DNA of 64,000 bases from Sphingomonas limnosediminicola (GTDB lineage: Bacteria; Pseudomonadota; Alphaproteobacteria; Sphingomonadales; Sphingomonadaceae), in the NCBI RefSeq assembly GCF_039537965.1, contig NZ_BAABBM010000001.1, positions 2,269,501 through 2,333,500 of the forward strand, given 5' to 3'. Every line of letters starts with the position of its first letter. The first letter of the stretch is position 1. Both the position numbers and the translations under genes were made by a program. A model generated the notes under the pieces. The model had not been told where the DNA came from and made no database searches. It saw nothing but the letters and a program-made list of their open reading frames with translations. This document shows positions 1 through 64,000 of the stretch, in pieces.

Positions 1-1511
<1,511 letters not shown>

Positions 1512-1826
1512 CTACGCTGCGCGCTTCAGCGCAGCCTCAACCTCGATCACCCCCAGAATGTCGCTTTCCTTCATGATCAGCAGGTCTTCGCCGCTGATCT
1601 TGACCTCGGTCCCCGACCATTTGCCGAAAAGGATTCGGTCGCCCGGTGCAACCGACAGCTCGACGAGCTTGCCGTTCTCGTCCCGCGCGCCTGGACCGAC
1701 GGCTACAACCTCGCCTTCCTGCGGCTTTTCCTTCGCTGTGTCGGGAATAATGATCCCGCCTGAAGTTTTCTCTTCAGCTTCGAGGCGGCGTACGACCACT
1801 CGGTCGTGCAAGGGGCGGAAATGCAT
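1512..1826 (-). CDS. groES: 10 kDa co-chaperonin GroES
   Basis: Heptameric lid of the GroEL chamber, 104 residues, the usual family length. The start chosen is ATG at 1826 ([19 protein letters not shown]), because GGAGGG sits just upstream; an in-frame start 11 codons earlier would begin in sequence unlike the family. The mobile loop ([19 protein letters not shown]) and the [14 protein letters not shown] strand are present. The gap to groEL is 45 bases, so the two form one operon. A CIRCE element lies 116 bases upstream, which predicts HrcA repression and heat induction. Confidence 0.97.
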
Positions 1827-1941
1827 GCATACCCTCCAATTGCAAAACGTGAATGTCATCGCCGGAGTCCCGCCGGGGACGCCAGGCGGGGCCGGATTTT
1901 GGAATTGAAATTCCCCTGTTCAAGGTCCGGAACGAAAATTT

Positions 1942-1968
1942 TTGGCACTCGTTGGCACAGAGTGCCAA
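1942..1968. promoter_or_regulatory. CIRCE operator (HrcA site) of groESL
   Basis: The sequence shows TTGGCACTC, nine bases, GAGTGCCAA: a perfect 9 bp inverted repeat with the CIRCE arm spacing, differing from the textbook TTAGCACTC arm only by a symmetrical A-to-G change. It lies upstream of groES. Such elements bind the repressor HrcA and give heat induction of groESL. The element is symmetric and could also affect the small rightward frame that starts at 2083. Confidence 0.93.
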
Positions 1969-2082
1969 TTTCCTGCGCCGAACGATTCCTTTGCCATCTT
2001 GACGGAAGCGCCAGACAGACAAAAATTTCTTCGGCCACGAGGCCCTAAAGTCTCAAAGCGGCAGTCAGGAAGGAGGATGACA

Positions 2083-2268
2083 GTGTCGCGATGGTTCTTC
2101 CCTCTCGATCACCCGTTCAAGGCACAGGTGCGGCCCAACTTCGAGCCCGAGGTCCGGCGTGCGATTCTTTCTCGCCTAACGTCCAGCGTGGCGCGACGTT
2201 CGTCAGGTAACTTCGGGCGCTCCGAATTTGATCTGGTCCCAAAAGGGGCGCGGGACTGCTCGGCATAG
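2083..2268 (+). CDS. possible small basic protein, 61 residues
   Basis: A GTG start at 2083 follows AGGAGG at 2071-2076 with six-base spacing, which is the main reason to list it; an ATG at 2077 is in frame but touches the ribosome site. The peptide begins VSRWFFPLDHPFKAQVRP and is rich in Arg and Ser. No family is recognised. It ends 15 bases before the usg-like gene, so the two could be cotranscribed. It may be a chance frame. Confidence 0.3.
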   Translation: MSRWFFPLDHPFKAQVRPNFEPEVRRAILSRLTSSVARRSSGNFGRSEFDLVPKGARDCSA

Positions 2269-2283
2269 AGGGACGGGCTCGGC

Positions 2284-2556
2284 ATGAAGGATCGCGCCTT
2301 TGTCGCGCAGATTGGCGGATCGAGGCTGACTACGGCGGAAATCTATTACTACAGGCCGGACGCCCGGTCTCTGCTCCAGCAATTCGTCTGGCAGGACTAT
2401 GATCTTCCACCGGATTTTCCGCTCCTGTTTCAATTCCTCGAGCATTGGCAGCGGGAGCTGGAAGGAGCGCTTCACTCGATCAGCATTTCGCACCAGGGCT
2501 TGTTGAAGCCAGCTGAATGGCATGCGGTCGATGGAGTCATTCACATTCGACGATGA
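2284..2556 (+). CDS. Usg-family protein
   Basis: A 90-residue protein with the signature of the Usg family of alphaproteobacteria, named for a frame near trp genes: LTTAEIYYYRPDARSLLQQF, then WQDYDLPPDFP, a WQRELEGALHS segment and a closing AEWHAVDGVIHIR. Length and order match the family. Its function is unknown; no trp genes lie nearby here. Start ATG at 2284 is the only one that preserves the normal N-terminus. It stands alone between groESL and a repeat-bearing spacer. Confidence 0.8.
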   Translation: MKDRAFVAQIGGSRLTTAEIYYYRPDARSLLQQFVWQDYDLPPDFPLLFQFLEHWQRELEGALHSISISHQGLLKPAEWHAVDGVIHIRR

Positions 2557-2676
2557 TGCAAGCTATTCAACCTGCACTAGCTTCTCGACGGCGAACCGGC
2601 ACCGACGACGGTTTTTCAGAAGCCCAATAGTGCGATGTCAGCTTGGGAAAGCTGTCGCTAGCTACGGGCTGAACAA

Positions 2677-2766
2677 ACGTCCGCTTGCGGGCCGGACCGC
2701 ACTGCCCGGCAATGACCGACAAGGGCGCGTCGCGGATATCCCCTGCCCTACGTCCAACTTTGGCCG
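2677..2766. repeat. dispersed repeat family B, copy 1
   Basis: About 90 bases that match 13592-13680 and, more weakly, 19819-19877. The shared features start with ACGTCCGCTT and, 37 bases later in each copy, have a block reading GAC(C/T)GA followed by AAGGGCGCGT, CGGA(T/C)ATCC, CTGCCCTACGTCCA and CTTTGGCCG. It fills the spacer between the usg-like gene and the DUF488 gene; the rest of 2557-2844 shows no gene. Confidence 0.75.
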
Positions 2767-2844
2767 TTTGTAGACCATCCGCTTGTGGCAGCTTAGGATT
2801 CAATCCGGCGATGCGCAGGCCTGGTGCTCGAAGGCGCCGACCGA

Positions 2845-3384
2845 TCACCCTCTCGCGGGGTAAAGCACCTTGCCATCCCTCGGCTCCGCTCCTGGTGTAA
2901 GTCGGGCCGGTTGGACGCGATCGTCACCCATCAGGTGAAGCACCGTTCTTCCGCGAGCGAGCAGATAGTCGGCGATGATCCGGCGGTGACAGCGCCACCA
3001 GACGGCTTCCGCACACATGATCGCGCAGCGACGTTCACGGGCGAGTTCGAGTAACTCCGCGAGGCCTGCCGCGAACTGATCGGATAGAGCGTAATCGGCA
3101 TAATTGTGGAAGCTCTTGTTTTCCCAGAATGCATTGGTCGACGCAGGGACTTCCGGAGATCGTCCGCGAAGTCCTCCGAGGGCCGCGATACGCGCATAGC
3201 CAAGCTGATATTGGCTTAGCTCGGCGCCGAGAACATCTTCATTATATTGCGGGTTGCGTCGCGATCGTGGAACCGTTCGAACATCGACTACGAGCGATAC
3301 TTGCCCGGCTCGCAGCAGTTCCACGAACTGAGGGATCGACCGGGTCGAATGTCCGACCGTGAAAATTGGCGCATCAGTCGTCAT
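2845..3384 (-). CDS. DUF488 domain protein
   Basis: A 179-residue cytoplasmic protein of the DUF488 family. It opens with IFTVGHSTRSIPQFVELL and then the family block LVVDVRTVPRSRRNPQYN; the mid part has NYADYALSDQF; the end has the conserved CAEAVWWRCHRRIIADYLL and VLHLMGDD. Such proteins are thought to be nucleic-acid related, but no activity is established. ATG at 3384 is the natural start although the ribosome site is weak. It is a single gene flanked by spacers. Confidence 0.88.
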   Translation of the reverse strand: MTTDAPIFTVGHSTRSIPQFVELLRAGQVSLVVDVRTVPRSRRNPQYNEDVLGAELSQYQLGYARIAALGGLRGRSPEVPASTNAFWENKSFHNYADYALSDQFAAGLAELLELARERRCAIMCAEAVWWRCHRRIIADYLLARGRTVLHLMGDDRVQPARLTPGAEPRDGKVLYPARG

Positions 3385-3561
3385 TACTTTGGTAACGTTT
3401 TAGCCCCGCTGATGGTGCGGATATCGCTCAGCGACCGTCAGGTGCTGGCCGAAGGCGGAACGTCCGGTTTCGGCGCGGGATTGCGCAAATCTGGCCGTTG
3501 AATCAAAATCGCTCTGTCGGCCGAAACCGCCCCACGCGGCCATTGAAGACATAGCAACAGG

Positions 3562-4887
3562 TTACCGTAGGGAGGCAGTCTCAGGTTTGTATTCTGCCGG
3601 AAGAAAAAGTGCCGAATGAGCCCACCCTGGGCCAGTGCGTCCATGGGGCCAGCGTTGCGACGTCAGATCAATGTAACCAGCGGATGATCCGGCAACATGC
3701 ACCGAGTCGTCGAACGAGGTGTGCCCCGTCCGCTCGTCGATCTTTAAAATGAAGAAGCCTTGTTGGCCGCCGTTGTGCGCACAAAGCACGAGGCGATCCG
3801 ATGCTGGGTCCCGTGCCAGCCAATGTGGTGCGAAGCCATGCGGAAGAAGTAAGCGCGAGCGCTCGCGCGGATGGCTCAGGTCACTGATATCAAGTGTCAC
3901 CAGCGTGGATCTGCCTCCCACTGGCATAAGCCACAGTTTGTCCCGGAGAATGAGCGGCACTGCGCAAGCACCCCGGTATTCGCCTGGCCCCTTCGGTTCG
4001 TCGGCATCGAAGGTGTAGACATTGCGGATCTGCGGTGTCGACGAGGTGACGCCAGTGAGAAGATTCAGACCGCAACCGTAAGTGCTAACGAGCACGTTGC
4101 CGTTCGCAAGAGCTCTGAGAGCAAAGGGCGCGTGCGCGGCGGTTAAGGCAACCGAGCCATCGCGGTTTACGCCCGGCGGCACGGGAATAGTGTGCAGCAG
4201 CTTGAAGTCAGAATAGCGCCAGACCTGCACGACGTCGGCGGCACTTTCCTCCATCATGGCCGCGCTGGTCGTGACGATACGGTCGATTTTGGGTAGCATC
4301 GTGAGCGCATAGACGCGGACGGGCTCTCTGGTGTCTGCGGCCGCGCTCGCCCGCCTCAAGAGACGCCCAGACGCGTCATACTCCGCGATACCACCTGGTC
4401 CGCCTGGAAACGTTTTATCGCCTGCGCGTGGGCTTGGGCCTTCGCTTCTCAGGAAGCCAACGAGTACATTGCCGTTCGGCAATCTATAGAAATCATGTGG
4501 GAAACGTAGCGGTGCGGGCGGTCGGATCCGCTTTTCGATGGCGACGTGCAGCGGATCGTGAATGTCGAGCAGTAGAATGTCTTCGTGATGATGCGAGTTC
4601 GCAAACAACAGGCGGCCGGACGGCGGTAGCCAATATTCCATGTGGTGCGGCATTGATCCCTTCGTGCCGATCGGTGTCGTTGCGATCACCTTGCCAAGCG
4701 TGGTGCTCCCACGCCGCAAGTCTAGCGTTGCGAGGAAATCCTGGTCAGCCTCATCGGTATCGCCAACGAAAGCCAGCAGGAAGGCAGAGGGGCCTAGCAC
4801 AGACGCAACACCCGCCCTGCCGAGGGGAGAGACCGAAGCAACCAAGATCAAGAGCGCCAGCAATCCCATCCGGCAACGACTGAACAT
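3562..4887 (-). CDS. secreted beta-propeller protein resembling selenium-binding protein
   Basis: 441 residues starting with a probable signal peptide (MFSRCRMGLLALLILVAS then a hydrophobic run). The body has repeated strand and turn segments such as HHMEYWLPPSGRLLFANSHH, a histidine-rich HHHED turn, REPVRVYALTMLPKIDRIV, DVVQVWRYSDFKLLHTIPVP and a late HGFAPHWLA. These resemble the SBP56/methanethiol oxidase propeller family, whose histidines bind metal. A ribosome site GGAAGGA precedes ATG at 4887. It may share a transcript with the GlxA-type gene upstream (23-base gap). Exact substrate is unknown; a generic seven-blade propeller is the alternative. Confidence 0.6.
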   Translation of the reverse strand: MFSRCRMGLLALLILVASVSPLGRAGVASVLGPSAFLLAFVGDTDEADQDFLATLDLRRGSTTLGKVIATTPIGTKGSMPHHMEYWLPPSGRLLFANSHHHEDILLLDIHDPLHVAIEKRIRPPAPLRFPHDFYRLPNGNVLVGFLRSEGPSPRAGDKTFPGGPGGIAEYDASGRLLRRASAAADTREPVRVYALTMLPKIDRIVTTSAAMMEESAADVVQVWRYSDFKLLHTIPVPPGVNRDGSVALTAAHAPFALRALANGNVLVSTYGCGLNLLTGVTSSTPQIRNVYTFDADEPKGPGEYRGACAVPLILRDKLWLMPVGGRSTLVTLDISDLSHPRERSRLLLPHGFAPHWLARDPASDRLVLCAHNGGQQGFFILKIDERTGHTSFDDSVHVAGSSAGYIDLTSQRWPHGRTGPGWAHSALFLPAEYKPETASLR

Positions 4888-4910
4888 CTGTCGATCCTTC
4901 CTGTAGGTCT

Positions 4911-5903
4911 TTAGGCCGCAACCTCGAGATCGGCGCCGGCTCCAAAGCGCCTCCTATATTCGCCGGGTGTGATACCTATCAGCCGGCGAAACAGTCGTCG
5001 GAAGGCTGCCGGGTCTTCATAGCCGACGCTCCATGCGATTTGGTCGACAGGCCGCCTTGTAAACTGGAGCAATTCGCGCGCCTTTCCGATCCTGAGCTGT
5101 TGAACATATTCAGTGGGCTTCAGCCCAGTCGCCCCCTTGAACCGTCGGAGGAACGTCCGTTCCTCAAGACCGGCTTCGCGCGCCATCTCGGATACCTGAA
5201 TCCGCTTCACCGCACGTGTTTGGAGCCAATGCTGCACCTTAAGGATCGCGTCGTCGCCGTGCTCAAGTCGAGGAGAGAAGCTGCTATAGTGCCGTTGCTC
5301 GCGCCCGGCCGGATCGATGAGGAAAAATTGCCCCGTCTCGACCATCACGGTTGGGCCGAGCAGGCGGTCGACAAGCCGCAGCGCAAGATCCGTCCAAGCC
5401 ATCAGCCCGCCGGCCGTGATGATGTCCCCATCCTCGATGACGATCTTTCCGGGCTCCATCGCTACATCCGGAAAATGCTCTCTGAACAAGTCAGCGAAGA
5501 GCCAGTGCGTCGTGGCCGGGCGCCCTGCGAGTAGTCCAGTGGCGCCAAGGAGGAACACACCCCCGCAGTTGGCGGCGAGGGTAGCGCCAGCGTCGTGGCG
5601 CTCCCGCAGCCATTCGGCAAATGGCGCTGCTTCTTCACCTAGGATCGGTCCAGTGAGTCGACCCGGCGTGACGATCACGTGAGGGGCACCCTCGAGCGCG
5701 GGATCGGTGTCAAAAGAGCGATCGATGCGGCCCGTCGGATTCATGCTCCAGTGAGAAACTCGCAGGCGTCGTCCACCCCTCTTAGTCGAGAAGTCACTCG
5801 CTACGCCAAGCAGGTCCGTCATCCCGTGGACCATCGCCATTTGGCAACCAGGGTAGAGGACGAGCCCTACCTCGGGTGGCCCCACCTGCGCCGCTTGCCC
5901 CAT
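4911..5903 (-). CDS. GlxA-family transcriptional regulator (DJ-1/PfpI plus AraC domains)
   Basis: About 330 residues. The N-terminal two thirds is a DJ-1/PfpI-like sensor fold with the elbow AANCGGVFLLGATGLL, where a cysteine sits at the usual nucleophile place, followed by GRPATTHW. The C-terminal third is an AraC-type double helix-turn-helix (VSEMAREAGLEERTFLRRFK, then IAWSVGYEDPAAFRRLFRR). ATG at 5903 is preferred to an upstream GTG at 5924 because GGAAGGA stands six bases before it. It is divergent from the hydrolase cluster, and a 22 bp direct repeat between them is a plausible target. The ligand is unknown. Confidence 0.87.
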   Translation of the reverse strand: MGQAAQVGPPEVGLVLYPGCQMAMVHGMTDLLGVASDFSTKRGGRRLRVSHWSMNPTGRIDRSFDTDPALEGAPHVIVTPGRLTGPILGEEAAPFAEWLRERHDAGATLAANCGGVFLLGATGLLAGRPATTHWLFADLFREHFPDVAMEPGKIVIEDGDIITAGGLMAWTDLALRLVDRLLGPTVMVETGQFFLIDPAGREQRHYSSFSPRLEHGDDAILKVQHWLQTRAVKRIQVSEMAREAGLEERTFLRRFKGATGLKPTEYVQQLRIGKARELLQFTRRPVDQIAWSVGYEDPAAFRRLFRRLIGITPGEYRRRFGAGADLEVAA

Positions 5904-5994
5904 CAGACGTCCTTCCAGGGACACCAGCGGTCAGTAGTGGATTTGTCAATTCCGGCTCGATTTTTGTCGGATGCAACAATCCACGTCGGTCCGA

Positions 5995-6041
5995 GTCCCG
6001 ACGATAACCGTAACACGCGGTCCCAACGATAGCCGTAACAC
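5995..6041. promoter_or_regulatory. two 22 bp direct repeats, candidate operator
   Basis: Positions 5995-6016 and 6020-6041 agree at 20 of 22 places (core CGATA(A/G)CCGTAACAC) with a 25 bp period. They lie between the GlxA-type regulator (leftward) and the hydrolase gene (rightward). AraC-family proteins commonly bind tandem direct repeats, so this is a good candidate for that regulator; binding is inferred only. Confidence 0.55.
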
Positions 6042-6129
6042 AGGTTTGGAGCGTCGTCCCGGCCGATCTGTCGAAGCCGATCGGTCCAAACGCCGGGCAC
6101 CGCCGCTCGCCTTGAAGAGGGAGAGGGTG

Positions 6130-7071
6130 ATGAGCACGAACGTCCTAGAACGCACGACCAGCGAGACGCGCCACGTGGCATCCAGTATTCCAGTCACCCG
6201 CTATCGAACCGCGACAGTTGACGGACTGAACATATTCTATCGCGAGGCGGGGCCAGCGGACGGACCAAACCTCTTATTGCTGCACGGCTTCCCCACCTCC
6301 TCGCACATGTTCCGCCAGTTGATCCCGCTGCTTGCTGATCGATACCGCGTCATTGCTCCTGATTATCCGGGTTATGGACAGAGCGACGCGCCGGATCGGG
6401 CCAGCTTCAGCTATTCCTTTGATCGTTTTGCTGAGCTCGTCGACCAGCTTCTCGACCAGATCGGGGTCGACCGCTTTGCCATGTATGTAATGGACTACGG
6501 CGCGCCCGTCGGTTGGCGCCTCGCGCTCAAGGATCCCGGCCGCGTCACTGGGTTGATCGTCCAAAACGGCAACGCTTACGACGAGGGCCTCAAGGAGTTC
6601 TGGGATCCAATCAAAGCATATTGGGCCGAGGGATCGATCGAAGCGCGGAACGCGCTTCGTAAGCTGCTGACGCTGGAGACCACCAAATTCCAATACACTG
6701 ACGGCATGTCGGACGTGAGCCGGATCTCCCCGGACAATTGGGTCCATGACCAAGCTCTGCTCGACCGCCCCGGAAACGACGAGATCCAGCTCGACATGTT
6801 CTACGATTATCGGACGAACCTGGAGCTCTATCCACGGGTGCAGTCGTGGCTACGCGAATACGAACCCCCGACGCTCATTGTCTGGGGCAAAAACGACTAC
6901 ATTTTCCCGGCTGCTGGCGCGACACCGTATCTTCGAGACGTTCCGGACGCCGAGCTACACTTGCTCGACACCGGCCATTTCGCGCTTGAGGACAAGCTCG
7001 ACGAGATGGTCCCGCTCATCCGCGACTTCCTCGGTCGCACTCTCCGCCCCGATAGCCAACGCTCCCTGTAA
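6130..7071 (+). CDS. alpha/beta hydrolase of the haloalkane dehalogenase / epoxide hydrolase type
   Basis: 313 residues. An oxyanion segment [16 protein letters not shown] is followed by the nucleophile elbow [10 protein letters not shown], in which the nucleophile is Asp rather than Ser; this is the hallmark of dehalogenases and epoxide hydrolases. A cap region follows, then [10 protein letters not shown] (acid) and DTGHFALED (catalytic His). Start ATG at 6130 has GAGAGGG just upstream. It heads a rightward series of hydrolase genes. The substrate cannot be read from the sequence; a C-C hydrolase is less likely because of the Asp. Confidence 0.85.
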
Positions 7072-7104
7072 GTGCCGCCTCACCATCTCTTGGAGGCCAC
7101 ACTC

Positions 7105-7542
7105 ATGGCTGCAACAGCGATCGCAAGCGATGTGTCCGCTCAGAGCGCGCGTGGCGTCATTGGCGCGACACCTCTAGTCGCTCTTGACCACGAGCCTGCT
7201 CCCCGGCTCGTCGTCGACCCGCCCCTCCCCCAACCCCTCTCCGAGGGGCGGGTCTTCATCCAATACAGGACCGAGAACCTTCGGGTGCTGCCGGTCTTCG
7301 GAGCAGGCGCGCTGGGCGTATCCCCTAGGATAGGTCACCTCCATGTGACCGTGGACGACGCCCCTTGGCATTTCGTCGATGCAAGCGGCGGAACAATCGT
7401 GCTCGTCGGCTTGGGTGAAGGACCGCATAACGTGCTGATTGAGCTCGCTGATCCCACGCATCGGGTGATCGCGGCACAGGCGCTGCACTTCGTCGTCCCC
7501 GTACAATCGAAACATCAAACACCTCCGCCGGGTGGCCGCTGA
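7105..7542 (+). CDS. DUF6130-type small protein
   Basis: 145 residues starting at ATG 7105, chosen because TTGGAGG stands eight bases upstream. After a low-complexity N-terminus it has a strand-rich domain with IGHLHVTVDDAPWHFVDASG, then VGLGEGPHNVLIELADP, as in the DUF6130 family often seen beside alpha/beta hydrolases. Function unknown. The first 25 residues are not a strong signal peptide. It lies 33 bases after the Asp hydrolase and 36 before the next one, so the three are probably one transcript. Confidence 0.65.
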   Translation: MAATAIASDVSAQSARGVIGATPLVALDHEPAPRLVVDPPLPQPLSEGRVFIQYRTENLRVLPVFGAGALGVSPRIGHLHVTVDDAPWHFVDASGGTIVLVGLGEGPHNVLIELADPTHRVIAAQALHFVVPVQSKHQTPPPGGR

Positions 7543-7578
7543 GCTGATCCGCAAGACTGCAGACTGAAGGAAGAACAC

Positions 7579-8454
7579 ATGTCCATGCTGAAGACATCTG
7601 ACGGTACCCGCATTTTCTATAAGGATTGGGGCCCCAAAGACGCCCAAGCCGTTGTGTTTCATCACGGATGGCCGCTGAGCGCAGACGACTGGGACAACCA
7701 GCTGATGTTCTTCCTGGGGCAAGGTTTTCGAGTGATCGCCCACGACCGTCGAGGGCATGGCCGCTCCGACCAGACCGACACCGGAAACGACATGAACACC
7801 TATGCCGCGGACGTCGCAGAACTTACTTCAGCCCTCGACCTCAAAAACGCGATCCATGTCGGCCACTCGACCGGCGGCGGCGAGGTTACCCGCTACGTGG
7901 CGCGCGCAGAACGCGGACGGGTTTCGATGGCCATCATTATCAGCGCTATTCCGCCGGTCATGATCCGCACGGAGAGTAATCCTGGCGGGTTGCCGATCGA
8001 AGTGTTCGACGGATATCGCTCGGCCGTCGCGAGTAATCGCGCTCAGACTTATCTCGAGATCGCCAGCGGCCCCTTTTACGGCTTCAACCGCCCGGGCGCC
8101 AAGCCGATCGAGGGTGCGATCCGCAACTGGTGGCGGCAAGGCATGATGGGCGGCATCAAAGCCCATTATGATTGCATCAAGGTGTTCTCCGAGACGGACC
8201 TCACCGAGGACTTAAAGGCTATCGATGTGCCGGTGCTGGTCCTCCACAGCGACGACGACCAGATCGTACCTTATGAGGACTCTGCACCGCTCGCTGTGAA
8301 GCTCCTGAAGCGGGGCACGCTGAAAACTTATCGGGGCCTGCCGCACGGGATGCCGACAACGCATGCTGATGTCATTAATACCGACATCCTCGCCTTCGTT
8401 CACGAGCAGTTGGCCGCCGAACAGCGGGCGGCCCGGCCTGAATTGGTCGCCTGA
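7579..8454 (+). CDS. alpha/beta hydrolase, non-heme chloroperoxidase-like
   Basis: 291 residues of the cofactor-free haloperoxidase group of serine hydrolases. It has VFHHGWPLSADDWDNQL near the oxyanion hole, DRRGHGRSDQ, the nucleophile elbow GHSTGGGEVTRY, the acid in VLHSDDDQIVP and the histidine in GLPHGMPTTHADVIN. In vivo such proteins usually act as esterases or perhydrolases. ATG at 7579 follows GAAGGAAG. It is the third rightward gene of the cluster. Confidence 0.88.
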   Translation: MSMLKTSDGTRIFYKDWGPKDAQAVVFHHGWPLSADDWDNQLMFFLGQGFRVIAHDRRGHGRSDQTDTGNDMNTYAADVAELTSALDLKNAIHVGHSTGGGEVTRYVARAERGRVSMAIIISAIPPVMIRTESNPGGLPIEVFDGYRSAVASNRAQTYLEIASGPFYGFNRPGAKPIEGAIRNWWRQGMMGGIKAHYDCIKVFSETDLTEDLKAIDVPVLVLHSDDDQIVPYEDSAPLAVKLLKRGTLKTYRGLPHGMPTTHADVINTDILAFVHEQLAAEQRAARPELVA

Positions 8455-8501
8455 GAGGGGCGTCTCTTCGATCAGCCATCCGCAGGAACAAGGACAAGAC
8501 C

Positions 8502-9284
8502 ATGCTCAGACTCGCTACGGCGCTCGCCGCGCTTATGTTGATTGCCGCACCGGCTTGGGCGCAGCAACCTGCACCAGCCAAGCCGACTGTCATCCTGGTG
8601 CACGGCGCTTTCGCAGAGTCCGCTGGCTGGAACGGCGTGATCAGCAGGCTGCGGGCGAAGGGGTATCCCGTGATTGCCGCAGCGGTCCCGCTTCGTAGCC
8701 TCAAAGGAGATGCGGCGTACGTGGGCGCGCTGGTCTCTGCGGAGCCGGGACCTGTGGTTCTCGTCGGTCACTCGTACGGTGGCGAGGTCATCTCGGTTGC
8801 TGGGGCTGGCCATCCCAACGTGAAGGCACTCGTGTTCGTCGACGGACTGGCGCCGGAGGTCGGTGAAAGTGCCGCGAGCCTCGGCGCGCGCTTCCCAACT
8901 GCCACGCTTGCGCAAGCCCTAGCGCCGCCCGTGGTGCTGCCCGATGGAAGCGCCGATATCTACATTTCACCGGCGAAGTATCATGATCAGTTCGCCGCCG
9001 ACGTTCCCACCGCCGAGGCGGCGCTCATGGCTGCCACGCAGCGACCCATCGTGAAATCGGCACTCGAGGAGCCGGCTGCCGCCTTGTCGTGGCGGAGTGT
9101 CCCGTCTTGGTTCGTGTGGGGGTCCCGTGACCTCAACATCCCACCGGCGCTGCACGCCTTTATGGCCAAGCGCGCGCATGCACGCGAGGCGGTGGAGGTT
9201 CCCGGTGGCTCGCACGTCGTGATGATCTCGCATCCTGATCTGGTGGCCGCGATGATCGAGCGTGCCGCTCAACCAGGACAATGA
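8502..9284 (+). CDS. secreted alpha/beta hydrolase
   Basis: 260 residues with a clear Sec signal peptide (MLRLATALAALMLIAAPAWA, cleaved before QQPAPA). The mature part has VILVHGAFAESAGWNGV, the nucleophile elbow GHSYGGEVIS, FVWGSRDLNIPP for the acid, and GGSHVVMISHP for the histidine, the pattern of EstC-like small hydrolases. It would act in the periplasm, unlike its cytoplasmic neighbours. It overlaps the start of the next gene by four bases (ATGA), so translation is probably coupled. Confidence 0.86.
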   Translation: MLRLATALAALMLIAAPAWAQQPAPAKPTVILVHGAFAESAGWNGVISRLRAKGYPVIAAAVPLRSLKGDAAYVGALVSAEPGPVVLVGHSYGGEVISVAGAGHPNVKALVFVDGLAPEVGESAASLGARFPTATLAQALAPPVVLPDGSADIYISPAKYHDQFAADVPTAEAALMAATQRPIVKSALEEPAAALSWRSVPSWFVWGSRDLNIPPALHAFMAKRAHAREAVEVPGGSHVVMISHPDLVAAMIERAAQPGQ

Positions 9285-11008
9285 CGTCCGAAGGCGATGG
9301 TTTGATGACCGGGCGATCCCCTTCGTTGCTGGAGACGCGCCGAGCTCAGCTCAACCCCGTCTTCGATACCGAAGAACTTGCTCGGATCGGTCGGTTCGGT
9401 TCCCGAAGTCGATTTGCCGCTGGAGAGATTGTTGCTGCGTCCGGGGTGACGAGCGATGGGGTCATAGTGATCCTGAGCGGGTCAGTAGCAGTCACGCAGG
9501 CGGACGAAGTTGGCCAACGAGTCGAGGTCAATCAGCATGGTTCCGGTGAGATTCAAGGCGAGCTCGCACAACTCTCGGGCCGGCCATCGCTGGTGACGGT
9601 CAGGGCCGTCGAGGATGTCGAGGCCACCAGGCTTTCTGGTGCGGACCTCCACCGTCTGCTCCTAGGTGAGGCCGAGCTCGGCGAGCGTATCATGCGAGCG
9701 TTGATTCTCCGCCGGATGCTGCTCCTAGAGAAGGGCGTCGGAGGGCCGGTCATCATCGGAGGCGCTGCAAACCCGGACGTCATACGCCTTTCGAACTTCC
9801 TAACGCGGAACGCGCACCCGTTCGCTCAGATTGAACCCGGGACCCCCATCGCGGACGCAATTCTGGTCCAGCGAAAGGCGAAGGACCTTGCCCTGCCCGT
9901 ACTGATCTGCCCAGGCGAGCTCGTGCTGAGCAGGCCCAGCGATGAAGAACTCGCTCGATGCATCGGCTTGCTTCAACCTCTCGAAGACGGGGCGGCGGTC
10001 GACTTGGTCGTGGTGGGCGCGGGCCCGGCTGGGCTCGCCTGCTCCGTCTACGCTGCATCCGAGGGGCTATCGGTCATCCTGCTGGATTGCCGAAACATCG
10101 GAGGCCAGGCCGGGGCTTCCTCTCGGATCGAGAATTTCCTTGGCTTTCCTACGGGCATTTCCGGTAATGCTCTCATGGGCAGGGCCATGGTCCAAGCCCA
10201 GAAGTTCGGCGTTCAGACACGAGTACCTTCTGAGGCGATCGGGCTGTCGACCATTCGCGCCGATAAGCACCTCGTGAAGCTCGCAGACAACAAGACTATC
10301 GAAGCTCGCGCCGTGGTCATTGCATCCGGCGCAAGCTATCGGCGCCTCGACGTCCCCGGCATCGACAAGTTCGAGGACACGTCGGTTCATTACTGGGCGT
10401 CGCCGCTCGAAGGCCGACTATGCAACGGCAAGGACGTAGTTCTCGTCGGTGGTGGCAATTCCGCCGGACAGGCGGCTGTATTCCTCGCAGCGCACTGCCG
10501 GCACGTGACGCTTATCGCTCGCCGAAGCCTCTCCAAGACCATGTCGGACTATTTGATCGAGCGGATCTCGATGCTTGGAAACGTCACGGTGGTCGAAGAT
10601 GCACGTCTCCTCTGCCTTGAAGGCGATAACGGCGAGCTCGCAACGGTCGGCTACCAGCAGAGAAAGGCAGAACATCCGCGAACTGTCGCTGCCCAGCATC
10701 TGTTCCTGTTCATCGGCGCCGACCCGAACACCGATTGGCTCAAAGGCTCCGGTGTGATGCTTGACCGACGTGGCTACATCATCACCGAAACCGAGAGTTC
10801 GGCAGGTCACTTCCTACTCCAAACGAGCCAGCCGGGTGTTTTCGCGATAGGCGATGCGCGGGCAGGCTCTGCGAAGCGTGTGGCCGCAGCAGCTGGAGAC
10901 GCAGCCAACGTAACCCCGGCCATTCACGCGATGCTCGCGGCAGCAAACGCGCATCCAGCTACGGGAAACGCTGGCGAACTGGCAATCACGGTGGAGATCC
11001 CAGCCTAG
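9281..11008 (+). CDS. FAD-dependent oxidoreductase with N-terminal cyclic-nucleotide-binding domain
   Basis: 575 residues. Residues about 25-145 form a cNMP-binding (CRP-like) beta-roll with GEIVAASGVTSDGVIVILSG and a GEIQGELAQLSGRPSL turn. Residues about 240-560 form a thioredoxin-reductase-like enzyme with VVGAGPAGLACSVYAASEG (FAD), VVLVGGGNSAGQAAVFLA (NADPH) and FAIGDAR. The place of the thioredoxin-reductase CxxC pair reads YWASPLEGRLC, so the disulphide is missing; known members of this fused family also lack it. A linker of about 90 residues is thioredoxin-like. Starts at ATG 9281 overlap the previous gene; ATG 9305 is an alternative. Confidence 0.87.
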   Translation: MTSEGDGLMTGRSPSLLETRRAQLNPVFDTEELARIGRFGSRSRFAAGEIVAASGVTSDGVIVILSGSVAVTQADEVGQRVEVNQHGSGEIQGELAQLSGRPSLVTVRAVEDVEATRLSGADLHRLLLGEAELGERIMRALILRRMLLLEKGVGGPVIIGGAANPDVIRLSNFLTRNAHPFAQIEPGTPIADAILVQRKAKDLALPVLICPGELVLSRPSDEELARCIGLLQPLEDGAAVDLVVVGAGPAGLACSVYAASEGLSVILLDCRNIGGQAGASSRIENFLGFPTGISGNALMGRAMVQAQKFGVQTRVPSEAIGLSTIRADKHLVKLADNKTIEARAVVIASGASYRRLDVPGIDKFEDTSVHYWASPLEGRLCNGKDVVLVGGGNSAGQAAVFLAAHCRHVTLIARRSLSKTMSDYLIERISMLGNVTVVEDARLLCLEGDNGELATVGYQQRKAEHPRTVAAQHLFLFIGADPNTDWLKGSGVMLDRRGYIITETESSAGHFLLQTSQPGVFAIGDARAGSAKRVAAAAGDAANVTPAIHAMLAAANAHPATGNAGELAITVEIPA

Positions 11009-11012
11009 GCCT

Positions 11013-11723
11013 ATGCAGATCCACGCGCCAAAACCGTTACATGGCTGGCGCGAGTTCTTCGGCGAGGTTGGGATCATCGTCCTCGGCGTGCTCATCGCCC
11101 TTGTCGCACAGGAGATCGTCAAGGTTATCGCCAACCGTGAGCAGGTCGTGCGCGGCGAAGACTCACTCCGGGACAACTTCGCCCGGTTCGTCATGTTCGC
11201 AGCCGAGCTCGACGCTTACGCTCCATGCGTTGCTGCGCGGGCGACCGAGGTGCGCCAGATTATCGATCAAGCCGCCGCCGCTCGACGGCTACCCCGCGTC
11301 GGCCCCATTCCACAATTGGCTCCTCATCCTTGGCAGACTGATACCTACGGTGCGATGGTCGCGTCCCAAGCCATCACGCACGTCTCACACGACCGGGCGA
11401 TCCTCTACTCGCGTATCTCCATGTCCGCAGCAGACTTGTACCAGGATGCGATGATCGAATGGGCAGAGTGGGGAGCGCTAGCAAGCCTCAGCGGTGGTCC
11501 GCGGCGGTTCAGCGAAGCCGAGGAAGCTGAGGACCGGCTCACACTCGCTCGAGCAGTCCATCAGGACGCGCTAATGCGCATCATTGCGGACACGACGTTG
11601 GCTCGAATCAAGAGCACCGGCCTGCTCGATAAACGTGCCTTCGACTTGGCCGCCGCCAAGGGCGGAGAGGCAGCGCGCGCAATCCCGATGTGCAGGCCGA
11701 TCAACGTGGCCCGCCAAGCTTGA
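11013..11723 (+). CDS. hypothetical membrane-anchored protein
   Basis: 236 residues. After HGWREFFGEVG there is one transmembrane segment (IIVLGVLIALVAQEIV), then a helical soluble domain rich in Ala and Arg. This N-terminal plan, a short WREFFGEV lead followed by one helix, is common in unassigned sphingomonad proteins. Four bases separate it from the oxidoreductase, so it closes that operon. No catalytic motif is seen and the function is unknown. Confidence 0.65.
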   Translation: MQIHAPKPLHGWREFFGEVGIIVLGVLIALVAQEIVKVIANREQVVRGEDSLRDNFARFVMFAAELDAYAPCVAARATEVRQIIDQAAAARRLPRVGPIPQLAPHPWQTDTYGAMVASQAITHVSHDRAILYSRISMSAADLYQDAMIEWAEWGALASLSGGPRRFSEAEEAEDRLTLARAVHQDALMRIIADTTLARIKSTGLLDKRAFDLAAAKGGEAARAIPMCRPINVARQA

Positions 11724-11759
11724 ACCTGAGGGGAGCAGCCGCAGCGGAGTCGAGTCGGA

Positions 11760-12665
11760 TTATTTTCGTGGGGCGAGCACGCCACTTTGAAACGTGACAG
11801 CGAGATGATCGATGAAAGCGCGCACTGCTGGCGGCAGCCCTCGCCGGTTCGTGAAAACCAGATGCACGATGCCTTCTTGCGCGTGCCACTCCGGGAGCAC
11901 GCGAACCAGCCGGCCCGCATCCATGTCGCCCCAGCAGACATGATCCGGAAGCAGCGCAACTCCAAGGCCTGCGGCGGCGGCGGCGCGAAGCGCGCCGAAT
12001 TCCTCGCATCGTAGGCGCGGGTCGTGTTCGAAATCGAATGCCGCACCGTCGGCCCCAACCAAACTCCAGGTGATCGGTCCGGCAAGTTCGGTGGAGCTGA
12101 GGGTTGGGATTTCCTGGAGATCAAGAATGCGCGGCCCGATGGTGTTCGCCAGCTTTGGGCTGGCGACAAGAATGCGACGCGACCGTGCGAGTGTTCGCAT
12201 TGTCAGCGATGCATCGGTCTCAAGAGCCGTTCTCACGCGGAGCGCAACGTCGATGCGCTCGCGGATAAGGTCTACGCCCCGATCCGTCGCGACGATCTGC
12301 AGGTTCACCTTGGGATAGCGCTTCAAAAAGGGCGCGAGGCTTGGTGCAAGCGGCTCGACCAGACCGGTTGGGCAGCTGAACCGAACCTGCCCCTGCGGCT
12401 CCGCAAGCGCCTCCGACGTAACGGCCCGCGCACGTTCAAGGTCGAGCACAATCGTGCGACAATGTTCGTAGAGCGTCTCGCCAATATCCGTCACGCGGAA
12501 GCGGCGGGTCGAACGCTCAATCAACCTGACGCCGAGGCGCTCCTCCAGTGCCGCGATGCGCCGGCTGAGCTTCGACTTCTGCATCCGCATTGCTCGGCCC
12601 GCCGGAGCAAAGCCGCCGTGTTCCACCACCCCGGCAAACAGAACGTAGTCATCGAGTTCCATCAT
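11760..12665 (-). CDS. LysR-family transcriptional regulator
   Basis: About 301 residues. The N-terminal winged helix-turn-helix reads FAGVVEHGGFAPAGRAMRM then KSKLSRRIAALEERLGVRL, followed by the linker helix and an effector domain with PTGLVEPLAP and the GLGVALLPDHVC segment. ATG at 12665 is chosen because AGGA lies eight bases upstream; longer starts lack a ribosome site. It is divergent from an SDR gene, the classical arrangement for LysR regulators, so that gene is the likely target. The inducer is unknown. Confidence 0.88.
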   Translation of the reverse strand: MMELDDYVLFAGVVEHGGFAPAGRAMRMQKSKLSRRIAALEERLGVRLIERSTRRFRVTDIGETLYEHCRTIVLDLERARAVTSEALAEPQGQVRFSCPTGLVEPLAPSLAPFLKRYPKVNLQIVATDRGVDLIRERIDVALRVRTALETDASLTMRTLARSRRILVASPKLANTIGPRILDLQEIPTLSSTELAGPITWSLVGADGAAFDFEHDPRLRCEEFGALRAAAAAGLGVALLPDHVCWGDMDAGRLVRVLPEWHAQEGIVHLVFTNRRGLPPAVRAFIDHLAVTFQSGVLAPRK

Positions 12666-12782
12666 GAGCATCGTCCTATTTACGGAACGCACAGTCACAC
12701 AGACACCGACTACTGGTTCATCGTCCTATCAATAGATCATCGCGGAACGGGCAATGGCCCGTCAATATGAGGAGACAGACAA

Positions 12783-13535
12783 ATGACGGGACGGCTCGTG
12801 AACAAGGTTGCCGTAATCACGGGCGGCACCACCGGAATCGGACTTGCAGTCGCTCAGCGTTTCGCGGCCGAGGGAGCATCCGTGTTCATCACCGGCCGGC
12901 GGCAGGCGGAGCTCAATGCAGCCGTGCGGTCTATCGGCCACGGGGCAGTTGGCGTCCGCGCCGATATGTCGGTGCTCGCCGACATAGACACACTCTACGA
13001 TGCGGTCCAACAGAAGCACGCGCAAATCGACGTGCTGATGGCGAATGCTGGAGGCGGCGCGTTCGCGCCTCTCGGGTCCATCACCGAGGATCAGTATGAG
13101 AGTACATTCGGCACGAACGTAAAGGGCACGATCTTCACCGTGCAGAAGGCTCTGCCGCTGCTGAAGGACGGGGCGTCGGTGATACTCACCGGCTCGACCA
13201 CCTCGATTAAGGGCACGCCTGCATTCAGCATTTACAGCGCGACCAAAGCCGCCGTGCGCAACCTCGCTCGTAGTTGGATGCTTGACCTCAGGGAGCGCTC
13301 CATTCGCGTGAACGTGATAAGCCCGGGTCCGATTGAGACACCTGGCCTGCTAGGTTTGGCGGCGGATGTCGAGCAAGAAAAGCAGCTTCGCGACGGCCTA
13401 GTGGCATCGGTGCCGCTCGGGCGTCTGGGCCAACCCCAGGAGGTCGCAAACATGGCACTGTTCCTGGCATCCGACGAAGCAAGCTTCGTGAATGGCGCAG
13501 AACTGTTCGTGGATGGTGGCGAAGTCCAGTTCTAG
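12783..13535 (+). CDS. SDR-family NAD(P)-dependent oxidoreductase
   Basis: 250 residues of the classical short-chain dehydrogenase type. The cofactor turn is ITGGTTGIGLAVAQRF, the NAG motif reads ANAGGGAF, and the catalytic residues are Ser in LTGSTTS, Tyr in YSATKAAVRN and the Lys four residues on. The end has FLASDEASFVNGAELFVDGG. Arg in FITGRRQAE suggests NADPH preference. GAGGAG precedes ATG at 12783. It is divergently paired with the LysR gene. The substrate is unknown. Confidence 0.9.
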   Translation: MTGRLVNKVAVITGGTTGIGLAVAQRFAAEGASVFITGRRQAELNAAVRSIGHGAVGVRADMSVLADIDTLYDAVQQKHAQIDVLMANAGGGAFAPLGSITEDQYESTFGTNVKGTIFTVQKALPLLKDGASVILTGSTTSIKGTPAFSIYSATKAAVRNLARSWMLDLRERSIRVNVISPGPIETPGLLGLAADVEQEKQLRDGLVASVPLGRLGQPQEVANMALFLASDEASFVNGAELFVDGGEVQF

Positions 13536-13591
13536 ACAGAGATTCAGAAAGGGGGGCTCCAGAGTTGCCCCCCCACTATCGACTGCTTACG

Positions 13592-13680
13592 ACGTCCGCT
13601 TACAGGTTGACCTGAGCTTCCTCGGAACGACTGAGAAGGGCGCGTGGCGGACATCCCTGCCCTACGTCCAGCTTTGGCCG
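13592..13680. repeat. dispersed repeat family B, copy 2
   Basis: Matches 2677-2766: ACGTCCGCTT at the left end, then 37 bases later a block of about 50 bases that is nearly the same in both copies, ending in CTTTGGCCG. It lies in the spacer after the SDR gene, and the rest of 13536-13735 holds no gene. Confidence 0.75.
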
Positions 13681-13735
13681 CTAGCGGAACGTCCGTCTAC
13701 GGCAGCTTTCGCCCAAGAGCAGCGAAGCTGGGCGG

Positions 13736-13900
13736 TCATTCCTTTTTGGGAAACGAATAATCGTCGCCCGTAATAGTCTCGATGCGCTCCTCGTACTGCC
13801 TGGCGAGTTCCTCGTGCGCGGTCCGCGCTTCCCCGGAATCAGCGGTCTCCGACCGGCTTCACTCAACTTGTTGTCGATGGAATAGGTAATTGAGATCCAC
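13736..13900 (-). pseudogene. small sphingomonad-type protein interrupted by an in-frame stop
   Basis: Reading leftward from GTG at 13900, the frame gives VDLNYLFHRQQVE, then TGA at 13861-13859, then SRSETADSGEARTAHEELAR and QYEERIETITGDDYSFPKKE before the true stop at 13738-13736. The start (DLNYLFHRQQ) and the later HEELARQYEERI match a family of about 55-65 residue proteins common in sphingomonads. One change, TGA for CGA (Arg), would restore a 54-residue protein. Either a recent nonsense mutation or a sequence error explains it. Confidence 0.6.
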
Positions 13901-14068
13901 AAAAAGTCTCCGTCAAGTGGAGCGAGAGATAGGGCAACGTACGGCTATTCGTCTTCTCGGTAGCGACCAGTCGAGCCGCATTTGGGCCGACTTAAGGCAG
14001 CTTTTTTGGGGGCAGGCGGTGACATGCGCAGCTCCTGCAGGATTGGCGCTTTAGGCACTCGCCGTCCG

Positions 14069-14251
14069 TTAGGGTTGCCGTTGCTCGGTCCTGGCGACGG
14101 AGGGACTCAATTCCTCGCGCTTGGCCAGAGCCTCATATCGATCTGCCAATTTTTTGTGGATTGCCGCTGCATTGGCCGGGGTAGCTTGCTCGGCGCGTTC
14201 GCGTTCCTCGCGCGCGCGGTGGCGATAATATGCCGCATCTGCCTCTGACAT
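14069..14251 (-). CDS. small hypothetical protein, 60 residues
   Basis: Starts at ATG 14251 with MSEADAAYYRHRAREERERA, continues with ANAAAIHKKLADRYEALAKR and ends after a short tail. It is charged, wholly helical and lacks a signal. Proteins with this YYRHRAREERERA opening recur in sphingomonad genomes, often near the family broken at 13736-13900. GGAACG precedes the start. Function unknown; a nucleic-acid or membrane-surface binder is possible but not shown. Confidence 0.7.
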   Translation of the reverse strand: MSEADAAYYRHRAREERERAEQATPANAAAIHKKLADRYEALAKREELSPSVARTEQRQP

Positions 14252-14352
14252 CGTTCCAGCCCGACTCAGGATCAACGCCGAATTTTTGAATCAAAATCGT
14301 TCTTTTGCAACATGATCGCCATGTTGGAATATCTGCACTAACACGCCCGCTA

Positions 14353-14380
14353 ATGGCAGATTTCCACCCATTGCAGACAT
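14353..14380. repeat. dispersed repeat family A, half copy
   Basis: Reads TGGCAGATTTCCACCCATT then GCAGACAT. It is one arm of the palindromic element seen whole at 15396-15460 and lies just upstream of the esterase gene at 14405, where it could overlap the promoter. Confidence 0.6.
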
Positions 14381-14404
14381 AAGCGTCGCTGATAAGCTTC
14401 ACCC

Positions 14405-15244
14405 ATGTCGAGTTTGGCTTGTCGCCGAAGCGTTGAACTGCTCGCTTGCGCCTTGGCGGCGACGGCACTTTGCAGTTGTTCAGCGAGCCCAGGCACCCAG
14501 CGCGTCATTCCGCTCAACTATTTGCCCTCGCTCGCTGGCGACTACTTCCCGCTCAAGTCGGCAGCGATGGGAAGCACATACCACATCTACGTCCGCTATC
14601 CGGAGGACTACACAGCCAAACCAAACGTGAAATACCCCGTCGTCTATTTGCTCGACGGTGATTCCGCATTCCCGCTCATCGCACCTGAGCACCTGTTCCT
14701 CACGTACGATGATAAGCTCCCTGAAGCGATCATTGTTGGCATTGCTTACGGGTCGTTCGCGCCACCAGTGAATCACCGTGAGATCGACTTCGGTCCACGC
14801 GCGGCGGATTTTCAGCGCTTCCTCGCCGATGAACTCATCCCGGCTGTCGAGAAGCGAACCCGAGCCGATCCGGACAGACGGATCCTCGTGGGACAATCAT
14901 TTGGCGGCAACTTCGTTCTATATTCCGCCTTCACGATGCCTGACCTGTTCTGGGGACGCATTGCGAGCAACCCTTCTGCCAGGATGCATTCGGAGCTTAT
15001 GGCAACCGCACCGGCGGCTGCTCACCTCGATAATCTGCGCCTCGTGGTGGTGAGTGGAACGGCAAACAATCCTGAAGGGCGTGGCGCGGCGCTAAACTGG
15101 GTCGGCCAGTGGCGCAAACGACAGCTACCGTGGAGCCTGGACGAGATCGACATACCAGGTGGAACGCACGCCGCGGACTTTGACAACGCTTATCGGCTCG
15201 GGCTTCGCAAGTTGTTCGATCCCGCTGGTAAGCTAGCTCCTTAG
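14405..15244 (+). CDS. probable lipoprotein esterase of the Fes / esterase D-like fold
   Basis: 279 residues. The N-terminus is hydrophobic (VELLACALAATALCSCSAS), and LCSC is an acceptable though unusual lipobox. The body has YPVVYLLDGDSAFP, then the nucleophile elbow GQSFGGNFVLY, a PSARM turn after it, VVVSGTANNPEGR, and GGTHAADFDNAY for the histidine. These match the IroE/Fes-like group that cleaves ester-linked substrates, siderophores among them. It would act in the periplasm or outer membrane. It stands alone between repeat-bearing spacers. Confidence 0.78.
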   Translation: MSSLACRRSVELLACALAATALCSCSASPGTQRVIPLNYLPSLAGDYFPLKSAAMGSTYHIYVRYPEDYTAKPNVKYPVVYLLDGDSAFPLIAPEHLFLTYDDKLPEAIIVGIAYGSFAPPVNHREIDFGPRAADFQRFLADELIPAVEKRTRADPDRRILVGQSFGGNFVLYSAFTMPDLFWGRIASNPSARMHSELMATAPAAAHLDNLRLVVVSGTANNPEGRGAALNWVGQWRKRQLPWSLDEIDIPGGTHAADFDNAYRLGLRKLFDPAGKLAP

Positions 15245-15272
15245 GTCAGCTTCCCACCCATTACGGACATTG
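15244..15272. repeat. dispersed repeat family A, half copy
   Basis: Reads GTCAGCTTCCCACCCATTA then CGGACATTGAA, directly after the esterase stop codon. It matches one arm of the element at 15396-15460. Confidence 0.6.
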
Positions 15273-15395
15273 AAGAACAGCCTCGGACGCGGGCCCCTCG
15301 CATCGGCGGAAAAGCATGTCCTGACGCGCGGTCGGGGTGAAGCCGGATATATCGGCTGTCCAAAGAATGCCGCGATCCCTCCAGGTGCTTTTTGC

Positions 15396-15460
15396 AATGT
15401 CTGTTTTCAACCCATTCCGACCACTAGCTAATGGGCAGCTTTGGGTGGAAAGCGGACATT
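15396..15460. repeat. complete palindromic element, repeat family A
   Basis: A 65 bp unit whose first 19 bases (AATGTCTGTTTTCAACCCA) match the reverse complement of its last 19 (TGGGTGGAAAGCGGACATT) at 16 of 19 places. The middle also has a CTAGCTA-centred symmetry. It can form a long hairpin and looks like a REP or MITE-type unit, with single arms elsewhere in the left half of the window. No frame inside it is credible. Confidence 0.75.
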
Positions 15461-15861
15461 ACGCGACGCTGCGCTCGCTTCCTGGTTCAACGGCTCAACC
15501 TGTGGCCTAGTCGCTAGCGCATCTGAGCGCCTGTTCCAGCTTCCTGGGCTGAGGCTCGTGGCAGTTAACACATTGTAGTAAGGAAGTCTTGGCGTCGCGA
15601 CGCCCCTTTCGTAGCCAGACGGCGAGACCCGCTTGCTAGCATGTTGCTGACAGGCAAGTCTCCGGCCCGACGGCGGATTGCCCCCCATCGTCGGGTCGTC
15701 AGCACTCCAAGATTAAGGCCCTGCGACGCTTCGTCACGCAGGCCTGCTAGGGCATCCCGGATTGTTTCTTAACTCGGTGGCTTTACGCGTCGTTGCCAGA
15801 GGCTCGTCGTCGTGTTGCGTCCCCACCGGTGCGACTTGTCAAATGCCGGCGGGCCCCACCG
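15461..15861. other. spacer with no credible gene
   Basis: About 400 bases between the palindromic element and the response regulator. I see no frame with a family resemblance and a ribosome site, no tRNA and no clear terminator. A leftward 86-codon frame exists here, but its end is simply the repeat read as protein. Confidence 0.5.
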
Positions 15862-16257
15862 TCACGCGCCGGGTGATATCCGCAGTTTGAGCGAGGCACG
15901 CAGACTGCGAGCATTGTCTCCCAGCGCTCTGCGGACAGCATCGGCGAGTTCATCAGGCTTTACGGGCTTCTGCAGCACGATCGCACTGGGCTTCCGCTCT
16001 TCAAGCTCCTCGCGATAGCCGGTGATGAAAACCACCGGTATGTCGCGCTCAGCACATATTGCCTCGACGGCTTTGACGCCGTCCCCTGGCAGCAATCGGA
16101 CGTCGGCTGTAATGAGATCGAAGTTCGGATGGTTTGTGCCGAATACAGCGGCGTCCTCGGATCGCGCGAAGCTGAACTTGGTGAAGCCAAGCTCCTCCAA
16201 CATGTCCTGCAGCGACTTGGCGATCAGATAGTCGTCTTCGATGATGTATGCGTGCAT
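15862..16257 (-). CDS. stand-alone response regulator receiver domain
   Basis: 131 residues, a CheY-like receiver with no output domain. It has the acidic pair in MHAYIIEDDYLIAKSL, the phosphoacceptor Asp in LITADVRLLPGDG, Thr in VVFITGYREE and the late Lys in IVLQKPVKPDEL. ATG at 16257 is preferred; a longer frame upstream (PRGVFAFPRG) looks untranslated, and GAGG lies before this ATG. No kinase gene is near. Such single-domain regulators take phosphate from distant kinases, often of the HWE type in sphingomonads. Confidence 0.88.
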   Translation of the reverse strand: MHAYIIEDDYLIAKSLQDMLEELGFTKFSFARSEDAAVFGTNHPNFDLITADVRLLPGDGVKAVEAICAERDIPVVFITGYREELEERKPSAIVLQKPVKPDELADAVRRALGDNARSLRASLKLRISPGA

Positions 16258-16429
16258 TTCAATACCTCGGGGGAAAGCAAACACGCCTCTAGGGAGCATC
16301 AACGCATCGCCGCATATGAAGTTACCAATAGCGCCGCAAGACGCTGCTGTGCCTTTAAACTGAATAGCGGGAATGGGCCATTAGGGCCCGCGTGCGTTCG
16401 TTGTGACTACTCTGCGCTCAAACCAGACG

Positions 16430-16651
16430 TTAGGACGAGCTTCGGAACGCCGCGTAGCTCCCGTAACTCGAGACCAGGAATGGTACGATGTAAGTGAGCG
16501 CGAGCTTCCAAATCACCGGCCACTTGCCGGAGAGCATTTCCGGTCCTTGATTAATGATATTGAGCGCAGTCCCGACAACGAGCGCCACGACTATCGAGCG
16601 CCTTAGAGCCTTATCGGTGAGCGTGCGCCTTGCAGCTTCGCTTTGTTCCAT
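16430..16651 (-). CDS. NrtS-type small membrane protein
   Basis: 73 residues with two transmembrane helices. The signature SIVVALVVGTALNIINQGPE and then WKLALTYIVPFLVSSYGSY matches the NrtS family, where two small subunits form a nitrate/nitrite transporter in cyanobacteria; the bacterial homologues are mostly untested. Only one nrtS-like gene is visible and no nitrate gene lies nearby. ATG at 16651. Confidence 0.75.
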   Translation of the reverse strand: MEQSEAARRTLTDKALRRSIVVALVVGTALNIINQGPEMLSGKWPVIWKLALTYIVPFLVSSYGSYAAFRSSS

Positions 16652-16973
16652 ACGCCACGTGATCGCACTTCCACCGATAATTCCAGCTAAAAAGCTAATA
16701 TCGAACGTAGGTTAGAGGCTTTTGTAAATTGCCTTCCAAGGATCGCCGTGAGGCCCAACCCCGTCGCCACAATGATTGGGCAATGGTCTTCGGCCCGGCG
16801 TTCGGTTTGCCCCGCGTCGGGCCGTTAGCGCCCGAATGCTCATAGAAAGGTGCGGTCCCGGCGGTCACACGGTGGGCAATGTCACGTGGGACCTGAAAAG
16901 GCCTCTAACTGCTAACGGCCGGAATGGGTGGAAAGCCGCCCTTAGGACTAGCGGGGATCGACGGGAAAACTGT
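16652..16973. other. spacer with one half copy of repeat family A
   Basis: No gene is supported here. At 16911-16948 the sequence GCTAACGGCC followed by GGAATGGGTGGAAAGCCGCC is another arm of repeat family A. The rightward frame that crosses it owes its tail to the repeat. Confidence 0.5.
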
Positions 16974-17552
16974 CTAGGAAAGCAGGCCGGACGCCGTGGC
17001 TGCTGCAATCATAACGCCGACGGCGGCAAGTGAGGCTGCGGCAGTTACGATTCCGAATGAACGTGCAACCATGGCGATGGACAGCATCACAATGGCGACC
17101 TGCATCGCAGTCTCGGCAAATTCGAGCCATTCGCCCTTTCGGGAGGCAAGTTCACCCTGGTCCCGCAGATGGTCTGCTTGCGGCTGGAGCTGCGAGATGC
17201 CGTGTCCGGCCTTGTCCGGATTTCGTAGCCTCGCGGCGTCGTTGAGCAGGCGAGCTTTGACTTCCGGACTTAACAAAGGATTCTCAGCGGACGTCTTCAA
17301 GACCGCCTCGCGAATGATCTTGGCCTGCATGTAGTTGTACGTGTCGGACGCTTCGATTGTCTTCAGGACGCTCTCTCGCGCGTTGCCCGCTGCCGCGACA
17401 TGGATGACAGCAAGTAAGACAGCGAACAGTCCAACGAGGATAGAAACGCGATCGCGGAACCGCTTCTCGATGGCTCGGTCGGCACGGTCGACCTTCTCCG
17501 CCTGCTCGATAGCTTCCTCGATAAGCTCCTTGGCATCTACCGGCTCGACCAT
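16974..17552 (-). CDS. DUF4337 family membrane protein
   Basis: 192 residues. A charged helical start (EEAIEQAEKVDRADRAIEKR) leads to a first transmembrane helix (VSILVGLFAVLLAVIHVAAA), then a soluble helical part with ASDTYNYMQAKIIREAV, and two more hydrophobic segments at the end (VAIVMLSIAMVARSFG, then SLAAVGVMIAAATASG). This layout matches the DUF4337 family of unknown function. It is preceded by a spacer with repeats and is not part of an obvious operon. Confidence 0.75.
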   Translation of the reverse strand: MVEPVDAKELIEEAIEQAEKVDRADRAIEKRFRDRVSILVGLFAVLLAVIHVAAAGNARESVLKTIEASDTYNYMQAKIIREAVLKTSAENPLLSPEVKARLLNDAARLRNPDKAGHGISQLQPQADHLRDQGELASRKGEWLEFAETAMQVAIVMLSIAMVARSFGIVTAAASLAAVGVMIAAATASGLLS

Positions 17553-17670
17553 GGGGGCGTCACCTGCAACTTTTAGATCGAATGGCGACTCCCACGGTTG
17601 CGAAGATGTTTGAAGTGAAATCTGGTTAAGCGAGCCTCGCGAGCATTACGGCGATTGGTTGCCGACCTGC

Positions 17671-17696
17671 GTCAGCTTTGGGTGGAAAGCTGTCAT
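17671..17696. repeat. dispersed repeat family A, half copy
   Basis: Reads GTCAGCTTTGGGTGGAAAGC then TGTCAT, in the spacer between the DUF4337 gene and the MerR-type gene, just upstream of the latter's promoter. Confidence 0.55.
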
Positions 17697-17724
17697 CAGA
17701 CGCGCACGTCGGCGGAAATAGTGC

Positions 17725-17755
17725 TTGAAGTTGACGCAACGTCAACCTGTACAGG
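17725..17755 (+). promoter_or_regulatory. MerR-type promoter with 19 bp spacer and dyad
   Basis: TTGAAG at 17725-17730 and TACAGG at 17750-17755 are separated by 19 bases, the long spacing typical of MerR-regulated promoters. The spacer holds GTTGACG CAA CGTCAAC, a perfect 7 bp dyad. The -10 box ends six bases before the ATG at 17762, so the transcript would be leaderless or nearly so. This predicts autoregulation by the MerR-type gene that follows. Confidence 0.7.
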
Positions 17756-17761
17756 CGTTGC

Positions 17762-18529
17762 ATGGAACAGCCCCTCGACATTCGGGACGTCGCTCGCAGA
17801 ACGGGTCTGAGCAGCCGCGCCCTCCGCTTCTATGAGGCACGCGGACTCTTGAAGCCGTTGCGGACGCACACTGGCCGCAGGATTTACGGCCGCGGCGAGT
17901 TAGAGCGTCTCCAGCAGATTGTCGCGCTCAAGCGAGCAGGCTTGAGCCTCGCGCAAATTGGGAAGCTTACCGCCCGCGGATCAATGGACTTCGCGGCTGT
18001 GATCCAGACGCAGCTCGAGATCATCGAAAAACGAAAACAAGAACTTGAGGAGGCGAAGGCGCTGCTCCTCAACGTCAAGTCACGCATCGACCGCGGCGAG
18101 CCCGTCGATGCAGAGACCTTCTGCTCGCTGATAAGTCAGGGAGAGAAGATCATGCAACCGCAAGATTGGAAGAAGGTAACCGACCGCTACTTCTCGGAAG
18201 ATGAGAAAGCGCATTGGGCGAAGCACCCGCCGGCTACGCCCGAGGGCTTCGACCAGGCCGAGTATGCCGCCAAGTGGAAGGACATCGGCGATCGCGTCCA
18301 GGCTGCAATTCCAAGTGGCCCGGACAGCCCCAAAGCGCAGGCGTTGTATGACGAGTGGCAGCAATTGCTGGCGCCGTTCAAGGCGACCGCGACACCTGAG
18401 ATGATGTCGGGCGCTACGCGCTTTTACGAACGGATGGATGAATGGCACGGCGATGCTCCCCAAGCACCGTTTACGCCCGAGGCCTTTCGCTTCATTCAAG
18501 AGGTGGGACGCCGTCGGGCTAGCACTTGA
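17762..18529 (+). CDS. MerR-family regulator with TipAS-like ligand domain
   Basis: 255 residues. Residues about 5-75 are a MerR helix-turn-helix (IRDVARRTGLSSRALRFYEA then GLLKPLRTHTGRRIYGRGEL), followed by a dimerisation coiled coil (IIEKRKQELEEAKALLL). Residues about 130-250 form a helical TipAS-type domain starting at DRYFSEDEKAHWAKHP and containing WQQLLAPFKATATPEM. TipAS-type domains bind thiopeptide or other lipophilic antibiotics in known members. The promoter has a MerR-type dyad, so it probably controls itself. No dedicated target gene is adjacent. Confidence 0.85.
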   Translation: MEQPLDIRDVARRTGLSSRALRFYEARGLLKPLRTHTGRRIYGRGELERLQQIVALKRAGLSLAQIGKLTARGSMDFAAVIQTQLEIIEKRKQELEEAKALLLNVKSRIDRGEPVDAETFCSLISQGEKIMQPQDWKKVTDRYFSEDEKAHWAKHPPATPEGFDQAEYAAKWKDIGDRVQAAIPSGPDSPKAQALYDEWQQLLAPFKATATPEMMSGATRFYERMDEWHGDAPQAPFTPEAFRFIQEVGRRRAST

Positions 18530-18540
18530 GCAGACTAGAT

Positions 18541-18573
18541 ACGGATAGTCCGCTCCAAAGGCGGACTATCCGT
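18541..18573. terminator. strong hairpin between convergent genes
   Basis: A perfect 13 bp inverted repeat (ACGGATAGTCCGC, seven-base loop, GCGGACTATCCGT) 11 bases after the MerR-type stop and before the convergent FGE-like gene. It lacks a clear T run, so it may act as a bidirectional stem-loop terminator or mRNA end rather than a textbook intrinsic terminator. Confidence 0.55.
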
Positions 18574-18588
18574 CCATTCGGCATCGCC

Positions 18589-18615
18589 AATGTCCGCAAT
18601 GGGTCGAAAGCTGCC
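18589..18615. repeat. dispersed repeat family A, half copy
   Basis: Reads AATGTCCGCAAT then GGGTCGAAAGCTGCC, just beyond the hairpin at 18541-18573 and before the end of the FGE-like gene. Confidence 0.55.
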
Positions 18616-18666
18616 TTTGGGTCGGTAGCTCCGTGGAACGTGCAACAAAGATGTGATGAGAATGCG

Positions 18667-19638
18667 CTAGCGCCAGTCTCGTGCAACCCGGAAGCCAACG
18701 CCGCCGCTTCGGTAAGCGCTTAGGTTGGGACCCGGGCCCGGCGGCGGGGCAAAGCTCCGGGAGGCAGTTCGTATCCAACGTGCCTGATCTCCCCAGTCGC
18801 CGCCACGAACGACGCGGTAGTCGCATGTCGAGGTTCCTGAGAGTTCCTTGAGATCGCCCGTCGCGACGATCGCACGTGCAGTCTGAAACGGAGCCCCATT
18901 CGTGGGCAAGCCGGAATAAGTTGGTGAGAAGCAGTCTTCCACCCATTGCAAGACATTGCCACTCATGTCGAACAGTCCGAAGCCATTTGGCTCGAAAGCG
19001 TTGCCGGGCGAAGTCTTAATCCATCTGTCGCGACCGGACGCCAAACCTCCGCAGCACTCTTCGGTGCCGTGGTTGGCATGCTCATGCGATGAACCAGATC
19101 CCCAGAAATAAGCTGTCGTCGTGCCAGCCCGCGCCGCATATTCCCATTCCGCCTCCGACAGCAGGCGGTAACGCTTGCCGGTCTTCCGACTGAGCCAATC
19201 TGCGTAATCCTTCGCATCGCGCCACGTCACGCAGACCACTGGGTCGCGGTCCGTCTGCTCGAAACCGAGGTCATCCCACGACGCGGACTTCTCCCCCTCT
19301 GGTCCGGTCTTGCCGGTCCATTGGCAGCCCTTGTCGACTGGACGACGCGTGCTGCGGACGAAATAGGCCCACTCTTGTCGGGTGACGTCATATTTGCCTG
19401 CCAGGAAGCGCCGAACCGTCACCGCGTGTCGGGGTCCTTCCAAGGCGTCGTGCATCGGATCCTCGTCGGCAGTTCCCATCGAAAAGCGGCCTGCCGGGAT
19501 GGGGACCATTTCCGGGCAGTGTGCGCAATCCTTCACCGAGGCCGCTACTTTTCGGACCGTCGCAGCTTCAGTCGGCGCAACGACCGTCGACAGGATCGCG
19601 GCCAACAGCTGCATATGCCTCGGCGCGTTCGACTGCAT
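18667..19638 (-). CDS. secreted FGE-sulfatase-fold protein lacking the catalytic cysteines
   Basis: 323 residues from ATG 19638, chosen because GGGGGAAAAG lies before it; an upstream TTG is less likely. A signal peptide (MQLLAAILSTVVAPTEA region) precedes the fold. Family blocks are MVPIPAGRFSMGTADEDP, RFLAGKYDVTRQEWAYFV, RLLSEAEWEYAARAGT, FGLFDMSGNVLQWVEDC, VVRGGDWGD and a final GGVGFRVARDW. Formylglycine-generating enzymes need two cysteines after the RGG turn; here that stretch is GDWGDQARWIRTASRS, so sulfatase activation is unlikely. It may be a binding or scaffold member of the family. Confidence 0.82.
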   Translation of the reverse strand: MQSNAPRHMQLLAAILSTVVAPTEAATVRKVAASVKDCAHCPEMVPIPAGRFSMGTADEDPMHDALEGPRHAVTVRRFLAGKYDVTRQEWAYFVRSTRRPVDKGCQWTGKTGPEGEKSASWDDLGFEQTDRDPVVCVTWRDAKDYADWLSRKTGKRYRLLSEAEWEYAARAGTTTAYFWGSGSSHEHANHGTEECCGGLASGRDRWIKTSPGNAFEPNGFGLFDMSGNVLQWVEDCFSPTYSGLPTNGAPFQTARAIVATGDLKELSGTSTCDYRVVRGGDWGDQARWIRTASRSFAPPPGPGPNLSAYRSGGVGFRVARDWR

Positions 19639-20048
19639 CTTTTCCCCCAAGGATGGCCCAGCGCGTCTGAGACCCGAAGCTTGAACGCGTGGCGCTGATG
19701 GTGATCAGGCGCGGCTCGGAGCTGCGGTAGGCACTAGCCGACGTATTCGCAATCAGTCTCCCGTCTTAGCTGGTGGCAGGAATGGGTCGAAGCCTGCCAC
19801 TAGCAACGGACTGAACGGACGTCCGTTTACTGGCTGCGCCGAGCTTCACCGCAATGGCTGAGATGGGCGCTTACCGGCCGCTTTGACATGATTTCGCTTT
19901 CGCCGGCTTCCGCGCCTCATTCGCTTGACTGTTCATATGAAGAGAGCGTTGGTCGTTTGCGCTGCTGAACAGCGACAACGCCGCGCTTCGCCGCTGAAGT
20001 TCGCGGCTTGGGTCAGTGCAAGCGATCATGCTGGCATGGAGACCCACA
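19639..20048. other. spacer with repeats, no credible gene
   Basis: At 19773-19800, GTGGCAGG, a short loop resembling family A (AATGGGTCGAAG) and CCTGCCAC form an 8 bp stem. At 19819-19877, ACGTCCGTTT and, 37 bases later, GGCTGAGATGGGCGCTTACC match repeat family B, weaker than the other two copies. The repeats stop where the mobile-element genes begin. No gene is supported in this stretch. Confidence 0.55.
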
Positions 20049-20279
20049 ATGGCCAAGCAGACCAACAAGCCATCGAAGAGCGCCGCTGTCACGAAAATGC
20101 TCTCGCGGGCAAACGGCGCGACCGTCGGCGAGATCGTGAAGTCTACCGGCTGGAAGGAGCACAGCTGCCGTGCGTTCCTCACCGGAATTCGGAAGACGAG
20201 CAAGCTGCTCAAAGAACAGCGGCCGGACGGCAAGACCGCCTACCGCATCGGGGCAGCGGAGCCGGGGGCACTTGACTAA
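20049..20279 (+). CDS. DUF3489 domain protein of the recombinase cassette
   Basis: 76 residues from ATG 20049, which follows GGAGA; an earlier in-frame ATG lacks a ribosome site. It has a basic tail (AKQTNKPSKSAAVTKMLSR) and a winged-helix-like domain, ATVGEIVKSTGWKEHSCRAF then GIRKTSKLLKEQRPDGKTAY. The DUF3489, DUF2924 and serine recombinase order is a recurrent cassette in alphaproteobacterial islands. It overlaps the next gene by one base (TAATG). Confidence 0.87.
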   Translation: MAKQTNKPSKSAAVTKMLSRANGATVGEIVKSTGWKEHSCRAFLTGIRKTSKLLKEQRPDGKTAYRIGAAEPGALD

Positions 20280-20728
20280 TGACCAGTCTGGAACTGCAAT
20301 TGGCAGAGCTGTCCGGAATGTCACCGGCGCAGCTCCGCGCCAGGTGGCGCGATTGCTGGCGGAAGCCGGCACCTGACATCGGACCGGACCAGCTCCGCCG
20401 TGGCATCGCATGGAAGCTGCAGTCGAGGATCTACGGAGATGTTCCACGCCACATCAAGCGGGAACTGGAGTGCACAGCCGATCGCCTCCGGCGAGGGGAA
20501 GAGCCGCTCAGTACGAAACGACCGTCGCTCAAGCCCGGCACTCGGTTGGTGCGATCATGGCAGGGTAGGGTGCACCGGGTGCTCGTACTCGGCGATGGCT
20601 ACGAACATGACGGCAGGCGGTTCAGTTCACTGACGCAGGTCGCGACTGCCATCACCGGGACTCACTGCTCGGGTCCGAACTTCTTCGGCTTGAAGAAGCG
20701 CAATGGCGTCAGCCGGGCGGGACAGTAA
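20279..20728 (+). CDS. DUF2924 domain protein of the recombinase cassette
   Basis: 149 residues with the family landmarks LAELSGMSPAQLRARWRDCW, a RRGIAWKLQSRIYGD helix, PGTRLVRSWQGRVHRVLVLG and a FSSLTQVATAITGTHCSGP end, before FFGL. The last part resembles the DNA-binding fold seen near phage genes. It is coupled at both ends, ATG overlapping the DUF3489 stop and its own stop overlapping the recombinase start. Its exact role is unknown; it presumably assists recombination. Confidence 0.87.
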   Translation: MTSLELQLAELSGMSPAQLRARWRDCWRKPAPDIGPDQLRRGIAWKLQSRIYGDVPRHIKRELECTADRLRRGEEPLSTKRPSLKPGTRLVRSWQGRVHRVLVLGDGYEHDGRRFSSLTQVATAITGTHCSGPNFFGLKKRNGVSRAGQ

Positions 20729-22290
20729 TGAAGCGCCGGTGCGCCATCTACACCCGTAAATCGACGGAAGAAGGATTGGAGCAAGCCTTCAACAGCTTAG
20801 ATGCGCAGCGCGAGGCGTGTGCCGCCTACATCCTTAGCCAAGCGCATGAAGGCTGGGAGCCGGTTCAGGAACATTATGACGACGGAGGTTGGTCCGGTGC
20901 GAACATCACCAGGCCAGCCCTCCAGCAGCTCCTTGCCGATATTGCCGCAGGCAAGGTCGACGTCATTGTTGTTTACAAGGTCGATCGGTTAACCCGCAGC
21001 CTTGCTGACTTCGCCCGGATCGTAGAGGCGCTCGACAAAGCTGGCGCATCGTTCGTGAGCGTAACCCAGGCGTTCAACACAACAACCAGCATGGGGCGGC
21101 TCACGCTCAACGTGCTGCTGTCGTTTGCCCAATTCGAACGCGAGGTAACCAGCGAGCGCATCCGCGACAAGGTCGCGGCTTCCAAGCGCAAAGGTATGTG
21201 GATGGGCGGACCAGTTCCGCTCGGCTACCGAGTTGAGAAGCGGAAGCTTCTCATCGACCAGACCGAAGCAGAAACCGTGCGACTGATCTTCCGGCGTTAC
21301 CTGGAGCTGGGCTCGGTCGGACTCTTGGCCGATGAACTTGCTACGTCCGGCACGCGGACGAAGTTGCGGTACTACGCAACTGGTCGGAGCGTGGGAGGCG
21401 GCTGCTTCAGCAGGGGCTCGCTGGCCCAGCTGCTCCAGAACCCAATTTATATCGCCAAAGTCAGTCACCGCGGTGAGCTGTTCGATGGCGAACATCAGCC
21501 AGTGGTCGATGCCGCTATGTGGGCCGAAGTCCAGCGGCTGCTGACGAACAATCGCCGCGAACGCTTGCATGGTGAGCGTACCCGTTTCCCCAGCTTACTG
21601 ACTGGCCTCATCGCCGACGCTGAGGGACGCCCGATGACGCCGGTGTTCACGACGAAGGGCAGTCGTCAGCACCGCTACTATGTCACTCGGCTACAACCTG
21701 GTGAGGATAGCTGCTCCGCCTGGCGTGTTCCGGCTGGCGATATCGATCGCGCGGTGCTCGATTGCGCATCGAAGTTCTTGAGCGAGCGCACTGCTGAACA
21801 ACTTGACGGAAAAGATCGAGTTTCGCCGGGCGACTTGAGCAGGCACAGCGTGCCTGAACAGCGCCGATTGCTGCTTGAGGCAAGGGTTCGAATTCAGCTG
21901 GGCCTTTCCAATATCATCGTGACGATCGGCAGCGAGCCTCAGCGGCAAATTCCCTTCCACGCGAGCTATGCCCGCCGCGGAAACGAAATGAAGCTGGTCG
22001 TTGGGGAGGCGGGGCCGAGCAGGGAACCCGACCCAGTGCTCGTCAAGCTCCTCGCCCACGCCAATGCTGCCCGGGAAGCCATTGCTTCGGGAACAGCTGA
22101 TCCGCTGGTTTCCAGCTACAGCAAGCGGCACCTCTGGCAGCTGCTGCGCCTCAACTGGCTCGCACCGGATATCGTGACCGCGATTGTTCAGGGTAGGCAG
22201 CCCGCAAGCTTGACTGGGCGCCGTCTCCTTAGAGCAGCCGACGTTCCTCTCTCGTGGGAAGACCAGCGCCGGTACTTCGGCTTCAGCTGA
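20728..22290 (+). CDS. large serine recombinase
   Basis: 520 residues. The resolvase catalytic domain spans about 1-150: CAIYTRKSTEEGLEQAFNSL contains the catalytic Ser, VIVVYKVDRLTRSLADFARI and FAQFEREVTSERIRDKV the active-site arginines. The recombinase domain follows (GYRVEKRKL onward, NPIYIAKVSHRGELFDGEHQ). The zinc-ribbon region (LLTGLIADAEGRPM) lacks the usual cysteine pairs, as other members of this cassette family do. It could integrate or excise an element at short att sites. It ends 21 bases before an att-like repeat. Confidence 0.92.
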   Translation: MKRRCAIYTRKSTEEGLEQAFNSLDAQREACAAYILSQAHEGWEPVQEHYDDGGWSGANITRPALQQLLADIAAGKVDVIVVYKVDRLTRSLADFARIVEALDKAGASFVSVTQAFNTTTSMGRLTLNVLLSFAQFEREVTSERIRDKVAASKRKGMWMGGPVPLGYRVEKRKLLIDQTEAETVRLIFRRYLELGSVGLLADELATSGTRTKLRYYATGRSVGGGCFSRGSLAQLLQNPIYIAKVSHRGELFDGEHQPVVDAAMWAEVQRLLTNNRRERLHGERTRFPSLLTGLIADAEGRPMTPVFTTKGSRQHRYYVTRLQPGEDSCSAWRVPAGDIDRAVLDCASKFLSERTAEQLDGKDRVSPGDLSRHSVPEQRRLLLEARVRIQLGLSNIIVTIGSEPQRQIPFHASYARRGNEMKLVVGEAGPSREPDPVLVKLLAHANAAREAIASGTADPLVSSYSKRHLWQLLRLNWLAPDIVTAIVQGRQPASLTGRRLLRAADVPLSWEDQRRYFGFS

Positions 22291-22310
22291 ACCTCGTCGC
22301 AAGTCGCATC

Positions 22311-22532
22311 TGCATCTGGTGGCTGCGAAATCGGCCTTCAGAGAACGTGGACTGCCGACGAAGGATTGCATCCGGCCAAAGCGCTCTCTTGGCGCCAGCC
22401 CCTGATGGTCGGCTCGGCACAAACCCCCGAACCTACGCGCTAATTGAGGCCTCCCAGGTCACCCTCGGAATCTCGTCTCTGATCCGGAGGAGGGAGTGGT
22501 GCCACGGATAGGACTCGAATTTCTGACCCCAT
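22311..22532. repeat. left att-like region with tRNA-like fragment
   Basis: Positions 22311-22345 match 26462-26496 at 33 of 35 places (TGCA, then CTGGTGGCTGCGAAATCGGC and CTCAGAGAA-like end). GCTCTCTTGG recurs at 22383 and 26534. At 22493-22532 GGAGTGGTGCC, GGACTCGAA and GACCCCAT sit exactly where the 3' end of tRNA-Thr lies in the right copy. All three blocks keep an offset of 4151 or 4152 bases, so the whole stretch of about 220 bases is an old duplication. Read leftward, the last block resembles a decayed tRNA 3' end whose T stem no longer pairs. Confidence 0.7.
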
Positions 22533-22709
22533 TCTGTTGCACATCCGCAAGACACTGAAATCGCCGGGTATTTCGGGGAATTCAGGCCAGAGCTGTCTCT
22601 CTTCAGCTCAGGCGAGCCTCCTCGCGCTAATGTCTTTTTAACCCAAAGCAGACGGGGCGCTGTTCAAGAAGGCCGCCGAAAGGCGTGGCGATGCGGCAGA
22701 AGGGCAGGC

Positions 22710-23933
22710 TCACCGGAACTTGTTCTGCACGTCGCGGACCGACTGATACCCCTCGTGCAATGCCACGGTCCCGGAGGTGAGAAGACTCCGATCCTTGTCG
22801 AGCAGCGCATAGCTCACGGTCAATCCGGCCATTGTGAATAGCGGCGGGCCGCCGAGGAACGTCCAAAGGTTCTTCTTCGTATAATAAGCTCCGAGGGGCT
22901 TATCGCTGAGGACGAGGATGGCAGTCGTCGGTGAGTCAAGCTTGGCCTTAACCACCCTCTGGCGCCAGATTCTCTCGATGAGCGGCTCGCCGGCCTGAGG
23001 GACAGCCATTAGACTATCGATGAGGCTCTTGTACGCCGCGCCCGCGGCTTCCGCCGCTGTTGCCGCGGCCTTGAGCTCGGCCGCATGGCCCTCATCCCCC
23101 GATGACGCACGAGCCGTAGCTTCGCCCGCCTTCAGTAACACGTCCTGGTTGAGCTGCGCGAGCGCGGCCAGGTCAGCAGTAAACTCAGGATAATCCTTGG
23201 GCGCTACCTGCTTCGGAATGACTAAGCGAACCAAGTGACACTGGGATTTGTCCGACCCTGGAGGGCAATATTTCCGCTTTAACGCATCCGAAACGGCAAA
23301 GGCCATGACGTTGTCGGGTGACGTGACGCTCACTGGTCCGAAGGTGTAATCCGTCTGGAAATAGTTGCCGAGTTTGGCCGCCAGATCGAGTCCGGCGCCC
23401 AGATAGGTGACAGGCGAGGCGAAGCGGAAAGTTCGGCGTCCGCGTGACGTCCGGGCGAGTGCTTGGTCGAGGCGAGCGTTCGCAGTGTTGAGCAGTGTCG
23501 TAATCTGCTTCGACTGAAAATCGAACAGCGTGTAACTGGCGGTCGATAAGTCATCCATGCTCGTAACGAGCAATATCTCGTCGGGAGCGGGTGTTACCGG
23601 AGCATCGATAACCGCTTGGGCAATTTGTTGCGCTGCATCCTTGGCGGCCAAAGCCGCGAGGAGCATGGCCTCGGGCTTCGCGGCATCCGTACCAGGTGTG
23701 ACGCTGCCAGTCTGGGCATTCGTGCCTGCGACGATGCCCATTTGCGCGCGGATTCTGGCGGCTTCCTTCTCGATCGCCGCTGTTTCGGCCTCCTCGCGGG
23801 CTTTCACCGCGTTCCAGTACTCGGTTTCTTTATTGACCGTCGGCGTGTCCCCCGGTCCTGTTGTGCCTGTATCTGTTGGGTCAGCCATGCTCGCCCCCGT
23901 AGCGACGGCAATTGCGAGCAACGCTGCGCCCAT
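22710..23933 (-). CDS. hypothetical secreted protein, 407 residues
   Basis: Starts at ATG 23933 after AAAGGGGGAG. A short signal peptide (MGAALLAIAVATGASMA) is followed by a Thr/Gly/Pro-rich linker, a helical stretch with WNAVKAREEAETAAIEKEAA, a central domain with VTYLGAGLDLAAKLGNYFQ, an Ala-rich coiled region (AAELKAAATAAEAAGAAYKS) and a final FLGGPPLFTMAGLTVSYALLD part. No family is recognised. It sits inside the att-like-bounded segment with injection-system remnants, so it may be an associated cargo; that is inference only. Confidence 0.62.
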   Translation of the reverse strand: MGAALLAIAVATGASMADPTDTGTTGPGDTPTVNKETEYWNAVKAREEAETAAIEKEAARIRAQMGIVAGTNAQTGSVTPGTDAAKPEAMLLAALAAKDAAQQIAQAVIDAPVTPAPDEILLVTSMDDLSTASYTLFDFQSKQITTLLNTANARLDQALARTSRGRRTFRFASPVTYLGAGLDLAAKLGNYFQTDYTFGPVSVTSPDNVMAFAVSDALKRKYCPPGSDKSQCHLVRLVIPKQVAPKDYPEFTADLAALAQLNQDVLLKAGEATARASSGDEGHAAELKAAATAAEAAGAAYKSLIDSLMAVPQAGEPLIERIWRQRVVKAKLDSPTTAILVLSDKPLGAYYTKKNLWTFLGGPPLFTMAGLTVSYALLDKDRSLLTSGTVALHEGYQSVRDVQNKFR

Positions 23934-24119
23934 GCCACTCCCCCTTTACGCTTCGTGTGCACGGACATCGCCGCAGCTCGCGTAACGATTCGGCCAGCCC
24001 ACCTTACAGTAAATTGTAGTTAATTGTGAGCATTGCGCGCGATTGGCCAAGTTCACGTCAGGAAATCTGTGGTGAATCTCGCAGCGGGCCGTGATGCAGT
24101 TCAGGGGTCAGGTATCAGT

Positions 24120-24581
24120 TCAGTTTTGTTCGGCAGAGGCGCCGCGGACGATGCTTGTCACCTTCTCTGCGACTTCCGTCAGCGTAGCACTTAGCCGGTT
24201 AAGCTCAGAAGCCGCCGAGGCTGCCGGATCATATCGGGTCGTCAAGTACTCTCGCGTTTCCGACAGGATCTCCAAGTGAGCCAACGTACGTTTGCGGAGA
24301 CGTAGCTTTGCACTCAAGGCGAAATGGGTCCGCGCTGCCAAGTCATGGTGCAAGCCTCGCAACCGTGCCGAGTGATGACCCGCGGCAAGTAACAGGGCAT
24401 TGAGGTAAAGTTCGATGGCGTGAATGGCGACCAGGCGGTAAGGGGCCCGCGAAAGTGGTTGCCGCCGGCGTCCAGTCAACAACAACGCATCTGCGGCGAC
24501 CCGATACTCGTCCGCGAGCCGGAGAACCTGCTCCGGCGTTGCGTTGTCGCCTGGATAGATCTTTTGCCCCTCAATCGACAT
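24120..24581 (-). CDS. HEPN-like helical protein
   Basis: 153 residues, all helical. EQVLRLADEYRVAADALLLT leads to LVAIHAIELYLNALLLAAGH and RGLHHDLAARTHFA, which resembles the AIELxLKAxLL and GHDL blocks of HEPN-type proteins, then a coiled tail. The classical R-x4-6-H RNase motif is not clearly present, so nuclease activity is doubtful. No partner nucleotidyltransferase is next to it; the divergent neighbour is the ATPase fusion. HEPN assignment is by resemblance only. Confidence 0.5.
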   Translation of the reverse strand: MSIEGQKIYPGDNATPEQVLRLADEYRVAADALLLTGRRRQPLSRAPYRLVAIHAIELYLNALLLAAGHHSARLRGLHHDLAARTHFALSAKLRLRKRTLAHLEILSETREYLTTRYDPAASAASELNRLSATLTEVAEKVTSIVRGASAEQN

Positions 24582-24651
24582 CGTATTGGCTTAGCGAAGT
24601 CGAGCGAATATTTTGCTAACCAGGTGGGCTTGCGCCGCAGGAGATCTTGAC

Positions 24652-25428
24652 GTGGCTAACAACAAGACCCGGAAAGACCCTTACAAGAACTTCAAATTTC
24701 GCGTGCTGTTCGGTGCGGCGATCGTGGGCTTGGCAGGCTATGTGACCAACAAGGCGATAGGCATGTCGAGGCGTATGCACTTGCGTCCCGCCGGTCGTTC
24801 CCAATTGTTCCGCTTGGATCGGCCACAGGCGACCCCATCTTGGGACCAACTCGATCTCCCTCCGGCCCAACTTAGCCAGCTTCGCAAGCTCGCTGGAGGC
24901 GCGCGCCGCGCATCGCGCACTGGAGAGAGAAACGCCCGCCGCACGACCGGGAGCGAAGACGCTTCGGTTACCGCGCTTTTCGCCGGTGCATCGGGCACCG
25001 GCAAGTCAATGGCCAGCCAGCTGATTGCGGCCGGTCTCGGAGTCGACCTGTACCGCGTCGATATGTCGCGCGTGGTCAGCAAGTACATCGGTGAAACCGA
25101 GAAGAACCTCCGGCGCGTCTTCGATGCGGCCGAGGGGTCTGGCGCCGCCCTGCTACTTGAAGAAGCGGACGCGCTGTTCGGCAAGCGGAGCGACGTCCGG
25201 GATAGTCACGACCGCTACGCAAACACCGTAGTGAGTTATCTGCTCCAACGGATGGAAGATCACGACGGGCCTGTAATTCTCACGACCAATCACAAGCAGG
25301 ACATCGACGCCGCCTTCTTGCGGCGGCTTCGATACATCGTGGACTTCCCTTTCCCAGGCACAGGCGGGCGGGCAACGAACCGTATCGTCCGTCGGAGGAG
25401 AGCGTCGAAGCCGAAGCCGAAACCATGA
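24652..25428 (+). pseudogene. tail-tube start fused to truncated eCIS-type AAA ATPase
   Basis: A 258-codon frame from GTG 24652 behind CAGGAGA. Residues 1-18 (VANNKTRKDPYKNFKFRV) read like the start of a T4-type tail-tube protein of contractile injection systems. From about residue 60 it is the AAA domain of Afp15/Pvc15-like ATPases: SWDQLDLPPAQLSQLRKL, Walker A GASGTGKS (112-119), the block VVSKYIGETEKNLRRVF, Walker B at 166-175 with Glu in place of the first Asp (LLLEEADAL), then FGKRSDVRDSHDRYAN and the arginines of FLRRLRYIVDFPFP. Both the long N-terminal part and the C-terminal lid are missing. It looks like a deletion fusion. Confidence 0.75.
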
Positions 25429-25925
25429 CACGGCGCACGCGCTATTTTGGCAAGTTCCGAGGCAAAGTCTTCAACTCCGTTGACCCCCTGAACCTGGGGC
25501 GCGTTCAGGCCATCGTACCTGACGTAACTGGCTCCAATCCGACGGGTTGGGCGATGCCGTGTTTTCCTGTCGCCGGGATGTTCATGGCTCCGGCCGTGGG
25601 TGCAAATGTCTGGGTGGAGTTCGAGAAGGGCGATCTTGAGCGGCCAATCTGGACTGGCTGCTTTTATGCCGACGAGGCGGAGGTGCCGGTGTTGGATGCT
25701 CCGCTCCCCGGCGGCTCGGTCATCACGATGGAGACGGCAGGGCAAAATCGGATCGCCATTTCCGATCTGCCCGGGGCAAATGGCGGCGTCATACTGAGGA
25801 GCGCTTCCGGCGCGACCGTCATCGTCAACGACACGGGAATCTACATCACGAATGGAAAGGGCGCGAGCCTGACCCTGACCGGCCCCACCGTGACAATCAA
25901 CGACGGCGCTTTGAGCGTGACCTGA
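25425..25925 (+). CDS. gpV/Afp8-like baseplate spike protein
   Basis: 166 residues of the phage baseplate assembly protein V type used by contractile injection systems. It begins RYFGKFRGKVFNSVDPLNLG, continues with the OB-fold core GRVQAIVPDVTG, GWAMPCFPVAG and VGANVWVEFEKGDLERPIW, TGCF, and ends in repeats that form the beta-helix needle (ATVIVNDTGIYITNGKG, LTLTGPTVTINDGAL). Start ATG overlaps the fusion gene's stop (ATGA). It appears intact, although the sheath, other tube and baseplate wedge genes are absent nearby. Confidence 0.83.
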   Translation: MTRRTRYFGKFRGKVFNSVDPLNLGRVQAIVPDVTGSNPTGWAMPCFPVAGMFMAPAVGANVWVEFEKGDLERPIWTGCFYADEAEVPVLDAPLPGGSVITMETAGQNRIAISDLPGANGGVILRSASGATVIVNDTGIYITNGKGASLTLTGPTVTINDGALSVT

Positions 25926-25939
25926 GCGAGGTTGAGGTG

Positions 25940-26251
25940 ATGGGTAGCCCGGTTTTACATATTGGTTCTGGCGTGATTTGCATGCACGGCGGTTCCGCTA
26001 GCCCAACAACCTCGTTCGAGCGGGTGAGGGTAGGAGGCCAGCCAGTGCTGACGGTCACCAGTTCGTTCTTGATCGCTGGGTGCGCGGCCGCTCCGCCCAG
26101 CCGATGCGTGGTGGGCAGGTTCTTGACTGGCGCGGCGCGGGTTCTAGTTGGTGGAACTCCCATCTTGGTCCAGCAAGGCGTTTCAGTTTGCGAGCCAACC
26201 GGCACACCCCTGAATGCGGCTTCTGTCCAGTCACGAGTGACCGCAGTTTGA
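25940..26251 (+). CDS. PAAR-like spike-tip protein
   Basis: About 103 residues. GSPVLHIGSGVICMHGGSAS, VRVGGQPVLTVTSSFLIAGC, and a second half with RVLVGGTPILVQQGVSVCEP match the short PAAR-like tip proteins of eCIS loci (Afp10-type). A cysteine and histidine set that could bind the tip metal is present. ATG at 25940 is preferred to GTG at 25937 from the spacing to GCGAGG. It follows the gpV gene by 14 bases; the pair would form the piercing tip. Confidence 0.78.
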   Translation: MGSPVLHIGSGVICMHGGSASPTTSFERVRVGGQPVLTVTSSFLIAGCAAAPPSRCVVGRFLTGAARVLVGGTPILVQQGVSVCEPTGTPLNAASVQSRVTAV

Positions 26252-26461
26252 GAAGCCCGCCGTCGTCGCCGGCTCTCGATTCTAGCGTGTTTCGAGCCAA
26301 AACAGACGTTAGCCCTGGTCTGGGCGCTAAGGCCGGCTGCTAGGACTTGCGAGTGGCTATCACCCGGCGGTGAAGGTAAACTGTGCATTGGCAGCTTCTG
26401 GAGCCCCGCCGTTGGAGCCCCGGTTATAGCTGCAATTGATGATCGTGCATCAAATGGCGAC

Positions 26462-26684
26462 TGCAACTGGTGGCTGCGAAATCGGCCCTCAGAGAAGCAC
26501 ACCCGATTCTCACTGTGTCTGTGGTGCCAAACTGCTCTCTTGGACGAAGTAGTCGATGCGGGCGGTGTACGCATGTCCCGGAAAGAACGCGACAATTCGC
26601 ACAGTCTAAGAATGCGCTAAGTAATTGTCTCTGAAGGACAATTTGGAGTGGTGCCGCTTGAGGGACTCGAACCCACGACCCCAT
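26462..26684. repeat. right att-like region overlapping the tRNA-Thr 3' end
   Basis: The partner of 22311-22532 at a constant offset of about 4151 bases: 26462-26496 (TGCAACTGGTGGCTGCGAAA and onward), GCTCTCTTGG at 26534-26543, and GGAGTGGTGCC at 26645 onward, which here belongs to the intact tRNA gene. Apart from this repeat, 26252-26648 holds no gene I can support. Confidence 0.7.
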
Positions 26685-26724
26685 CATTACGAATGATGTG
26701 CTCTACCAGCTGAGCTAAAGCGGC
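26649..26724 (-). tRNA. tRNA-Thr(CGT)
   Basis: A 76-base cloverleaf reads leftward from 26724. The acceptor arms are GCCGCTT and AAGCGGC with discriminator A and encoded CCA. The D arm has AGCTCAGCTGGTAGAGC, the anticodon stem CATCA/TGATG holds the loop TTCGTAA with anticodon CGT, and the T arm reads GTGGGTTCGAGTCCC. CGT reads ACG, so it charges threonine. Its 3' end is the boundary of the right att-like region. Confidence 0.96.
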
Positions 26725-26870
26725 TTTGGCTCTGGGAGGACGGCCCACTATCAGCGCTCCGCCTGCTCGGCAAGGCCGGGCTTCGGCAACTCCCAAGCTC
26801 ACCAAACATACTTAACGCTTTCGTAACCGCACTCAGCGATTTTGCGTGCACCGAGAGTGTGGGGCGTTGA

Positions 26871-28262
26871 ATGGACAGTTACCGCGAACATCCGAGCGAT
26901 TTCGATCTTCCAGTGGCCAGTGAAGTGCCGCCGGCGGCCGATGTTGCGTCTGCAATCGGCACCGACGAGCGCCGGATGCACGTGCGCGCGTACAACTATT
27001 GGGTGTCATTGCTGAACGGCCGCGATTTCCCGTCGATCGAGGACCTCGAGCCGTCGAACGTCCAGGACTTCGCCAGCCACAGCGTCCTCCTCGATTTCAC
27101 TTGCGGCCGCGACAATCCGGCCATCCCGTACATCGGCGCCAGTATCCGCGACGAATGCGGGCTCGACGACGATGCGCGCAACACCGCCGACGTGCCGAGC
27201 CGGTCGTTGCTGTCGCGTCTGACCGATCATTACATGCAGATCATCGCCAATCGCGCGCCGATCGGCTTCGAGGCCGAGTTCGTGAACCAGCGCGAAGCGA
27301 ACATTTGCTATCGCGGCATCCTGATGCCCTTTTCCTCGGACGGAGAGGCGATTGACTTCATCTACGGCGTGATCAACTGGAAGCAGGTTGGTGACGCCGT
27401 CGAGGCCGCTCCCGAGCCGGCAGTTGAAGCCGAAGACGACGTCCTCCTGCTCGACGAAGCGATCGTTCCCGCGACCGAGGATCTGCCGGACCTCGCTCCA
27501 CCGGTGCAAGTACCTGCTGAAGAAGCCGCGCCCGCCGAGCATATCGCCTGGGAGGACGGGCCTTCGGCCGAGATCGTTAGTGACGCTGAGGAGGCACCGG
27601 CCCCGGTTCACTTTGCCTGGGAAGATGGCCCGATCGCCGACGCACCTGACGACGAAGTCGCCGAGATGGTGCTCGACGAGAATGCCGGGCTGGCCGACCG
27701 CCTGTGGGCAGCGCGCGAGACGGCCGAGACGGTAAAGGCCGGTGAAGGACGCACCCGCGTGTCGCTCTACCGGGCGCTGTCGCTCGCTTATGACGTGGCG
27801 CTGGTGGCCGAGCAGAATCCTGAGGAATATGCCGAACTGCTCGAGGAATCGGGCGTGAAGGCACAGGCGCGCGCGCCGATGACGCCGATCGTGAAGCTCG
27901 TCTTCGGGATCGAGTACGACAAGGCGCGGCTGACCGAATTCGCCGCGGCGCTGTCCTACGCGAAGCGGCAAGACATTGAGATCGGCGACTTCAAGGAGTT
28001 CATCGAGAAGCAGTCGGGCGGCCTGAAGGCGTTGGTTGCGGCGGAGCGCGCAGCACGCCGTCCGGAAGCCAAGGCGGACACCAAGGGCGATGAGGCCCGT
28101 GCCAGGCTGCGGTCTGCGCCGACGATCACGCTTGCGGATGTCCCGGCGCAGGAGGAATTCGCAGTCATCGTGACGCGCCGTAACGCCGATGGATCGCACG
28201 AGCCGATTGCCATCGTCGACGATGAATCGCTTGTCGAAAGGGCGATCCGCAAGGTCGCCTAA
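26871..28262 (+). CDS. PAS_5-type domain protein
   Basis: 463 residues. Residues about 35-185 form a PAS_5-like domain: RAYNYWVSLLNGRDFPSIED, the SVLLDFTCGRDNPAIPYIGA strand pair, SRLTDHYMQIIANRAPIGFE and YRGILMPFSSDGEAIDFIYG. The middle is an acidic Ala/Pro-rich linker with twice-repeated AWEDGP. The C-terminal half is helical and charged. PAS_5 proteins are usual in alphaproteobacteria; here the extension is long. It is the first gene right of tRNA-Thr and begins the core-like part. Ligand unknown. Confidence 0.75.
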   Translation: MDSYREHPSDFDLPVASEVPPAADVASAIGTDERRMHVRAYNYWVSLLNGRDFPSIEDLEPSNVQDFASHSVLLDFTCGRDNPAIPYIGASIRDECGLDDDARNTADVPSRSLLSRLTDHYMQIIANRAPIGFEAEFVNQREANICYRGILMPFSSDGEAIDFIYGVINWKQVGDAVEAAPEPAVEAEDDVLLLDEAIVPATEDLPDLAPPVQVPAEEAAPAEHIAWEDGPSAEIVSDAEEAPAPVHFAWEDGPIADAPDDEVAEMVLDENAGLADRLWAARETAETVKAGEGRTRVSLYRALSLAYDVALVAEQNPEEYAELLEESGVKAQARAPMTPIVKLVFGIEYDKARLTEFAAALSYAKRQDIEIGDFKEFIEKQSGGLKALVAAERAARRPEAKADTKGDEARARLRSAPTITLADVPAQEEFAVIVTRRNADGSHEPIAIVDDESLVERAIRKVA

Positions 28263-28352
28263 AGCCGTTTTCGTGATCCCGCGGGGTTGTCCCGCTTGTG
28301 AGGGCGGGTCTATAGGCCCGCCGCATCCTTACTCGCGGAGCAAGTTCTCTTC

Positions 28353-31300
28353 ATGACCGCCTACACGCGCCTGGCTCAACCCTTGGTCGAAGCCATTCGC
28401 AAGGCGCTGACGCGCGATGCGCTTCCCGGCGAAACCCAGGGCCTTGGCCGGGACGATGAGCGGGAAGCTGCCGAGTTCCTCGCTGGCGTCGCCGCGACGC
28501 GCAAGCGCGGCGAGCTTGCGCTGTCGATCGAGTCCACCGGCGGCGAAGCCGGTCACCGCCGCATGCGCATCGGCATCGTCAACGACGACATGCCGTTTCT
28601 GGTCGACTCCGTCGCCAACGCCATTGCCGCCCGCCAGCTGACGATCCATCGCCTGCTCCACCCGGTCGTGTGCGTGACGCGTGACGACAAGGGAGAACTG
28701 CAGGAAGTCGAGGCGCTCTGCTCCGACAAGAACCGCCGCGAATCCATGATGTACATCGAGCTGGACCGTGCCGACGCGCGGGGCCGGCAGGAGCTCGCCG
28801 CGGATCTGCGCCGTGTCCTTGGCGACGTCCGCCTAGCGGTGCGTGACTGGCATTCGCTGCAGAACCGCATGCGGGCCGATGCGAAGGAGGTCGGCGATGG
28901 CGAGGGCGCGGCGCTGCTAGACTGGTTTGCCGACGGCGCGATGACCTTGCTCGGCTATCACGTCGAGAAGCCGTACGAAGCGCCGACGGAAGCGCTAGGC
29001 ATCTTCAGCATCCCGGGCGCGCCGACCGACGAAGGCGGCTGCCTCGGCGCGATGAACTATCTCGAAAAGGGCGGCGAGGCGCCGCTGATGGCGAAGGCGG
29101 AGCGCAAATCGACCGTCCACCGCCGCGTGCCGCTCGATCTCGTCGTCATTCCGCTCAGGGACGGCAACAAGGTCACAGGGATCGGCGTCCACGCCGGCCT
29201 GTGGACCAGCGAAGCGCTTCGCGTTCCGCCGGAAGAAGTGCCGGTGCTGCGCCGGCGTCTCGACCAGCTCGACGAGGATTTCGGCTTCGACCCGAAGGGC
29301 CATAGCGGCAAGGCGCTGCGCCACGCCGTCGCGTCCCTTCCGCGCGACCTGCTGATCACCATCGAATATGACTCGGTGCGCGATCTCGTCATGACGGCGA
29401 TGTCACTCGCCGACCGCCCGCGCCCCGCATTGGTGCAGGTACGGAGCATCCTTCATGGCCAGCTTTTCACCTTCGTGTGGTTGCCGCGAGAAGAGTTGAC
29501 GACCTCCCGCCGCACCGCGATCGCGATGCTGCTGGAAAATGAGGTCGGCCGTGAAATCACCAGCTGGTCGGTCGAGCTCGGCGACGGCGACCTCGCGCTT
29601 ATCCGCTACACCCAATATATCGACGAGAAGGCGCCGCTGCCGGACGCCGAGGCACTTGACGCCGCCGTCGTGGAAATGGTCCGCGGCTGGGCGCCGGCCG
29701 TCGAATCCGAATTGATCGCGGAGGCGGGCGCGGCGCGCGCGACCAGGCTTGCGCTGACCTACCTGAATGCCTTCCCCGAGAACTATCGCGGACGCACGGC
29801 GCCCGAAGAAGGCGCCGCTGACATTCTGCGCTTGTGCACGCTGGAGAATGAAGCCGCGCGCGACGTCCGGATTTCACGGCTCGACAGCGATGCCGAAGGG
29901 CAATTGCGGCTGAAGCTTTATCGGATGGGCGGCTTGATACCGCTTTCCGAAGCGGTGCCGGTGCTAGAGAATTTCGGCTTCCGGGTGCTTGAGGAAATGC
30001 CGACGGTGCTCGCGGGCGGCGTTGGCCATATTCACGACTTCCTCGTCGAGATCGGCGGCGAAGCGGACCTCAAGGCGATCCTGAGCCGCAGCAGCGACAT
30101 CGAGGCGGCGATCGCGCGCGTGCTGCGCGGCGTGTCGGAGGACGACGAGTTCAACCAGCTCGTGCTTTACGCCGGTCTCGAAATGCAGGCAGTCGTGTGG
30201 CTTCGCGCCTGGTTCCGCTACCTGCGCCAGACCGGAAGCAGCTTCGGCCTCGTCACCATCGTCGATGCACTTCGCCGTGCGCCGGTCGCGACGCGATCGC
30301 TCATCGGGCTGTTCACGGCGGGCCACGATCCAGCGGTCGACGGTCGCGACAAATTGGTCGCGAAATATGGCAGCGACTTCGACGCCTCGCTGGCCAAGGT
30401 TCATTCGATCGACGACGACCGCATCTTGCGGCGTCTCCGCGCGCTGGTCGACGCCATCATCCGCACCAACGCTTTCGCCCCCGCGGCCGAAGAAGCGCTC
30501 GCGTTCAAGATCAACAGCGCGCTGGTTCCAGGCCTGCCCCGGCCGGTGCCGTGGCGTGAAATCTGGATTTACAGCCCGCGCGTCGAGGGCATCCATTTAC
30601 GCGGCGGCCCGATTGCTCGTGGCGGCATACGCTGGTCGGACCGTCGCGACGACTTCCGGACCGAAATCCTCGGCCTGATGAAGGCACAGCTGGTGAAGAA
30701 TGCCGTGATCGTGCCGACGGGCGCGAAGGGCGGCTTCTATCCCAAGCAGCTGCCGTCGATGTCCAACCGCGACGCGTGGCTCGCCGAAGGGACGGAAAGC
30801 TACAAGATCTTCATCCGCTCGCTGCTTTCGATCACCGACAATCTCGTCAACGACAAGGTCGTTCATCCCGAGAGCGTGGTGATTCGCGACGGCGACGATC
30901 CCTATTTTGTCGTCGCCGCCGACAAGGGCACCGCGACCTTCTCCGACACGGCCAACGCCATCGCGCTGGAGCGCAATTTCTGGCTCGGCGATGCGTTCGC
31001 GAGCGGCGGCTCGAACGGCTACGACCACAAGGCGATGGGCATCACCGCGCGCGGCGCGTGGATCTCCGTTCAGCGGCACTTCCTGGAAATGGGCATCGAC
31101 GTCCAGGCCGACGAAGTGACCGTCGCCGGCTGCGGCGACATGTCGGGTGACGTTTTCGGCAACGGCATGCTGCTGTCGAAGACGCTGAAGCTCGTCGCGG
31201 CATTCGATCACCGCCACATCTTCATCGATCCCGATCCCGATCCGGCCGTGAGCTGGAAGGAGCGCAAGCGCCTGTTCGAGCTGCCGCGTTCCAGCTGGGA

Positions 31301-32993
31301 CGATTACGACCGTAAGCTGATGTCCGCCGGCGGCGGCATTTATGCGCGCACCGAGAAATCGATCAAATTGAGTTCCGAAGCGCGGAAGCTGATCGGTATT
31401 GATGCGACGGCGGTCGATCCGCCGACGCTGATCAACGCGATCCTGAAGAGCCAGGTCGACCTGCTGTGGTTCGGAGGCATCGGCACCTACATCAAGGCGT
31501 CGACGCAGAATCATGCGGATGTGGGCGACCCGGCCAACGACGCGCTTCGTGCCGATGCCCGGGAAGTCGGCGCCAAGGTGATTGGCGAGGGCGCGAACCT
31601 CGGCATCACGCAGGCCGGCCGGATCGAGTTCGCTGAGAGCGGCGGGCGCATCAACACCGACTTCATCGACAATAGCGCGGGCGTCGACTGCTCGGATAAC
31701 GAGGTCAACATCAAGATCCCGCTGAACCGGGAAATGCGCGAAGGTCGGTTGGCCTTCGACAAGCGCAACGCATTGCTTGCGAAGATGACCGACGAGGTCG
31801 GTGAGCTGGTCCTCGAGGACAATCGGCTGCAATCGCTGGCGCTATCGATTGCGGAAGCCGGGGGCGCCAAGTCGCTTCCGGGCTATGTCCGGACGATCGA
31901 GATGCTCGAAGCGACCGGGCGGCTGGACCGTAAGGTCGAAGGCCTTGCGACGAGCGAGGACCTCATGCGCCGCTACCAAGAGGGCCGCGGTCTGACTCGG
32001 CCGGAACTGGCAGTCGTCCTGTCGGTCTCGAAGCTGGTGCTCCAGGATGCTGCGGAAGATTTGCAATTGTCCGAGGACAAGGTCGTCCAGCCGCAGCTGT
32101 TCGAAGCCTTCCCGAAGCCAATGCGCAAGGCGCATGCCGACGCCATTCGCGCACACCGTCTGCGCAACGAGATCGTCGCCACAAAGGTCGCCAACCGCCT
32201 CGTAAATCGGCTCGGACCGGCCGTGGCATTCGACCTCACCGAGGAAGAAGGTGCTTCGCTGGGGCAGGTCGTCACGGCCTTCCTGGTTGCCGAACGCCTG
32301 CTCGATCTCGACAAACTTTGGAGCGAGATCGAAGCCGACCCGCTGCCGGAGACGGTCAGGATCGAACTTTTCTCGATCGCCGCGTCGAGCGTCCGCGCGC
32401 ACCTTTCCGACATCATCCGCGCTGCCGGAGGGGAAAAGCGTGTCGAGGCGCTGTGCGAACTGTTCGAACCGGGCGTGCGCAAGGTTTCGGCTGCTGCCGC
32501 GAAACTGATCCGGTCTGAAGTGCGCAACGAAGCCGTGGCGCGCCGTGACCGCCTCATCGCGCTCGGCGCGAGCGAGGACATCGTTCGTGGTCTCGTCCGC
32601 CTCTACGAGCTCGATGGAATGTTTGCGATCGCTGCGCTTGCCGAGCGCAAGAAGATCGACGAACTCGCGCTAACTCGCGCCTACACGCGACTGGGCGAAT
32701 CGCTTGGGCTCGACTGGGCCCAGCAGCAGGTGGCGCGCTTCGTTCCGGCCGATCAGTGGGAGAGGCTGCTCACCGCCGGTCTCGCCCGCGACTTCGAGCA
32801 GCTTCGCATCGACTTCCTCGCGCGCCGCCGCACGGGCCAACCTGACGAAGCCGCCGAGGAATGGATTGCCGACAACCAAAAGCGCATCAACCAATTCCGC
32901 CAGCTTGTCGTGCGCGCCCGTGCCGAGGGGCATGTGAGCACATCCATGCTAGCACAGATCGCAGGGCAGGCGCGGATCCTGCTCGCCCGTTAG
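28353..32993 (+). CDS. NAD-specific glutamate dehydrogenase, large type
   Basis: 1546 residues, the length of the 180 kDa class (GdhB/Gdh2) that deaminates glutamate to 2-oxoglutarate with NAD. N-terminal ACT-like parts (MRIGIVNDDMPFLVDSVANA) precede the catalytic core: HLRGGPIARGGIRWSDRRDD, KNAVIVPTGAKGGFYPKQLP with the active-site Lys region, and NGYDHKAMGITARGAW, VAGCGDMSGDVFGNGML and NLGITQAGRIEFAESGGRIN in the nucleotide-binding part. A long helical C-terminus follows. It is the largest gene here and links amino-acid breakdown to the TCA cycle. Confidence 0.96.
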   Translation: MTAYTRLAQPLVEAIRKALTRDALPGETQGLGRDDEREAAEFLAGVAATRKRGELALSIESTGGEAGHRRMRIGIVNDDMPFLVDSVANAIAARQLTIHRLLHPVVCVTRDDKGELQEVEALCSDKNRRESMMYIELDRADARGRQELAADLRRVLGDVRLAVRDWHSLQNRMRADAKEVGDGEGAALLDWFADGAMTLLGYHVEKPYEAPTEALGIFSIPGAPTDEGGCLGAMNYLEKGGEAPLMAKAERKSTVHRRVPLDLVVIPLRDGNKVTGIGVHAGLWTSEALRVPPEEVPVLRRRLDQLDEDFGFDPKGHSGKALRHAVASLPRDLLITIEYDSVRDLVMTAMSLADRPRPALVQVRSILHGQLFTFVWLPREELTTSRRTAIAMLLENEVGREITSWSVELGDGDLALIRYTQYIDEKAPLPDAEALDAAVVEMVRGWAPAVESELIAEAGAARATRLALTYLNAFPENYRGRTAPEEGAADILRLCTLENEAARDVRISRLDSDAEGQLRLKLYRMGGLIPLSEAVPVLENFGFRVLEEMPTVLAGGVGHIHDFLVEIGGEADLKAILSRSSDIEAAIARVLRGVSEDDEFNQLVLYAGLEMQAVVWLRAWFRYLRQTGSSFGLVTIVDALRRAPVATRSLIGLFTAGHDPAVDGRDKLVAKYGSDFDASLAKVHSIDDDRILRRLRALVDAIIRTNAFAPAAEEALAFKINSALVPGLPRPVPWREIWIYSPRVEGIHLRGGPIARGGIRWSDRRDDFRTEILGLMKAQLVKNAVIVPTGAKGGFYPKQLPSMSNRDAWLAEGTESYKIFIRSLLSITDNLVNDKVVHPESVVIRDGDDPYFVVAADKGTATFSDTANAIALERNFWLGDAFASGGSNGYDHKAMGITARGAWISVQRHFLEMGIDVQADEVTVAGCGDMSGDVFGNGMLLSKTLKLVAAFDHRHIFIDPDPDPAVSWKERKRLFELPRSSWDDYDRKLMSAGGGIYARTEKSIKLSSEARKLIGIDATAVDPPTLINAILKSQVDLLWFGGIGTYIKASTQNHADVGDPANDALRADAREVGAKVIGEGANLGITQAGRIEFAESGGRINTDFIDNSAGVDCSDNEVNIKIPLNREMREGRLAFDKRNALLAKMTDEVGELVLEDNRLQSLALSIAEAGGAKSLPGYVRTIEMLEATGRLDRKVEGLATSEDLMRRYQEGRGLTRPELAVVLSVSKLVLQDAAEDLQLSEDKVVQPQLFEAFPKPMRKAHADAIRAHRLRNEIVATKVANRLVNRLGPAVAFDLTEEEGASLGQVVTAFLVAERLLDLDKLWSEIEADPLPETVRIELFSIAASSVRAHLSDIIRAAGGEKRVEALCELFEPGVRKVSAAAAKLIRSEVRNEAVARRDRLIALGASEDIVRGLVRLYELDGMFAIAALAERKKIDELALTRAYTRLGESLGLDWAQQQVARFVPADQWERLLTAGLARDFEQLRIDFLARRRTGQPDEAAEEWIADNQKRINQFRQLVVRARAEGHVSTSMLAQIAGQARILLAR

Positions 32994-32998
32994 CGAAG

Positions 32999-33880
32999 AT
33001 GCGGATCGCGGTTCTCGTCCCCGATCCGGATTATCCGGAAGAGTGGCGATGGGCCTATGACGTCGAGGCCGATGCGCTGGCTTCAGCGGGCGCTGAGGTC
33101 GAGCCGATACCCTGGACGGCCGTGCCGGCGGACGTGTCGTCGTTCGACCTCATCCTGCCCCTCGTCGTCTGGGGCTACCACCTCGATTATCCGCGCTGGC
33201 TCGAACTTCTGGACCGCGCCCAGGCGGAGCGGTGGCCGATGCTTAACCCGCCCGCGTTGCTGCGCTGGAGCAGCGACAAGGCCTATCTCACGGAGCTTGC
33301 CGACCTCGGTGTCCCAACCGTCCCGACGCTTGCGGCCGAAGCCTGCTGCGACGCGGACCTCGAGGAAGCACGCCGCCGCTTCGAAAGTGACTGGCTCGTC
33401 ATCAAGCCGCCGGTCTCGGCAAGCGCGACCGGGACACATCGCCTTGGACCGAACGACGATCTGCCCGACGACAGCCGGGGGCGGCCGATGATCATCCAGC
33501 CGCTCATCGAGGAAATCGCCAAGACCGGCGAGTTCTCCCTGATGCTGTTCGACGGCGAGCTTAGCCACGCGGTGGTCAAGCAACCGGCACCGGGGGACTT
33601 TCGCGTGCAGCCGCATCTGGGCGGCGTCACCATGCCTGCACATGCCACGCCCGTTGCGGAGCGGCTTGCCAAGAGGGCGCTCGCTGCAGCGCCGGCGCAC
33701 GCGACTTACGCGCGCGTGGACATCGTTCCGGACGACAGCGGCGTGCTTCGCATCATGGAGCTGGAATTGATCGAGCCGGCGCTGTTCCTCGACCACGCGC
33801 CTGACGGCGGTGCGGCCTTCACCCGCGCAATCATGTCAGCGCTGGAAACCGTTCGCGAAGAGCCACTGGCGGATCGCTGA
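32999..33880 (+). CDS. ATP-grasp domain protein, glutathione-synthetase-like
   Basis: 293 residues from ATG 32999, five bases after the dehydrogenase stop, so probably cotranscribed. MRIAVLVPDPDYPEEWRWAY opens the pre-ATP-grasp domain; LPLVVWGYHLDYPRWLELL and NPPALLRWSSDKAYLTELA follow. The ATP-grasp part has WLVIKPPVSASATGTHRL, MIIQPLIEEIAKTGEFSLML and the metal-binding YARVDIVPD with MELELIEPALF. It would join a carboxylate to an amine or thiol using ATP, but the substrate is not evident. Confidence 0.85.
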   Translation: MRIAVLVPDPDYPEEWRWAYDVEADALASAGAEVEPIPWTAVPADVSSFDLILPLVVWGYHLDYPRWLELLDRAQAERWPMLNPPALLRWSSDKAYLTELADLGVPTVPTLAAEACCDADLEEARRRFESDWLVIKPPVSASATGTHRLGPNDDLPDDSRGRPMIIQPLIEEIAKTGEFSLMLFDGELSHAVVKQPAPGDFRVQPHLGGVTMPAHATPVAERLAKRALAAAPAHATYARVDIVPDDSGVLRIMELELIEPALFLDHAPDGGAAFTRAIMSALETVREEPLADR

Positions 33881-34075
33881 AGTCAGGTTCGGCGGCCGCG
33901 GGCCCCCGAGCCGCTCGACGTCGATCTCCGCGACAAGCGCGTTCAACGGAGAGCCGCGCTCCTTCGCGGCCCGCTCCAGCGCGCGCCAGAACATCGGCTC
34001 AAGACTGATCGACGTCTCATGGCCGGCGATCAGCACCGATCGTTTGGTTGGCGGAGCGTAGTCGGGACCCGCCAT
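33836..34075 (-). CDS. ribbon-helix-helix domain protein
   Basis: 79 residues. KRSVLIAGHETSISLEPMFW gives the beta strand and first helix, RALERAAKERGSPLNALVAE the second, and LTSAIRQWLFANG the end, matching a small RHH_4-type family. It may bind DNA or act as an accessory protein. Its start overlaps the stop of the acetoacetyl-CoA reductase gene (ATGA), and its last 45 bases overlap the convergent ATP-grasp gene. Confidence 0.78.
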   Translation of the reverse strand: MAGPDYAPPTKRSVLIAGHETSISLEPMFWRALERAAKERGSPLNALVAEIDVERLGGPRPPNLTSAIRQWLFANGFQR

Positions 34076-34797
34076 CAGTACATGTGCTGACCGCCATTGA
34101 TCGACAGCGTGGACCCCGTCACGAACCCCGCATTCTCGTCGACGAGGAACGCGACACCACGCGCGATCTCCTCCGCCTTGCCGAGGCGGCCGACGGGAAT
34201 CTTGGCGACGATCTTACCGAGCACTTCCTCCGGCACCGCCGCAACCATGTCGGTGTCGATGTAGCCAGGCGCGATCGCGTTGACGGTCACGTTATTGCGC
34301 GCACCTTCCTGTGCCAGCGCCTTGGTGAAACCGTGGATCCCCGACTTGGCGGCGGCATAGTTCACCTGGCCATATTGGCCGGCCTGCCCGTTGATTGAGC
34401 CGATGTTGACGATCCGGCCGTAACCGCGGCCCTGCATGCCTTCGAACACGGCTTTCGCCATGTTGAAGCAACCGCCGAGGTTGGTGTCGATGACGTCCTG
34501 CCACTTCTGGTGGTCCATGCGCTTCATCGTTGAGTCGCGTGTGATTCCGGCGTTGTTGACGAGCACGTCGACCGGCCCGAGCTCGGCTTCGACCTTGCGA
34601 ACGCCTTCCTGGCAGGCGTCGTAATCGGAAACATCCCATTTGAACGTGCGGATGCCGGTGCGCTCGCTGAACTCCCGCGCGCGTTCGTCATTGCCGGCGT
34701 AGTTCGCCGCGACGTTCATTCCCATGTTCTTGAGCGCAACGCTGATCGCCTCACCGATCCCGCGCGTACCTCCTGTGACGATCGCTACTCGAGCCAT
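34075..34797 (-). CDS. phbB: acetoacetyl-CoA reductase
   Basis: 240 residues of the PhbB/PhaB group of SDR enzymes, which reduce acetoacetyl-CoA to (R)-3-hydroxybutyryl-CoA with NADPH for polyhydroxybutyrate. ARVAIVTGGTRGIGEAISVA binds the cofactor, NNAGITRDSTMKRMDHQKW is typical of this group, and NIGSINGQAGQYGQVNYAAA with the following Lys gives the catalytic set. The end is GFVTGSTLSINGGQHMY. GAGGAG precedes ATG 34797. No synthase phaC is visible in the window. Confidence 0.92.
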   Translation of the reverse strand: MARVAIVTGGTRGIGEAISVALKNMGMNVAANYAGNDERAREFSERTGIRTFKWDVSDYDACQEGVRKVEAELGPVDVLVNNAGITRDSTMKRMDHQKWQDVIDTNLGGCFNMAKAVFEGMQGRGYGRIVNIGSINGQAGQYGQVNYAAAKSGIHGFTKALAQEGARNNVTVNAIAPGYIDTDMVAAVPEEVLGKIVAKIPVGRLGKAEEIARGVAFLVDENAGFVTGSTLSINGGQHMY

Positions 34798-34823
34798 GTG
34801 TGTCTCCTCTCCGACACACGCGC

Positions 34824-35831
34824 TTATGTCTGCTGTACCCAGCCTGCAAGTTCACGAGAGATCATCCGCTCCAGCATGTCGACGCTTTCCGGCGAATCGT
34901 TGAGGCAATCGAGCAGCGCGAACTGCTCGCCGCCGGCGTGCATGAAAGTCTCGCGGCCGCGGATCCCAAGCTCTTCGAGCGTTTCCAGGCAATCGGCGGA
35001 GAAGCCAGGTGCAGCGATGGCGATGCGCTTCACCCCCTGCTTCGGAAGTGCGGCCAGAGTCGTGTCGGTCGCTGGCTCCAGCCACTTGGCACGCCCGAAC
35101 CGCGACTGAAACGTTACTTCGACCGACCGGCCAAGCGCTTCGCCGACGAGACGTGCAGTCTTCTGACAGTGGCAATGGTAGGGATCGCCGAGCTCCAGCG
35201 TCCGCCGCGGCATGCCGTGGAAGCTGACAAGCAGCCGCTCCGGCTCGAAATCCAACGCACCTAATTGGCGAGCGATGTTCGCGCGCAGTGCGTCGATGTA
35301 GAGCGGGTCGTCGTAATAAGGCGGCAGCGTCCGCAGCGCCGGCTGGACGCGCATTCCCGCCAACGTGGCGAACACTGCGTCGTTCGCAGTCGCCGTCGTC
35401 GCCGCGCAATATTGCGGGTATAGCGGCGCCGCGAGGATCCGGGAGCAGCCCTCGCTCACCATGTTGTGGATCGCGGCTGCAATGCCCGGATTGCCGTAGC
35501 GCATCGCGTAGTGAACGCTGACGCGGTGGCCGAACCGCTCGCGCAGCGCATGCGCCTGGCGCCTGGCAATCACGGCGAGCGGCGAGCCCTCGTTCGTCCA
35601 CACCTGGTTATAGGCTTCAGCCGAACGGCGCGGCCGCGTGCGCAGGATAATGCCGTGAAGGATCGGCTTCCACGCGATTGGCGGAATCTCGACGACCCGC
35701 GGATCGCTGAGGAACTCCGCGAGGTAGCGGCGCACTGCCGTGGCGTGTGGCGCGTCGGGCGTGCCGAGGTTGATCAGCAGCAGTCCGACCTTCGGATCGG
35801 GAACGGAGGGGTGCCCCTCGGGGCGGGTCAC
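34824..35831 (-). CDS. hemH: ferrochelatase
   Basis: 335 residues; inserts iron into protoporphyrin IX, the last step of heme synthesis, at the inner membrane. LLLINLGTPDAPHATAVRRY, YNQVWTNEGSPLAVIARRQA, the AAPLYPQYCAATTAT stretch, LLVSFHGMPRRTLELGDPYH with the catalytic His, and the late PGFSADCLETLEELG are all present. GTG at 35831 overlaps the stop of the molybdopterin oxidoreductase gene (GTGA), so translation is probably coupled. Confidence 0.95.
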   Translation of the reverse strand: MTRPEGHPSVPDPKVGLLLINLGTPDAPHATAVRRYLAEFLSDPRVVEIPPIAWKPILHGIILRTRPRRSAEAYNQVWTNEGSPLAVIARRQAHALRERFGHRVSVHYAMRYGNPGIAAAIHNMVSEGCSRILAAPLYPQYCAATTATANDAVFATLAGMRVQPALRTLPPYYDDPLYIDALRANIARQLGALDFEPERLLVSFHGMPRRTLELGDPYHCHCQKTARLVGEALGRSVEVTFQSRFGRAKWLEPATDTTLAALPKQGVKRIAIAAPGFSADCLETLEELGIRGRETFMHAGGEQFALLDCLNDSPESVDMLERMISRELAGWVQQT

Positions 35832-37939
35832 GCCGTTGCCATTGGGTCGAACGGCAGCGAGCGCATGCGCTTGCCGGACCCCGCAAAAATGGCGTTGGCG
35901 ACTGCGGGAGCGAGCACGGTCGTGCCGAGCCCACTAATACCGCCGGGCGCTTCGCTGCTGGGAATGACCTCGACCATGATCTGCGGCGTGTCACCAAGGC
36001 GCGGAAGCGCAATACCGCCGATGGGCCGTGCCCGCGGCATCCCGGCGACCCATTCGGGCGAGGCGACGGTCGCTTGCGCCAGTGCCCACATCAAGCCCGC
36101 TTCGATTTGCTGGACGACGAGGCCGGTATTCATGACGCGCCCGCAATCGACGGCCGCGGCCAGGCGATGGACCTGCACACGCTGATCGCCGCCAATGGTC
36201 GCGTTGGCGACGAGCGCAATGTGCGACCCGAATGCCGTGCACCCCGCCATGCCCATCGTGCTTCCGGCGCCGCCGCCGTCCCATCCGGCAAGCCGCGCCG
36301 CGCCCTGCAAGCAGCGTGCGAGCCGCGGATCGCTTCCCAGCATCGACATGCGGAAGATCAGCGGCTCCATGCCTGCGGCGCGCGCAAGCTCGTCGATGAA
36401 GCTTTCAGTGAAGAAAGTGAATTCGCGCTGCGGAGACCCGCGCATGTAGCCCGCAGTAAAGGGCAGCGGCGCCGCGACAGATTCGATTCGGACGTTCGGG
36501 ATGCCGTAGGGCGGCACCGACCCGTCGAGCGCTTGCTTGCCCAGCTTCGATGGCGCCTTTTCGCCGGCCAGGCGCGCCAGCGCTGCGCCCATGCCATCGC
36601 CGGTCGCGACGCGCATCGCCCAGGCGGCAGTGATGCCGCCGGCCCCGGGGAGCGCCGTCATCCGGGCAAGCGCGCCCGGCGACACGCGGTCGTGGTTATG
36701 GCTGACAGACTGGGACAAGATCACTTGCACCGGCCGCTTCAACTCGCGTGCTAGCGCGGCGGCAATGGGAACGGCGTCCGGTTCCATGGCGCGGCCAGCC
36801 GGCTCACCGATCGACATCGGGTAGAGCAGGTCGCTCTCGGCGCCCTTGCCGAAGCCCGGCGCCTGCGTCCCCGCCCAAACTTCGAGGGCATCGCCAGACA
36901 ATCGCGCCGTCGCGGTGACGGGCTCCAGTCCAAGATGTTGGGAAGGCGCGACATAATAAGTGGCAGCGAGGGGACGCGAGCCCCGCACTGCCCCGTCGTA
37001 GTCGCCACGGCTGAACCATTCCTTCGCTGGATCATTGGCGAGCGCGTTCTCAAAAAGGGGGCGCATTTCCGGAGCAGTCCGAGCACCGCTGAAGACCGGA
37101 TCTGCGGCTTTGATTGCGCGCTCCGCCCACCACCAGGTGTCGGCTACGACAGCGACCCAATCATCATGCGCCGCGACGTGACGGACGCCGGGCGCGCCCT
37201 TGATTGCCTCTCTTGAGAAGTCGGTGAGCTTGCCGCCGGGCGGCGCGATGCGCACCGCGGCGAACAGCATGCCCGGCAGCCGGACATCGCCGGCGAAGCG
37301 GACGCTCCCCTCGGCCTTTCCGGGACCATCGAGGCGCTGCAGCGGCTGGCCGATCAGACGGCCCTTGGTCGAGGTCTTGAACACCGGTCGTGAAGGCGGC
37401 GTGCGGTCCGCGGCTTCTTCAGCAAGCTCGCCGAAGGAGAAGGTGCGATTACCGTTCATGACGAAGCCGTCTGCGGTGTCGCATTCGCTGGGACTGACGC
37501 TCCAGCGGTCGGCGGCAGCGCCGATGAGCATTGCCCGCGCAATCGCTGCGGCCTCGCGCATTGGCTGCTCGAAGGCGCGCACCGACGTCGACGCGGCGGT
37601 TATACGGATGTCCTTCGGCCAGTCCTGTTCCTGGTCCAGGCCGTTGACGTAAGCCGAGGTCATCGGCGCGGGCTCGACCCCGACCGTCTCCCAAGCCGCG
37701 CCCAGCTCATCGGCGACGATCTGCGGAAGCGCTGTCCAGATACCCTGGCCGGTCTCGACCTGCGGCACCGCAATGGTGATCCGGCCTTCGCGGCTGATCT
37801 TGATATAGTCGTTGAAGGCCTGTTCGCCGCGGCCCGTCGCGAGGTCGCTATGCGCGCCTTTCGGCCACAGCGCATAGCCGACGATCAGGCCGACCCCGAC
37901 CCCGCCGCCTATCAGCAATGTACGGCGATCGATGTTCAA
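35828..37939 (-). CDS. molybdopterin-binding oxidoreductase, IorB-like large subunit
   Basis: About 703 residues. The start chosen is TTG 37939, overlapping the upstream stop (TTGA); it gives [20 protein letters not shown], an RR-type leader with a hydrophobic stretch. Then VPQVETGQGIWTALPQIVAD, RLDGPGKAEGSVRFAGDVRL, MRGSPQREFTFFTESFIDEL and AVDCGRVMNTGLVVQQIEAG match the isoquinoline 1-oxidoreductase beta-type subunits of the xanthine dehydrogenase family. Such enzymes need a small 2Fe-2S partner (IorA-like), which is not in this operon. It would act in the periplasm. Confidence 0.85.
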   Translation of the reverse strand: MNIDRRTLLIGGGVGVGLIVGYALWPKGAHSDLATGRGEQAFNDYIKISREGRITIAVPQVETGQGIWTALPQIVADELGAAWETVGVEPAPMTSAYVNGLDQEQDWPKDIRITAASTSVRAFEQPMREAAAIARAMLIGAAADRWSVSPSECDTADGFVMNGNRTFSFGELAEEAADRTPPSRPVFKTSTKGRLIGQPLQRLDGPGKAEGSVRFAGDVRLPGMLFAAVRIAPPGGKLTDFSREAIKGAPGVRHVAAHDDWVAVVADTWWWAERAIKAADPVFSGARTAPEMRPLFENALANDPAKEWFSRGDYDGAVRGSRPLAATYYVAPSQHLGLEPVTATARLSGDALEVWAGTQAPGFGKGAESDLLYPMSIGEPAGRAMEPDAVPIAAALARELKRPVQVILSQSVSHNHDRVSPGALARMTALPGAGGITAAWAMRVATGDGMGAALARLAGEKAPSKLGKQALDGSVPPYGIPNVRIESVAAPLPFTAGYMRGSPQREFTFFTESFIDELARAAGMEPLIFRMSMLGSDPRLARCLQGAARLAGWDGGGAGSTMGMAGCTAFGSHIALVANATIGGDQRVQVHRLAAAVDCGRVMNTGLVVQQIEAGLMWALAQATVASPEWVAGMPRARPIGGIALPRLGDTPQIMVEVIPSSEAPGGISGLGTTVLAPAVANAIFAGSGKRMRSLPFDPMATA

Positions 37940-39591
37940 TTTGCGTATTGCGCCTTCAAGGAGCGGCGATCGATCTTGCCGGTGCCCAGCCTGGGCAGCG
38001 GTTCTTCGCTGAAGATGAAGCGGCACGGCACTTTGAACTTGGCTATCCGCCCCTCGAGAAAATTGCGGAGGTCGCTTTCGGACAGGCCGTTCTTGCTGTG
38101 AACGACGGCGATCGGCACCTCGCCGAGGCGCTCGTCCGGGACCCCGAACACGGCGACTTCGTCCACCTGCGGGCAAGCATAGCATTCGGCCTCGACTTCA
38201 GCCGCCGAGATATTCTCGCCGCCGCGGATGATAATTTCCTTCTTGCGGTCGACAATAAAGAGATAGCCCTCCTCGTCGATATATCCGACGTCGCCGGTGC
38301 GGATGTAGCCGTCGTGCGTGAACAGGGCCGCCGTCGCTTCCGGATTGCGGAAATAGCTTTTGATGTTGGACGCGCTGCGAATGCCGATTTCACCGACCTC
38401 GCTGGTCGGCAAATGCGCGTCGCCGGCGCCGAGGATGGCGAGCTCGACGTACGGTTTTTGCGCGCGGCCCGTCGAGGCGGGTTTGGCAGCGTAATTGCCC
38501 CAGTAATTGGCGCAGCCAGCGGCGTTCGTTTCCGTAAGCCCGTAGCCGAGCGCAGGCTGCGCGTTCGGGAATTCCTGCCGCAGCCGCTCGACATGGGTCA
38601 CGGGGCGCGGCGCGCCGCCGGCGGTGATGTCCGTCAGCGAGGATAGATCATATTTGCCGCGATCGGGGTGGTTCATGAGCTCGAGGCTCATGGTCGGCAC
38701 ACCGACGAAATAGGTGATCTTCTCTTTCTCGATCAGCCGCAGCGCCTCCGTCGCGTCCCACTTGGGCATGATGACCATGCAGCGGCCGATGACGAAGCTG
38801 TTGATCATCACCGGCACTTCGCCCGTGACGTGGAACAAGGGCACGCTGAGCAAGGTGCGCGGCTGTGCGGTCGGCGCGCGACCCTCGCTCGCCAGAATTC
38901 CGAGCAGGACGATCAGCCCGGTCGCATAGGCGTAGGTCGCCGTCGTCACCCCGCGATGCGTCGACAATGCGCCCTTTGAGTCACCGGTCGATCCCGATGT
39001 GAAGAGGATGGTCGCGTCGTCGTCGGGCGAGATCTCGGGAAGCGGTCCGTCGCCGCCGTCGAGCAATTCGGCCATCGCCTGCTCGATCGGGAGCTCGATC
39101 GGCAGCGAAAGGATGTCGCGCCCGACGCATTTCGCCGCAAGCCGTTTTGCGCGCGGCCCGTCGGCGACGATCAGCTTCGGATCCGTGAGCTGGACCGCAT
39201 GTTCCATTTCATGCGCTTCCCACCAGCCGTTGAGCAACGTGGCGACGCCGCCGGCCTTGAGGATGCCCATGTAGCTGACGATCCAGGCCGGGCAGTTGCG
39301 CATCGCGATGCCGACGCGGTCGCCCTTCTGGACGCCCCGCGCAACGAAGCCGTGCGCCACCCGCTCCGAAAGTCTGTCGAGCTCGGCGAAGGTCAGGCGC
39401 TGGTCGCCAGCAACGACCGCTTCCTTTTCGCCGTTGATCTCGCAGAAGGCCCGGAACAGGCCGGGGACCGTCGGCGGCAAATTGCCGACGATCGCGCGCC
39501 CCTCGGCGTCCTTGTCGATCACCAGCCGGCCACCAGGTCCGGTGACCTGCGCCAACACCTCGTCAAACCTCCGGTCGAGCTCGGTCGGCAT
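37936..39591 (-). CDS. class I adenylate-forming acyl-CoA synthetase
   Basis: 551 residues. The P-loop reads [20 protein letters not shown], followed by [20 protein letters not shown], then [20 protein letters not shown] and [20 protein letters not shown], and the catalytic Lys region near the end in [19 protein letters not shown]. It activates a carboxylic acid to its CoA ester by an acyl-AMP. Its chain-length or aromatic preference cannot be read safely. It starts the leftward operon with the oxidoreductase and hemH. Confidence 0.92.
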
Positions 39592-39649
39592 TTATCCAGC
39601 GCTCTCCTTTGCCTTTGCGGCCACCCGCCTTATGAGGCGCTGTTCTTTG

Positions 39650-40543
39650 ATGGGGAAGCCCTTGCAAGTCGCCGATTATCCAGGGTTCACGAAGTTCACG
39701 GACCTCGGCCTGTCACCCGTCGTATTCCACATCGGGTCGTTTGCCCTGCGCTGGTACAGTCTTGCCTATTTAGCGGGCATCTTCATCGGCTTCTGGTACC
39801 TGCTGAAGCTCATCCGCCAGCCGGGCGCGCCGATGGCCAGGCGCCACGCCGACGACCTCGTCTTCTACGCGGCGCTCGGAATCATTCTCGGCGGCCGGAT
39901 CGGATACGTTCTTTTCTACAATTTCGGGGACTATCTCCGCCATCCGATCGAGATCCTTAAGCTGTGGGACGGCGGCATGTCCTTCCACGGCGGCGTGATC
40001 GGGACGTCGCTCGGCATTTTCTACTTCGCGCATAAGGAGAAGCTGAACTGGCTGCGCGTGCACGACTATGTCGCCTGTTGCGTACCCTTCGGCCTCTTTT
40101 TCGGACGCCTCGCCAATTTCGTGAACGGTGAATTGTGGGGCGCGGTGACGACGGTGCCTTGGGCGATCCGCTTCCAGGAGCTGAACCAGTATCGCGAGCT
40201 CGTCACCGGCCCGCCGCGTCATCCGAGCCAGCTGTACGAGGCATTCCTCGAAGGTATCGTCCTGTTCGCCATCCTTTCGTGGATGTTCTGGAAGACGCAG
40301 TCGCGGTACGAGCCGGGCAAGCTCGTCGGTGCGTTCCTGTTCTTCTACGGCCTCTTCCGCTTCGGCGTGGAATTCATCCGTGAGCCCGACAGCCAGCTGA
40401 TTGCCTTCACCCAGGCGACCCATTTGCACATGGGCCAGTGGTTGTCGCTGCCGATGATCCTTGGCGGCCTGTATCTGATGCTCACAGCCAAACGCCGCCG
40501 CGTCCGCGTCGAGCCGACCGTCGGAACCGCCTCGGTCGCGTGA
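39650..40543 (+). CDS. lgt: prolipoprotein diacylglyceryl transferase
   Basis: 297 residues, polytopic inner-membrane enzyme that adds diacylglycerol from phosphatidylglycerol to the lipobox cysteine. Conserved parts are [60 protein letters not shown], and [29 protein letters not shown], and [15 protein letters not shown] 39650 is the likeliest start though an ATG at 39632 is in frame. Its stop overlaps the next start (GTGA), so it heads a coupled operon. Several predicted lipoproteins in the window depend on it. Confidence 0.95.
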
Positions 40544-41517
40544 CGCCGCTCGAGCGGGCATTGCGCGAGCGCATTGCTGCCGAGGGTCCGATCAGCGTCG
40601 AGACCTTCATGCACGCGTGCAATGAATATTATTACGCGACGCGCGATCCGTTGGGTGTTGGCGGCGATTTCACCACGGCACCGGAAATCAGCCAGATGTT
40701 CGGCGAGATGGTTGGGGCTGCGGTCGCCGATGCGTGGAAGCGCGCCGGATCGCCGGCCAGCGCGGCCTATGTGGAGCTAGGGCCGGGGCGAGGGACGCTC
40801 GCTGCCGACGCGTTGCGCGTGCTTCGCGCTGCTGGCTTTGCGGGCGGCGTGGACTTCGTTGAGACCAGTCCGATGCTGCGCGACGCGCAAAAGCGCGCCG
40901 TACCAAACGCGACCTGGCATGACAGAATCGAGGGCCTGCCGCAGCGCCCGATGCTTCTGGTTGCCAACGAATTCCTCGACGCGCTTCCGATCCAGCAACA
41001 CGTCGGCGGCATCGAGCGGCGCGTCACAGTGGCGGCAGGTGGCCTGGCTTTCGATCGTGACGGAGAGATTGTCGAGACGTCGCCAATTCGCGATGAAGTT
41101 GCGGCGACGATTGCACGCAGGCTGCTCGCCGATGGCGGTGCCGCCTTGTTCATCGATTACGGACACTCCAAAAGTGCGCCCGGCGACACGCTTCAGGCGG
41201 TTCGTGAGCACCGCTTCGCGCCGGTGCTCGCCGATCCGGGAGAACAAGACCTGACTTCCCACGTCGATTTCGAATCGATCGGCATTGCGGCGCGCAACGC
41301 TGGGGCTGGAGTGACGCCGGTTGCGGTCCAGGGCGACTGGCTGATCCGGCTCGGTATCGAATCTCGCGCGCAATCGCTGTCGCGCGCCAATCCCGACCGC
41401 GCGGGCGATGTCGAAGCGGCGCTGCGTCGGCTTACCTCGCCGGATCAAATGGGTCAGTTGTTCAAGGTGATCGCAATTCACTCGCCCGATTGGCCGGCGC
41501 CCGCGGGCCTCGCATGA
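40540..41517 (+). CDS. SAM-dependent methyltransferase, MidA/NDUFAF7-like
   Basis: 325 residues from GTG 40540. The family start [20 protein letters not shown], the block [20 protein letters not shown], the SAM site [35 protein letters not shown] and [20 protein letters not shown] are all visible. NDUFAF7 methylates an arginine of a complex I subunit in mitochondria; bacterial members are presumed protein arginine methyltransferases. It overlaps lgt and the acetyltransferase by four bases each. Confidence 0.9.
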
Positions 41518-42020
41518 CGCGCTATCGCGACGGTGAATTGGCCGACGCCGAAGCGCTCGACCGCATCTTCCGCACCAGCTTCTGCGATACCTTCGCGCAC
41601 CTCTACAAAGACGAAGATTTGCAGGCGTTCCTCGGTAGCTTCGGTCTCGAGGATTGGCGGTCCGAACTGCGGGACCCCAGTTACGCCTTCCGCATCGCAG
41701 AAGTCGATGGCGAGCCAGTCGGTTACGTGAAGCTCGGGCCGATGGCATTGCCGGTGGAGACGGCCGCCACCGGCATGGACCTCAAGCAGTTCTACATCCT
41801 GAAAGAACATCACGGCGCCGGCATCGCGCAGGAGCTGATGGACTGGGCGCTCGTCGAAGCGCGGCGGCGCGGCATCGAAGAGCTTTATCTTACCGTCTAT
41901 GTCGACAATCACCGCGCCCGGCGTTTCTACCACCGCTATGGCTTCGAAGCGGTTGGCCGCTACGATTTCATGGTCGGCAACCACCCGGATGAAGACACGA
42001 TCATGCGGAAGAAGCTGTGA
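41514..42020 (+). CDS. GNAT-family N-acetyltransferase
   Basis: 168 residues from ATG 41514, which overlaps the methyltransferase stop (ATGA). The acetyl-CoA binding stretch is QFYILKEHHGAGIAQELMDW, followed by YLTVYVDNHRARRFYHRYGF, the classical motif B. It is 168 residues, normal for the family. The acceptor amine is unknown. Coupled to both neighbours, so it is expressed with lgt and pgeF. Confidence 0.9.
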   Translation: MTRYRDGELADAEALDRIFRTSFCDTFAHLYKDEDLQAFLGSFGLEDWRSELRDPSYAFRIAEVDGEPVGYVKLGPMALPVETAATGMDLKQFYILKEHHGAGIAQELMDWALVEARRRGIEELYLTVYVDNHRARRFYHRYGFEAVGRYDFMVGNHPDEDTIMRKKL

Positions 42021-42793
42021 GCGGCGTGGAGATCATCCGGGCGACCTCGCTCGGGTCGCTGCCGCACGGCTTTCTCGGTCGGCGCGGCGGCGTTTCGACG
42101 GGAGAGCTCGAGGGCCTCAACGTCGGCTATGGCAGCAACGACGACCGCGCCGCCATCGACGAGAACCGCCGCCTTGCAGTCGCCGCCGTCCTGCCCGGCG
42201 CGGAGATGGCTACCGTCCACCAGGTCCATTCGGGCGAAGCCGTTTATGTCGAGCAACCGTGGCCGCAGGCGGAGCGGCCGCACGCCGATGCGATGGTGAC
42301 CGACCGGCCGGGCATCCTGCTCGGGATCCTTACCGCCGACTGCGCGCCGGTGCTGTTCGCCGATGTCGAAAGCGGGATCGTCGGCGCAGCGCACGCGGGT
42401 TGGCGGGGGGCGGTCGCCGGTGTCACCGATGCGACCATCTCGGCCATGATCGGCCTCGGCGCGCGCCGCGATCGCATCAGGGCGACCGTCGGTCCGTGTA
42501 TCGCGCAGCCATCTTACGAGGTCGACGGTGCGTTCCAGCAGCGCTTCCTCGACGAAGACCCGGACAACCACCGTTTCTTTAAGCCAGGACCATCGGGCAA
42601 GCCGCACTTCGCCCTGGAGGCCTTTGTCGTCTCGCGCTTGGTCGCGGCGGGGATCGAAGAGGTCGAAGCGCTGCGCCTCGACACTTATGCCGAGCCCGAC
42701 CGGTTCTACAGCTTCCGCGGAGCCACTCACCGGGGCGAAGCGGACTATGGCCGACAAGTCAGCCTTATCGGCCTCCCTCGAACTTCAGCTTGA
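42017..42793 (+). CDS. pgeF: peptidoglycan editing factor, laccase-domain protein
   Basis: 258 residues of the YfiH/PgeF family. LPHGFLGRRGGVSTGELEGL, NVGYGSNDDRAAIDENRRL, VHQVHSGEAVYV, ILTADCAPVLF, AAHAGWRGAVAGV and GPCIAQPSYEVDGAFQQRF give the histidine and cysteine metal-site residues. PgeF removes wrongly incorporated amino acids from the peptidoglycan stem, and homologues also act on purine nucleosides. GTG 42017 overlaps the acetyltransferase stop. Confidence 0.92.
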   Translation: MSGVEIIRATSLGSLPHGFLGRRGGVSTGELEGLNVGYGSNDDRAAIDENRRLAVAAVLPGAEMATVHQVHSGEAVYVEQPWPQAERPHADAMVTDRPGILLGILTADCAPVLFADVESGIVGAAHAGWRGAVAGVTDATISAMIGLGARRDRIRATVGPCIAQPSYEVDGAFQQRFLDEDPDNHRFFKPGPSGKPHFALEAFVVSRLVAAGIEEVEALRLDTYAEPDRFYSFRGATHRGEADYGRQVSLIGLPRTSA

Positions 42794-42840
42794 CCATGTT
42801 CGGAGGCGGGGCCTAGCGACCTCGGCCAAGGAGAACAGTT

Positions 42841-44151
42841 TTGCCTACCGAAGACGAAATCAGCGGCGTCCCGACCCAACACCGCCGGCCGCGCCCGTCG
42901 CCGACCCAGATCGGCAACCGCAAGCTCACCGCGCAGTCGCTGATGCTCGGCTATGGGTTTGACCCCGAACTGAGCGAGGGATCGCTAAAGCCGCCGATCT
43001 TCCTGACGTCGACCTTCGTGTTCGAGAATGCGGCCGCGGGTAAGCGCTTCTTCGAAGGCGTGACCGGCAAGCGTCCCGGTGGCGCCGAAGGCCTCATCTA
43101 TTCGCGCTTTAACGGGCCCAACCAGGAGATCCTCGAGGACCGGCTGGCGCTTTGGGAAGACGCCGACGACGCACTTGCTTTCTCGAGCGGCATGTCGGCG
43201 ATCGCTACGCTGTTGATGACCTTCGTTCGACCGGGCGACTGCGTCGTCCACTCCGGGCCGCTCTACGCCGCGACAGAAACGCTCATCGCCAAGATCCTCG
43301 GCCAGTTCGGCGTTCACTGGGTCGATTTCCCATCAGGCGCGACGCGCGAGGAAATCGACGCTGCCATCGCCAAGGGCAGGGAGAAGGGCCGCGTCAGCCT
43401 CATCTATCTCGAAAGCCCGGCCAATCCGACCAACATGCTGGTCGATGTCGAGGCAGTCTCGGCGGCGCGCGATGCCGCATTCGGTGCCGATGAGAAGCCG
43501 CCGATCGCCATCGACAACACCTTCCTCGGCCCGCTGTGGGCCAAGCCGCTGGCGCAGGGCGCGGACCTATCGGTTTACAGCCTCACGAAATATGTCGGCG
43601 GGCATAGCGACCTCGTCGCCGGCGGCATCGTCGGCGAGAAGGGGCTGATCAATCAGATCCGTTCGTTCCGGAATACGATCGGTACGATCTGCGATCCGAA
43701 CACGGCGTGGATGCTGCTTCGGAGTCTGGAGACGCTGGAACTCCGCATGACCCGCGCAGGCGAAAATGCCGCGAAGGTGTGCGACTTCCTGCGCAGCCAC
43801 CCGAAGGTCGAGAAGATCGGCTATCTCGGCTTCCTCGAAGAAGGATCGCGCCAGGCGGACATCTACAAGCGCCACTGCACTGGCGCGGGATCCACCTTCT
43901 CGCTCTATCTCAAGGGCGGGGAAGCGGAGGCGTTCCGTTTCCTCGACGCGCTGCAGATCGCAAACCTCGCGGTCAGCCTCGGCGGCACCGAGACGCTGGC
44001 CAGCGCGCCGGCCGCGATGACGCATTTGTCGGTTCCCGACGAGCGCAAGAAGCAGCTCGACATCACGCCGAACCTTGTGCGCATCTCGATCGGCGTCGAG
44101 GATGCGGACGACCTCATCGCCGACTTCGCGAATGCGCTGACGGCGGTTTAG
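42841..44151 (+). CDS. PLP-dependent cystathionine gamma-synthase family protein
   Basis: 436 residues starting with TTG 42841, which follows AAGGAG by seven bases. The fold-type I PLP signature is clear: YSRFNGPNQEILEDRLALWE, DALAFSSGMSAIATLLMTFV, IYLESPANPTNMLVDVEAVS, IDNTFLGPLWAKPL, and SVYSLTKYVGGHSDLVAGGI with the PLP Lys. The end VRISIGVEDADDLIADF is typical. It makes or breaks C-S bonds in methionine/cysteine metabolism; gamma-synthase and gamma-lyase cannot be told apart here. Confidence 0.9.
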   Translation: MPTEDEISGVPTQHRRPRPSPTQIGNRKLTAQSLMLGYGFDPELSEGSLKPPIFLTSTFVFENAAAGKRFFEGVTGKRPGGAEGLIYSRFNGPNQEILEDRLALWEDADDALAFSSGMSAIATLLMTFVRPGDCVVHSGPLYAATETLIAKILGQFGVHWVDFPSGATREEIDAAIAKGREKGRVSLIYLESPANPTNMLVDVEAVSAARDAAFGADEKPPIAIDNTFLGPLWAKPLAQGADLSVYSLTKYVGGHSDLVAGGIVGEKGLINQIRSFRNTIGTICDPNTAWMLLRSLETLELRMTRAGENAAKVCDFLRSHPKVEKIGYLGFLEEGSRQADIYKRHCTGAGSTFSLYLKGGEAEAFRFLDALQIANLAVSLGGTETLASAPAAMTHLSVPDERKKQLDITPNLVRISIGVEDADDLIADFANALTAV

Positions 44152-44256
44152 GGGGGGACAAGACAGACCTTCGTCCTACGTAAAAGCACTGATTGGGATT
44201 TGCTGCCCCGATTGTAATTCAAGAGCCTGCTGAGAACGATCCTCGGGAGGCCGCCC

Positions 44257-44811
44257 TTGAGTACCAAGCCTTCGTTGGCGACATCGACCCTGACGCGACG
44301 GAAGGTCGGCTGGAGTTTGGTTGTCCTTGCGGCGATTGCCGCAACGGCCTTTCTGGCCATGCGGAATTTCGCATCGGTTAACCGCGCCCCTGACTCGCCG
44401 GCCGACGAGCGCCTGGTCTGGATTGGCACGAAGACCATTCTCCTGACCCCGGATCAACTCGGGCGAGAGATGGCGGAATGGTATAATTCCAGCGAGGAGG
44501 CCACGCTTGCCTTCGAGCTGAGCGACCTGTCTTTCGTCCCCAATTCAAGCGAAGTCAGCCCTGTCGGTCTCGCGAGGGTAAGGCAGATCGCGCGTCTGAT
44601 GCAGGATCATTCGGCCATCACCACCCACATCGCGGCGCCGGTGAATGTTCCGAGCCCGGCGGACAAGGTGCTTGATGATCAGCGAGCGGTGAGTTTTCGC
44701 GGTGCTCTGGTTGCGCAGGGCGTGGATGCGTCCCGCGTCACCATCGTGACCGAAGACGACAGCACCCCGACCGCGAGAGAGTCGCAAATCGTCGTCCACC
44801 TCATGAAGTAG
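44257..44811 (+). CDS. membrane-anchored protein with OmpA-like C-terminus
   Basis: 184 residues from TTG 44257, which follows GGGAGG. One transmembrane helix (WSLVVLAAIAATAFLAM) anchors a periplasmic part. The last 110 residues have the beta-alpha pattern of OmpA-like peptidoglycan-binding domains: LAFELSDLSFVPNSSEVSPV, ARVRQIARLMQDHSAITTHI, VLDDQRAVSFRGALVAQGVD. Key Asp and Arg residues that hold diaminopimelate are not obvious, so binding is uncertain. Confidence 0.62.
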   Translation: MSTKPSLATSTLTRRKVGWSLVVLAAIAATAFLAMRNFASVNRAPDSPADERLVWIGTKTILLTPDQLGREMAEWYNSSEEATLAFELSDLSFVPNSSEVSPVGLARVRQIARLMQDHSAITTHIAAPVNVPSPADKVLDDQRAVSFRGALVAQGVDASRVTIVTEDDSTPTARESQIVVHLMK

Positions 44812-44923
44812 CCAACGAACGCGCTTCCCGCGCGATTGAAGAGGCACGCTTGGGTCAGGAGAAAATCGCCGTCAGGCGAGGCGCTCGCCACAATCGGTGA
44901 CGAACGCCTCGTGAAGCCCTTCG

Positions 44924-45319
44924 TTAGTGCGGCTGATTTGCGCAGGCCACGTCATATTGCGAAACGGACGCAGTGTTGCGCGAGTTTTGCGGTTGCTCGC
45001 CGGCATATTTGGAGCCGGCCGTGCCGCCATCCTGATTGAATGCCGAGCCCGGTGCCGTCCCGGAATTGCCCGGAGGCGAGCCGGTTGTCTCACAGGATTG
45101 CATGGGCTGGCCCGTGGCGTGCTGCGGGGAGTTCAGGTGATTGTATCCGCCGCCATTTCCGGTCGGCGACTGAGTGGTCGTCGGCGTGGTAGTAGAGGTC
45201 GGGCCATGCATTGCCGCACCACCGCCTGGAGGCGCGCCACCTGGCGGAGCGGCGAAAGTGATTGCGGGTGCAACGGCAAAAGCTCCAGCCACCATCACGG
45301 TGATTAAACTGCGTCTCAT
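44924..45319 (-). CDS. small secreted Gly/Pro/Thr-rich protein
   Basis: 131 residues. A good signal peptide (MRRSLITVMVAGAFAVAPAI then TFA) is followed by a disordered chain with PPGGAPPGGG, repeated Thr and Asn and a few Cys near the end (QSCETTG and DVACANQPH). No folded domain is recognised. Similar low-complexity secreted proteins are common in sphingomonads. Two cysteines might form a disulphide. Role unknown. Confidence 0.65.
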   Translation of the reverse strand: MRRSLITVMVAGAFAVAPAITFAAPPGGAPPGGGAAMHGPTSTTTPTTTQSPTGNGGGYNHLNSPQHATGQPMQSCETTGSPPGNSGTAPGSAFNQDGGTAGSKYAGEQPQNSRNTASVSQYDVACANQPH

Positions 45320-45490
45320 GGCAGAGGTCCTTCATGTGCCGTGGCGCCCCTGTTGTGCGCAAGTTCGCGCGTCTGCCACGTGGTCTGAGCGACTTACGCT
45401 CGCTCATATCACTAACACGACGGGTTACAGGTCGTTCCTCGCTCCGGCTTGGGAAGAACTGTGTTCGCCGACATCATCGAGGAGCCCGGA

Positions 45491-46162
45491 CTAGCCCCAA
45501 TCTTCGATGGCCCAGCCGCGCTTCTCCGCCAACCGGCGGAGCTTTCCATGCGGGTTCACCGCGACCGGTTCGTCCGACCATTCGAACGCGGGCGCGTCGG
45601 AGACGTGGTCCGAATAGAAGCGGACATGTCCGTGCACACCCCTCAGGCCCGACTTGTCGACCCAGTCGGCGATCATGCGGAGCTTGGCGGGGCCGTAGCA
45701 ATTCTCGCCCGCGATCTTGGCATGCACGCGCTCGTCGAGGCCAATGATCGAGCCGGTGCCAATGACGTCGTCGAAGCCCAGCCTTTCAGCGATAGCGTCT
45801 GCATAGAGGCGGTAGGAGGCGGTCGCGAGCACGAGGCGGCGGCCTTGCTCCTTGTCACGGGCGAGCGCCTTGCGCGCGCCGGGGCGGATATTCGAGGCGG
45901 CCTGCCGGTCCGCGAAGCTGTCGACGAGCGGCTTGAGGTCGCGCGGATGTACCTTGCCGCCCAGAAGTAGCCGGTGGTTGATTTCCTTGAGCCGGGCGCG
46001 GTCGATCAGCCGAGCGGCATAAGCAAGCATCGAGATGACGACGAGCGGCAGGAAGACAAGCCTCCAAGGCGCGCGCCGCACTGCGCAGTGCAGGAGGAAG
46101 GGCGTGTATGTCGGCCACTTCGTCAGCGTGCGGTCCATGTCGTAGACGGCAAGATCGCTCAT
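45491..46162 (-). CDS. HAD-IB phosphatase, SerB-like
   Basis: 223 residues from ATG 46162, overlapping the nucleotidyltransferase stop (ATGA). Motif I is AVYDMDRTLTKWPTYTPFLL, with Asp-x-Asp; motif II is in LVLATASYRLYADAIAERLG, and motif III/IV in RFYSDHVSDAPAFEWSDEPV, VNPHGKLRRLAEKRGW. A hydrophobic segment (LVFLPLVVISMLAYAARLID) near residues 35-60 could hold the cap or a membrane contact. In this operon it probably removes a phosphate from the phosphodiester-lipid or headgroup intermediate made by its neighbours. Confidence 0.85.
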   Translation of the reverse strand: MSDLAVYDMDRTLTKWPTYTPFLLHCAVRRAPWRLVFLPLVVISMLAYAARLIDRARLKEINHRLLLGGKVHPRDLKPLVDSFADRQAASNIRPGARKALARDKEQGRRLVLATASYRLYADAIAERLGFDDVIGTGSIIGLDERVHAKIAGENCYGPAKLRMIADWVDKSGLRGVHGHVRFYSDHVSDAPAFEWSDEPVAVNPHGKLRRLAEKRGWAIEDWG

Positions 46163-46923
46163 GCGCGGCCCGCCAATATGGCTTCGGCGAGGGCGTGATC
46201 CTCCGCCTTGTCGACATCGACGCCGGCGATCGGGTTGCTGAGGCGTACGGCACAGATGGTGAGCGCAAGCTTGCGACCGAGACGGGCCAGCACATCGTCG
46301 ATGGTCAGCAGGCGCAGCAACGTACCGAGCAAGGCCGCCGGCCCAAGCAGGGCGATCAGCTTCCACCCCTTCTTGCGGTCCTGCTCGACGGATCGCCACA
46401 GCTCGATTGCCGGGGCCACCTTTGGCGATCCGAGGACGAACAGGTTCGCGCCGGTGAAGCCGCCGTCGCGGAAGTTGAGCCACGTGCGTTTGCTCGCCGG
46501 CAGGCGCGCCATCAGCGCGGCCTTCCCGACGATTCCGACGGCGAGGTCGGCACTGGCTGCGCCTGCGCAAAATTCGTCGACGGTAGCAGAACCGAGCAGG
46601 GCATGGTCGGCAGTCGTCACCAACACCGGCCAATTGATCGTGGGGTCGTTGCACAGCTCAAGCATGGTCGACGATATCGTTGCACCTGACACCCGCATCT
46701 TCAAACGCGGATCGCTCGGCAGCGCAGAGGCAAGCCGCTCCGGCGCCTGCGACAGAATGATCACATCGCCGACGCTCTTGCTGGCGAGCAGCGCCTTGAC
46801 CGGTCGCACCACCATTGGTTCGCCGCCGACGGGAATGAGCGCTTTGAGATCGGTCCCGAACTGCTCCGCGAACGCATCGCGCCCGGGCCGAGACCCCGCG
46901 AGCACGATGGCGGTGTAGGTCAC
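46159..46923 (-). CDS. nucleotidyltransferase of the MobA-like type
   Basis: 254 residues from GTG 46923. The start TAIVLAGSRPGRDAFAEQF, DLKALIPVGGEPMVVRPVKA is the nucleotide-binding pattern of sugar-phosphate or inositol-phosphate cytidylyltransferases. Then VLVTTADHALLGSATVDEF marks the metal site and a hydrophobic LIALLGPAALLGTLLRLLTI stretch follows. It overlaps the CDP-alcohol transferase stop (GTGA) and the HAD start (ATGA). It likely makes the CDP-linked donor or headgroup used next door. Confidence 0.82.
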   Translation of the reverse strand: MTYTAIVLAGSRPGRDAFAEQFGTDLKALIPVGGEPMVVRPVKALLASKSVGDVIILSQAPERLASALPSDPRLKMRVSGATISSTMLELCNDPTINWPVLVTTADHALLGSATVDEFCAGAASADLAVGIVGKAALMARLPASKRTWLNFRDGGFTGANLFVLGSPKVAPAIELWRSVEQDRKKGWKLIALLGPAALLGTLLRLLTIDDVLARLGRKLALTICAVRLSNPIAGVDVDKAEDHALAEAILAGRA

Positions 46924-48035
46924 GCCTCTAGCCAGGATACGATTCGCTGACCGCGTGCCGCGACCTCGCTCGCCTGCGCGAGGCGCACGGCGTGGAAGAT
47001 CAGGCTGACGATGGTCCACCAGGCGACCAGCTCCAGCCCGATGTCCGGGCGGCTGAATAGCAGGGCGCCGACGAGGATCACCATGTTCGGGTTTCGGCGG
47101 GCGGTAATCAGCCGGAACTGGCTGTCGATGCGCTTCCACACGTGGATGTGCATGCCGTCGAAGCGCTTGATGAAAAGCCCCTCGATGACCCGTTGCGCGA
47201 CGTAACCGATCACGATGGCCCAGATGACCATCGTCGCGGTTAGCGGCTCCAGCGGGCGTCCGTACGCCGCCAAGCCGTGCAGCCAGGCCCACCACCAAAA
47301 TGGCGGGTGTATGAGGTCGATGCCATGATCGAACACCTCGCCCCACTTGGACGACGCGCCGGTCACCCGGGCCAGTTTCCCGTCGACGGTGTCGAGCACC
47401 ATGAAGATGAAACCGGACAGCGTCCCCAACCAATATTCGCCCTGCCAGAAGAGGTAGAAGGCAAGGGCGCAAAGGATGCCGCCGATGAGCGTGATGAAGT
47501 TGGGCGACAGGCCTGCGCGCGCCGCCCAGCGGGTCAAATAGAATGCCGGCTTGCGCCACAGATAGAGCGTCAGGACGTCTGTCACGCCCTTGTAAGCCGC
47601 ATCATAAGCGGCGCGCTCGGCGGGTTCAGGGTTGGCTGGGTCCAGCCGAAGCACGAACGGCCGCTCGCGCTTTCGCAGCTCGGCATAGTTGAGCCGCGTG
47701 GTCTCCGCGTCGAGCGCATCGAAACCCTCGAGCGCTTCGCCCTGTTCGAGCGCACACGTGGCTTCAGAGGGGTCGCCGGTCACGTGGGCCATCACGGGCC
47801 TGCCACCTAGCGTCAGCACCGCACCGGGCCGTCCGCGCATCGCCTTCAGCCAAGCTGGATCCCAGGCATAACCCATGCTCGCCAGGAGCACCGGCCGCCC
47901 GTCGCTAACCGTGTCGGCGCACTCGAATCCGGCGTTGGTCGCCAGCCGGCACGCCCGGTCCCGCGCATCCATGCCAAAGACCCGTGCCGCGTTGGAGCCG
48001 ACCGGAACGAACAACAGGGGCGTCTCGCTGGCCAT
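46920..48035 (-). CDS. CDP-alcohol phosphatidyltransferase with N-terminal extension
   Basis: 371 residues. Residues about 145-371 are the membrane enzyme: the signature DTVDGKLARVTGASS, KWGEVFDHGID fits DG-x2-AR-x8-G-x3-D-x3-D exactly, flanked by helices such as FITLIGGILCALAFYLFWQG and VIWAIVIGYVAQRVIEG. Residues 1-140 (PLLFVPVGSNAARVFGMDAR, then PGAVLTLGGRPVMAHVTGD) look like a worn nucleotidyltransferase domain. It transfers a phosphoalcohol from CDP to an acceptor. Together with the next two genes it resembles the bifunctional inositol-phosphate enzymes of archaea and actinobacteria, split and duplicated. Confidence 0.88.
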   Translation of the reverse strand: MASETPLLFVPVGSNAARVFGMDARDRACRLATNAGFECADTVSDGRPVLLASMGYAWDPAWLKAMRGRPGAVLTLGGRPVMAHVTGDPSEATCALEQGEALEGFDALDAETTRLNYAELRKRERPFVLRLDPANPEPAERAAYDAAYKGVTDVLTLYLWRKPAFYLTRWAARAGLSPNFITLIGGILCALAFYLFWQGEYWLGTLSGFIFMVLDTVDGKLARVTGASSKWGEVFDHGIDLIHPPFWWWAWLHGLAAYGRPLEPLTATMVIWAIVIGYVAQRVIEGLFIKRFDGMHIHVWKRIDSQFRLITARRNPNMVILVGALLFSRPDIGLELVAWWTIVSLIFHAVRLAQASEVAARGQRIVSWLEA

Positions 48036-48147
48036 TGCTGGCGCGCATAGAGGCGAGCGACGGGGCAGGGAAGGCCTGCAATGGGTCGCAGTCTTAAGGC
48101 CACGTCACTTGCCCGGCCCACTCATTTCGCGCACACATCCGCCTTAA

Positions 48148-49254
48148 ATGGCTGAACCTAGCGAGAAACAGGCGGATGAACCGAACGGCTCGGTCTATAA
48201 GGTGGCCGGTGCGCTGACCATCACGCGCGCCGCCACGACCCAGCGCGAAATCGACGCTCTGTCCGATCCCATCACCATCGATCTCAGTGAAATCAACAGG
48301 ATGGACACGGTCGGCGCGTGGATCGTCTATCGCACCGTCCGCGACCGCGGCGCAAAGGTGATCGGCGCGAGTCACGACGAGGTAAGCCTGCTCAAGCAAG
48401 TGTCGGAGTTCGACCATCCCGCCAAGGTTCGGCCTGAGGAGCGGGCCAGTTTCGTTCGCGTCCTTTCCGAAATCGGCCAGGCAATTGCCGAGGTTGGCAA
48501 TACTCTCGTCGGACTGCTCGGATTTCTCGGCGCAGTGCTGATCGGTTTCGCCAACGTCATCCGCCGCCCGGCCCGCCGCTTCCGACTCAACGCCGTGGTC
48601 CAGCGCTTCGACGTCGTCGGCGTACGCGCGCTGGGCATCATTGGCCTGATGAGCTTCCTCATCGGCATCGTCATCGGCCAGCAGGGTGCCGTCCAGCTCG
48701 AGCAGTTCGGCGCCGAGGTTTACACGATCAATCTGATCGGCCGCATCACCGTACGAGAGCTCGGCGTGCTGATGACCGCCATCATGGTCGCTGGCCGATC
48801 CGGCTCCGCCTTCGCGGCGCAGATCGGCACGATGAAGATCACGGAGGAAATCGACGCCATGCGCACCATCGGCGTGTCGCCGATCGAGGCGCTGGTGCTT
48901 CCGCGCATGATGGCGTCGTTCCTCATGATGCCGCTGCTTGGCTTTTGGGCGATTGTCATGTCGCTGCTCGGCGGCGGGATCTTCGTCTGGCTCGACCTTC
49001 ACATCCCGCCGGGCACCTACATCCAGCGTTTGCAGGAGGTTATCCCGCTAACCGACATGTGGATCGCGCTCATCAAAGCGCCGGTGTTCGGCTTCATCAT
49101 CGCGCTTGCGGGATGTTTCCAGGGCATGCTGGTGCAGGGCAACAGCGAGGAGGTCGGCGCCCGCACGACCACTGCGGTCGTCCAGTCGATCTTCCTCGTG
49201 ATCGTGCTCGATGCCGTTTTCGCAGTGTTCTTCAGCTCGATCGGATGGAAATGA
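48148..49254 (+). CDS. mlaE: MlaE permease with N-terminal STAS domain
   Basis: 368 residues. Residues about 10-95 form a STAS domain (VYKVAGALTITRAATTQREI, DLSEINRMDTVGAWIVYRTV), normally supplied by separate MlaB. The permease part has FLIGIVIGQQGAVQLEQFGA, GVLMTAIMVAGRSGSAFAAQ, IGTMKITEEIDAMRTIGVSP, IEALVLPRMMASFLMMPLLG. It belongs to the phospholipid transporter between outer and inner membrane. It starts an operon whose genes overlap, divergent from the phosphatidyltransferase operon. Confidence 0.93.
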   Translation: MAEPSEKQADEPNGSVYKVAGALTITRAATTQREIDALSDPITIDLSEINRMDTVGAWIVYRTVRDRGAKVIGASHDEVSLLKQVSEFDHPAKVRPEERASFVRVLSEIGQAIAEVGNTLVGLLGFLGAVLIGFANVIRRPARRFRLNAVVQRFDVVGVRALGIIGLMSFLIGIVIGQQGAVQLEQFGAEVYTINLIGRITVRELGVLMTAIMVAGRSGSAFAAQIGTMKITEEIDAMRTIGVSPIEALVLPRMMASFLMMPLLGFWAIVMSLLGGGIFVWLDLHIPPGTYIQRLQEVIPLTDMWIALIKAPVFGFIIALAGCFQGMLVQGNSEEVGARTTTAVVQSIFLVIVLDAVFAVFFSSIGWK

Positions 49255-50051
49255 CGACGCCGAAGGATTGTCATCCGATCATCGAGGTGCGGGGCCTGAA
49301 GAACGCCTTCGGCGAGCAGGTCGTCCACGACAATCTCGACCTCACCGTCTGCCGCGGAGAAATTCTCGGCGTCGTCGGCGGTTCGGGCACCGGCAAATCG
49401 GTGCTTCTCCGCTCGATCATCGGGCTCCAGACGCCTGAGACCGGGACCATCGAGGTGCTCGGCGAGAACATGGTCGATCGAACGGAAGATGAGGCCAAGA
49501 ACATCCGTCGCCGCTGGGGCATCCTGTTCCAGAACGGCGCGCTTTTCTCGACACTGACCGTCGCGGAGAATGTCGAAGTCCCGATCCGCGAATATTTTCC
49601 CTACATCACGCCGCCGCTGCTGGACGAAATCGCATCCTACAAGATCGCGATGGGCGGCCTTCCGGCGGACGCGGGACCCAAGTTCCCGTCCGAGCTTTCA
49701 GGCGGCATGATCAAGCGCGCCGGCCTCGCCCGCGCGCTAGCGCTCGACCCGGAACTGCTCTTCCTCGATGAGCCGACGGCTGGCCTCGATCCGATCGCCG
49801 CGGCTGCGTTTGATCAGCTGATCCTGTCGCTGCAGAAGCGGCTGGATCTCACCGTGTTCCTGATCACGCACGACCTCGATACGCTTCACTCGATCTGCGA
49901 CCGCATCGCGGTGCTGGCAGACAAGAAGGTCATTGCGGTTGGAACGATTCCGGAACTCTTGGCTTTGGACCATCCTTGGATACAAGAGTATTTTAATGGG
50001 CCGCGGGGGCGTGCTGCTGCAGCCAGCTATGAGCATGAGGTAGTGGCCTAG
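49251..50051 (+). CDS. mlaF: Mla ABC transporter ATPase
   Basis: 266 residues from ATG 49251, overlapping the permease stop (ATGA); ATG 49245 is an alternative. Walker A is GVVGGSGTGKSVLLRSIIGL, signature FPSELSGGMIKRAGLARALA, Walker B LLFLDEPTAGLDPIAAAAFD, and the switch His LFLITHDLDTLHSI-like. It energises lipid movement through MlaE. A short tail (GRAAAASYEHEVVA) extends past the normal end. Confidence 0.95.
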   Translation: MTTPKDCHPIIEVRGLKNAFGEQVVHDNLDLTVCRGEILGVVGGSGTGKSVLLRSIIGLQTPETGTIEVLGENMVDRTEDEAKNIRRRWGILFQNGALFSTLTVAENVEVPIREYFPYITPPLLDEIASYKIAMGGLPADAGPKFPSELSGGMIKRAGLARALALDPELLFLDEPTAGLDPIAAAAFDQLILSLQKRLDLTVFLITHDLDTLHSICDRIAVLADKKVIAVGTIPELLALDHPWIQEYFNGPRGRAAAASYEHEVVA

Positions 50052-51004
50052 TGGAAACGCGATCCAACTATGTGATGGTCGGCGCGGTAACGCTCGCACT
50101 CCTCGTCGGCGTGCTGGCCTTCATCGTCTGGCTTGCCGGCCTCTCGAACAAGGCCACCAAATGCTATGACATCTATTTCTCGCAGGGCGTCGGCGGCCTC
50201 AACAAGGGCTCGAACGTCAGCTTTTCTGGTGTGCCGGTGGGTCAGGTGCAGAAGATTTCGCTGCTGCCGAACCGCCCCGAATTCGTCTGGGTGCGCATCG
50301 AGGTCGATAATGAGACGCCGGTGCTCCAGGGCACGAGCGCGCAGATCAAGGGCGTCGGTTTCACCGGCGTAAGCGAAATTCAGCTCGACGGCGCACAGCG
50401 CGGCCGCCCGCCGATTGATCAGCTAGGGCCGCAGGGCTGTCCGGTGGTTCCGTCGAGCTCCGGCGGTCTCGGCGCCCTGCTGAACAGCGCGCCGGAACTG
50501 ATCGACCGCATCCAGCGGCTGACCGAGCGCCTGACGGAGCTGCTGAGCGACAAGAACCAGAACTCGATCTCCGACATCCTCGAGAATATCGACCGTACCA
50601 GCAAGGTACTGGCCGACCGGTCGCCCGAGATGGCCGACGCCATCGTTCAGGTCCGCATCGCCGCGCACAATGCGGGGCTGGCGGCAGGCAATGTCGCGGC
50701 TCTGTCGGACAACACCAACCGGCTGGTGACGGAACAGGGGCGGCCGGCCGCTGAGGATTTGCGCAAGGCAATCGCCTCGATCCAGCAGGCGACCGATAAT
50801 TTGAACGGCATGCTTACCGACGCCCGGCCGGGCGTTCAGAACTTCAGCAAGTCGACGCTGCCCGAAGCCAATCGCATGGTCCACGACCTACGTGAGCTGA
50901 CGCAGTCGCTGAAGTCCGTGTCCGACCGGGTGAACCAGCAAGGGATCGGCGGCACGCTCGGGCCCGAGAAGCTGCCCGACTACAAGCCAGGGAAACGCAA
51001 ATGA
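50051..51004 (+). CDS. mlaD: Mla MCE-domain protein
   Basis: 317 residues from GTG 50051, overlapping the mlaF stop. An N-terminal transmembrane helix (YVMVGAVTLALLVGVLAFIV) is followed by the MCE domain: CYDIYFSQGVGGLNKGSNVS, FSGVPVGQVQKISLLP, VRIEVDNETPVLQGTSAQIK, GVGFTGVSEIQLDGA. The C-terminal half is helical and longer than E. coli MlaD, as in many alphaproteobacteria. It forms the periplasmic lipid channel. Confidence 0.93.
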   Translation: METRSNYVMVGAVTLALLVGVLAFIVWLAGLSNKATKCYDIYFSQGVGGLNKGSNVSFSGVPVGQVQKISLLPNRPEFVWVRIEVDNETPVLQGTSAQIKGVGFTGVSEIQLDGAQRGRPPIDQLGPQGCPVVPSSSGGLGALLNSAPELIDRIQRLTERLTELLSDKNQNSISDILENIDRTSKVLADRSPEMADAIVQVRIAAHNAGLAAGNVAALSDNTNRLVTEQGRPAAEDLRKAIASIQQATDNLNGMLTDARPGVQNFSKSTLPEANRMVHDLRELTQSLKSVSDRVNQQGIGGTLGPEKLPDYKPGKRK

Positions 51005-51594
51005 GGTTGCTTACGACGACGGCCGCGACGGCCTTGGCGCTGTGTCTCGCTGGTTGCAGCGGGTTGCTTGGCGGCGGAAAGCCGCCCGCGACCTTGTTCT
51101 CGATTACGCCGGACGCACCAGAGCCCGCTTCGATCGTTCGCAGTTCCGCGCCGGGTCAGGCGGTTACCATCGAAACTCCCATGGCGGCACGAGAGCTTGG
51201 GACGGTTCGCGTTCCGGTCCAGGTCTCTCCGACCAACGTCGAATATGTCGCCCAGATGCAGCTCGTTGACACGCCGCCAAAGCTGTTTGCGGCGTTGCTT
51301 GCCGAAACCGTGCGGCGGACGACCAATCGCCTGGTCCTCGATCCCGGCCAGGCGACGCTTGATCCGGGACTGGTGGTCAACGGGACGCTGCAGCGCTTCG
51401 GCTACGATGCGGCTTCGGGGCAGGTGATCGTCCAGTATGACGGATCGTTGTCGACGGCCGGCGGCGCACGCGTCGAAACAAGGCGCTTCACCGCGACCTC
51501 ACCGGCCGACGGTACGGCCGTATCCGTCGGCCCGGCGCTGAACCGCGCATCGAACCAGGTTGCCGCAGAGGTGGCGAAATGGATCGGCAGCTGA
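51001..51594 (+). CDS. ABC-type transport auxiliary lipoprotein
   Basis: 197 residues from ATG 51001, overlapping the mlaD stop (ATGA). The signal with lipobox is MRLLTTTAATALALCLAGC, so Cys19 would be lipidated. The mature part has a PqiC/ABC_trans_aux pattern: ATLFSITPDAPEPASIVRSS, RELGTVRVPVQVSPTNVEYV, FAALLAETVRRTTNRLVLDP, GQVIVQYDGSLSTAGGARVE. Such lipoproteins partner with MCE systems at the outer membrane. It ends the Mla operon. Confidence 0.88.
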   Translation: MRLLTTTAATALALCLAGCSGLLGGGKPPATLFSITPDAPEPASIVRSSAPGQAVTIETPMAARELGTVRVPVQVSPTNVEYVAQMQLVDTPPKLFAALLAETVRRTTNRLVLDPGQATLDPGLVVNGTLQRFGYDAASGQVIVQYDGSLSTAGGARVETRRFTATSPADGTAVSVGPALNRASNQVAAEVAKWIGS

Positions 51595-51608
51595 GCCGCT
51601 CGGGGCTT

Positions 51609-54221
51609 CTACGCGAGGCTCTTCGACACCTGCTCGAACACGTCCTTCGATAGACCCGGCACCGCGACGATCTGCTCCAGCGCCTCGCGCATCATTGCCG
51701 CGCGCTTCGGCTCGAACCGCTTCCAGCGCCCTAACGGTGGCACCATCCGCGCCGCGATCTGCGGGTTCAGCTTGTCCGCCGCGATGATCATGTCCGCCAG
51801 GAACGTGTAGCCACGCCCGTCTGCGCTATGGAACGCCCATTGGTTCGCGCCGAACGAGCCTACCAGTGAGCGCAGCCGGTTTGGGTTCGTTATAACGAAG
51901 TCCCGATGCGCGGCGAGCTTGATCACTTGGTCGACCGTGTCGGGGCGCTGCGCCGCAGCTTGCAGGCCGAACCATTTGTCGAGCACCAAAGCATCGTCGT
52001 GAGAGCGTTGATAGAAAGCATCGAGCGCTTCCTGCCGCTCCGGCGCATCGAGAGAGACGAGAACGCCAAGCGCGCCCTGGCGGTCAGTCATGTTGTCGGC
52101 GCGATCAAATTGCGTTTTTGCGAGCCTCGCAGCTCCTTGCGGATCGCCGGCCGAGAGCAATCCTAGCGCGACGGTGCGAAGGCGGCGGATACCCTTGGCC
52201 TGGGGCGACAAATCGGCGCCGGATACGCTGTCCGACCGATGGGCGAATAGCAGCACGTCCGACAAGGCCGAGCCCACCGATTTCCGCAGTCCTTCCCGGG
52301 CGGCGTGGATGGCGTCGGGGTCGACCATGTCCATTCGGTCGGCGATCATCGCTTCCGACGGCATCAGAATCGCTTCGCCTTTGAACGCGGGGTCGAGCGA
52401 GTTCGACTTCAGCGTCGCGCCGATCGCGCGGATGACGGACTCGGGGTCCATCGCCTCGCCGCGAGAGCCGGCGACGAGCGCGAGCATCATCAATTCCTGC
52501 ATCGCTTCGTAGCGGGCGAATGGATCCGTATCGGCCTGGGCTAGCCGTTCGAGCTCATCGTCCCCTCGGTCGGCCGACACCGTGATTGGTGCCGAGAAGT
52601 TGCGGTTGATCGATAGCAGCGGCGTCTCATCGACGCCTTCGAAGGTGAAGCTCTGCTGCGGCTGGTCGAGAATGAGCAGTCGCTCGGCAGCAATTTCGCT
52701 GCCGCTTTGCTCGCCGATTAGGGCGGTCTTCAGCGGGATCGGCATCGGCTGCTTCACCGGCTGGCCGGGCGTCGGCGGTACGCTCTGTTCAAGATGCAGC
52801 GTTGCCGTCCGGCTCGCCGCGTCATGGTCCAGCCGCGCTTTGACGCGCGGCGTGCCGGCCTGGCTGTACCAGATCTTGAACGGCGTCAGATCGCCGCCGC
52901 TGCCGTCCTCCAGCGCCTTGACGAAATCGTCGCAGGTCGCCGCTTCGCCGTCGTGCCGCTCGAAATAGATGTCGGTGCCGGCGCGAAACTTCTCCGGGCC
53001 GAGCACCGTCGCCATCATGCGAATGAGCTCGGCGCCCTTGTTGTAGACGGTCGCCGTGTAGAAGTTCGAGATCTCGATGAAGCTGTCGGGCCGGACCGGG
53101 TGGGCGAGGGGGCCCGCATCCTCCGGGAATTGCGCCGCGCGCAGCACGCGAACGTCCTCGATGCGCTTGACCGCCGGGCTGCCGATATCGGCGCCGAAGC
53201 TCTGGTCGCGGAAGACGGTGAAGCCTTCCTTCAGGCTCAGCTGGAACCAGTCGCGGCAGGTGACGCGGTCGCCCGACCAGTTGTGGAAATACTCGTGCGC
53301 GACGACGCGGGCGATATTGTCGAAGTCGGCGTCCGTGGCCGTTTCCTGGTCGGCCAGCACATAGGCAGAGTTGAAGATGTTGAGGCTCTTGTTCTCCATC
53401 GCGCCCATGTTGAAGTCGCTGACGGCAACGATGTTGAACAGGTCGAGGTCGTACTCGCGCCCATAGACCTTCTCGTCCCACGCCATCGACAGCTTGAGGC
53501 TCTCCATCGCGTGCGCAGTCTTCGGCAGGTCCGCCTCGCGTACCCAGATGAACAGGTCGACCTTGCGGCCCGACATGGTCGTGAAGCTGTCCTTGTTGGC
53601 CTTGAGGTCGCCCGCGACGAGCGCGAACAGGTAACAGGGCTTTGGAAAGGGATCTTCCCATTCCGCCCAGTGGCGGCCTTCGGCGCCGTTACCCTGCGCA
53701 ACCCGGTTGCCGTTGGACAACAGGATCGGGAACGCTCTCGCGTCGCCTTCCATACGCACGCGGTACTTCGACAGCACGTCGGGCCGGTCGGGAAAGAAGG
53801 TGATGCGTCTGAAGCCTTCCGCCTCGCACTGCGTGCAGAGCATCCCGCCGGACGCATAGAGTCCCATCAGCTTGGTGTTCGCCTTGGGCGCGATTTCGAC
53901 TTCGGTCTCGACCGTAGCACGGTCGCCGGCGATCTCGACCACCAGCTGCTCGCCGTCGATCCGGTAGGCTGCGTCGGCGCCATCCACCTTGACCGAAACC
54001 AGCTTCACCTCGTCGCCGTCGAGCCGAAGCGGCCGGTCATGCTCGCCGTTTTTCTTGACGGTCAGGGTCGCGCGAACGCGCGTCCGCTCGGCGCCCAGAT
54101 CGAAGTCGAGGGCGATTTCCGGCACCAGCCAGTCGGGCGGGCGATAATCTTCGCGACGGATGGTGAGATGGGCCGGCGCCAGGGGCGCCTCGGCGAGATC
54201 GGTGTTGCGTACGTCAGCCAT
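51609..54221 (-). CDS. pepN: aminopeptidase N
   Basis: 870 residues, the length of E. coli PepN. The zinc site is VVAHEYFHNWSGDRVTCRDW with the third ligand in SLKEGFTVFRDQSFG, and the substrate motif reads NMGAMENKSLNIFN. An N-terminal beta domain (LDFDLGAERTRVRATLTVKK) and a long helical C-terminus complete the M1 fold. It cleaves N-terminal residues from peptides in the cytoplasm. It is convergent with the Mla operon, with only 14 bases between. Confidence 0.96.
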   Translation of the reverse strand: MADVRNTDLAEAPLAPAHLTIRREDYRPPDWLVPEIALDFDLGAERTRVRATLTVKKNGEHDRPLRLDGDEVKLVSVKVDGADAAYRIDGEQLVVEIAGDRATVETEVEIAPKANTKLMGLYASGGMLCTQCEAEGFRRITFFPDRPDVLSKYRVRMEGDARAFPILLSNGNRVAQGNGAEGRHWAEWEDPFPKPCYLFALVAGDLKANKDSFTTMSGRKVDLFIWVREADLPKTAHAMESLKLSMAWDEKVYGREYDLDLFNIVAVSDFNMGAMENKSLNIFNSAYVLADQETATDADFDNIARVVAHEYFHNWSGDRVTCRDWFQLSLKEGFTVFRDQSFGADIGSPAVKRIEDVRVLRAAQFPEDAGPLAHPVRPDSFIEISNFYTATVYNKGAELIRMMATVLGPEKFRAGTDIYFERHDGEAATCDDFVKALEDGSGGDLTPFKIWYSQAGTPRVKARLDHDAASRTATLHLEQSVPPTPGQPVKQPMPIPLKTALIGEQSGSEIAAERLLILDQPQQSFTFEGVDETPLLSINRNFSAPITVSADRGDDELERLAQADTDPFARYEAMQELMMLALVAGSRGEAMDPESVIRAIGATLKSNSLDPAFKGEAILMPSEAMIADRMDMVDPDAIHAAREGLRKSVGSALSDVLLFAHRSDSVSGADLSPQAKGIRRLRTVALGLLSAGDPQGAARLAKTQFDRADNMTDRQGALGVLVSLDAPERQEALDAFYQRSHDDALVLDKWFGLQAAAQRPDTVDQVIKLAAHRDFVITNPNRLRSLVGSFGANQWAFHSADGRGYTFLADMIIAADKLNPQIAARMVPPLGRWKRFEPKRAAMMREALEQIVAVPGLSKDVFEQVSKSLA

Positions 54222-54379
54222 AGGGGCCGGGACTTAGGGCCCGGCTGCCTCGCTCACAACCCGCGCAAATGGTGCCGAATGACTCGTGGCCGAAACAAGC
54301 GTAAGCGCCGCGCGTTAGCGTGCATCCCAGTCGGCGGCGGAGCGTTCAAGCACGCGAGCCCAAAGAGGAGAGCAAGGCA

Positions 54380-54643
54380 ATGAGCGGCATTGATAACGTT
54401 CGTGAGCATATGGAAGTCATCGGCGCCGACGGCGTCCACATCGGGACCGTCGATAAGGTCGAAGGCGACCGCATCAAGCTCATCAAGGCTGACAGCGGGC
54501 TCGCCCATTCGGACCATCACCATTACCTTCCCGCCGGTCTCGTGGCCGAAGTCGAAGGCGATAAGGTGCGGCTGAGCGCGCGCGGCGATGTCGTCGCCGA
54601 CCTGTTCGAAACCGAAAAGAGCGGCCAACCGATCGACGACTAG
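54380..54643 (+). CDS. DUF2171 protein
   Basis: 87 residues from ATG 54380, following GAGGAGAGCAAGG. NVREHMEVIGADGVHIGTVD, KVEGDRIKLIKADSGLAHSD, HHHYLPAGLVAEVEGDKVRL is the DUF2171 pattern, a small PRC-barrel-like fold. Function unknown, often linked to stress. A cluster of four histidines (SDHHHYL) is visible. The gene stands alone. Confidence 0.85.
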   Translation: MSGIDNVREHMEVIGADGVHIGTVDKVEGDRIKLIKADSGLAHSDHHHYLPAGLVAEVEGDKVRLSARGDVVADLFETEKSGQPIDD

Positions 54644-54690
54644 GCCGAGCGGGTGTTGCAAAGCAGCCGCCCGGGGCGCAGTCCAATCTC

Positions 54691-55011
54691 ATGAAGAACA
54701 AGGGCGAGTTGGCGCCCATCGAGTCGCGTCGGTGGACTCGGCCAGCGGACTATGGCGGCGTATTCGCGCGACGTGTGACTGCGCGGCGCAAGCGCGAGGC
54801 GATCTACCGGACGCAACCGGAGGCGCCTCAGCTGCTGCTGAGCACGCTTCCCTTCCTCGCTTTGATCGGCGCGCTCGCGCTCCTTGCGATCGGGATCATG
54901 GTCATGGCTTTTCCCGGAAACCAGCCGCAGCACAAGGTCGCGTCCGTCCAGCATGAGAAGGGCGTTGCCGCGAATGGCTGGCTAAAGGAAGCCGAGAAGG
55001 AATTTCACTAA
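54691..55011 (+). CDS. hypothetical single-pass membrane protein, 106 residues
   Basis: A basic N-terminal region (FARRVTARRKREAIYRTQP) precedes one transmembrane helix (STLPFLALIGALALLAIGIM then VMAFPG), and a short periplasmic tail follows. The orientation, basic side in, fits an inner-membrane protein. No family is recognised. It is 48 bases downstream of the DUF2171 gene, so a shared transcript is possible. Confidence 0.6.
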   Translation: MKNKGELAPIESRRWTRPADYGGVFARRVTARRKREAIYRTQPEAPQLLLSTLPFLALIGALALLAIGIMVMAFPGNQPQHKVASVQHEKGVAANGWLKEAEKEFH

Positions 55012-55058
55012 TTAGGGGTCGGCGAGCGACTGTTCCGAGCGCTCGCCCACCTTCGAAG

Positions 55059-55430
55059 CTAGCAGTGGAGTATGTCTCCACTGAACCACTTGCGCTCACA
55101 GCCCTGGTTCTGAGTGACCCAGCGCGGATATGCGCGGTCGGGACGATCGTGCCACCAGTCGTTGTAGCTGTCGGCATCCCAGCTGCGGTTGTTGTAGCGG
55201 GCCCATTCGCCGCCATACCAGTCTAGCACTACGTCGGTACGCGCGCGCCGGCGCATATCGCCGCGACCGCCGAAGTTGCCATCGCCTGAGTGGCCGGAGC
55301 GGAAATTCGTGCCTGCCGACGGGTTGGTCGACGGCGCGAAGCTAGTCCCCTGGTCATATTGAGCCGCTGCCGGTGCGGCGGAGACTGCAACGGCCAGCGT
55401 GGCCGTCACGGCAAGCAACACATTCCTCAT
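55059..55430 (-). CDS. small secreted protein, 123 residues
   Basis: ATG 55430 gives a signal peptide (MRNVLLAVTATLAVAVSAAP, cut after AAA). The mature part is rich in Ser, Asp, Trp and Arg, with DVVLDWYGGEWARYNNRSWD, DSYNDWWHDRPDRAYPRWVT and two late cysteines (GCERKWFSGDILHC) that may pair. No family is known to me. A longer upstream start adds a non-signal stretch and is rejected. Confidence 0.68.
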   Translation of the reverse strand: MRNVLLAVTATLAVAVSAAPAAAQYDQGTSFAPSTNPSAGTNFRSGHSGDGNFGGRGDMRRRARTDVVLDWYGGEWARYNNRSWDADSYNDWWHDRPDRAYPRWVTQNQGCERKWFSGDILHC

Positions 55431-55540
55431 GTCGCGAGCTCCTGTTGAGTCGTCCGTTTCGGACGCGACATGAACGCAGGACTTTCCTGCTTGTTGCAAT
55501 GGTTAATTTTGGGACGGTTCCCTTTGGGTCAGGCGCCAGA

Positions 55541-55891
55541 TCAGGGTGGACAAGCAACGCCGTCGCCGTCCGGATCGAGATCCTTGCTGTAGCCGGGATG
55601 CCCCGGAAACAGCGGCGCCTTGCCGGCTGCTCGCACGGCGGCGCAATTATCGAAGTGGACAGTCTCCTGCACCTCTTCGGCCGTCTCGCGCGAACCATCG
55701 TCCGCAACGGACGGCAGAGCCGCTTGCGAAGATGCAGGGTTCGACCATTTTGACCAGGCATAGCCGCCAGTCAGCCCAAGGATGACCGCTGCTGCGAGGA
55801 GGAAGATCGCGCGCATGCTCCGGCTGTCCCACCGCGGGATTGAAGAATGGTTAACGTGGGCCCGCTGCGCTGCCGCCTTTTCGTAGCTCAT
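55541..55891 (-). CDS. excalibur calcium-binding domain protein
   Basis: 116 residues from ATG 55891. A transmembrane or signal-anchor helix (AIFLLAAAVILGLTGGYAWS) is followed by a linker and the excalibur domain, FDNCAAVRAAGKAPLFPGHP, GYSKDLDPDGDGVACPP, where the DxDxDGxxC loop would bind calcium. Excalibur domains are often beside surface nucleases, and thermonuclease genes lie just to the right here. An alternative start three codons upstream exists. Confidence 0.82.
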   Translation of the reverse strand: MSYEKAAAQRAHVNHSSIPRWDSRSMRAIFLLAAAVILGLTGGYAWSKWSNPASSQAALPSVADDGSRETAEEVQETVHFDNCAAVRAAGKAPLFPGHPGYSKDLDPDGDGVACPP

Positions 55892-55953
55892 AACCTGCAT
55901 AATCCGGCAGTCCGCTAACCGGAAAGTAAGTACGTCCGCGTTACGATGGCGTT

Positions 55954-56205
55954 ATGAGCAGGCACTGGAAACCTGACGTTGAGATCGCGCGGACCCGTGG
56001 GCAGCGCCGCAGGACGCCGTGGCCGGAAGGGGCTACCGTCGGCCTGCTGGTCATCGCTGCCGCCTGTCTCGGCATTGCTGCCGTGCTCTACCAAGTCGCC
56101 GGACCGCGCGATGTCATCGAGGACGATTCCGGGGTCGACTGGAACGCGTGGCAGTACGCCTTTAGCTCTCGCGGTCGCGCTTTGCGGCCATCAGATAAAG
56201 TATGA
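55954..56205 (+). CDS. short paralogue of the thermonuclease N-terminal anchor
   Basis: 83 residues. MSRHWKPDVEIARTRGQRRR, then one transmembrane helix (ATVGLLVIAAACLGIAAVLY) and a short tail with GVDWNAWQYAF. The same plan, RHW(K/R)P, EIAR, a helix, and G(V/I)(D/E)WNA, opens the thermonuclease at 56465, so this looks like a duplicated N-terminal part that has lost the nuclease domain. The upstream bases are also similar. It overlaps the end of the convergent gene at 56162 by 44 bases. It may or may not be functional. Confidence 0.55.
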   Translation: MSRHWKPDVEIARTRGQRRRTPWPEGATVGLLVIAAACLGIAAVLYQVAGPRDVIEDDSGVDWNAWQYAFSSRGRALRPSDKV

Positions 56206-56383
56206 GCCCAAGACCTAGGAAGCCGCCCATCGCCGCGCCCATCGTCGATCCGACCGTGCGGTGGAACCCCGGCGCCACGCGCTCGGGATGCGCCGCGCCC
56301 AGGCTGGCGAGATAGAACCAGATCCCCGCGAGCAGCAGCTCGACGAGTACGATCGCAAGCAAGGCGCGTGTTTTCTTCGACAT
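56162..56383 (-). CDS. small two-helix membrane protein
   Basis: 73 residues from ATG 56383, which follows GGGGGG; a longer in-frame start is less likely. Two hydrophobic helices (ALLAIVLVELLLAGIWFYLA and GGFLGLGLILYLMAAKRD) are joined by a glycine-rich linker. No family is recognised. It lies inside the thermonuclease paralogue cluster on the other strand. Confidence 0.6.
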   Translation of the reverse strand: MSKKTRALLAIVLVELLLAGIWFYLASLGAAHPERVAPGFHRTVGSTMGAAMGGFLGLGLILYLMAAKRDRES

Positions 56384-56464
56384 GACGGCCCCCCGTTCGA
56401 AGTGTGGCGCCATTGTACACGTCGGTGCCTGGAGTCGCTAACCCGACAGTAAGCTTCCTGACTT

Positions 56465-57178
56465 ATGTTGGTGACCGTGGGGAGGCACTGGCGCCCTGAA
56501 GGCGAGATCGCTCGCATCATCCCCGTCAGCGAACGCGGGCAGGACTGGACGCGCATCGACGGCTATGTCGGCGCGGTCCGCAGCCGCAAAGTCTGGCTTC
56601 TGTTGGCTATTGCTGCAGCGGTGATCGGCGGAGCGGCCGCGGGCGTCTACTACGACGGGAGGAACGTGCCCGCCGCTGCGTCTCCATACAATGGAATCGA
56701 GTGGAACGCCGTGCAGGCAGTCCCGAAGCGAGCGCCGGATCCGGAAGACATCGCGTGGAAAGACCGCTCGGTGCTCCTCGACGGCCCGGCTCCTTCGCAG
56801 GACGCCCTCGTGGATCGCGGCGATGGTGCGGCGCCCGTTGCCGGACCGACCAGGAAGGCCGGTTTGGGCATCACCGTCATCGACGGCGATACCTTCAAGC
56901 TCGGCAACGACACCGTTCGCGTCGCGGGCATCGATGCACCGGAAACACATCCGCCGAGGTGCATGGAGGAAGCCCGCCTCGGCCTGGCCGCCACCGAGCA
57001 GCTCCGGGACCTGCTGAGCAGCGGGACGGTGACCCTGTCGGACAGCGGGGTCGACCATGACCAATACGGCCGTTTGCTACGCAACGTCGCTGTCGATGGC
57101 CGCGACGTCGGGCAGGCGATGATCGCTGCCGGATTGGCGCGGCCCTTCGGCAGCGGCCGTAAGCCGTGGTGCGCCTGA
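56465..57178 (+). CDS. membrane-anchored thermonuclease (SNase-like)
   Basis: 237 residues. A basic head (RHWRPEGEIARI) and a transmembrane helix (VWLLLAIAAAVIGGAAAGVY) lead through a linker to a staphylococcal-nuclease domain at about 135-237. The catalytic set is visible: VIDGDTFKL with the metal Asp, VRVAGIDAPETHPPRC with Arg, Asp and Glu, and DQYGRLLRNVAVDGRDVG with the second Arg. It would cut DNA or RNA outside the cytoplasm. Two related frames lie at 55954 and 58706. ATG at 56465 is accepted; the nearest ribosome site is weak. Confidence 0.86.
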   Translation: MLVTVGRHWRPEGEIARIIPVSERGQDWTRIDGYVGAVRSRKVWLLLAIAAAVIGGAAAGVYYDGRNVPAAASPYNGIEWNAVQAVPKRAPDPEDIAWKDRSVLLDGPAPSQDALVDRGDGAAPVAGPTRKAGLGITVIDGDTFKLGNDTVRVAGIDAPETHPPRCMEEARLGLAATEQLRDLLSSGTVTLSDSGVDHDQYGRLLRNVAVDGRDVGQAMIAAGLARPFGSGRKPWCA

Positions 57179-57227
57179 GCCGCCAATCTCAACTCTTTGG
57201 TGACGGGTACCGGGTTATGGCCGCCAC

Positions 57228-57575
57228 ATGAGCAGCACATTGATCGCCCGCTATGTGACCCCTTGGAAGTTCCGGCGAGAGCAGGATGCACAGCGCCTTC
57301 ATGCAATCCGCCAGCGGGACGGCGACGATTGCCGCCGCTGCCGCCGGCCGATGCGTTTTGACCTGCCGGCCGGTCACGACTCGGGCCCGAAAGTGGAAAT
57401 CATCGTCCCTGCGACGACTGATGAGGAGGAAGCGCTCGACAATCTCTGCTTGTGCCATCGGCGGTGCAATGCCGAGAACGCCGACTTCACCCGCGAGGTG
57501 CAGGAGCGTGTTCGCCGCAAGAACGAGGCCGAGTTGTTTTCCCGCTCCCGCAGGCGGGCCGCCAAGCGCGCATAA
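57228..57575 (+). CDS. HNH-type small protein
   Basis: 115 residues. LHAIRQRDGDDCRRCRRPMR supplies the first cysteine pair of a treble-clef zinc site and ALDNLCLCHRRCNAENADF the second, giving the HNH fold used by many nucleases. The central histidine expected before the PKVEIIVP strand is not obvious; HDSGP a few residues before may serve. A basic tail (KNEAELFSRSRRRAAKR) suggests nucleic-acid binding. It sits between two thermonuclease relatives. Confidence 0.68.
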   Translation: MSSTLIARYVTPWKFRREQDAQRLHAIRQRDGDDCRRCRRPMRFDLPAGHDSGPKVEIIVPATTDEEEALDNLCLCHRRCNAENADFTREVQERVRRKNEAELFSRSRRRAAKRA

Positions 57576-57626
57576 CTTGCGAATATTCTCCGGCGGCTCC
57601 TAAAGTGAGCGCGAGGGGAGGGTCGG

Positions 57627-58064
57627 ATGAAATCATCGGTCATTCTTGTTGCGGCGGCTGCCGCAGGGCTCACGGCCTGCGGAGGAACGGACAGCACGAA
57701 CGCGTCTGCTAACGCCACGGTGAATGCGGCCACTGCCGAGTCGGCCAAGGCGAAACATCCAACCTATTGCTTCTACAAGGACAGCGCGACCAAGGCTTGG
57801 ACCGCCGCCCGTGACAAATCAGGCAACCTGACGGTCAAGGGCAAGGTGCATCTGGACGATGCCGCCTATCGAGGTGATTTCGCCCCGGGCGAAGTCGACG
57901 GGGACAAGGCCAGCGTCTGGCTCATCATGAACCCCAACACCGGTTACGCCAGCCCCGACGGCTGGTGGGACGTCACCGCGACGATCCCCGACAGCAAGGC
58001 GGCGAAGAGCGTCGCGGTGATGTGCGGCAAGAAGACGGTGGCGACGCTAACGCCGAAAAGCTGA
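57627..58064 (+). CDS. small lipoprotein, 145 residues
   Basis: A lipoprotein signal (MKSSVILVAAAAAGLTAC) with lipobox LTAC leads to a Thr/Asn/Ala linker, then a compact domain with PTYCFYKDSATKAWTAARDK, NLTVKGKVHLDDAAYRGDFA and WWDVTATIPDSKAAKSVAVM. Two cysteines (YCFY and MCGK) may pair. No family is named. AGGGGAGGG stands before ATG 57627. Confidence 0.72.
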   Translation: MKSSVILVAAAAAGLTACGGTDSTNASANATVNAATAESAKAKHPTYCFYKDSATKAWTAARDKSGNLTVKGKVHLDDAAYRGDFAPGEVDGDKASVWLIMNPNTGYASPDGWWDVTATIPDSKAAKSVAVMCGKKTVATLTPKS

Positions 58065-58115
58065 CGTTTGGCCGGTTCATCGCGGCGCAAGGCAGCAGGG
58101 CACAGGTCTCGGTTC

Positions 58116-58682
58116 ATGATCCTCACTTTCGCCGCCGCTGCTGCAATGTTCGGGGTGCCTGCCGAAGCGCCGGCGCAAGCAGCGCCCGAAAAATCGGCGA
58201 CGACCGATTGCTCGCCCCGAGCGCCGGATCCGAACAGCCGCGAGGTGATCGTTTGCGTGCAGAAGCCGCAAGGGTTCCGCATCGATCCCGACGTGATGGC
58301 GGCGAAGAAGGCGCGGCGGCAGGCGCTCGCCGGACGGACAAAGACGCCGCAGGAAAAGATGCGGGACAATGGCTGCACTGTCGTCGGCGCGGCCGGCTGC
58401 GTGTTCGATCAGCCGGGCATCAACCTGCTCGCGGTGGCAGCGACCGCGGCGGAAATCTCGGCCCGTCTGGCCAGAGGGCAGGAGATCGGGAGCATCTTCG
58501 TCACCGATCCGCAGAAGAGCGAATACCAATATTACCAGGATGCGAAGAAGGAGCGCGAAACCAAGGAGACCGACAAGCGGGTGAAGGAATATGCTGCCAA
58601 GGCGAGGGCTGCGGCGCCGCCCGCGGACGCAGCGCCGGCACCCAATTCGGGGACTGATGCGCAAAAGGTAATTTCTCAGTAA
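58116..58682 (+). CDS. hypothetical secreted protein, 188 residues
   Basis: ATG 58116 gives a signal peptide (MILTFAAAAAMFGVPAEAPA), preferred over an earlier start that places a basic stretch in front. The mature part has a Cys pair (TTDCSPRAPDP and VIVCVQKPQGF), another pair (DNGCTVVGAAGCVFDQPG), an Ala-rich middle and a charged helical end (YYQDAKKERETKETDKRVKE). The plan resembles unassigned sphingomonad periplasmic proteins. It is 51 bases after the small lipoprotein gene and just before the pseudo-nuclease. Confidence 0.65.
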   Translation: MILTFAAAAAMFGVPAEAPAQAAPEKSATTDCSPRAPDPNSREVIVCVQKPQGFRIDPDVMAAKKARRQALAGRTKTPQEKMRDNGCTVVGAAGCVFDQPGINLLAVAATAAEISARLARGQEIGSIFVTDPQKSEYQYYQDAKKERETKETDKRVKEYAAKARAAAPPADAAPAPNSGTDAQKVISQ

Positions 58683-58705
58683 GCATGTCCAGCTAGGTTC
58701 CCCAA

Positions 58706-59275
58706 GTGAGCAAGCCCTGGAAACCTGGCCGCCAGACCGTCGCCCTAGGCAAGTCGCGCATCCGCCGCGACCCTGTTCCGGTCGCCAAGCCAACCGTGAT
58801 CCGCGTTGCTTCCCCCGAAGCGGAGATGTGGGGCGGCGTGACCGGCATCGTCCTGTTCGCCATCGGCATCGCCGTGCTGATTATCGGCGTTGGAGTCGCG
58901 ACTTTCTCTAAATATGCCTCAATCGACGAGGCGCGGGCGCTGCAGTTCAACCAATGCTATAACGGCGGGCAGAATTGCGTGTTCGACGGCGCCACCATCC
59001 GTGTCGACGGAACCAAGATCGCCATCGCCGGCATCCAGGCGCCACAGATCATCGGCGCCAAATGCTCAGCCGAGCGGAGCCTTGGCATCGACGCAGCCGT
59101 CGGGCTGGCCGAGTTGCTCAACAGCGGCAAAGTGTCTACCGGCAAGCCCTTTCGCGACTATTACGGCCGCGACGTGAGCAAGGTGCTAATCGACGGCCGC
59201 GACGTCGGCGAGATCATGGTCAACCGCAACGCCGCGCGCAAATACGACGGCACCACCTACGACTGGTGCGACTGA
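58706..59275 (+). CDS. membrane-anchored thermonuclease paralogue lacking catalytic residues
   Basis: 189 residues starting with GTG near 58706. PWKPGRQTV recalls the head of the other paralogues, and a transmembrane helix follows (VTGIVLFAIGIAVLIIGVGV). The SNase-like domain spans about 85-189: FDGATIRVDGTKIAIAGIQA, PQIIGAKCSAERSLGIDAAV, YYGRDVSKVLIDGRDVGEIM. Compared with the active paralogue, metal Asp of DGDT is Ala, the Arg before AGI is Ala, Asp is Gln and Glu is Gln, so the nuclease is probably dead while the fold is kept. It may bind nucleic acid or peptidoglycan. Confidence 0.8.
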   Translation: MSKPWKPGRQTVALGKSRIRRDPVPVAKPTVIRVASPEAEMWGGVTGIVLFAIGIAVLIIGVGVATFSKYASIDEARALQFNQCYNGGQNCVFDGATIRVDGTKIAIAGIQAPQIIGAKCSAERSLGIDAAVGLAELLNSGKVSTGKPFRDYYGRDVSKVLIDGRDVGEIMVNRNAARKYDGTTYDWCD

Positions 59276-59322
59276 CGCACTCGTGCGGCCAAGGTGTCAC
59301 GCGCCCCGGCCGCAGCTGAATA

Positions 59323-59718
59323 TCAGGAGGCCATTCGCGCCTGCGTTGCCGTGCCGCGGGAAATGAGCACGCCAAGCACGACCGCGACGATGAGCAGGAT
59401 CGGCACATCGCCGGTCAAATGGCCCTTCATCATTGGGTTACGCATCGATTCCCAGCCCATGATGAGCGCGTGGACGATGCTCGACACGACCACGAACCAG
59501 ATGAGAGACGCATTCGCGGGCGGATCTTTCGCGGCCATGATCATGAACACACCGAGCGTCGCGTAAACGCCGACGATCATCAGGAAATAGTCGCTCGAAG
59601 CCGGGCTGCCTTCATGCCACGCCCAGCCCGAAGGCCAGAACATCGCGAGCGGATAGATGAGGCAGAACGCGATACCGAACAGGACGAGCGCACCGGACAA
59701 TGCCTTGTTGTCGGACAT
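59323..59718 (-). CDS. DUF6632-type four-helix membrane protein
   Basis: 131 residues from ATG 59718, which follows GGAGGGG. Four hydrophobic helices are visible: LSGALVLFGIAFCLIYPLAM, YFLMIVGVYATLGVFMIMAA, ASLIWFVVVSSIVHALIMGW and PILLIVAVVLGVLI, with WPSGWAWHEGS, and a conserved WESMRNPMMKGHLTGD. The pattern matches small membrane proteins annotated DUF6632. Function unknown; single gene. Confidence 0.7.
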   Translation of the reverse strand: MSDNKALSGALVLFGIAFCLIYPLAMFWPSGWAWHEGSPASSDYFLMIVGVYATLGVFMIMAAKDPPANASLIWFVVVSSIVHALIMGWESMRNPMMKGHLTGDVPILLIVAVVLGVLISRGTATQARMAS

Positions 59719-59842
59719 AATGTGAACCCCCTCCACGTGCGGCGGACAGAAGGTGTCCGTCGGAGGCGCAAGCTAGCATTCCGGGTGCGTAATGTCTTGG
59801 CGTAATCCTGGAAAAGCGCGAAGCGCTCGGCGTGCCTAGCGC

Positions 59843-60169
59843 CTATTTGGCGTTACGGGCGCAGTTGATGCACAGCGCCGCCTCGGGGCGGGCCTGGAGC
59901 CGTTCGGGCCCGATCTTCTCCCCGCAGGCTACGCATGTTCCGTAGGTGCTGTCGGCGATGCGTGAGAGCGCGCGCCTGACGGACGCGATTTCCTTTTCGA
60001 CGAGCGCCGCCTGATGCTCCAGCGCTTCGTCATCTTCCTGTTCGACGGCGAACTCGTTCCAGTCGGGATCGGCTGGTTCCGACAAGTCGCGGGCTAGGGT
60101 CGTCAGCCGGGCTTCGAGCTCGGCGAGAGCGGCCTCGAGACGGGCGCGGACCTCAGTCGTGTCGGGCAT
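59843..60169 (-). CDS. TraR/DksA-type zinc finger protein
   Basis: 108 residues. A long coiled coil (RARLEAALAELEARLTTLAR, then VEKEIASVRRALSRIADSTY) is followed by the zinc finger GTCVACGEKIGPERLQARPE, AALCINCARNAK with four cysteines. Proteins of this kind bind the RNA polymerase secondary channel, or are merely related small members. An acidic part (EQEDDEALEHQ) lies at the coil turn as in DksA. Confidence 0.9.
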   Translation of the reverse strand: MPDTTEVRARLEAALAELEARLTTLARDLSEPADPDWNEFAVEQEDDEALEHQAALVEKEIASVRRALSRIADSTYGTCVACGEKIGPERLQARPEAALCINCARNAK

Positions 60170-60377
60170 CGGCGACCTTTCGAATGCTGCCGCACAAAGA
60201 AAAGGACCGAGAGCAACTCTCGTTACTCCCAGTCCCTGTCACCAGAGTTCTTAGGCCCCGGTGGCAACGTCCTTCTCGCACCCTCGGGCCGGCCCGAAAA
60301 TACGTAGATTCACGGAGTGGCGGCGGTCTCAGTTATCAGTGCTGGTTTGGATTCGGGTTCAAGTGAGGCGTCATGCC

Positions 60378-60872
60378 TCAAGCCGGCTCGGCCGCTTTCT
60401 CCGTTGAAGGCGCCCTCGCGAACATGGCGCGGTCGTATTGCGCCCGGCTGCTGATCGCGATGCGGTTCCAAGCGTTGATCTGGACGGCGGCGAGGGTCAG
60501 CCAGGCGATCTCGTCGTCGTTGAAATGAGCTTTGAGCGCATCGAAGGCCGGCTTCGACGCGCCGCTATCGGCGATCAGGGTCACTTCCTCGATCCAGGCA
60601 AAGGCGGCGCGCTCCTTTTCCGAATAAAGGGTCGATTCCTCCCACGCATCGAGCAGAGTCAGGCGCTCGACTGGCTCGCCGTCGTGAAGCGCCTCGTCGG
60701 TGTGCATCGCGATGCAGTAAGCGCAGCCATTGATCTGCGACGCGCGCAGCTTCAGCAGGTGCAGCAACTTGCGATCGACATGCTGCATGATCAGCCCTTC
60801 GAGCTGAAGAAAGTGACGGTAGGCGTCGGGCGCGATCTTCGACAGATCCATGCGGAGGGGTTCGGCGGGCAT
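60378..60872 (-). CDS. carboxymuconolactone decarboxylase / AhpD-like protein
   Basis: 164 residues from ATG 60872, following AGGAG. The core is KLLHLLKLRASQINGCAYCI, AMHTDEALHDGEPVERLTLL with the CxxC-x-x-x-H redox motif (CAYCIAMH), then YSEKERAAFAWIEEVTLIAD. AhpD-like proteins use it for peroxide defence. A longer start adds a Pro/Arg stretch and is rejected. It stands alone. Confidence 0.9.
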   Translation of the reverse strand: MPAEPLRMDLSKIAPDAYRHFLQLEGLIMQHVDRKLLHLLKLRASQINGCAYCIAMHTDEALHDGEPVERLTLLDAWEESTLYSEKERAAFAWIEEVTLIADSGASKPAFDALKAHFNDDEIAWLTLAAVQINAWNRIAISSRAQYDRAMFARAPSTEKAAEPA

Positions 60873-61178
60873 GATGGTGCTCCTGCGTCGGGTGGGCGAC
60901 TCGGGATCCACCTAATGCTGCCGGTACGCGATTTCTACCGACGGGGGCACGGTGTAGTCCGCGCGCGGCTGGTGGAGATGATCCTTCCCCGAGACGTTTC
61001 GGACGGCTGGTTGTCGAATGCCGGGCCGGCTAGTCCGACGTTTCTTAGTCGCGTGCGAGCTCGGTGGTTTCTCGCTGAGCAGCACATAAAGGCGCAGGCC
61101 GAAGAAGATTGCTACGCGCTAGAAATGTGATGACTGATACTTGAAGTGCGCTCCGTCAGCCGATGTTGCCCGCAGCCG
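60873..61178. other. spacer with no feature seen
   Basis: About 300 bases between the AhpD-like gene and the end of nrdB. I see no gene, no strong hairpin and no repeat in it. Confidence 0.5.
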
Positions 61179-62255
61179 TCACTCCGCCGCGACCCCGCTA
61201 GCTTCGAACATATCCGGCCCCGCCTTCGCTGACGCATCGGCCGTCGAGCCTTCGCCGTCGTTGGCGACTTCGGCCTTTGCCTTCATGCGGCGGTCGAAAT
61301 TATCCCAGACCTCGTTCCAGTTCCCGCGCGTGGCGCCCTTCGAATATTCGGTCGCCCGGGTCTCGAAGAAGTTGGCGTGCTCGACGCCGTTGAGGAGCGG
61401 GGCGAGCCAGGGGAGCGGGTGTTCGTCGACCATGTAGATCGGCGCGAAGCCGAGCTGGCCCAGGCGCCAGTCCGCGATGTAGCGGATGTACTTCTTGATC
61501 TCCTTGGGCGTCATGCCGTTGACCGGGCCCTGTTCGAACGCGAGGTCGATGAACGCGTCCTCCAGCCGGACCGTCTTCTGGCAGACGTCGAGGATGTCTT
61601 CGCGCACCGCCTTGGTCAGGCAGTCGCGTTCCTTCACGAAGGTGTGGAACAGCTTGATGATGCCTTCGCAGTGAAGGCTCTCGTCGCGGACCGACCAGCT
61701 GACGATCTGGCCCATGCCCTTCATCTTGTTGAAGCGCGGGAAGTTCATCAGCATCGCGAAGCTGGCGAACAGCTGCAGCCCCTCGGTGAAGCCGCCGAAC
61801 ATGGCGAGCGTCTTGGCGATGTCCTCGTCATTGTCGACGCCGAACGTGCTCAGGTAATCGTGCTTGTCCTTCATCTCCTTGTATTGGAGGAAGGCGCTGT
61901 ACTCGCTCTCCGGCATGCCGATCGTGTCGAGGAGGTGCGAGTAAGCGGCGATGTGCACCGTCTCCATGTTGGAGAAGGCGGTCAGCATCATCTTGATCTC
62001 GGTCGGCTTGAACACGCGGCCGTATTTGTCGTGGTAGCAATCCTGCACCTCGACGTCGGCCTGGGTGAAGAAGCGGAAGATCTGCGTGAGCAGGTTGCGC
62101 TCGGTCTGGTCGAGCTTCTGCGCCCAGTCGCGGCAATCCTCGCCGAGCGGCACTTCCTCGGGCATCCAGTGGATCTGCTGCTGGCGCTTCCAATATTCGA
62201 ACGCCCAGGGGTATTCGAACGGCTTGTACTGCTTGCGGGCTTCTAGGAGGGGCAT
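61179..62255 (-). CDS. nrdB: ribonucleotide reductase class Ia beta subunit
   Basis: 358 residues; the small subunit carrying the di-iron centre and tyrosyl radical that supplies NrdA. WAFEYWKRQQQIHWMPEEVP is the typical opening, TAFSNMETVHIAAYSHLLDT carries iron ligands with the nearby Tyr, FTEGLQLFASFAMLMNFPRF and WSVRDESLHCEGIIKLFHTF give further ligands, and GVEHANFFETRATEYSKGAT ends the fold. AAAGGAGCG precedes ATG 62255. It is the last gene of the leftward nrd locus; 49 bases separate it from the lipoprotein gene. Confidence 0.96.
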   Translation of the reverse strand: MPLLEARKQYKPFEYPWAFEYWKRQQQIHWMPEEVPLGEDCRDWAQKLDQTERNLLTQIFRFFTQADVEVQDCYHDKYGRVFKPTEIKMMLTAFSNMETVHIAAYSHLLDTIGMPESEYSAFLQYKEMKDKHDYLSTFGVDNDEDIAKTLAMFGGFTEGLQLFASFAMLMNFPRFNKMKGMGQIVSWSVRDESLHCEGIIKLFHTFVKERDCLTKAVREDILDVCQKTVRLEDAFIDLAFEQGPVNGMTPKEIKKYIRYIADWRLGQLGFAPIYMVDEHPLPWLAPLLNGVEHANFFETRATEYSKGATRGNWNEVWDNFDRRMKAKAEVANDGEGSTADASAKAGPDMFEASGVAAE

Positions 62256-62304
62256 GCTTACGCTCCTTTGGAACTGAATATGGGGATGGCGGGCGCGGGG
62301 TTCA

Positions 62305-62613
62305 TCAGTCGATCCTCCGCGCGCGGACGTCGATGATGCGGTCGCGGGTGACGGTGTGCCCGCGCTTGGCGCCGACGCCGAAGACGACGATGCCGAGGAA
62401 ATAGCCGAAGTCGTACCAGCCGCCGTTATTGGGCACGGCGTAGATGGCGACGTTGCTCACGAACAGCGAGACGATCCAGGCGACCGGGAAGATGAAGCCG
62501 TGCCACAGGCCGAGCAGGAAGCCTGGCGCTTGCGGCGCGACCGCGTCGGCCTGCTGCGTTGCGGCGCAGGCGGTGAGGGCGGTAGCGAGGCATGCCGCCG
62601 CCGCCTGTTTCAC
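62305..62613 (-). CDS. small lipoprotein inside the nrd locus
   Basis: 102 residues from GTG 62613, overlapping the stop of the PepSY-type gene (GTGA). The signal VKQAAAACLATALTAC has lipobox LTAC. The mature part has a hydrophobic stretch (PGFLLGLWHGFIFPVAWIVS then LFVSNVAIYAVP), NNGGWYDFGYFLGIVVFGVG, and a charged end. No function is known; the gene lies 49 bases before nrdB and is probably cotranscribed with it. Confidence 0.72.
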   Translation of the reverse strand: MKQAAAACLATALTACAATQQADAVAPQAPGFLLGLWHGFIFPVAWIVSLFVSNVAIYAVPNNGGWYDFGYFLGIVVFGVGAKRGHTVTRDRIIDVRARRID

Positions 62614-63017
62614 CAAAAGAACTTGCCGCCGCGCACCTTGCCGCCGTGCTGCGTCTTGGCCAGCCGGCCGCGCCACAGCTGAATGTACATCCACAGGCCG
62701 GAGAAGCTGAAGAACAGCAGCGCCAGGCCCGACATGATCGAAATGATCGTGCCCACCGGCCCGAAGCTCTCGCCCGAGTGGAGGTTGTGAAGCAGGCCGA
62801 GGTTCCACGCGCCGGGCTTCTGCTTGGGACGGCAGCTCATGGTATCCGGGCATTTGAAGCCCGGCGGCGCGACGGGTGCCGCCACCGCGGCGCGCGCCTC
62901 GCTCTCGAACCCGCCCTTGTTCACCAGCTCGCCGATCTGGCTGAGTAACCCGGTCGCCGAGATCCACAGCAGAAAGACGCCGAACAACGTTGCCAGCCAG
63001 CGATGCCATTTGCGCAA
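62610..63017 (-). CDS. PepSY-associated transmembrane protein
   Basis: About 135 residues. TTG 63017 is preferred because GGAGG stands eight bases before it; a TTG at 63050 would start inside a palindrome. RKWHRWLATLFGVFLLWISA is the first helix, CRPKQKPGAWNLGLLHNLHS the periplasmic part with a Cys pair (KCPDTMSC), and VGTIISIMSGLALLFFSFSG the second helix, WMYIQLWRGRL the end. It matches short PepSY_TM proteins often near iron-uptake genes. It couples to the lipoprotein gene. Confidence 0.82.
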   Translation of the reverse strand: MRKWHRWLATLFGVFLLWISATGLLSQIGELVNKGGFESEARAAVAAPVAPPGFKCPDTMSCRPKQKPGAWNLGLLHNLHSGESFGPVGTIISIMSGLALLFFSFSGLWMYIQLWRGRLAKTQHGGKVRGGKFFW

Positions 63018-63031
63018 GTTCAAAACCTCCG

Positions 63032-63052
63032 TTTTGCGAATCGTTCGCAAAA
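63032..63052. promoter_or_regulatory. perfect 21 bp palindrome, candidate operator
   Basis: TTTTGCGAA, three bases (TCG), TTCGCAAAA: perfect 9 bp arms. It lies between the stop of the 71-residue gene at 63081 and the PepSY-type start at 63017, just upstream of its ribosome site. The TTGCGAA-N3-TTCGCAA core resembles Fur-type boxes of alphaproteobacteria by eye, so iron control is a reasonable guess; it could also be a hairpin in the mRNA. Confidence 0.6.
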
Positions 63053-63080
63053 AGCGGACGCGCGTGTTTTTGGCAAGAGC

Positions 63081-63296
63081 TCATCGGCCGGCCCCCGCAT
63101 TGAGATCGAGCGGCGCGGTGCGCTGGTAGGCGATCGCGAAGCCGGCGATGACGATCCCGAAGGCGGTCATCATCATGCCGCCGATCAGCATCGCGGCGTA
63201 ACGCGGCTGCTGCTCGCTCTGGTGGCGGATGGCGGTGACGAGCAGGCCAAGGCCGACGACCGCCGCGACGGCGCCGAGGATGATGAAGCCGGTCAT
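63081..63296 (-). CDS. small two-helix membrane protein of the nrd locus
   Basis: 71 residues, ATG 63296 overlapping the previous stop (ATGA). Two helices (FIILGAVAAVVGLGLLVTAI and YAAMLIGGMMMTAFGIVIAG) and a short hydrophilic end. No family recognised. Its position in the coupled string between nrdA and nrdB is the main clue. Confidence 0.7.
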   Translation of the reverse strand: MTGFIILGAVAAVVGLGLLVTAIRHQSEQQPRYAAMLIGGMMMTAFGIVIAGFAIAYQRTAPLDLNAGAGR

Positions 63297-63508
63297 CGGC
63301 GCTGCGCCGCCTCAAGCTCGGACGACGACGGGCGATAGTCGAGGCCGCCGAGCGCGTGGACGCCGAGGATCGCGGCTACGACGAACAGCAGGACCGCACC
63401 CTGGCTGCCGTAACTTTGGTCGGCATCCTTGCGGGCGCGGTAAAGCCACACGCCTGCGCCGAGGATGACGGCTGCTGCAACGAGCTCGATGATGCGGCCG
63501 CCGGTCAT
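63293..63508 (-). CDS. small membrane protein of the nrd locus
   Basis: 71 residues from ATG 63508 (ATGA overlap with the 42-codon gene). Two helices (IIELVAAAVILGAGVWLYRA and GAVLLFVVAAILGVHALGGL) flank a charged loop with RKDADQSYGSQ. No family recognised. A longer frame with an Arg-rich front is a shadow of the neighbouring gene. Confidence 0.7.
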   Translation of the reverse strand: MTGGRIIELVAAAVILGAGVWLYRARKDADQSYGSQGAVLLFVVAAILGVHALGGLDYRPSSSELEAAQRR

Positions 63509-63633
63509 CGCCGCAGCCACTGCGCTCCGATGGCGAGGGTGGCGACGGTCGCGATCAGGTCGAGCGCGATGAGGCCGAGCACGACCGCGCCTGCACCCTT
63601 GGCGACGGTGCGGAGCGAGAGGGCGCGCTTCAC
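63505..63633 (-). CDS. 42-residue membrane protein of the nrd locus
   Basis: GTG 63633 overlaps the nrdA stop (GTGA) and its own TGA overlaps the next ATG, so it is tightly coupled on both sides; this coupling is the best evidence that it is real. The peptide is VKRALSLRTVAKGAGAVVLG then LIALDLIATVATLAIGAQWL, RR: a basic start and one long helix. It is below the usual length cutoff for gene finders. Confidence 0.7.
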   Translation of the reverse strand: MKRALSLRTVAKGAGAVVLGLIALDLIATVATLAIGAQWLRR

Positions 63634-64000
63634 TGACACGCCAGACACTCGTCATAGTCTGTGCTCGACGGGAGCTGGATTTCCTTGAGCTCGGGCGTGT
63701 TGTCCGCCTCGACGCCGCCGGCGAAGCCCGCGCGCTGCACCGACTTGGAGCGGAGGTAGTAGAGCGACTTGATACCGAGCTCCCACGCGCGGAAGTGGAG
63801 CATCATCAGGTCCCACTTGTCGACGTCGGCCGGGATGAAGAGGTTGAGCGACTGCGCCTGGTCGATGAAGGGCGTGCGGTCGGCCGAAAGCTCGAGCAGC
63901 CAGCGCTGGTCGATCTCGAACGACGTCTTGAACACGTCCTTTTCTTCCTGCGTCAGGAAGTCGAGGTGCTGGACGCTGCCGCCCTGCTCGAGGATCGAGT
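63630..64000 (-). CDS. nrdA: ribonucleotide reductase class Ia alpha subunit, C-terminal part
   Basis: The reading frame enters from the right edge and ends at 63630. The visible 123 residues include SILEQGGSVQHLDFLTQEEK, TSFEIDQRWLLELSADRTPF, IDQAQSLNLFIPADVDKWDL and RAWELGIKSLYYLRSKSVQR, all typical of the C-terminal core of NrdA. The last residues YDECLACQ carry the C-x-x-C pair that shuttles electrons to the active site. Its stop overlaps the start of the 42-residue gene. Confidence 0.95.
   Translation of the reverse strand, partial: SILEQGGSVQHLDFLTQEEKDVFKTSFEIDQRWLLELSADRTPFIDQAQSLNLFIPADVDKWDLMMLHFRAWELGIKSLYYLRSKSVQRAGFAGGVEADNTPELKEIQLPSSTDYDECLACQ

Follow-up and report, generated by a model that had tools for sequence, protein, structure and literature searches.

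A putative domesticated remainder of an extracellular contractile injection system, with a shortened and fused ATPase, in Sphingomonas limnosediminicola

Three genes encoding a short AAA ATPase, a gpV/Afp8-type spike and a PAAR tip protein lie together in the 64,000-nucleotide stretch of the Sphingomonas limnosediminicola genome analysed here (the window). We favor, with a probability of about 0.45, the view that this trio is a streamlined, domesticated piece of an extracellular contractile injection system (eCIS) which may serve as a membrane-associated spike/tip module. Sheath, tube and baseplate would have been lost, the ATPase at least would have been retained by selection in several lineages, and the trio would be carried as cargo of a cassette at a tRNA-Thr gene. 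An eCIS origin had been proposed in the first-pass annotation, and the ATPase core, the spike and the PAAR protein do resemble parts of eCIS loci. In the accessible text of Geller et al. 2021 (PMC8213781), an eCIS is expected to have at least ten core genes together and at least one of Afp12, 13, 14 and 16. Only three eCIS-type genes are found here, so by the ten-gene criterion the locus is not an eCIS but is derived from one; none of Afp12, 13, 14 or 16 was present in a scan of 28 window proteins. Surveys that demand ten or more core genes, as this one is described to do, would miss a retained remainder of three genes.

The trio and the short ATPase family

The ATPase gene (24652..25428, + strand) starts with a GTG at 24652, and its stop codon ends at 25428. 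Its 258-aa product consists of a tube-like N-terminus (residues 1–18), a hydrophobic segment (about residues 16–36), a linker, an AAA core (residues 107–236) and a short tail, with no lid. In a profile search of the three proteins, proposed in the first-pass annotation as a check, ATPase residues 109–233 matched Pfam AAA (6e-24), the spike (166 aa; 25425..25925, +) matched Phage_base_V (2.6e-17), and the PAAR protein (103 aa; 25940..26251, +) matched PAAR_motif at 4e-4, below the Pfam cut-off. The ATPase also matched PHROG 10401 'ATPase' (6e-47, 162 bits). The ATG of the spike gene overlaps the stop codon of the ATPase gene (ATGA), all three frames are open, and no extra domain was found by Pfam on the spike or the PAAR protein. 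A Phage_base_V spike with an adjacent PAAR gene, which is a feature of eCIS, is thus present at the locus. Since the listed PAAR relatives begin M-G-S-P or M-P-G-P, the start of the PAAR gene is most likely the ATG at 25940 and not the GTG at 25937. Spike and tip had both been described as intact, and this description holds for the spike with its open frame and domain match, as well as for the tip, with its start moved to 25940, whose open frame is 48–50% identical to the frames just behind the spike match in loci L011–L013.

Relatives of the ATPase were taken from a search of 5.8 billion proteins, in which the 8000 candidates sharing most words were scored. Besides the window protein (P0121), 11 proteins (P0122–P0132) matched 90–100% of the length of the short ATPase, and one further match (P0133) was shorter. 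The 11 proteins are 59–82% identical to the window ATPase in the alignment, and every one of them combines a tube-like start with a hydrophobic stretch and a lid-less AAA core. In a tree of core residues 63–236, built without the N-terminus so that the trait itself was left out, the 12 short ATPases formed one clade (support 100/99) apart from 34 others, namely 31 selected from the 107 non-short ATPases listed, together with those of L009, L012 and the plasmid pSA1; the bootstrap was not fully settled, and P0134 was on a long branch. Mean column conservation was 0.87 for residues 1–18 and 0.86 for the core, with values of 0.70 (residues 19–36), 0.59 (linker 37–62), 0.72 (63–82), 0.68 (linker 83–106) and 0.51 (tail) elsewhere, a pattern such as would be expected under selection on the start and the core. 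From these alignments, we regard the fused ATPase as the mark of a conserved family and not as the outcome of a single deletion.

The catalytic elements, read by eye, are kept to different degrees. All 12 short ATPases share the catalytic Glu, the Arg pair and the pore-loop Lys-Tyr; the sensor-1 Asn is kept in 11, the Walker B Asp in 10 (Glu in the window ATPase and P0127) and an intact Walker A in 9, the remaining 3 being altered. The last modelled core strand of the window ATPase ends at residue 232 of 258, and the 8–29 residues trailing this strand in the 12 members are too few to form a lid. The N-terminal domain, D1 and the C-terminal lid of the Pvc15/Afp15-type ATPases were not found, and such lid-less AAA proteins may not hydrolyze ATP.

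In a neutral simulation allowing substitutions only, the share of runs in which the frame stayed open was 17% (at 82% identity) and 2% (at 61%) for the ATPase, 49% (at 87%) and 14% (at 64%) for the spike, and 43% (at 79%) and 24% (at 65%) for the PAAR protein. Since 14–49% of spike and 24–43% of PAAR frames stay open neutrally, an open frame in these two genes says little by itself; in addition, the protein database consists of predicted open frames, a biased sample in which broken copies are under-seen. Since the shortened ATPase recurs in at least 11 other sequences, the trio would seem to have been kept for a new use and not to be decaying.

Among the spikes listed (120 of 650), the only ones of the window type were P0002 (87% identical), P0003 (84%) and P0004 (64%), all with open frames. 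The listed PAAR relatives were P0242 (79% identical), P0243 (76%), P0244 (65%) and P0245 (48%), as well as P0241, which is listed without a source and is 97% identical, differing at three positions. The longest contig measures 3099 bases for both ATPase P0123 and spike P0003 (source jgi) and 1514 for both spike P0004 and PAAR P0244 (source ena), from which we infer that each pair lies on the same contig. When the longest contig of each of the 11 other ATPases is compared by length with those of the spikes listed (120 of 650), only the 3099-base one recurs, and a comparison with the 5 PAARs listed gives none. Most of the ATPase contigs are short (1.4–3.8 kb), and several may end too early to show tip genes. 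Since the contigs of P0127 (11366 bases) and P0131 (8775 bases) are long, yet share none with the listed spikes or PAARs, the ATPase may persist without tip genes. Judging from these contigs, the linkage of the trio in relatives is thinly shown.

The tube-like start

A 41-column model (A3), generated from the N-termini of the 12 short ATPases and of a small protein from a species of the same genus (genome G068, see below), was used to search overlapping sets of 71 genomes from the genus, 396 from the order and 308 from the family. It gave matches in 18 different genomes in addition to G068 and that of the window. All 18 matched frames resemble the tube protein of genome G285, itself among the 18 (phmmer, E ≤ 7.6e-46), and the three that were scanned with Pfam were all identified as Phage_T4_gp19. 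When the model was rebuilt with the 12 ATPases only, the 18 tubes scored 19.7–38.4 bits, compared with at most 5.0 for other frames and at most 3.0 for reversed frames; these two controls speak against a chance resemblance. The match between ATPase and tubes spans approximately residues 3–18, reaching residue 28 in some tubes, and lies close to the beginning of the tube frame; in the tube of L065, the open frame extends 97 residues farther upstream of the match.

Behind the matched residues, a hydrophobic peak (17-residue window) was found from residue 16 on in all 12 short ATPases. It exceeds that of both tubes compared in 11 of them, the exception being P0125 (1.29 versus 1.31 for the G408 tube). 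Residues 14–36 were modelled as one helix with low confidence (block pLDDT 46–58). The first-pass annotation had described a tail-tube-like start fused to an Afp15-type AAA core, with which Pfam AAA, PHROG 10401 and the tube-start model agree. Its tube part stands for the start itself, but what comes next is the hydrophobic segment and not the remainder of a tube.

A search for the N-terminus of the short ATPase in 385 genomes of the class found only that of the window. Two tblastn matches to it, in L007 and L008 (E 3e-4 and 0.001), were antisense to a spike-like frame by eye and were dropped. In IMG/VR, the matches to the ATPase (28 loci) all begin at query residue 28 or later. The only A3 match among the 71 genus genomes besides that of the window was the 97-aa protein of G068 (L067:6559-6849), which has the same tube-like start and hydrophobic stretch followed by a basic tail rich in Lys and Arg; its gene is preceded by a GGAGG motif and located between rpoA and the L17 gene. 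The presence of start and helix on this separate protein, in a species of the same genus, suggests that they can stand alone, and the two may be a reusable module.

Related systems and competing explanations

In the genome, the window spike carries the sole Phage_base_V domain. Phage_sheath_1 gave no match genome-wide, with its control finding matches in 3 of 14 genomes; this model scores two of three sheath-like proteins of tube/eCIS loci (24 and 32.5 bits) and misses one. PF06841 (gp19-type tube) gave 0 matches genome-wide, its control being likewise silent, and the N-terminal model found no DPYKNF-type tube in the genome, detecting only the fused ATPase, although a tube that starts differently would escape it. 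The Pfam scan covered 28 window proteins and gave no eCIS family for the 25 outside the trio. A search for sheath and tube genes, proposed earlier, therefore found none by Phage_sheath_1 or the tube-start model, both of limited sensitivity, and the suggestion that the trio serves as donor parts for a system elsewhere found no recipient in this genome within that sensitivity.

The closest comparison was provided by the conjugative megaplasmid pSA1 of Novosphingobium resinovorum (NZ_CP017076.1:1392000-1428000, L034), a record without gene annotation. Its eCIS locus, of the Afp/PVC type, encodes sheath, Pvc16_N, CIS_tube, spike, Baseplate_J and eCIS_core proteins and a 640-aa ATPase with WHD and AAA domains; one of its proteins matched both eCIS_core and OmpA. 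The spikes of the two loci are 54% identical and in pSA1 the spike is directly followed by a match to the PAAR protein (34%). The ATPase cores are 58% identical, whereas the ATPases differ in length (640 aa versus 258 aa), and none of the sheath, Pvc16_N, CIS_tube, Baseplate_J and eCIS_core proteins of pSA1 was found beside the window ATPase. Across L009, L012, L013 and pSA1, identity to the window ATPase core is 56–58%, and the L009 and pSA1 loci contain eCIS_core and baseplate families. The window ATPase core is related to the eCIS-type ATPases (Pvc15/Afp15). According to the accessible part of PMC11495950, effector loading in PVC is the task of Pvc15, in which D2 is the active ATPase domain. 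Compared with Pvc15 as described there, the window AAA core has the Walker, pore-loop and Arg-pair elements of D2, but the protein has no room for the N domain, D1 and lid, has Glu in place of the Walker B Asp, and carries the tube-like start and the hydrophobic segment. The literature searched, with preprints and most subscription papers lying outside it, describes no such fused ATPase or three-gene remainder.

Under the domestication reading, the hydrophobic segment near the N-terminus would anchor the ATPase to the inner membrane, leaving the AAA core in the cytoplasm. The first residues of the ATPase would mimic that end of the tube which normally contacts spike and hub, so that spike and PAAR protein would assemble on the ATPase in place of a tube. 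A complex of this kind could not contract, and its task would be the holding, assembly or presentation of a needle of spike and tip at its own cell's membrane. A precedent for a membrane adaptor of contractile injection systems (CIS) is given by CisA of the Streptomyces CIS, a membrane protein for which the accessible text of PMC12237407 proposes a role in recruiting CIS parts to the cytoplasmic membrane. The likeness to the window ATPase is one of description; CisA serves a complete CIS and is not called an ATPase in that text (PMC12237407). The trio may even represent a new class, a contraction-free, membrane-bound tip machine in which an AAA protein, with a captured tube start as docking peptide before a membrane helix, assembles or gates a spike-PAAR needle without sheath, tube or baseplate, but this stronger version is, in our view, unlikely. 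A functional trio would mean that spike and tip are of use without contraction, and would make the short ATPase, with its minimal AAA core, a simple handle on how an eCIS ATPase meets tube and spike.

The main rival, which we consider rather doubtful, is that the trio is a tip donor for a system elsewhere: spike and PAAR protein, with the ATPase as a helper, would be spare tips for a contractile system that is complete and resides on a plasmid or in a strain acquiring the cassette. Orphan Hcp/VgrG/PAAR islands of T6SS occur commonly and are regarded as a source of interchangeable delivery modules of this kind (PMC13098142, accessible part), and the window resembles them, as described there, in being a small locus with spike and PAAR genes and no sheath or baseplate, such islands often lying near mobile elements. 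The cassette structure suggests mobility, and the eCIS on the conjugative Novosphingobium megaplasmid looks complete. In contrast to the islands of that description (PMC13098142), the window has an eCIS-type spike, which scores far below the VgrG cut-offs, its own fused ATPase and no resident recipient detected, the genome having one Phage_base_V domain, no Phage_sheath_1 match and no DPYKNF-type tube. A tip donor with no extra domain found on spike or PAAR protein would also leave unexplained why the ATPase has captured a tube start and carries a hydrophobic segment. Alternatively, deletions could have fused the tube start to the ATPase core in a decaying relic, whose tip genes are merely unbroken so far. 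The loss of the lid and the N-terminal parts of a normal eCIS ATPase, the drift of catalytic motifs in several short ATPases, the rarity of spike and PAAR genes alongside the ATPase among the matches listed, and the fraction of neutrally evolving frames that stay open (2–17% for the ATPase, with the spike and PAAR values given above) would all fit decay. We nevertheless find it quite improbable, because the same fused architecture recurs in 11 other proteins of one clade at 59–82% identity with start and core conserved, and spike and PAAR are intact in the window and in relatives. The decayed locus of the first-pass annotation is contradicted by this clade and by the open-frame spike and PAAR relatives, while its other proposal, that the tip genes were kept for another use, gains support from the conserved fused ATPase family.

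Two further explanations were considered. A membrane-bound mimic of the tube end, with surplus spike and PAAR protein, might block or trap contractile particles or phage tails, in line with the tube-like start and hydrophobic segment on the 97-aa protein of G068 and with a match of the AAA core to the anti-phage ATPase IetA (85 bits in PADLOC). However, the score with NCBIfam IteA was 79.7 bits against a cut-off of 510, so that an identity as the IetAS anti-phage ATPase was rejected, and PHROG 10401 gave 162 bits versus approximately 80 for the IetA type, a rough comparison since the libraries differ; such an interference role is very unlikely. That the trio is an ordinary phage remnant, with the gpV-type spike of a contractile phage, is scarcely credible. 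Ten phage records do match the spike, at about 30% identity over 76–94% or 41% over 42%, which is weaker than the 54% identity to the spike of the plasmid-borne eCIS locus; a phage origin is thus not supported. The companion ATPase and PAAR protein are eCIS-like, and a pattern scan of IMG/VR viral contigs for the N-terminus, the spike and the PAAR protein gave pattern matches of which none encodes a relative.

The tRNA-Thr cassette

The trio lies inside a 4.15-kb cassette that has a tRNA-Thr gene on one side and a degenerate copy of the 3' end of this gene on the other. The left flank repeat (22300..22532, +) consists of the 3' flank of a recombinase gene and of this degenerate copy (22493–22532), in which 29 of 40 bases are kept, and the right flank repeat (26451..26684, +) ends inside the tRNA-Thr (cgt) gene (26649..26724, −). 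Left and right flanks are joined by three collinear repeats with an offset of 4151–4152 bases, and the 27-base repeat core (≤3 mismatches) occurs at only these two places genome-wide. The tRNA-Thr gene is presumed to be the integration site of the cassette. Adjoining the cassette is a gene for a large serine recombinase (20728..22290, +) with Resolvase and Recombinase domains. In 10 of the 14 related loci compared, tRNA-Thr (cgt) precedes a gene for a 463-aa protein, as in the window. Genomes G012 and G022 have a recombinase 66–68% identical to that of the window and a DUF2924 gene about 200 bases from the tRNA-Thr gene, without the cassette, and the other tRNA-Thr loci of the 10 showed no recombinase match within the stretch compared. 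The simplest reading is that the cassette arose as a second insertion into this tRNA site and now lacks a recombinase of its own. It suggests a route by which injection-tip genes move through tRNA sites.

Two more genes are found in the cassette. One (22710..23933, −) encodes a 407-aa orphan protein with a signal-peptide-like start (by eye), which had no relative on plasmids and, in 197 related genomes, only its own and one weak partial match. The other (24120..24581, −), divergent from the trio operon, encodes a 153-aa protein that by eye resembles a HEPN-type domain, Pfam giving no family match. It matched 53 plasmid records from rhizobia and sphingomonads (45–59% identity in the 20 listed), whose proteins are named hypothetical protein where annotated.

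To the left of the recombinase gene, GC content is lower than in the right flank. This side of the window also contains a gene for a protein resembling a sulfatase-modifying factor (FGE-sulfatase; 18667–19650) and, at 14350–19803, at least five scattered direct copies, together with inverted ones, of a 20–40-base repeat around GGGTSGAAAGC.
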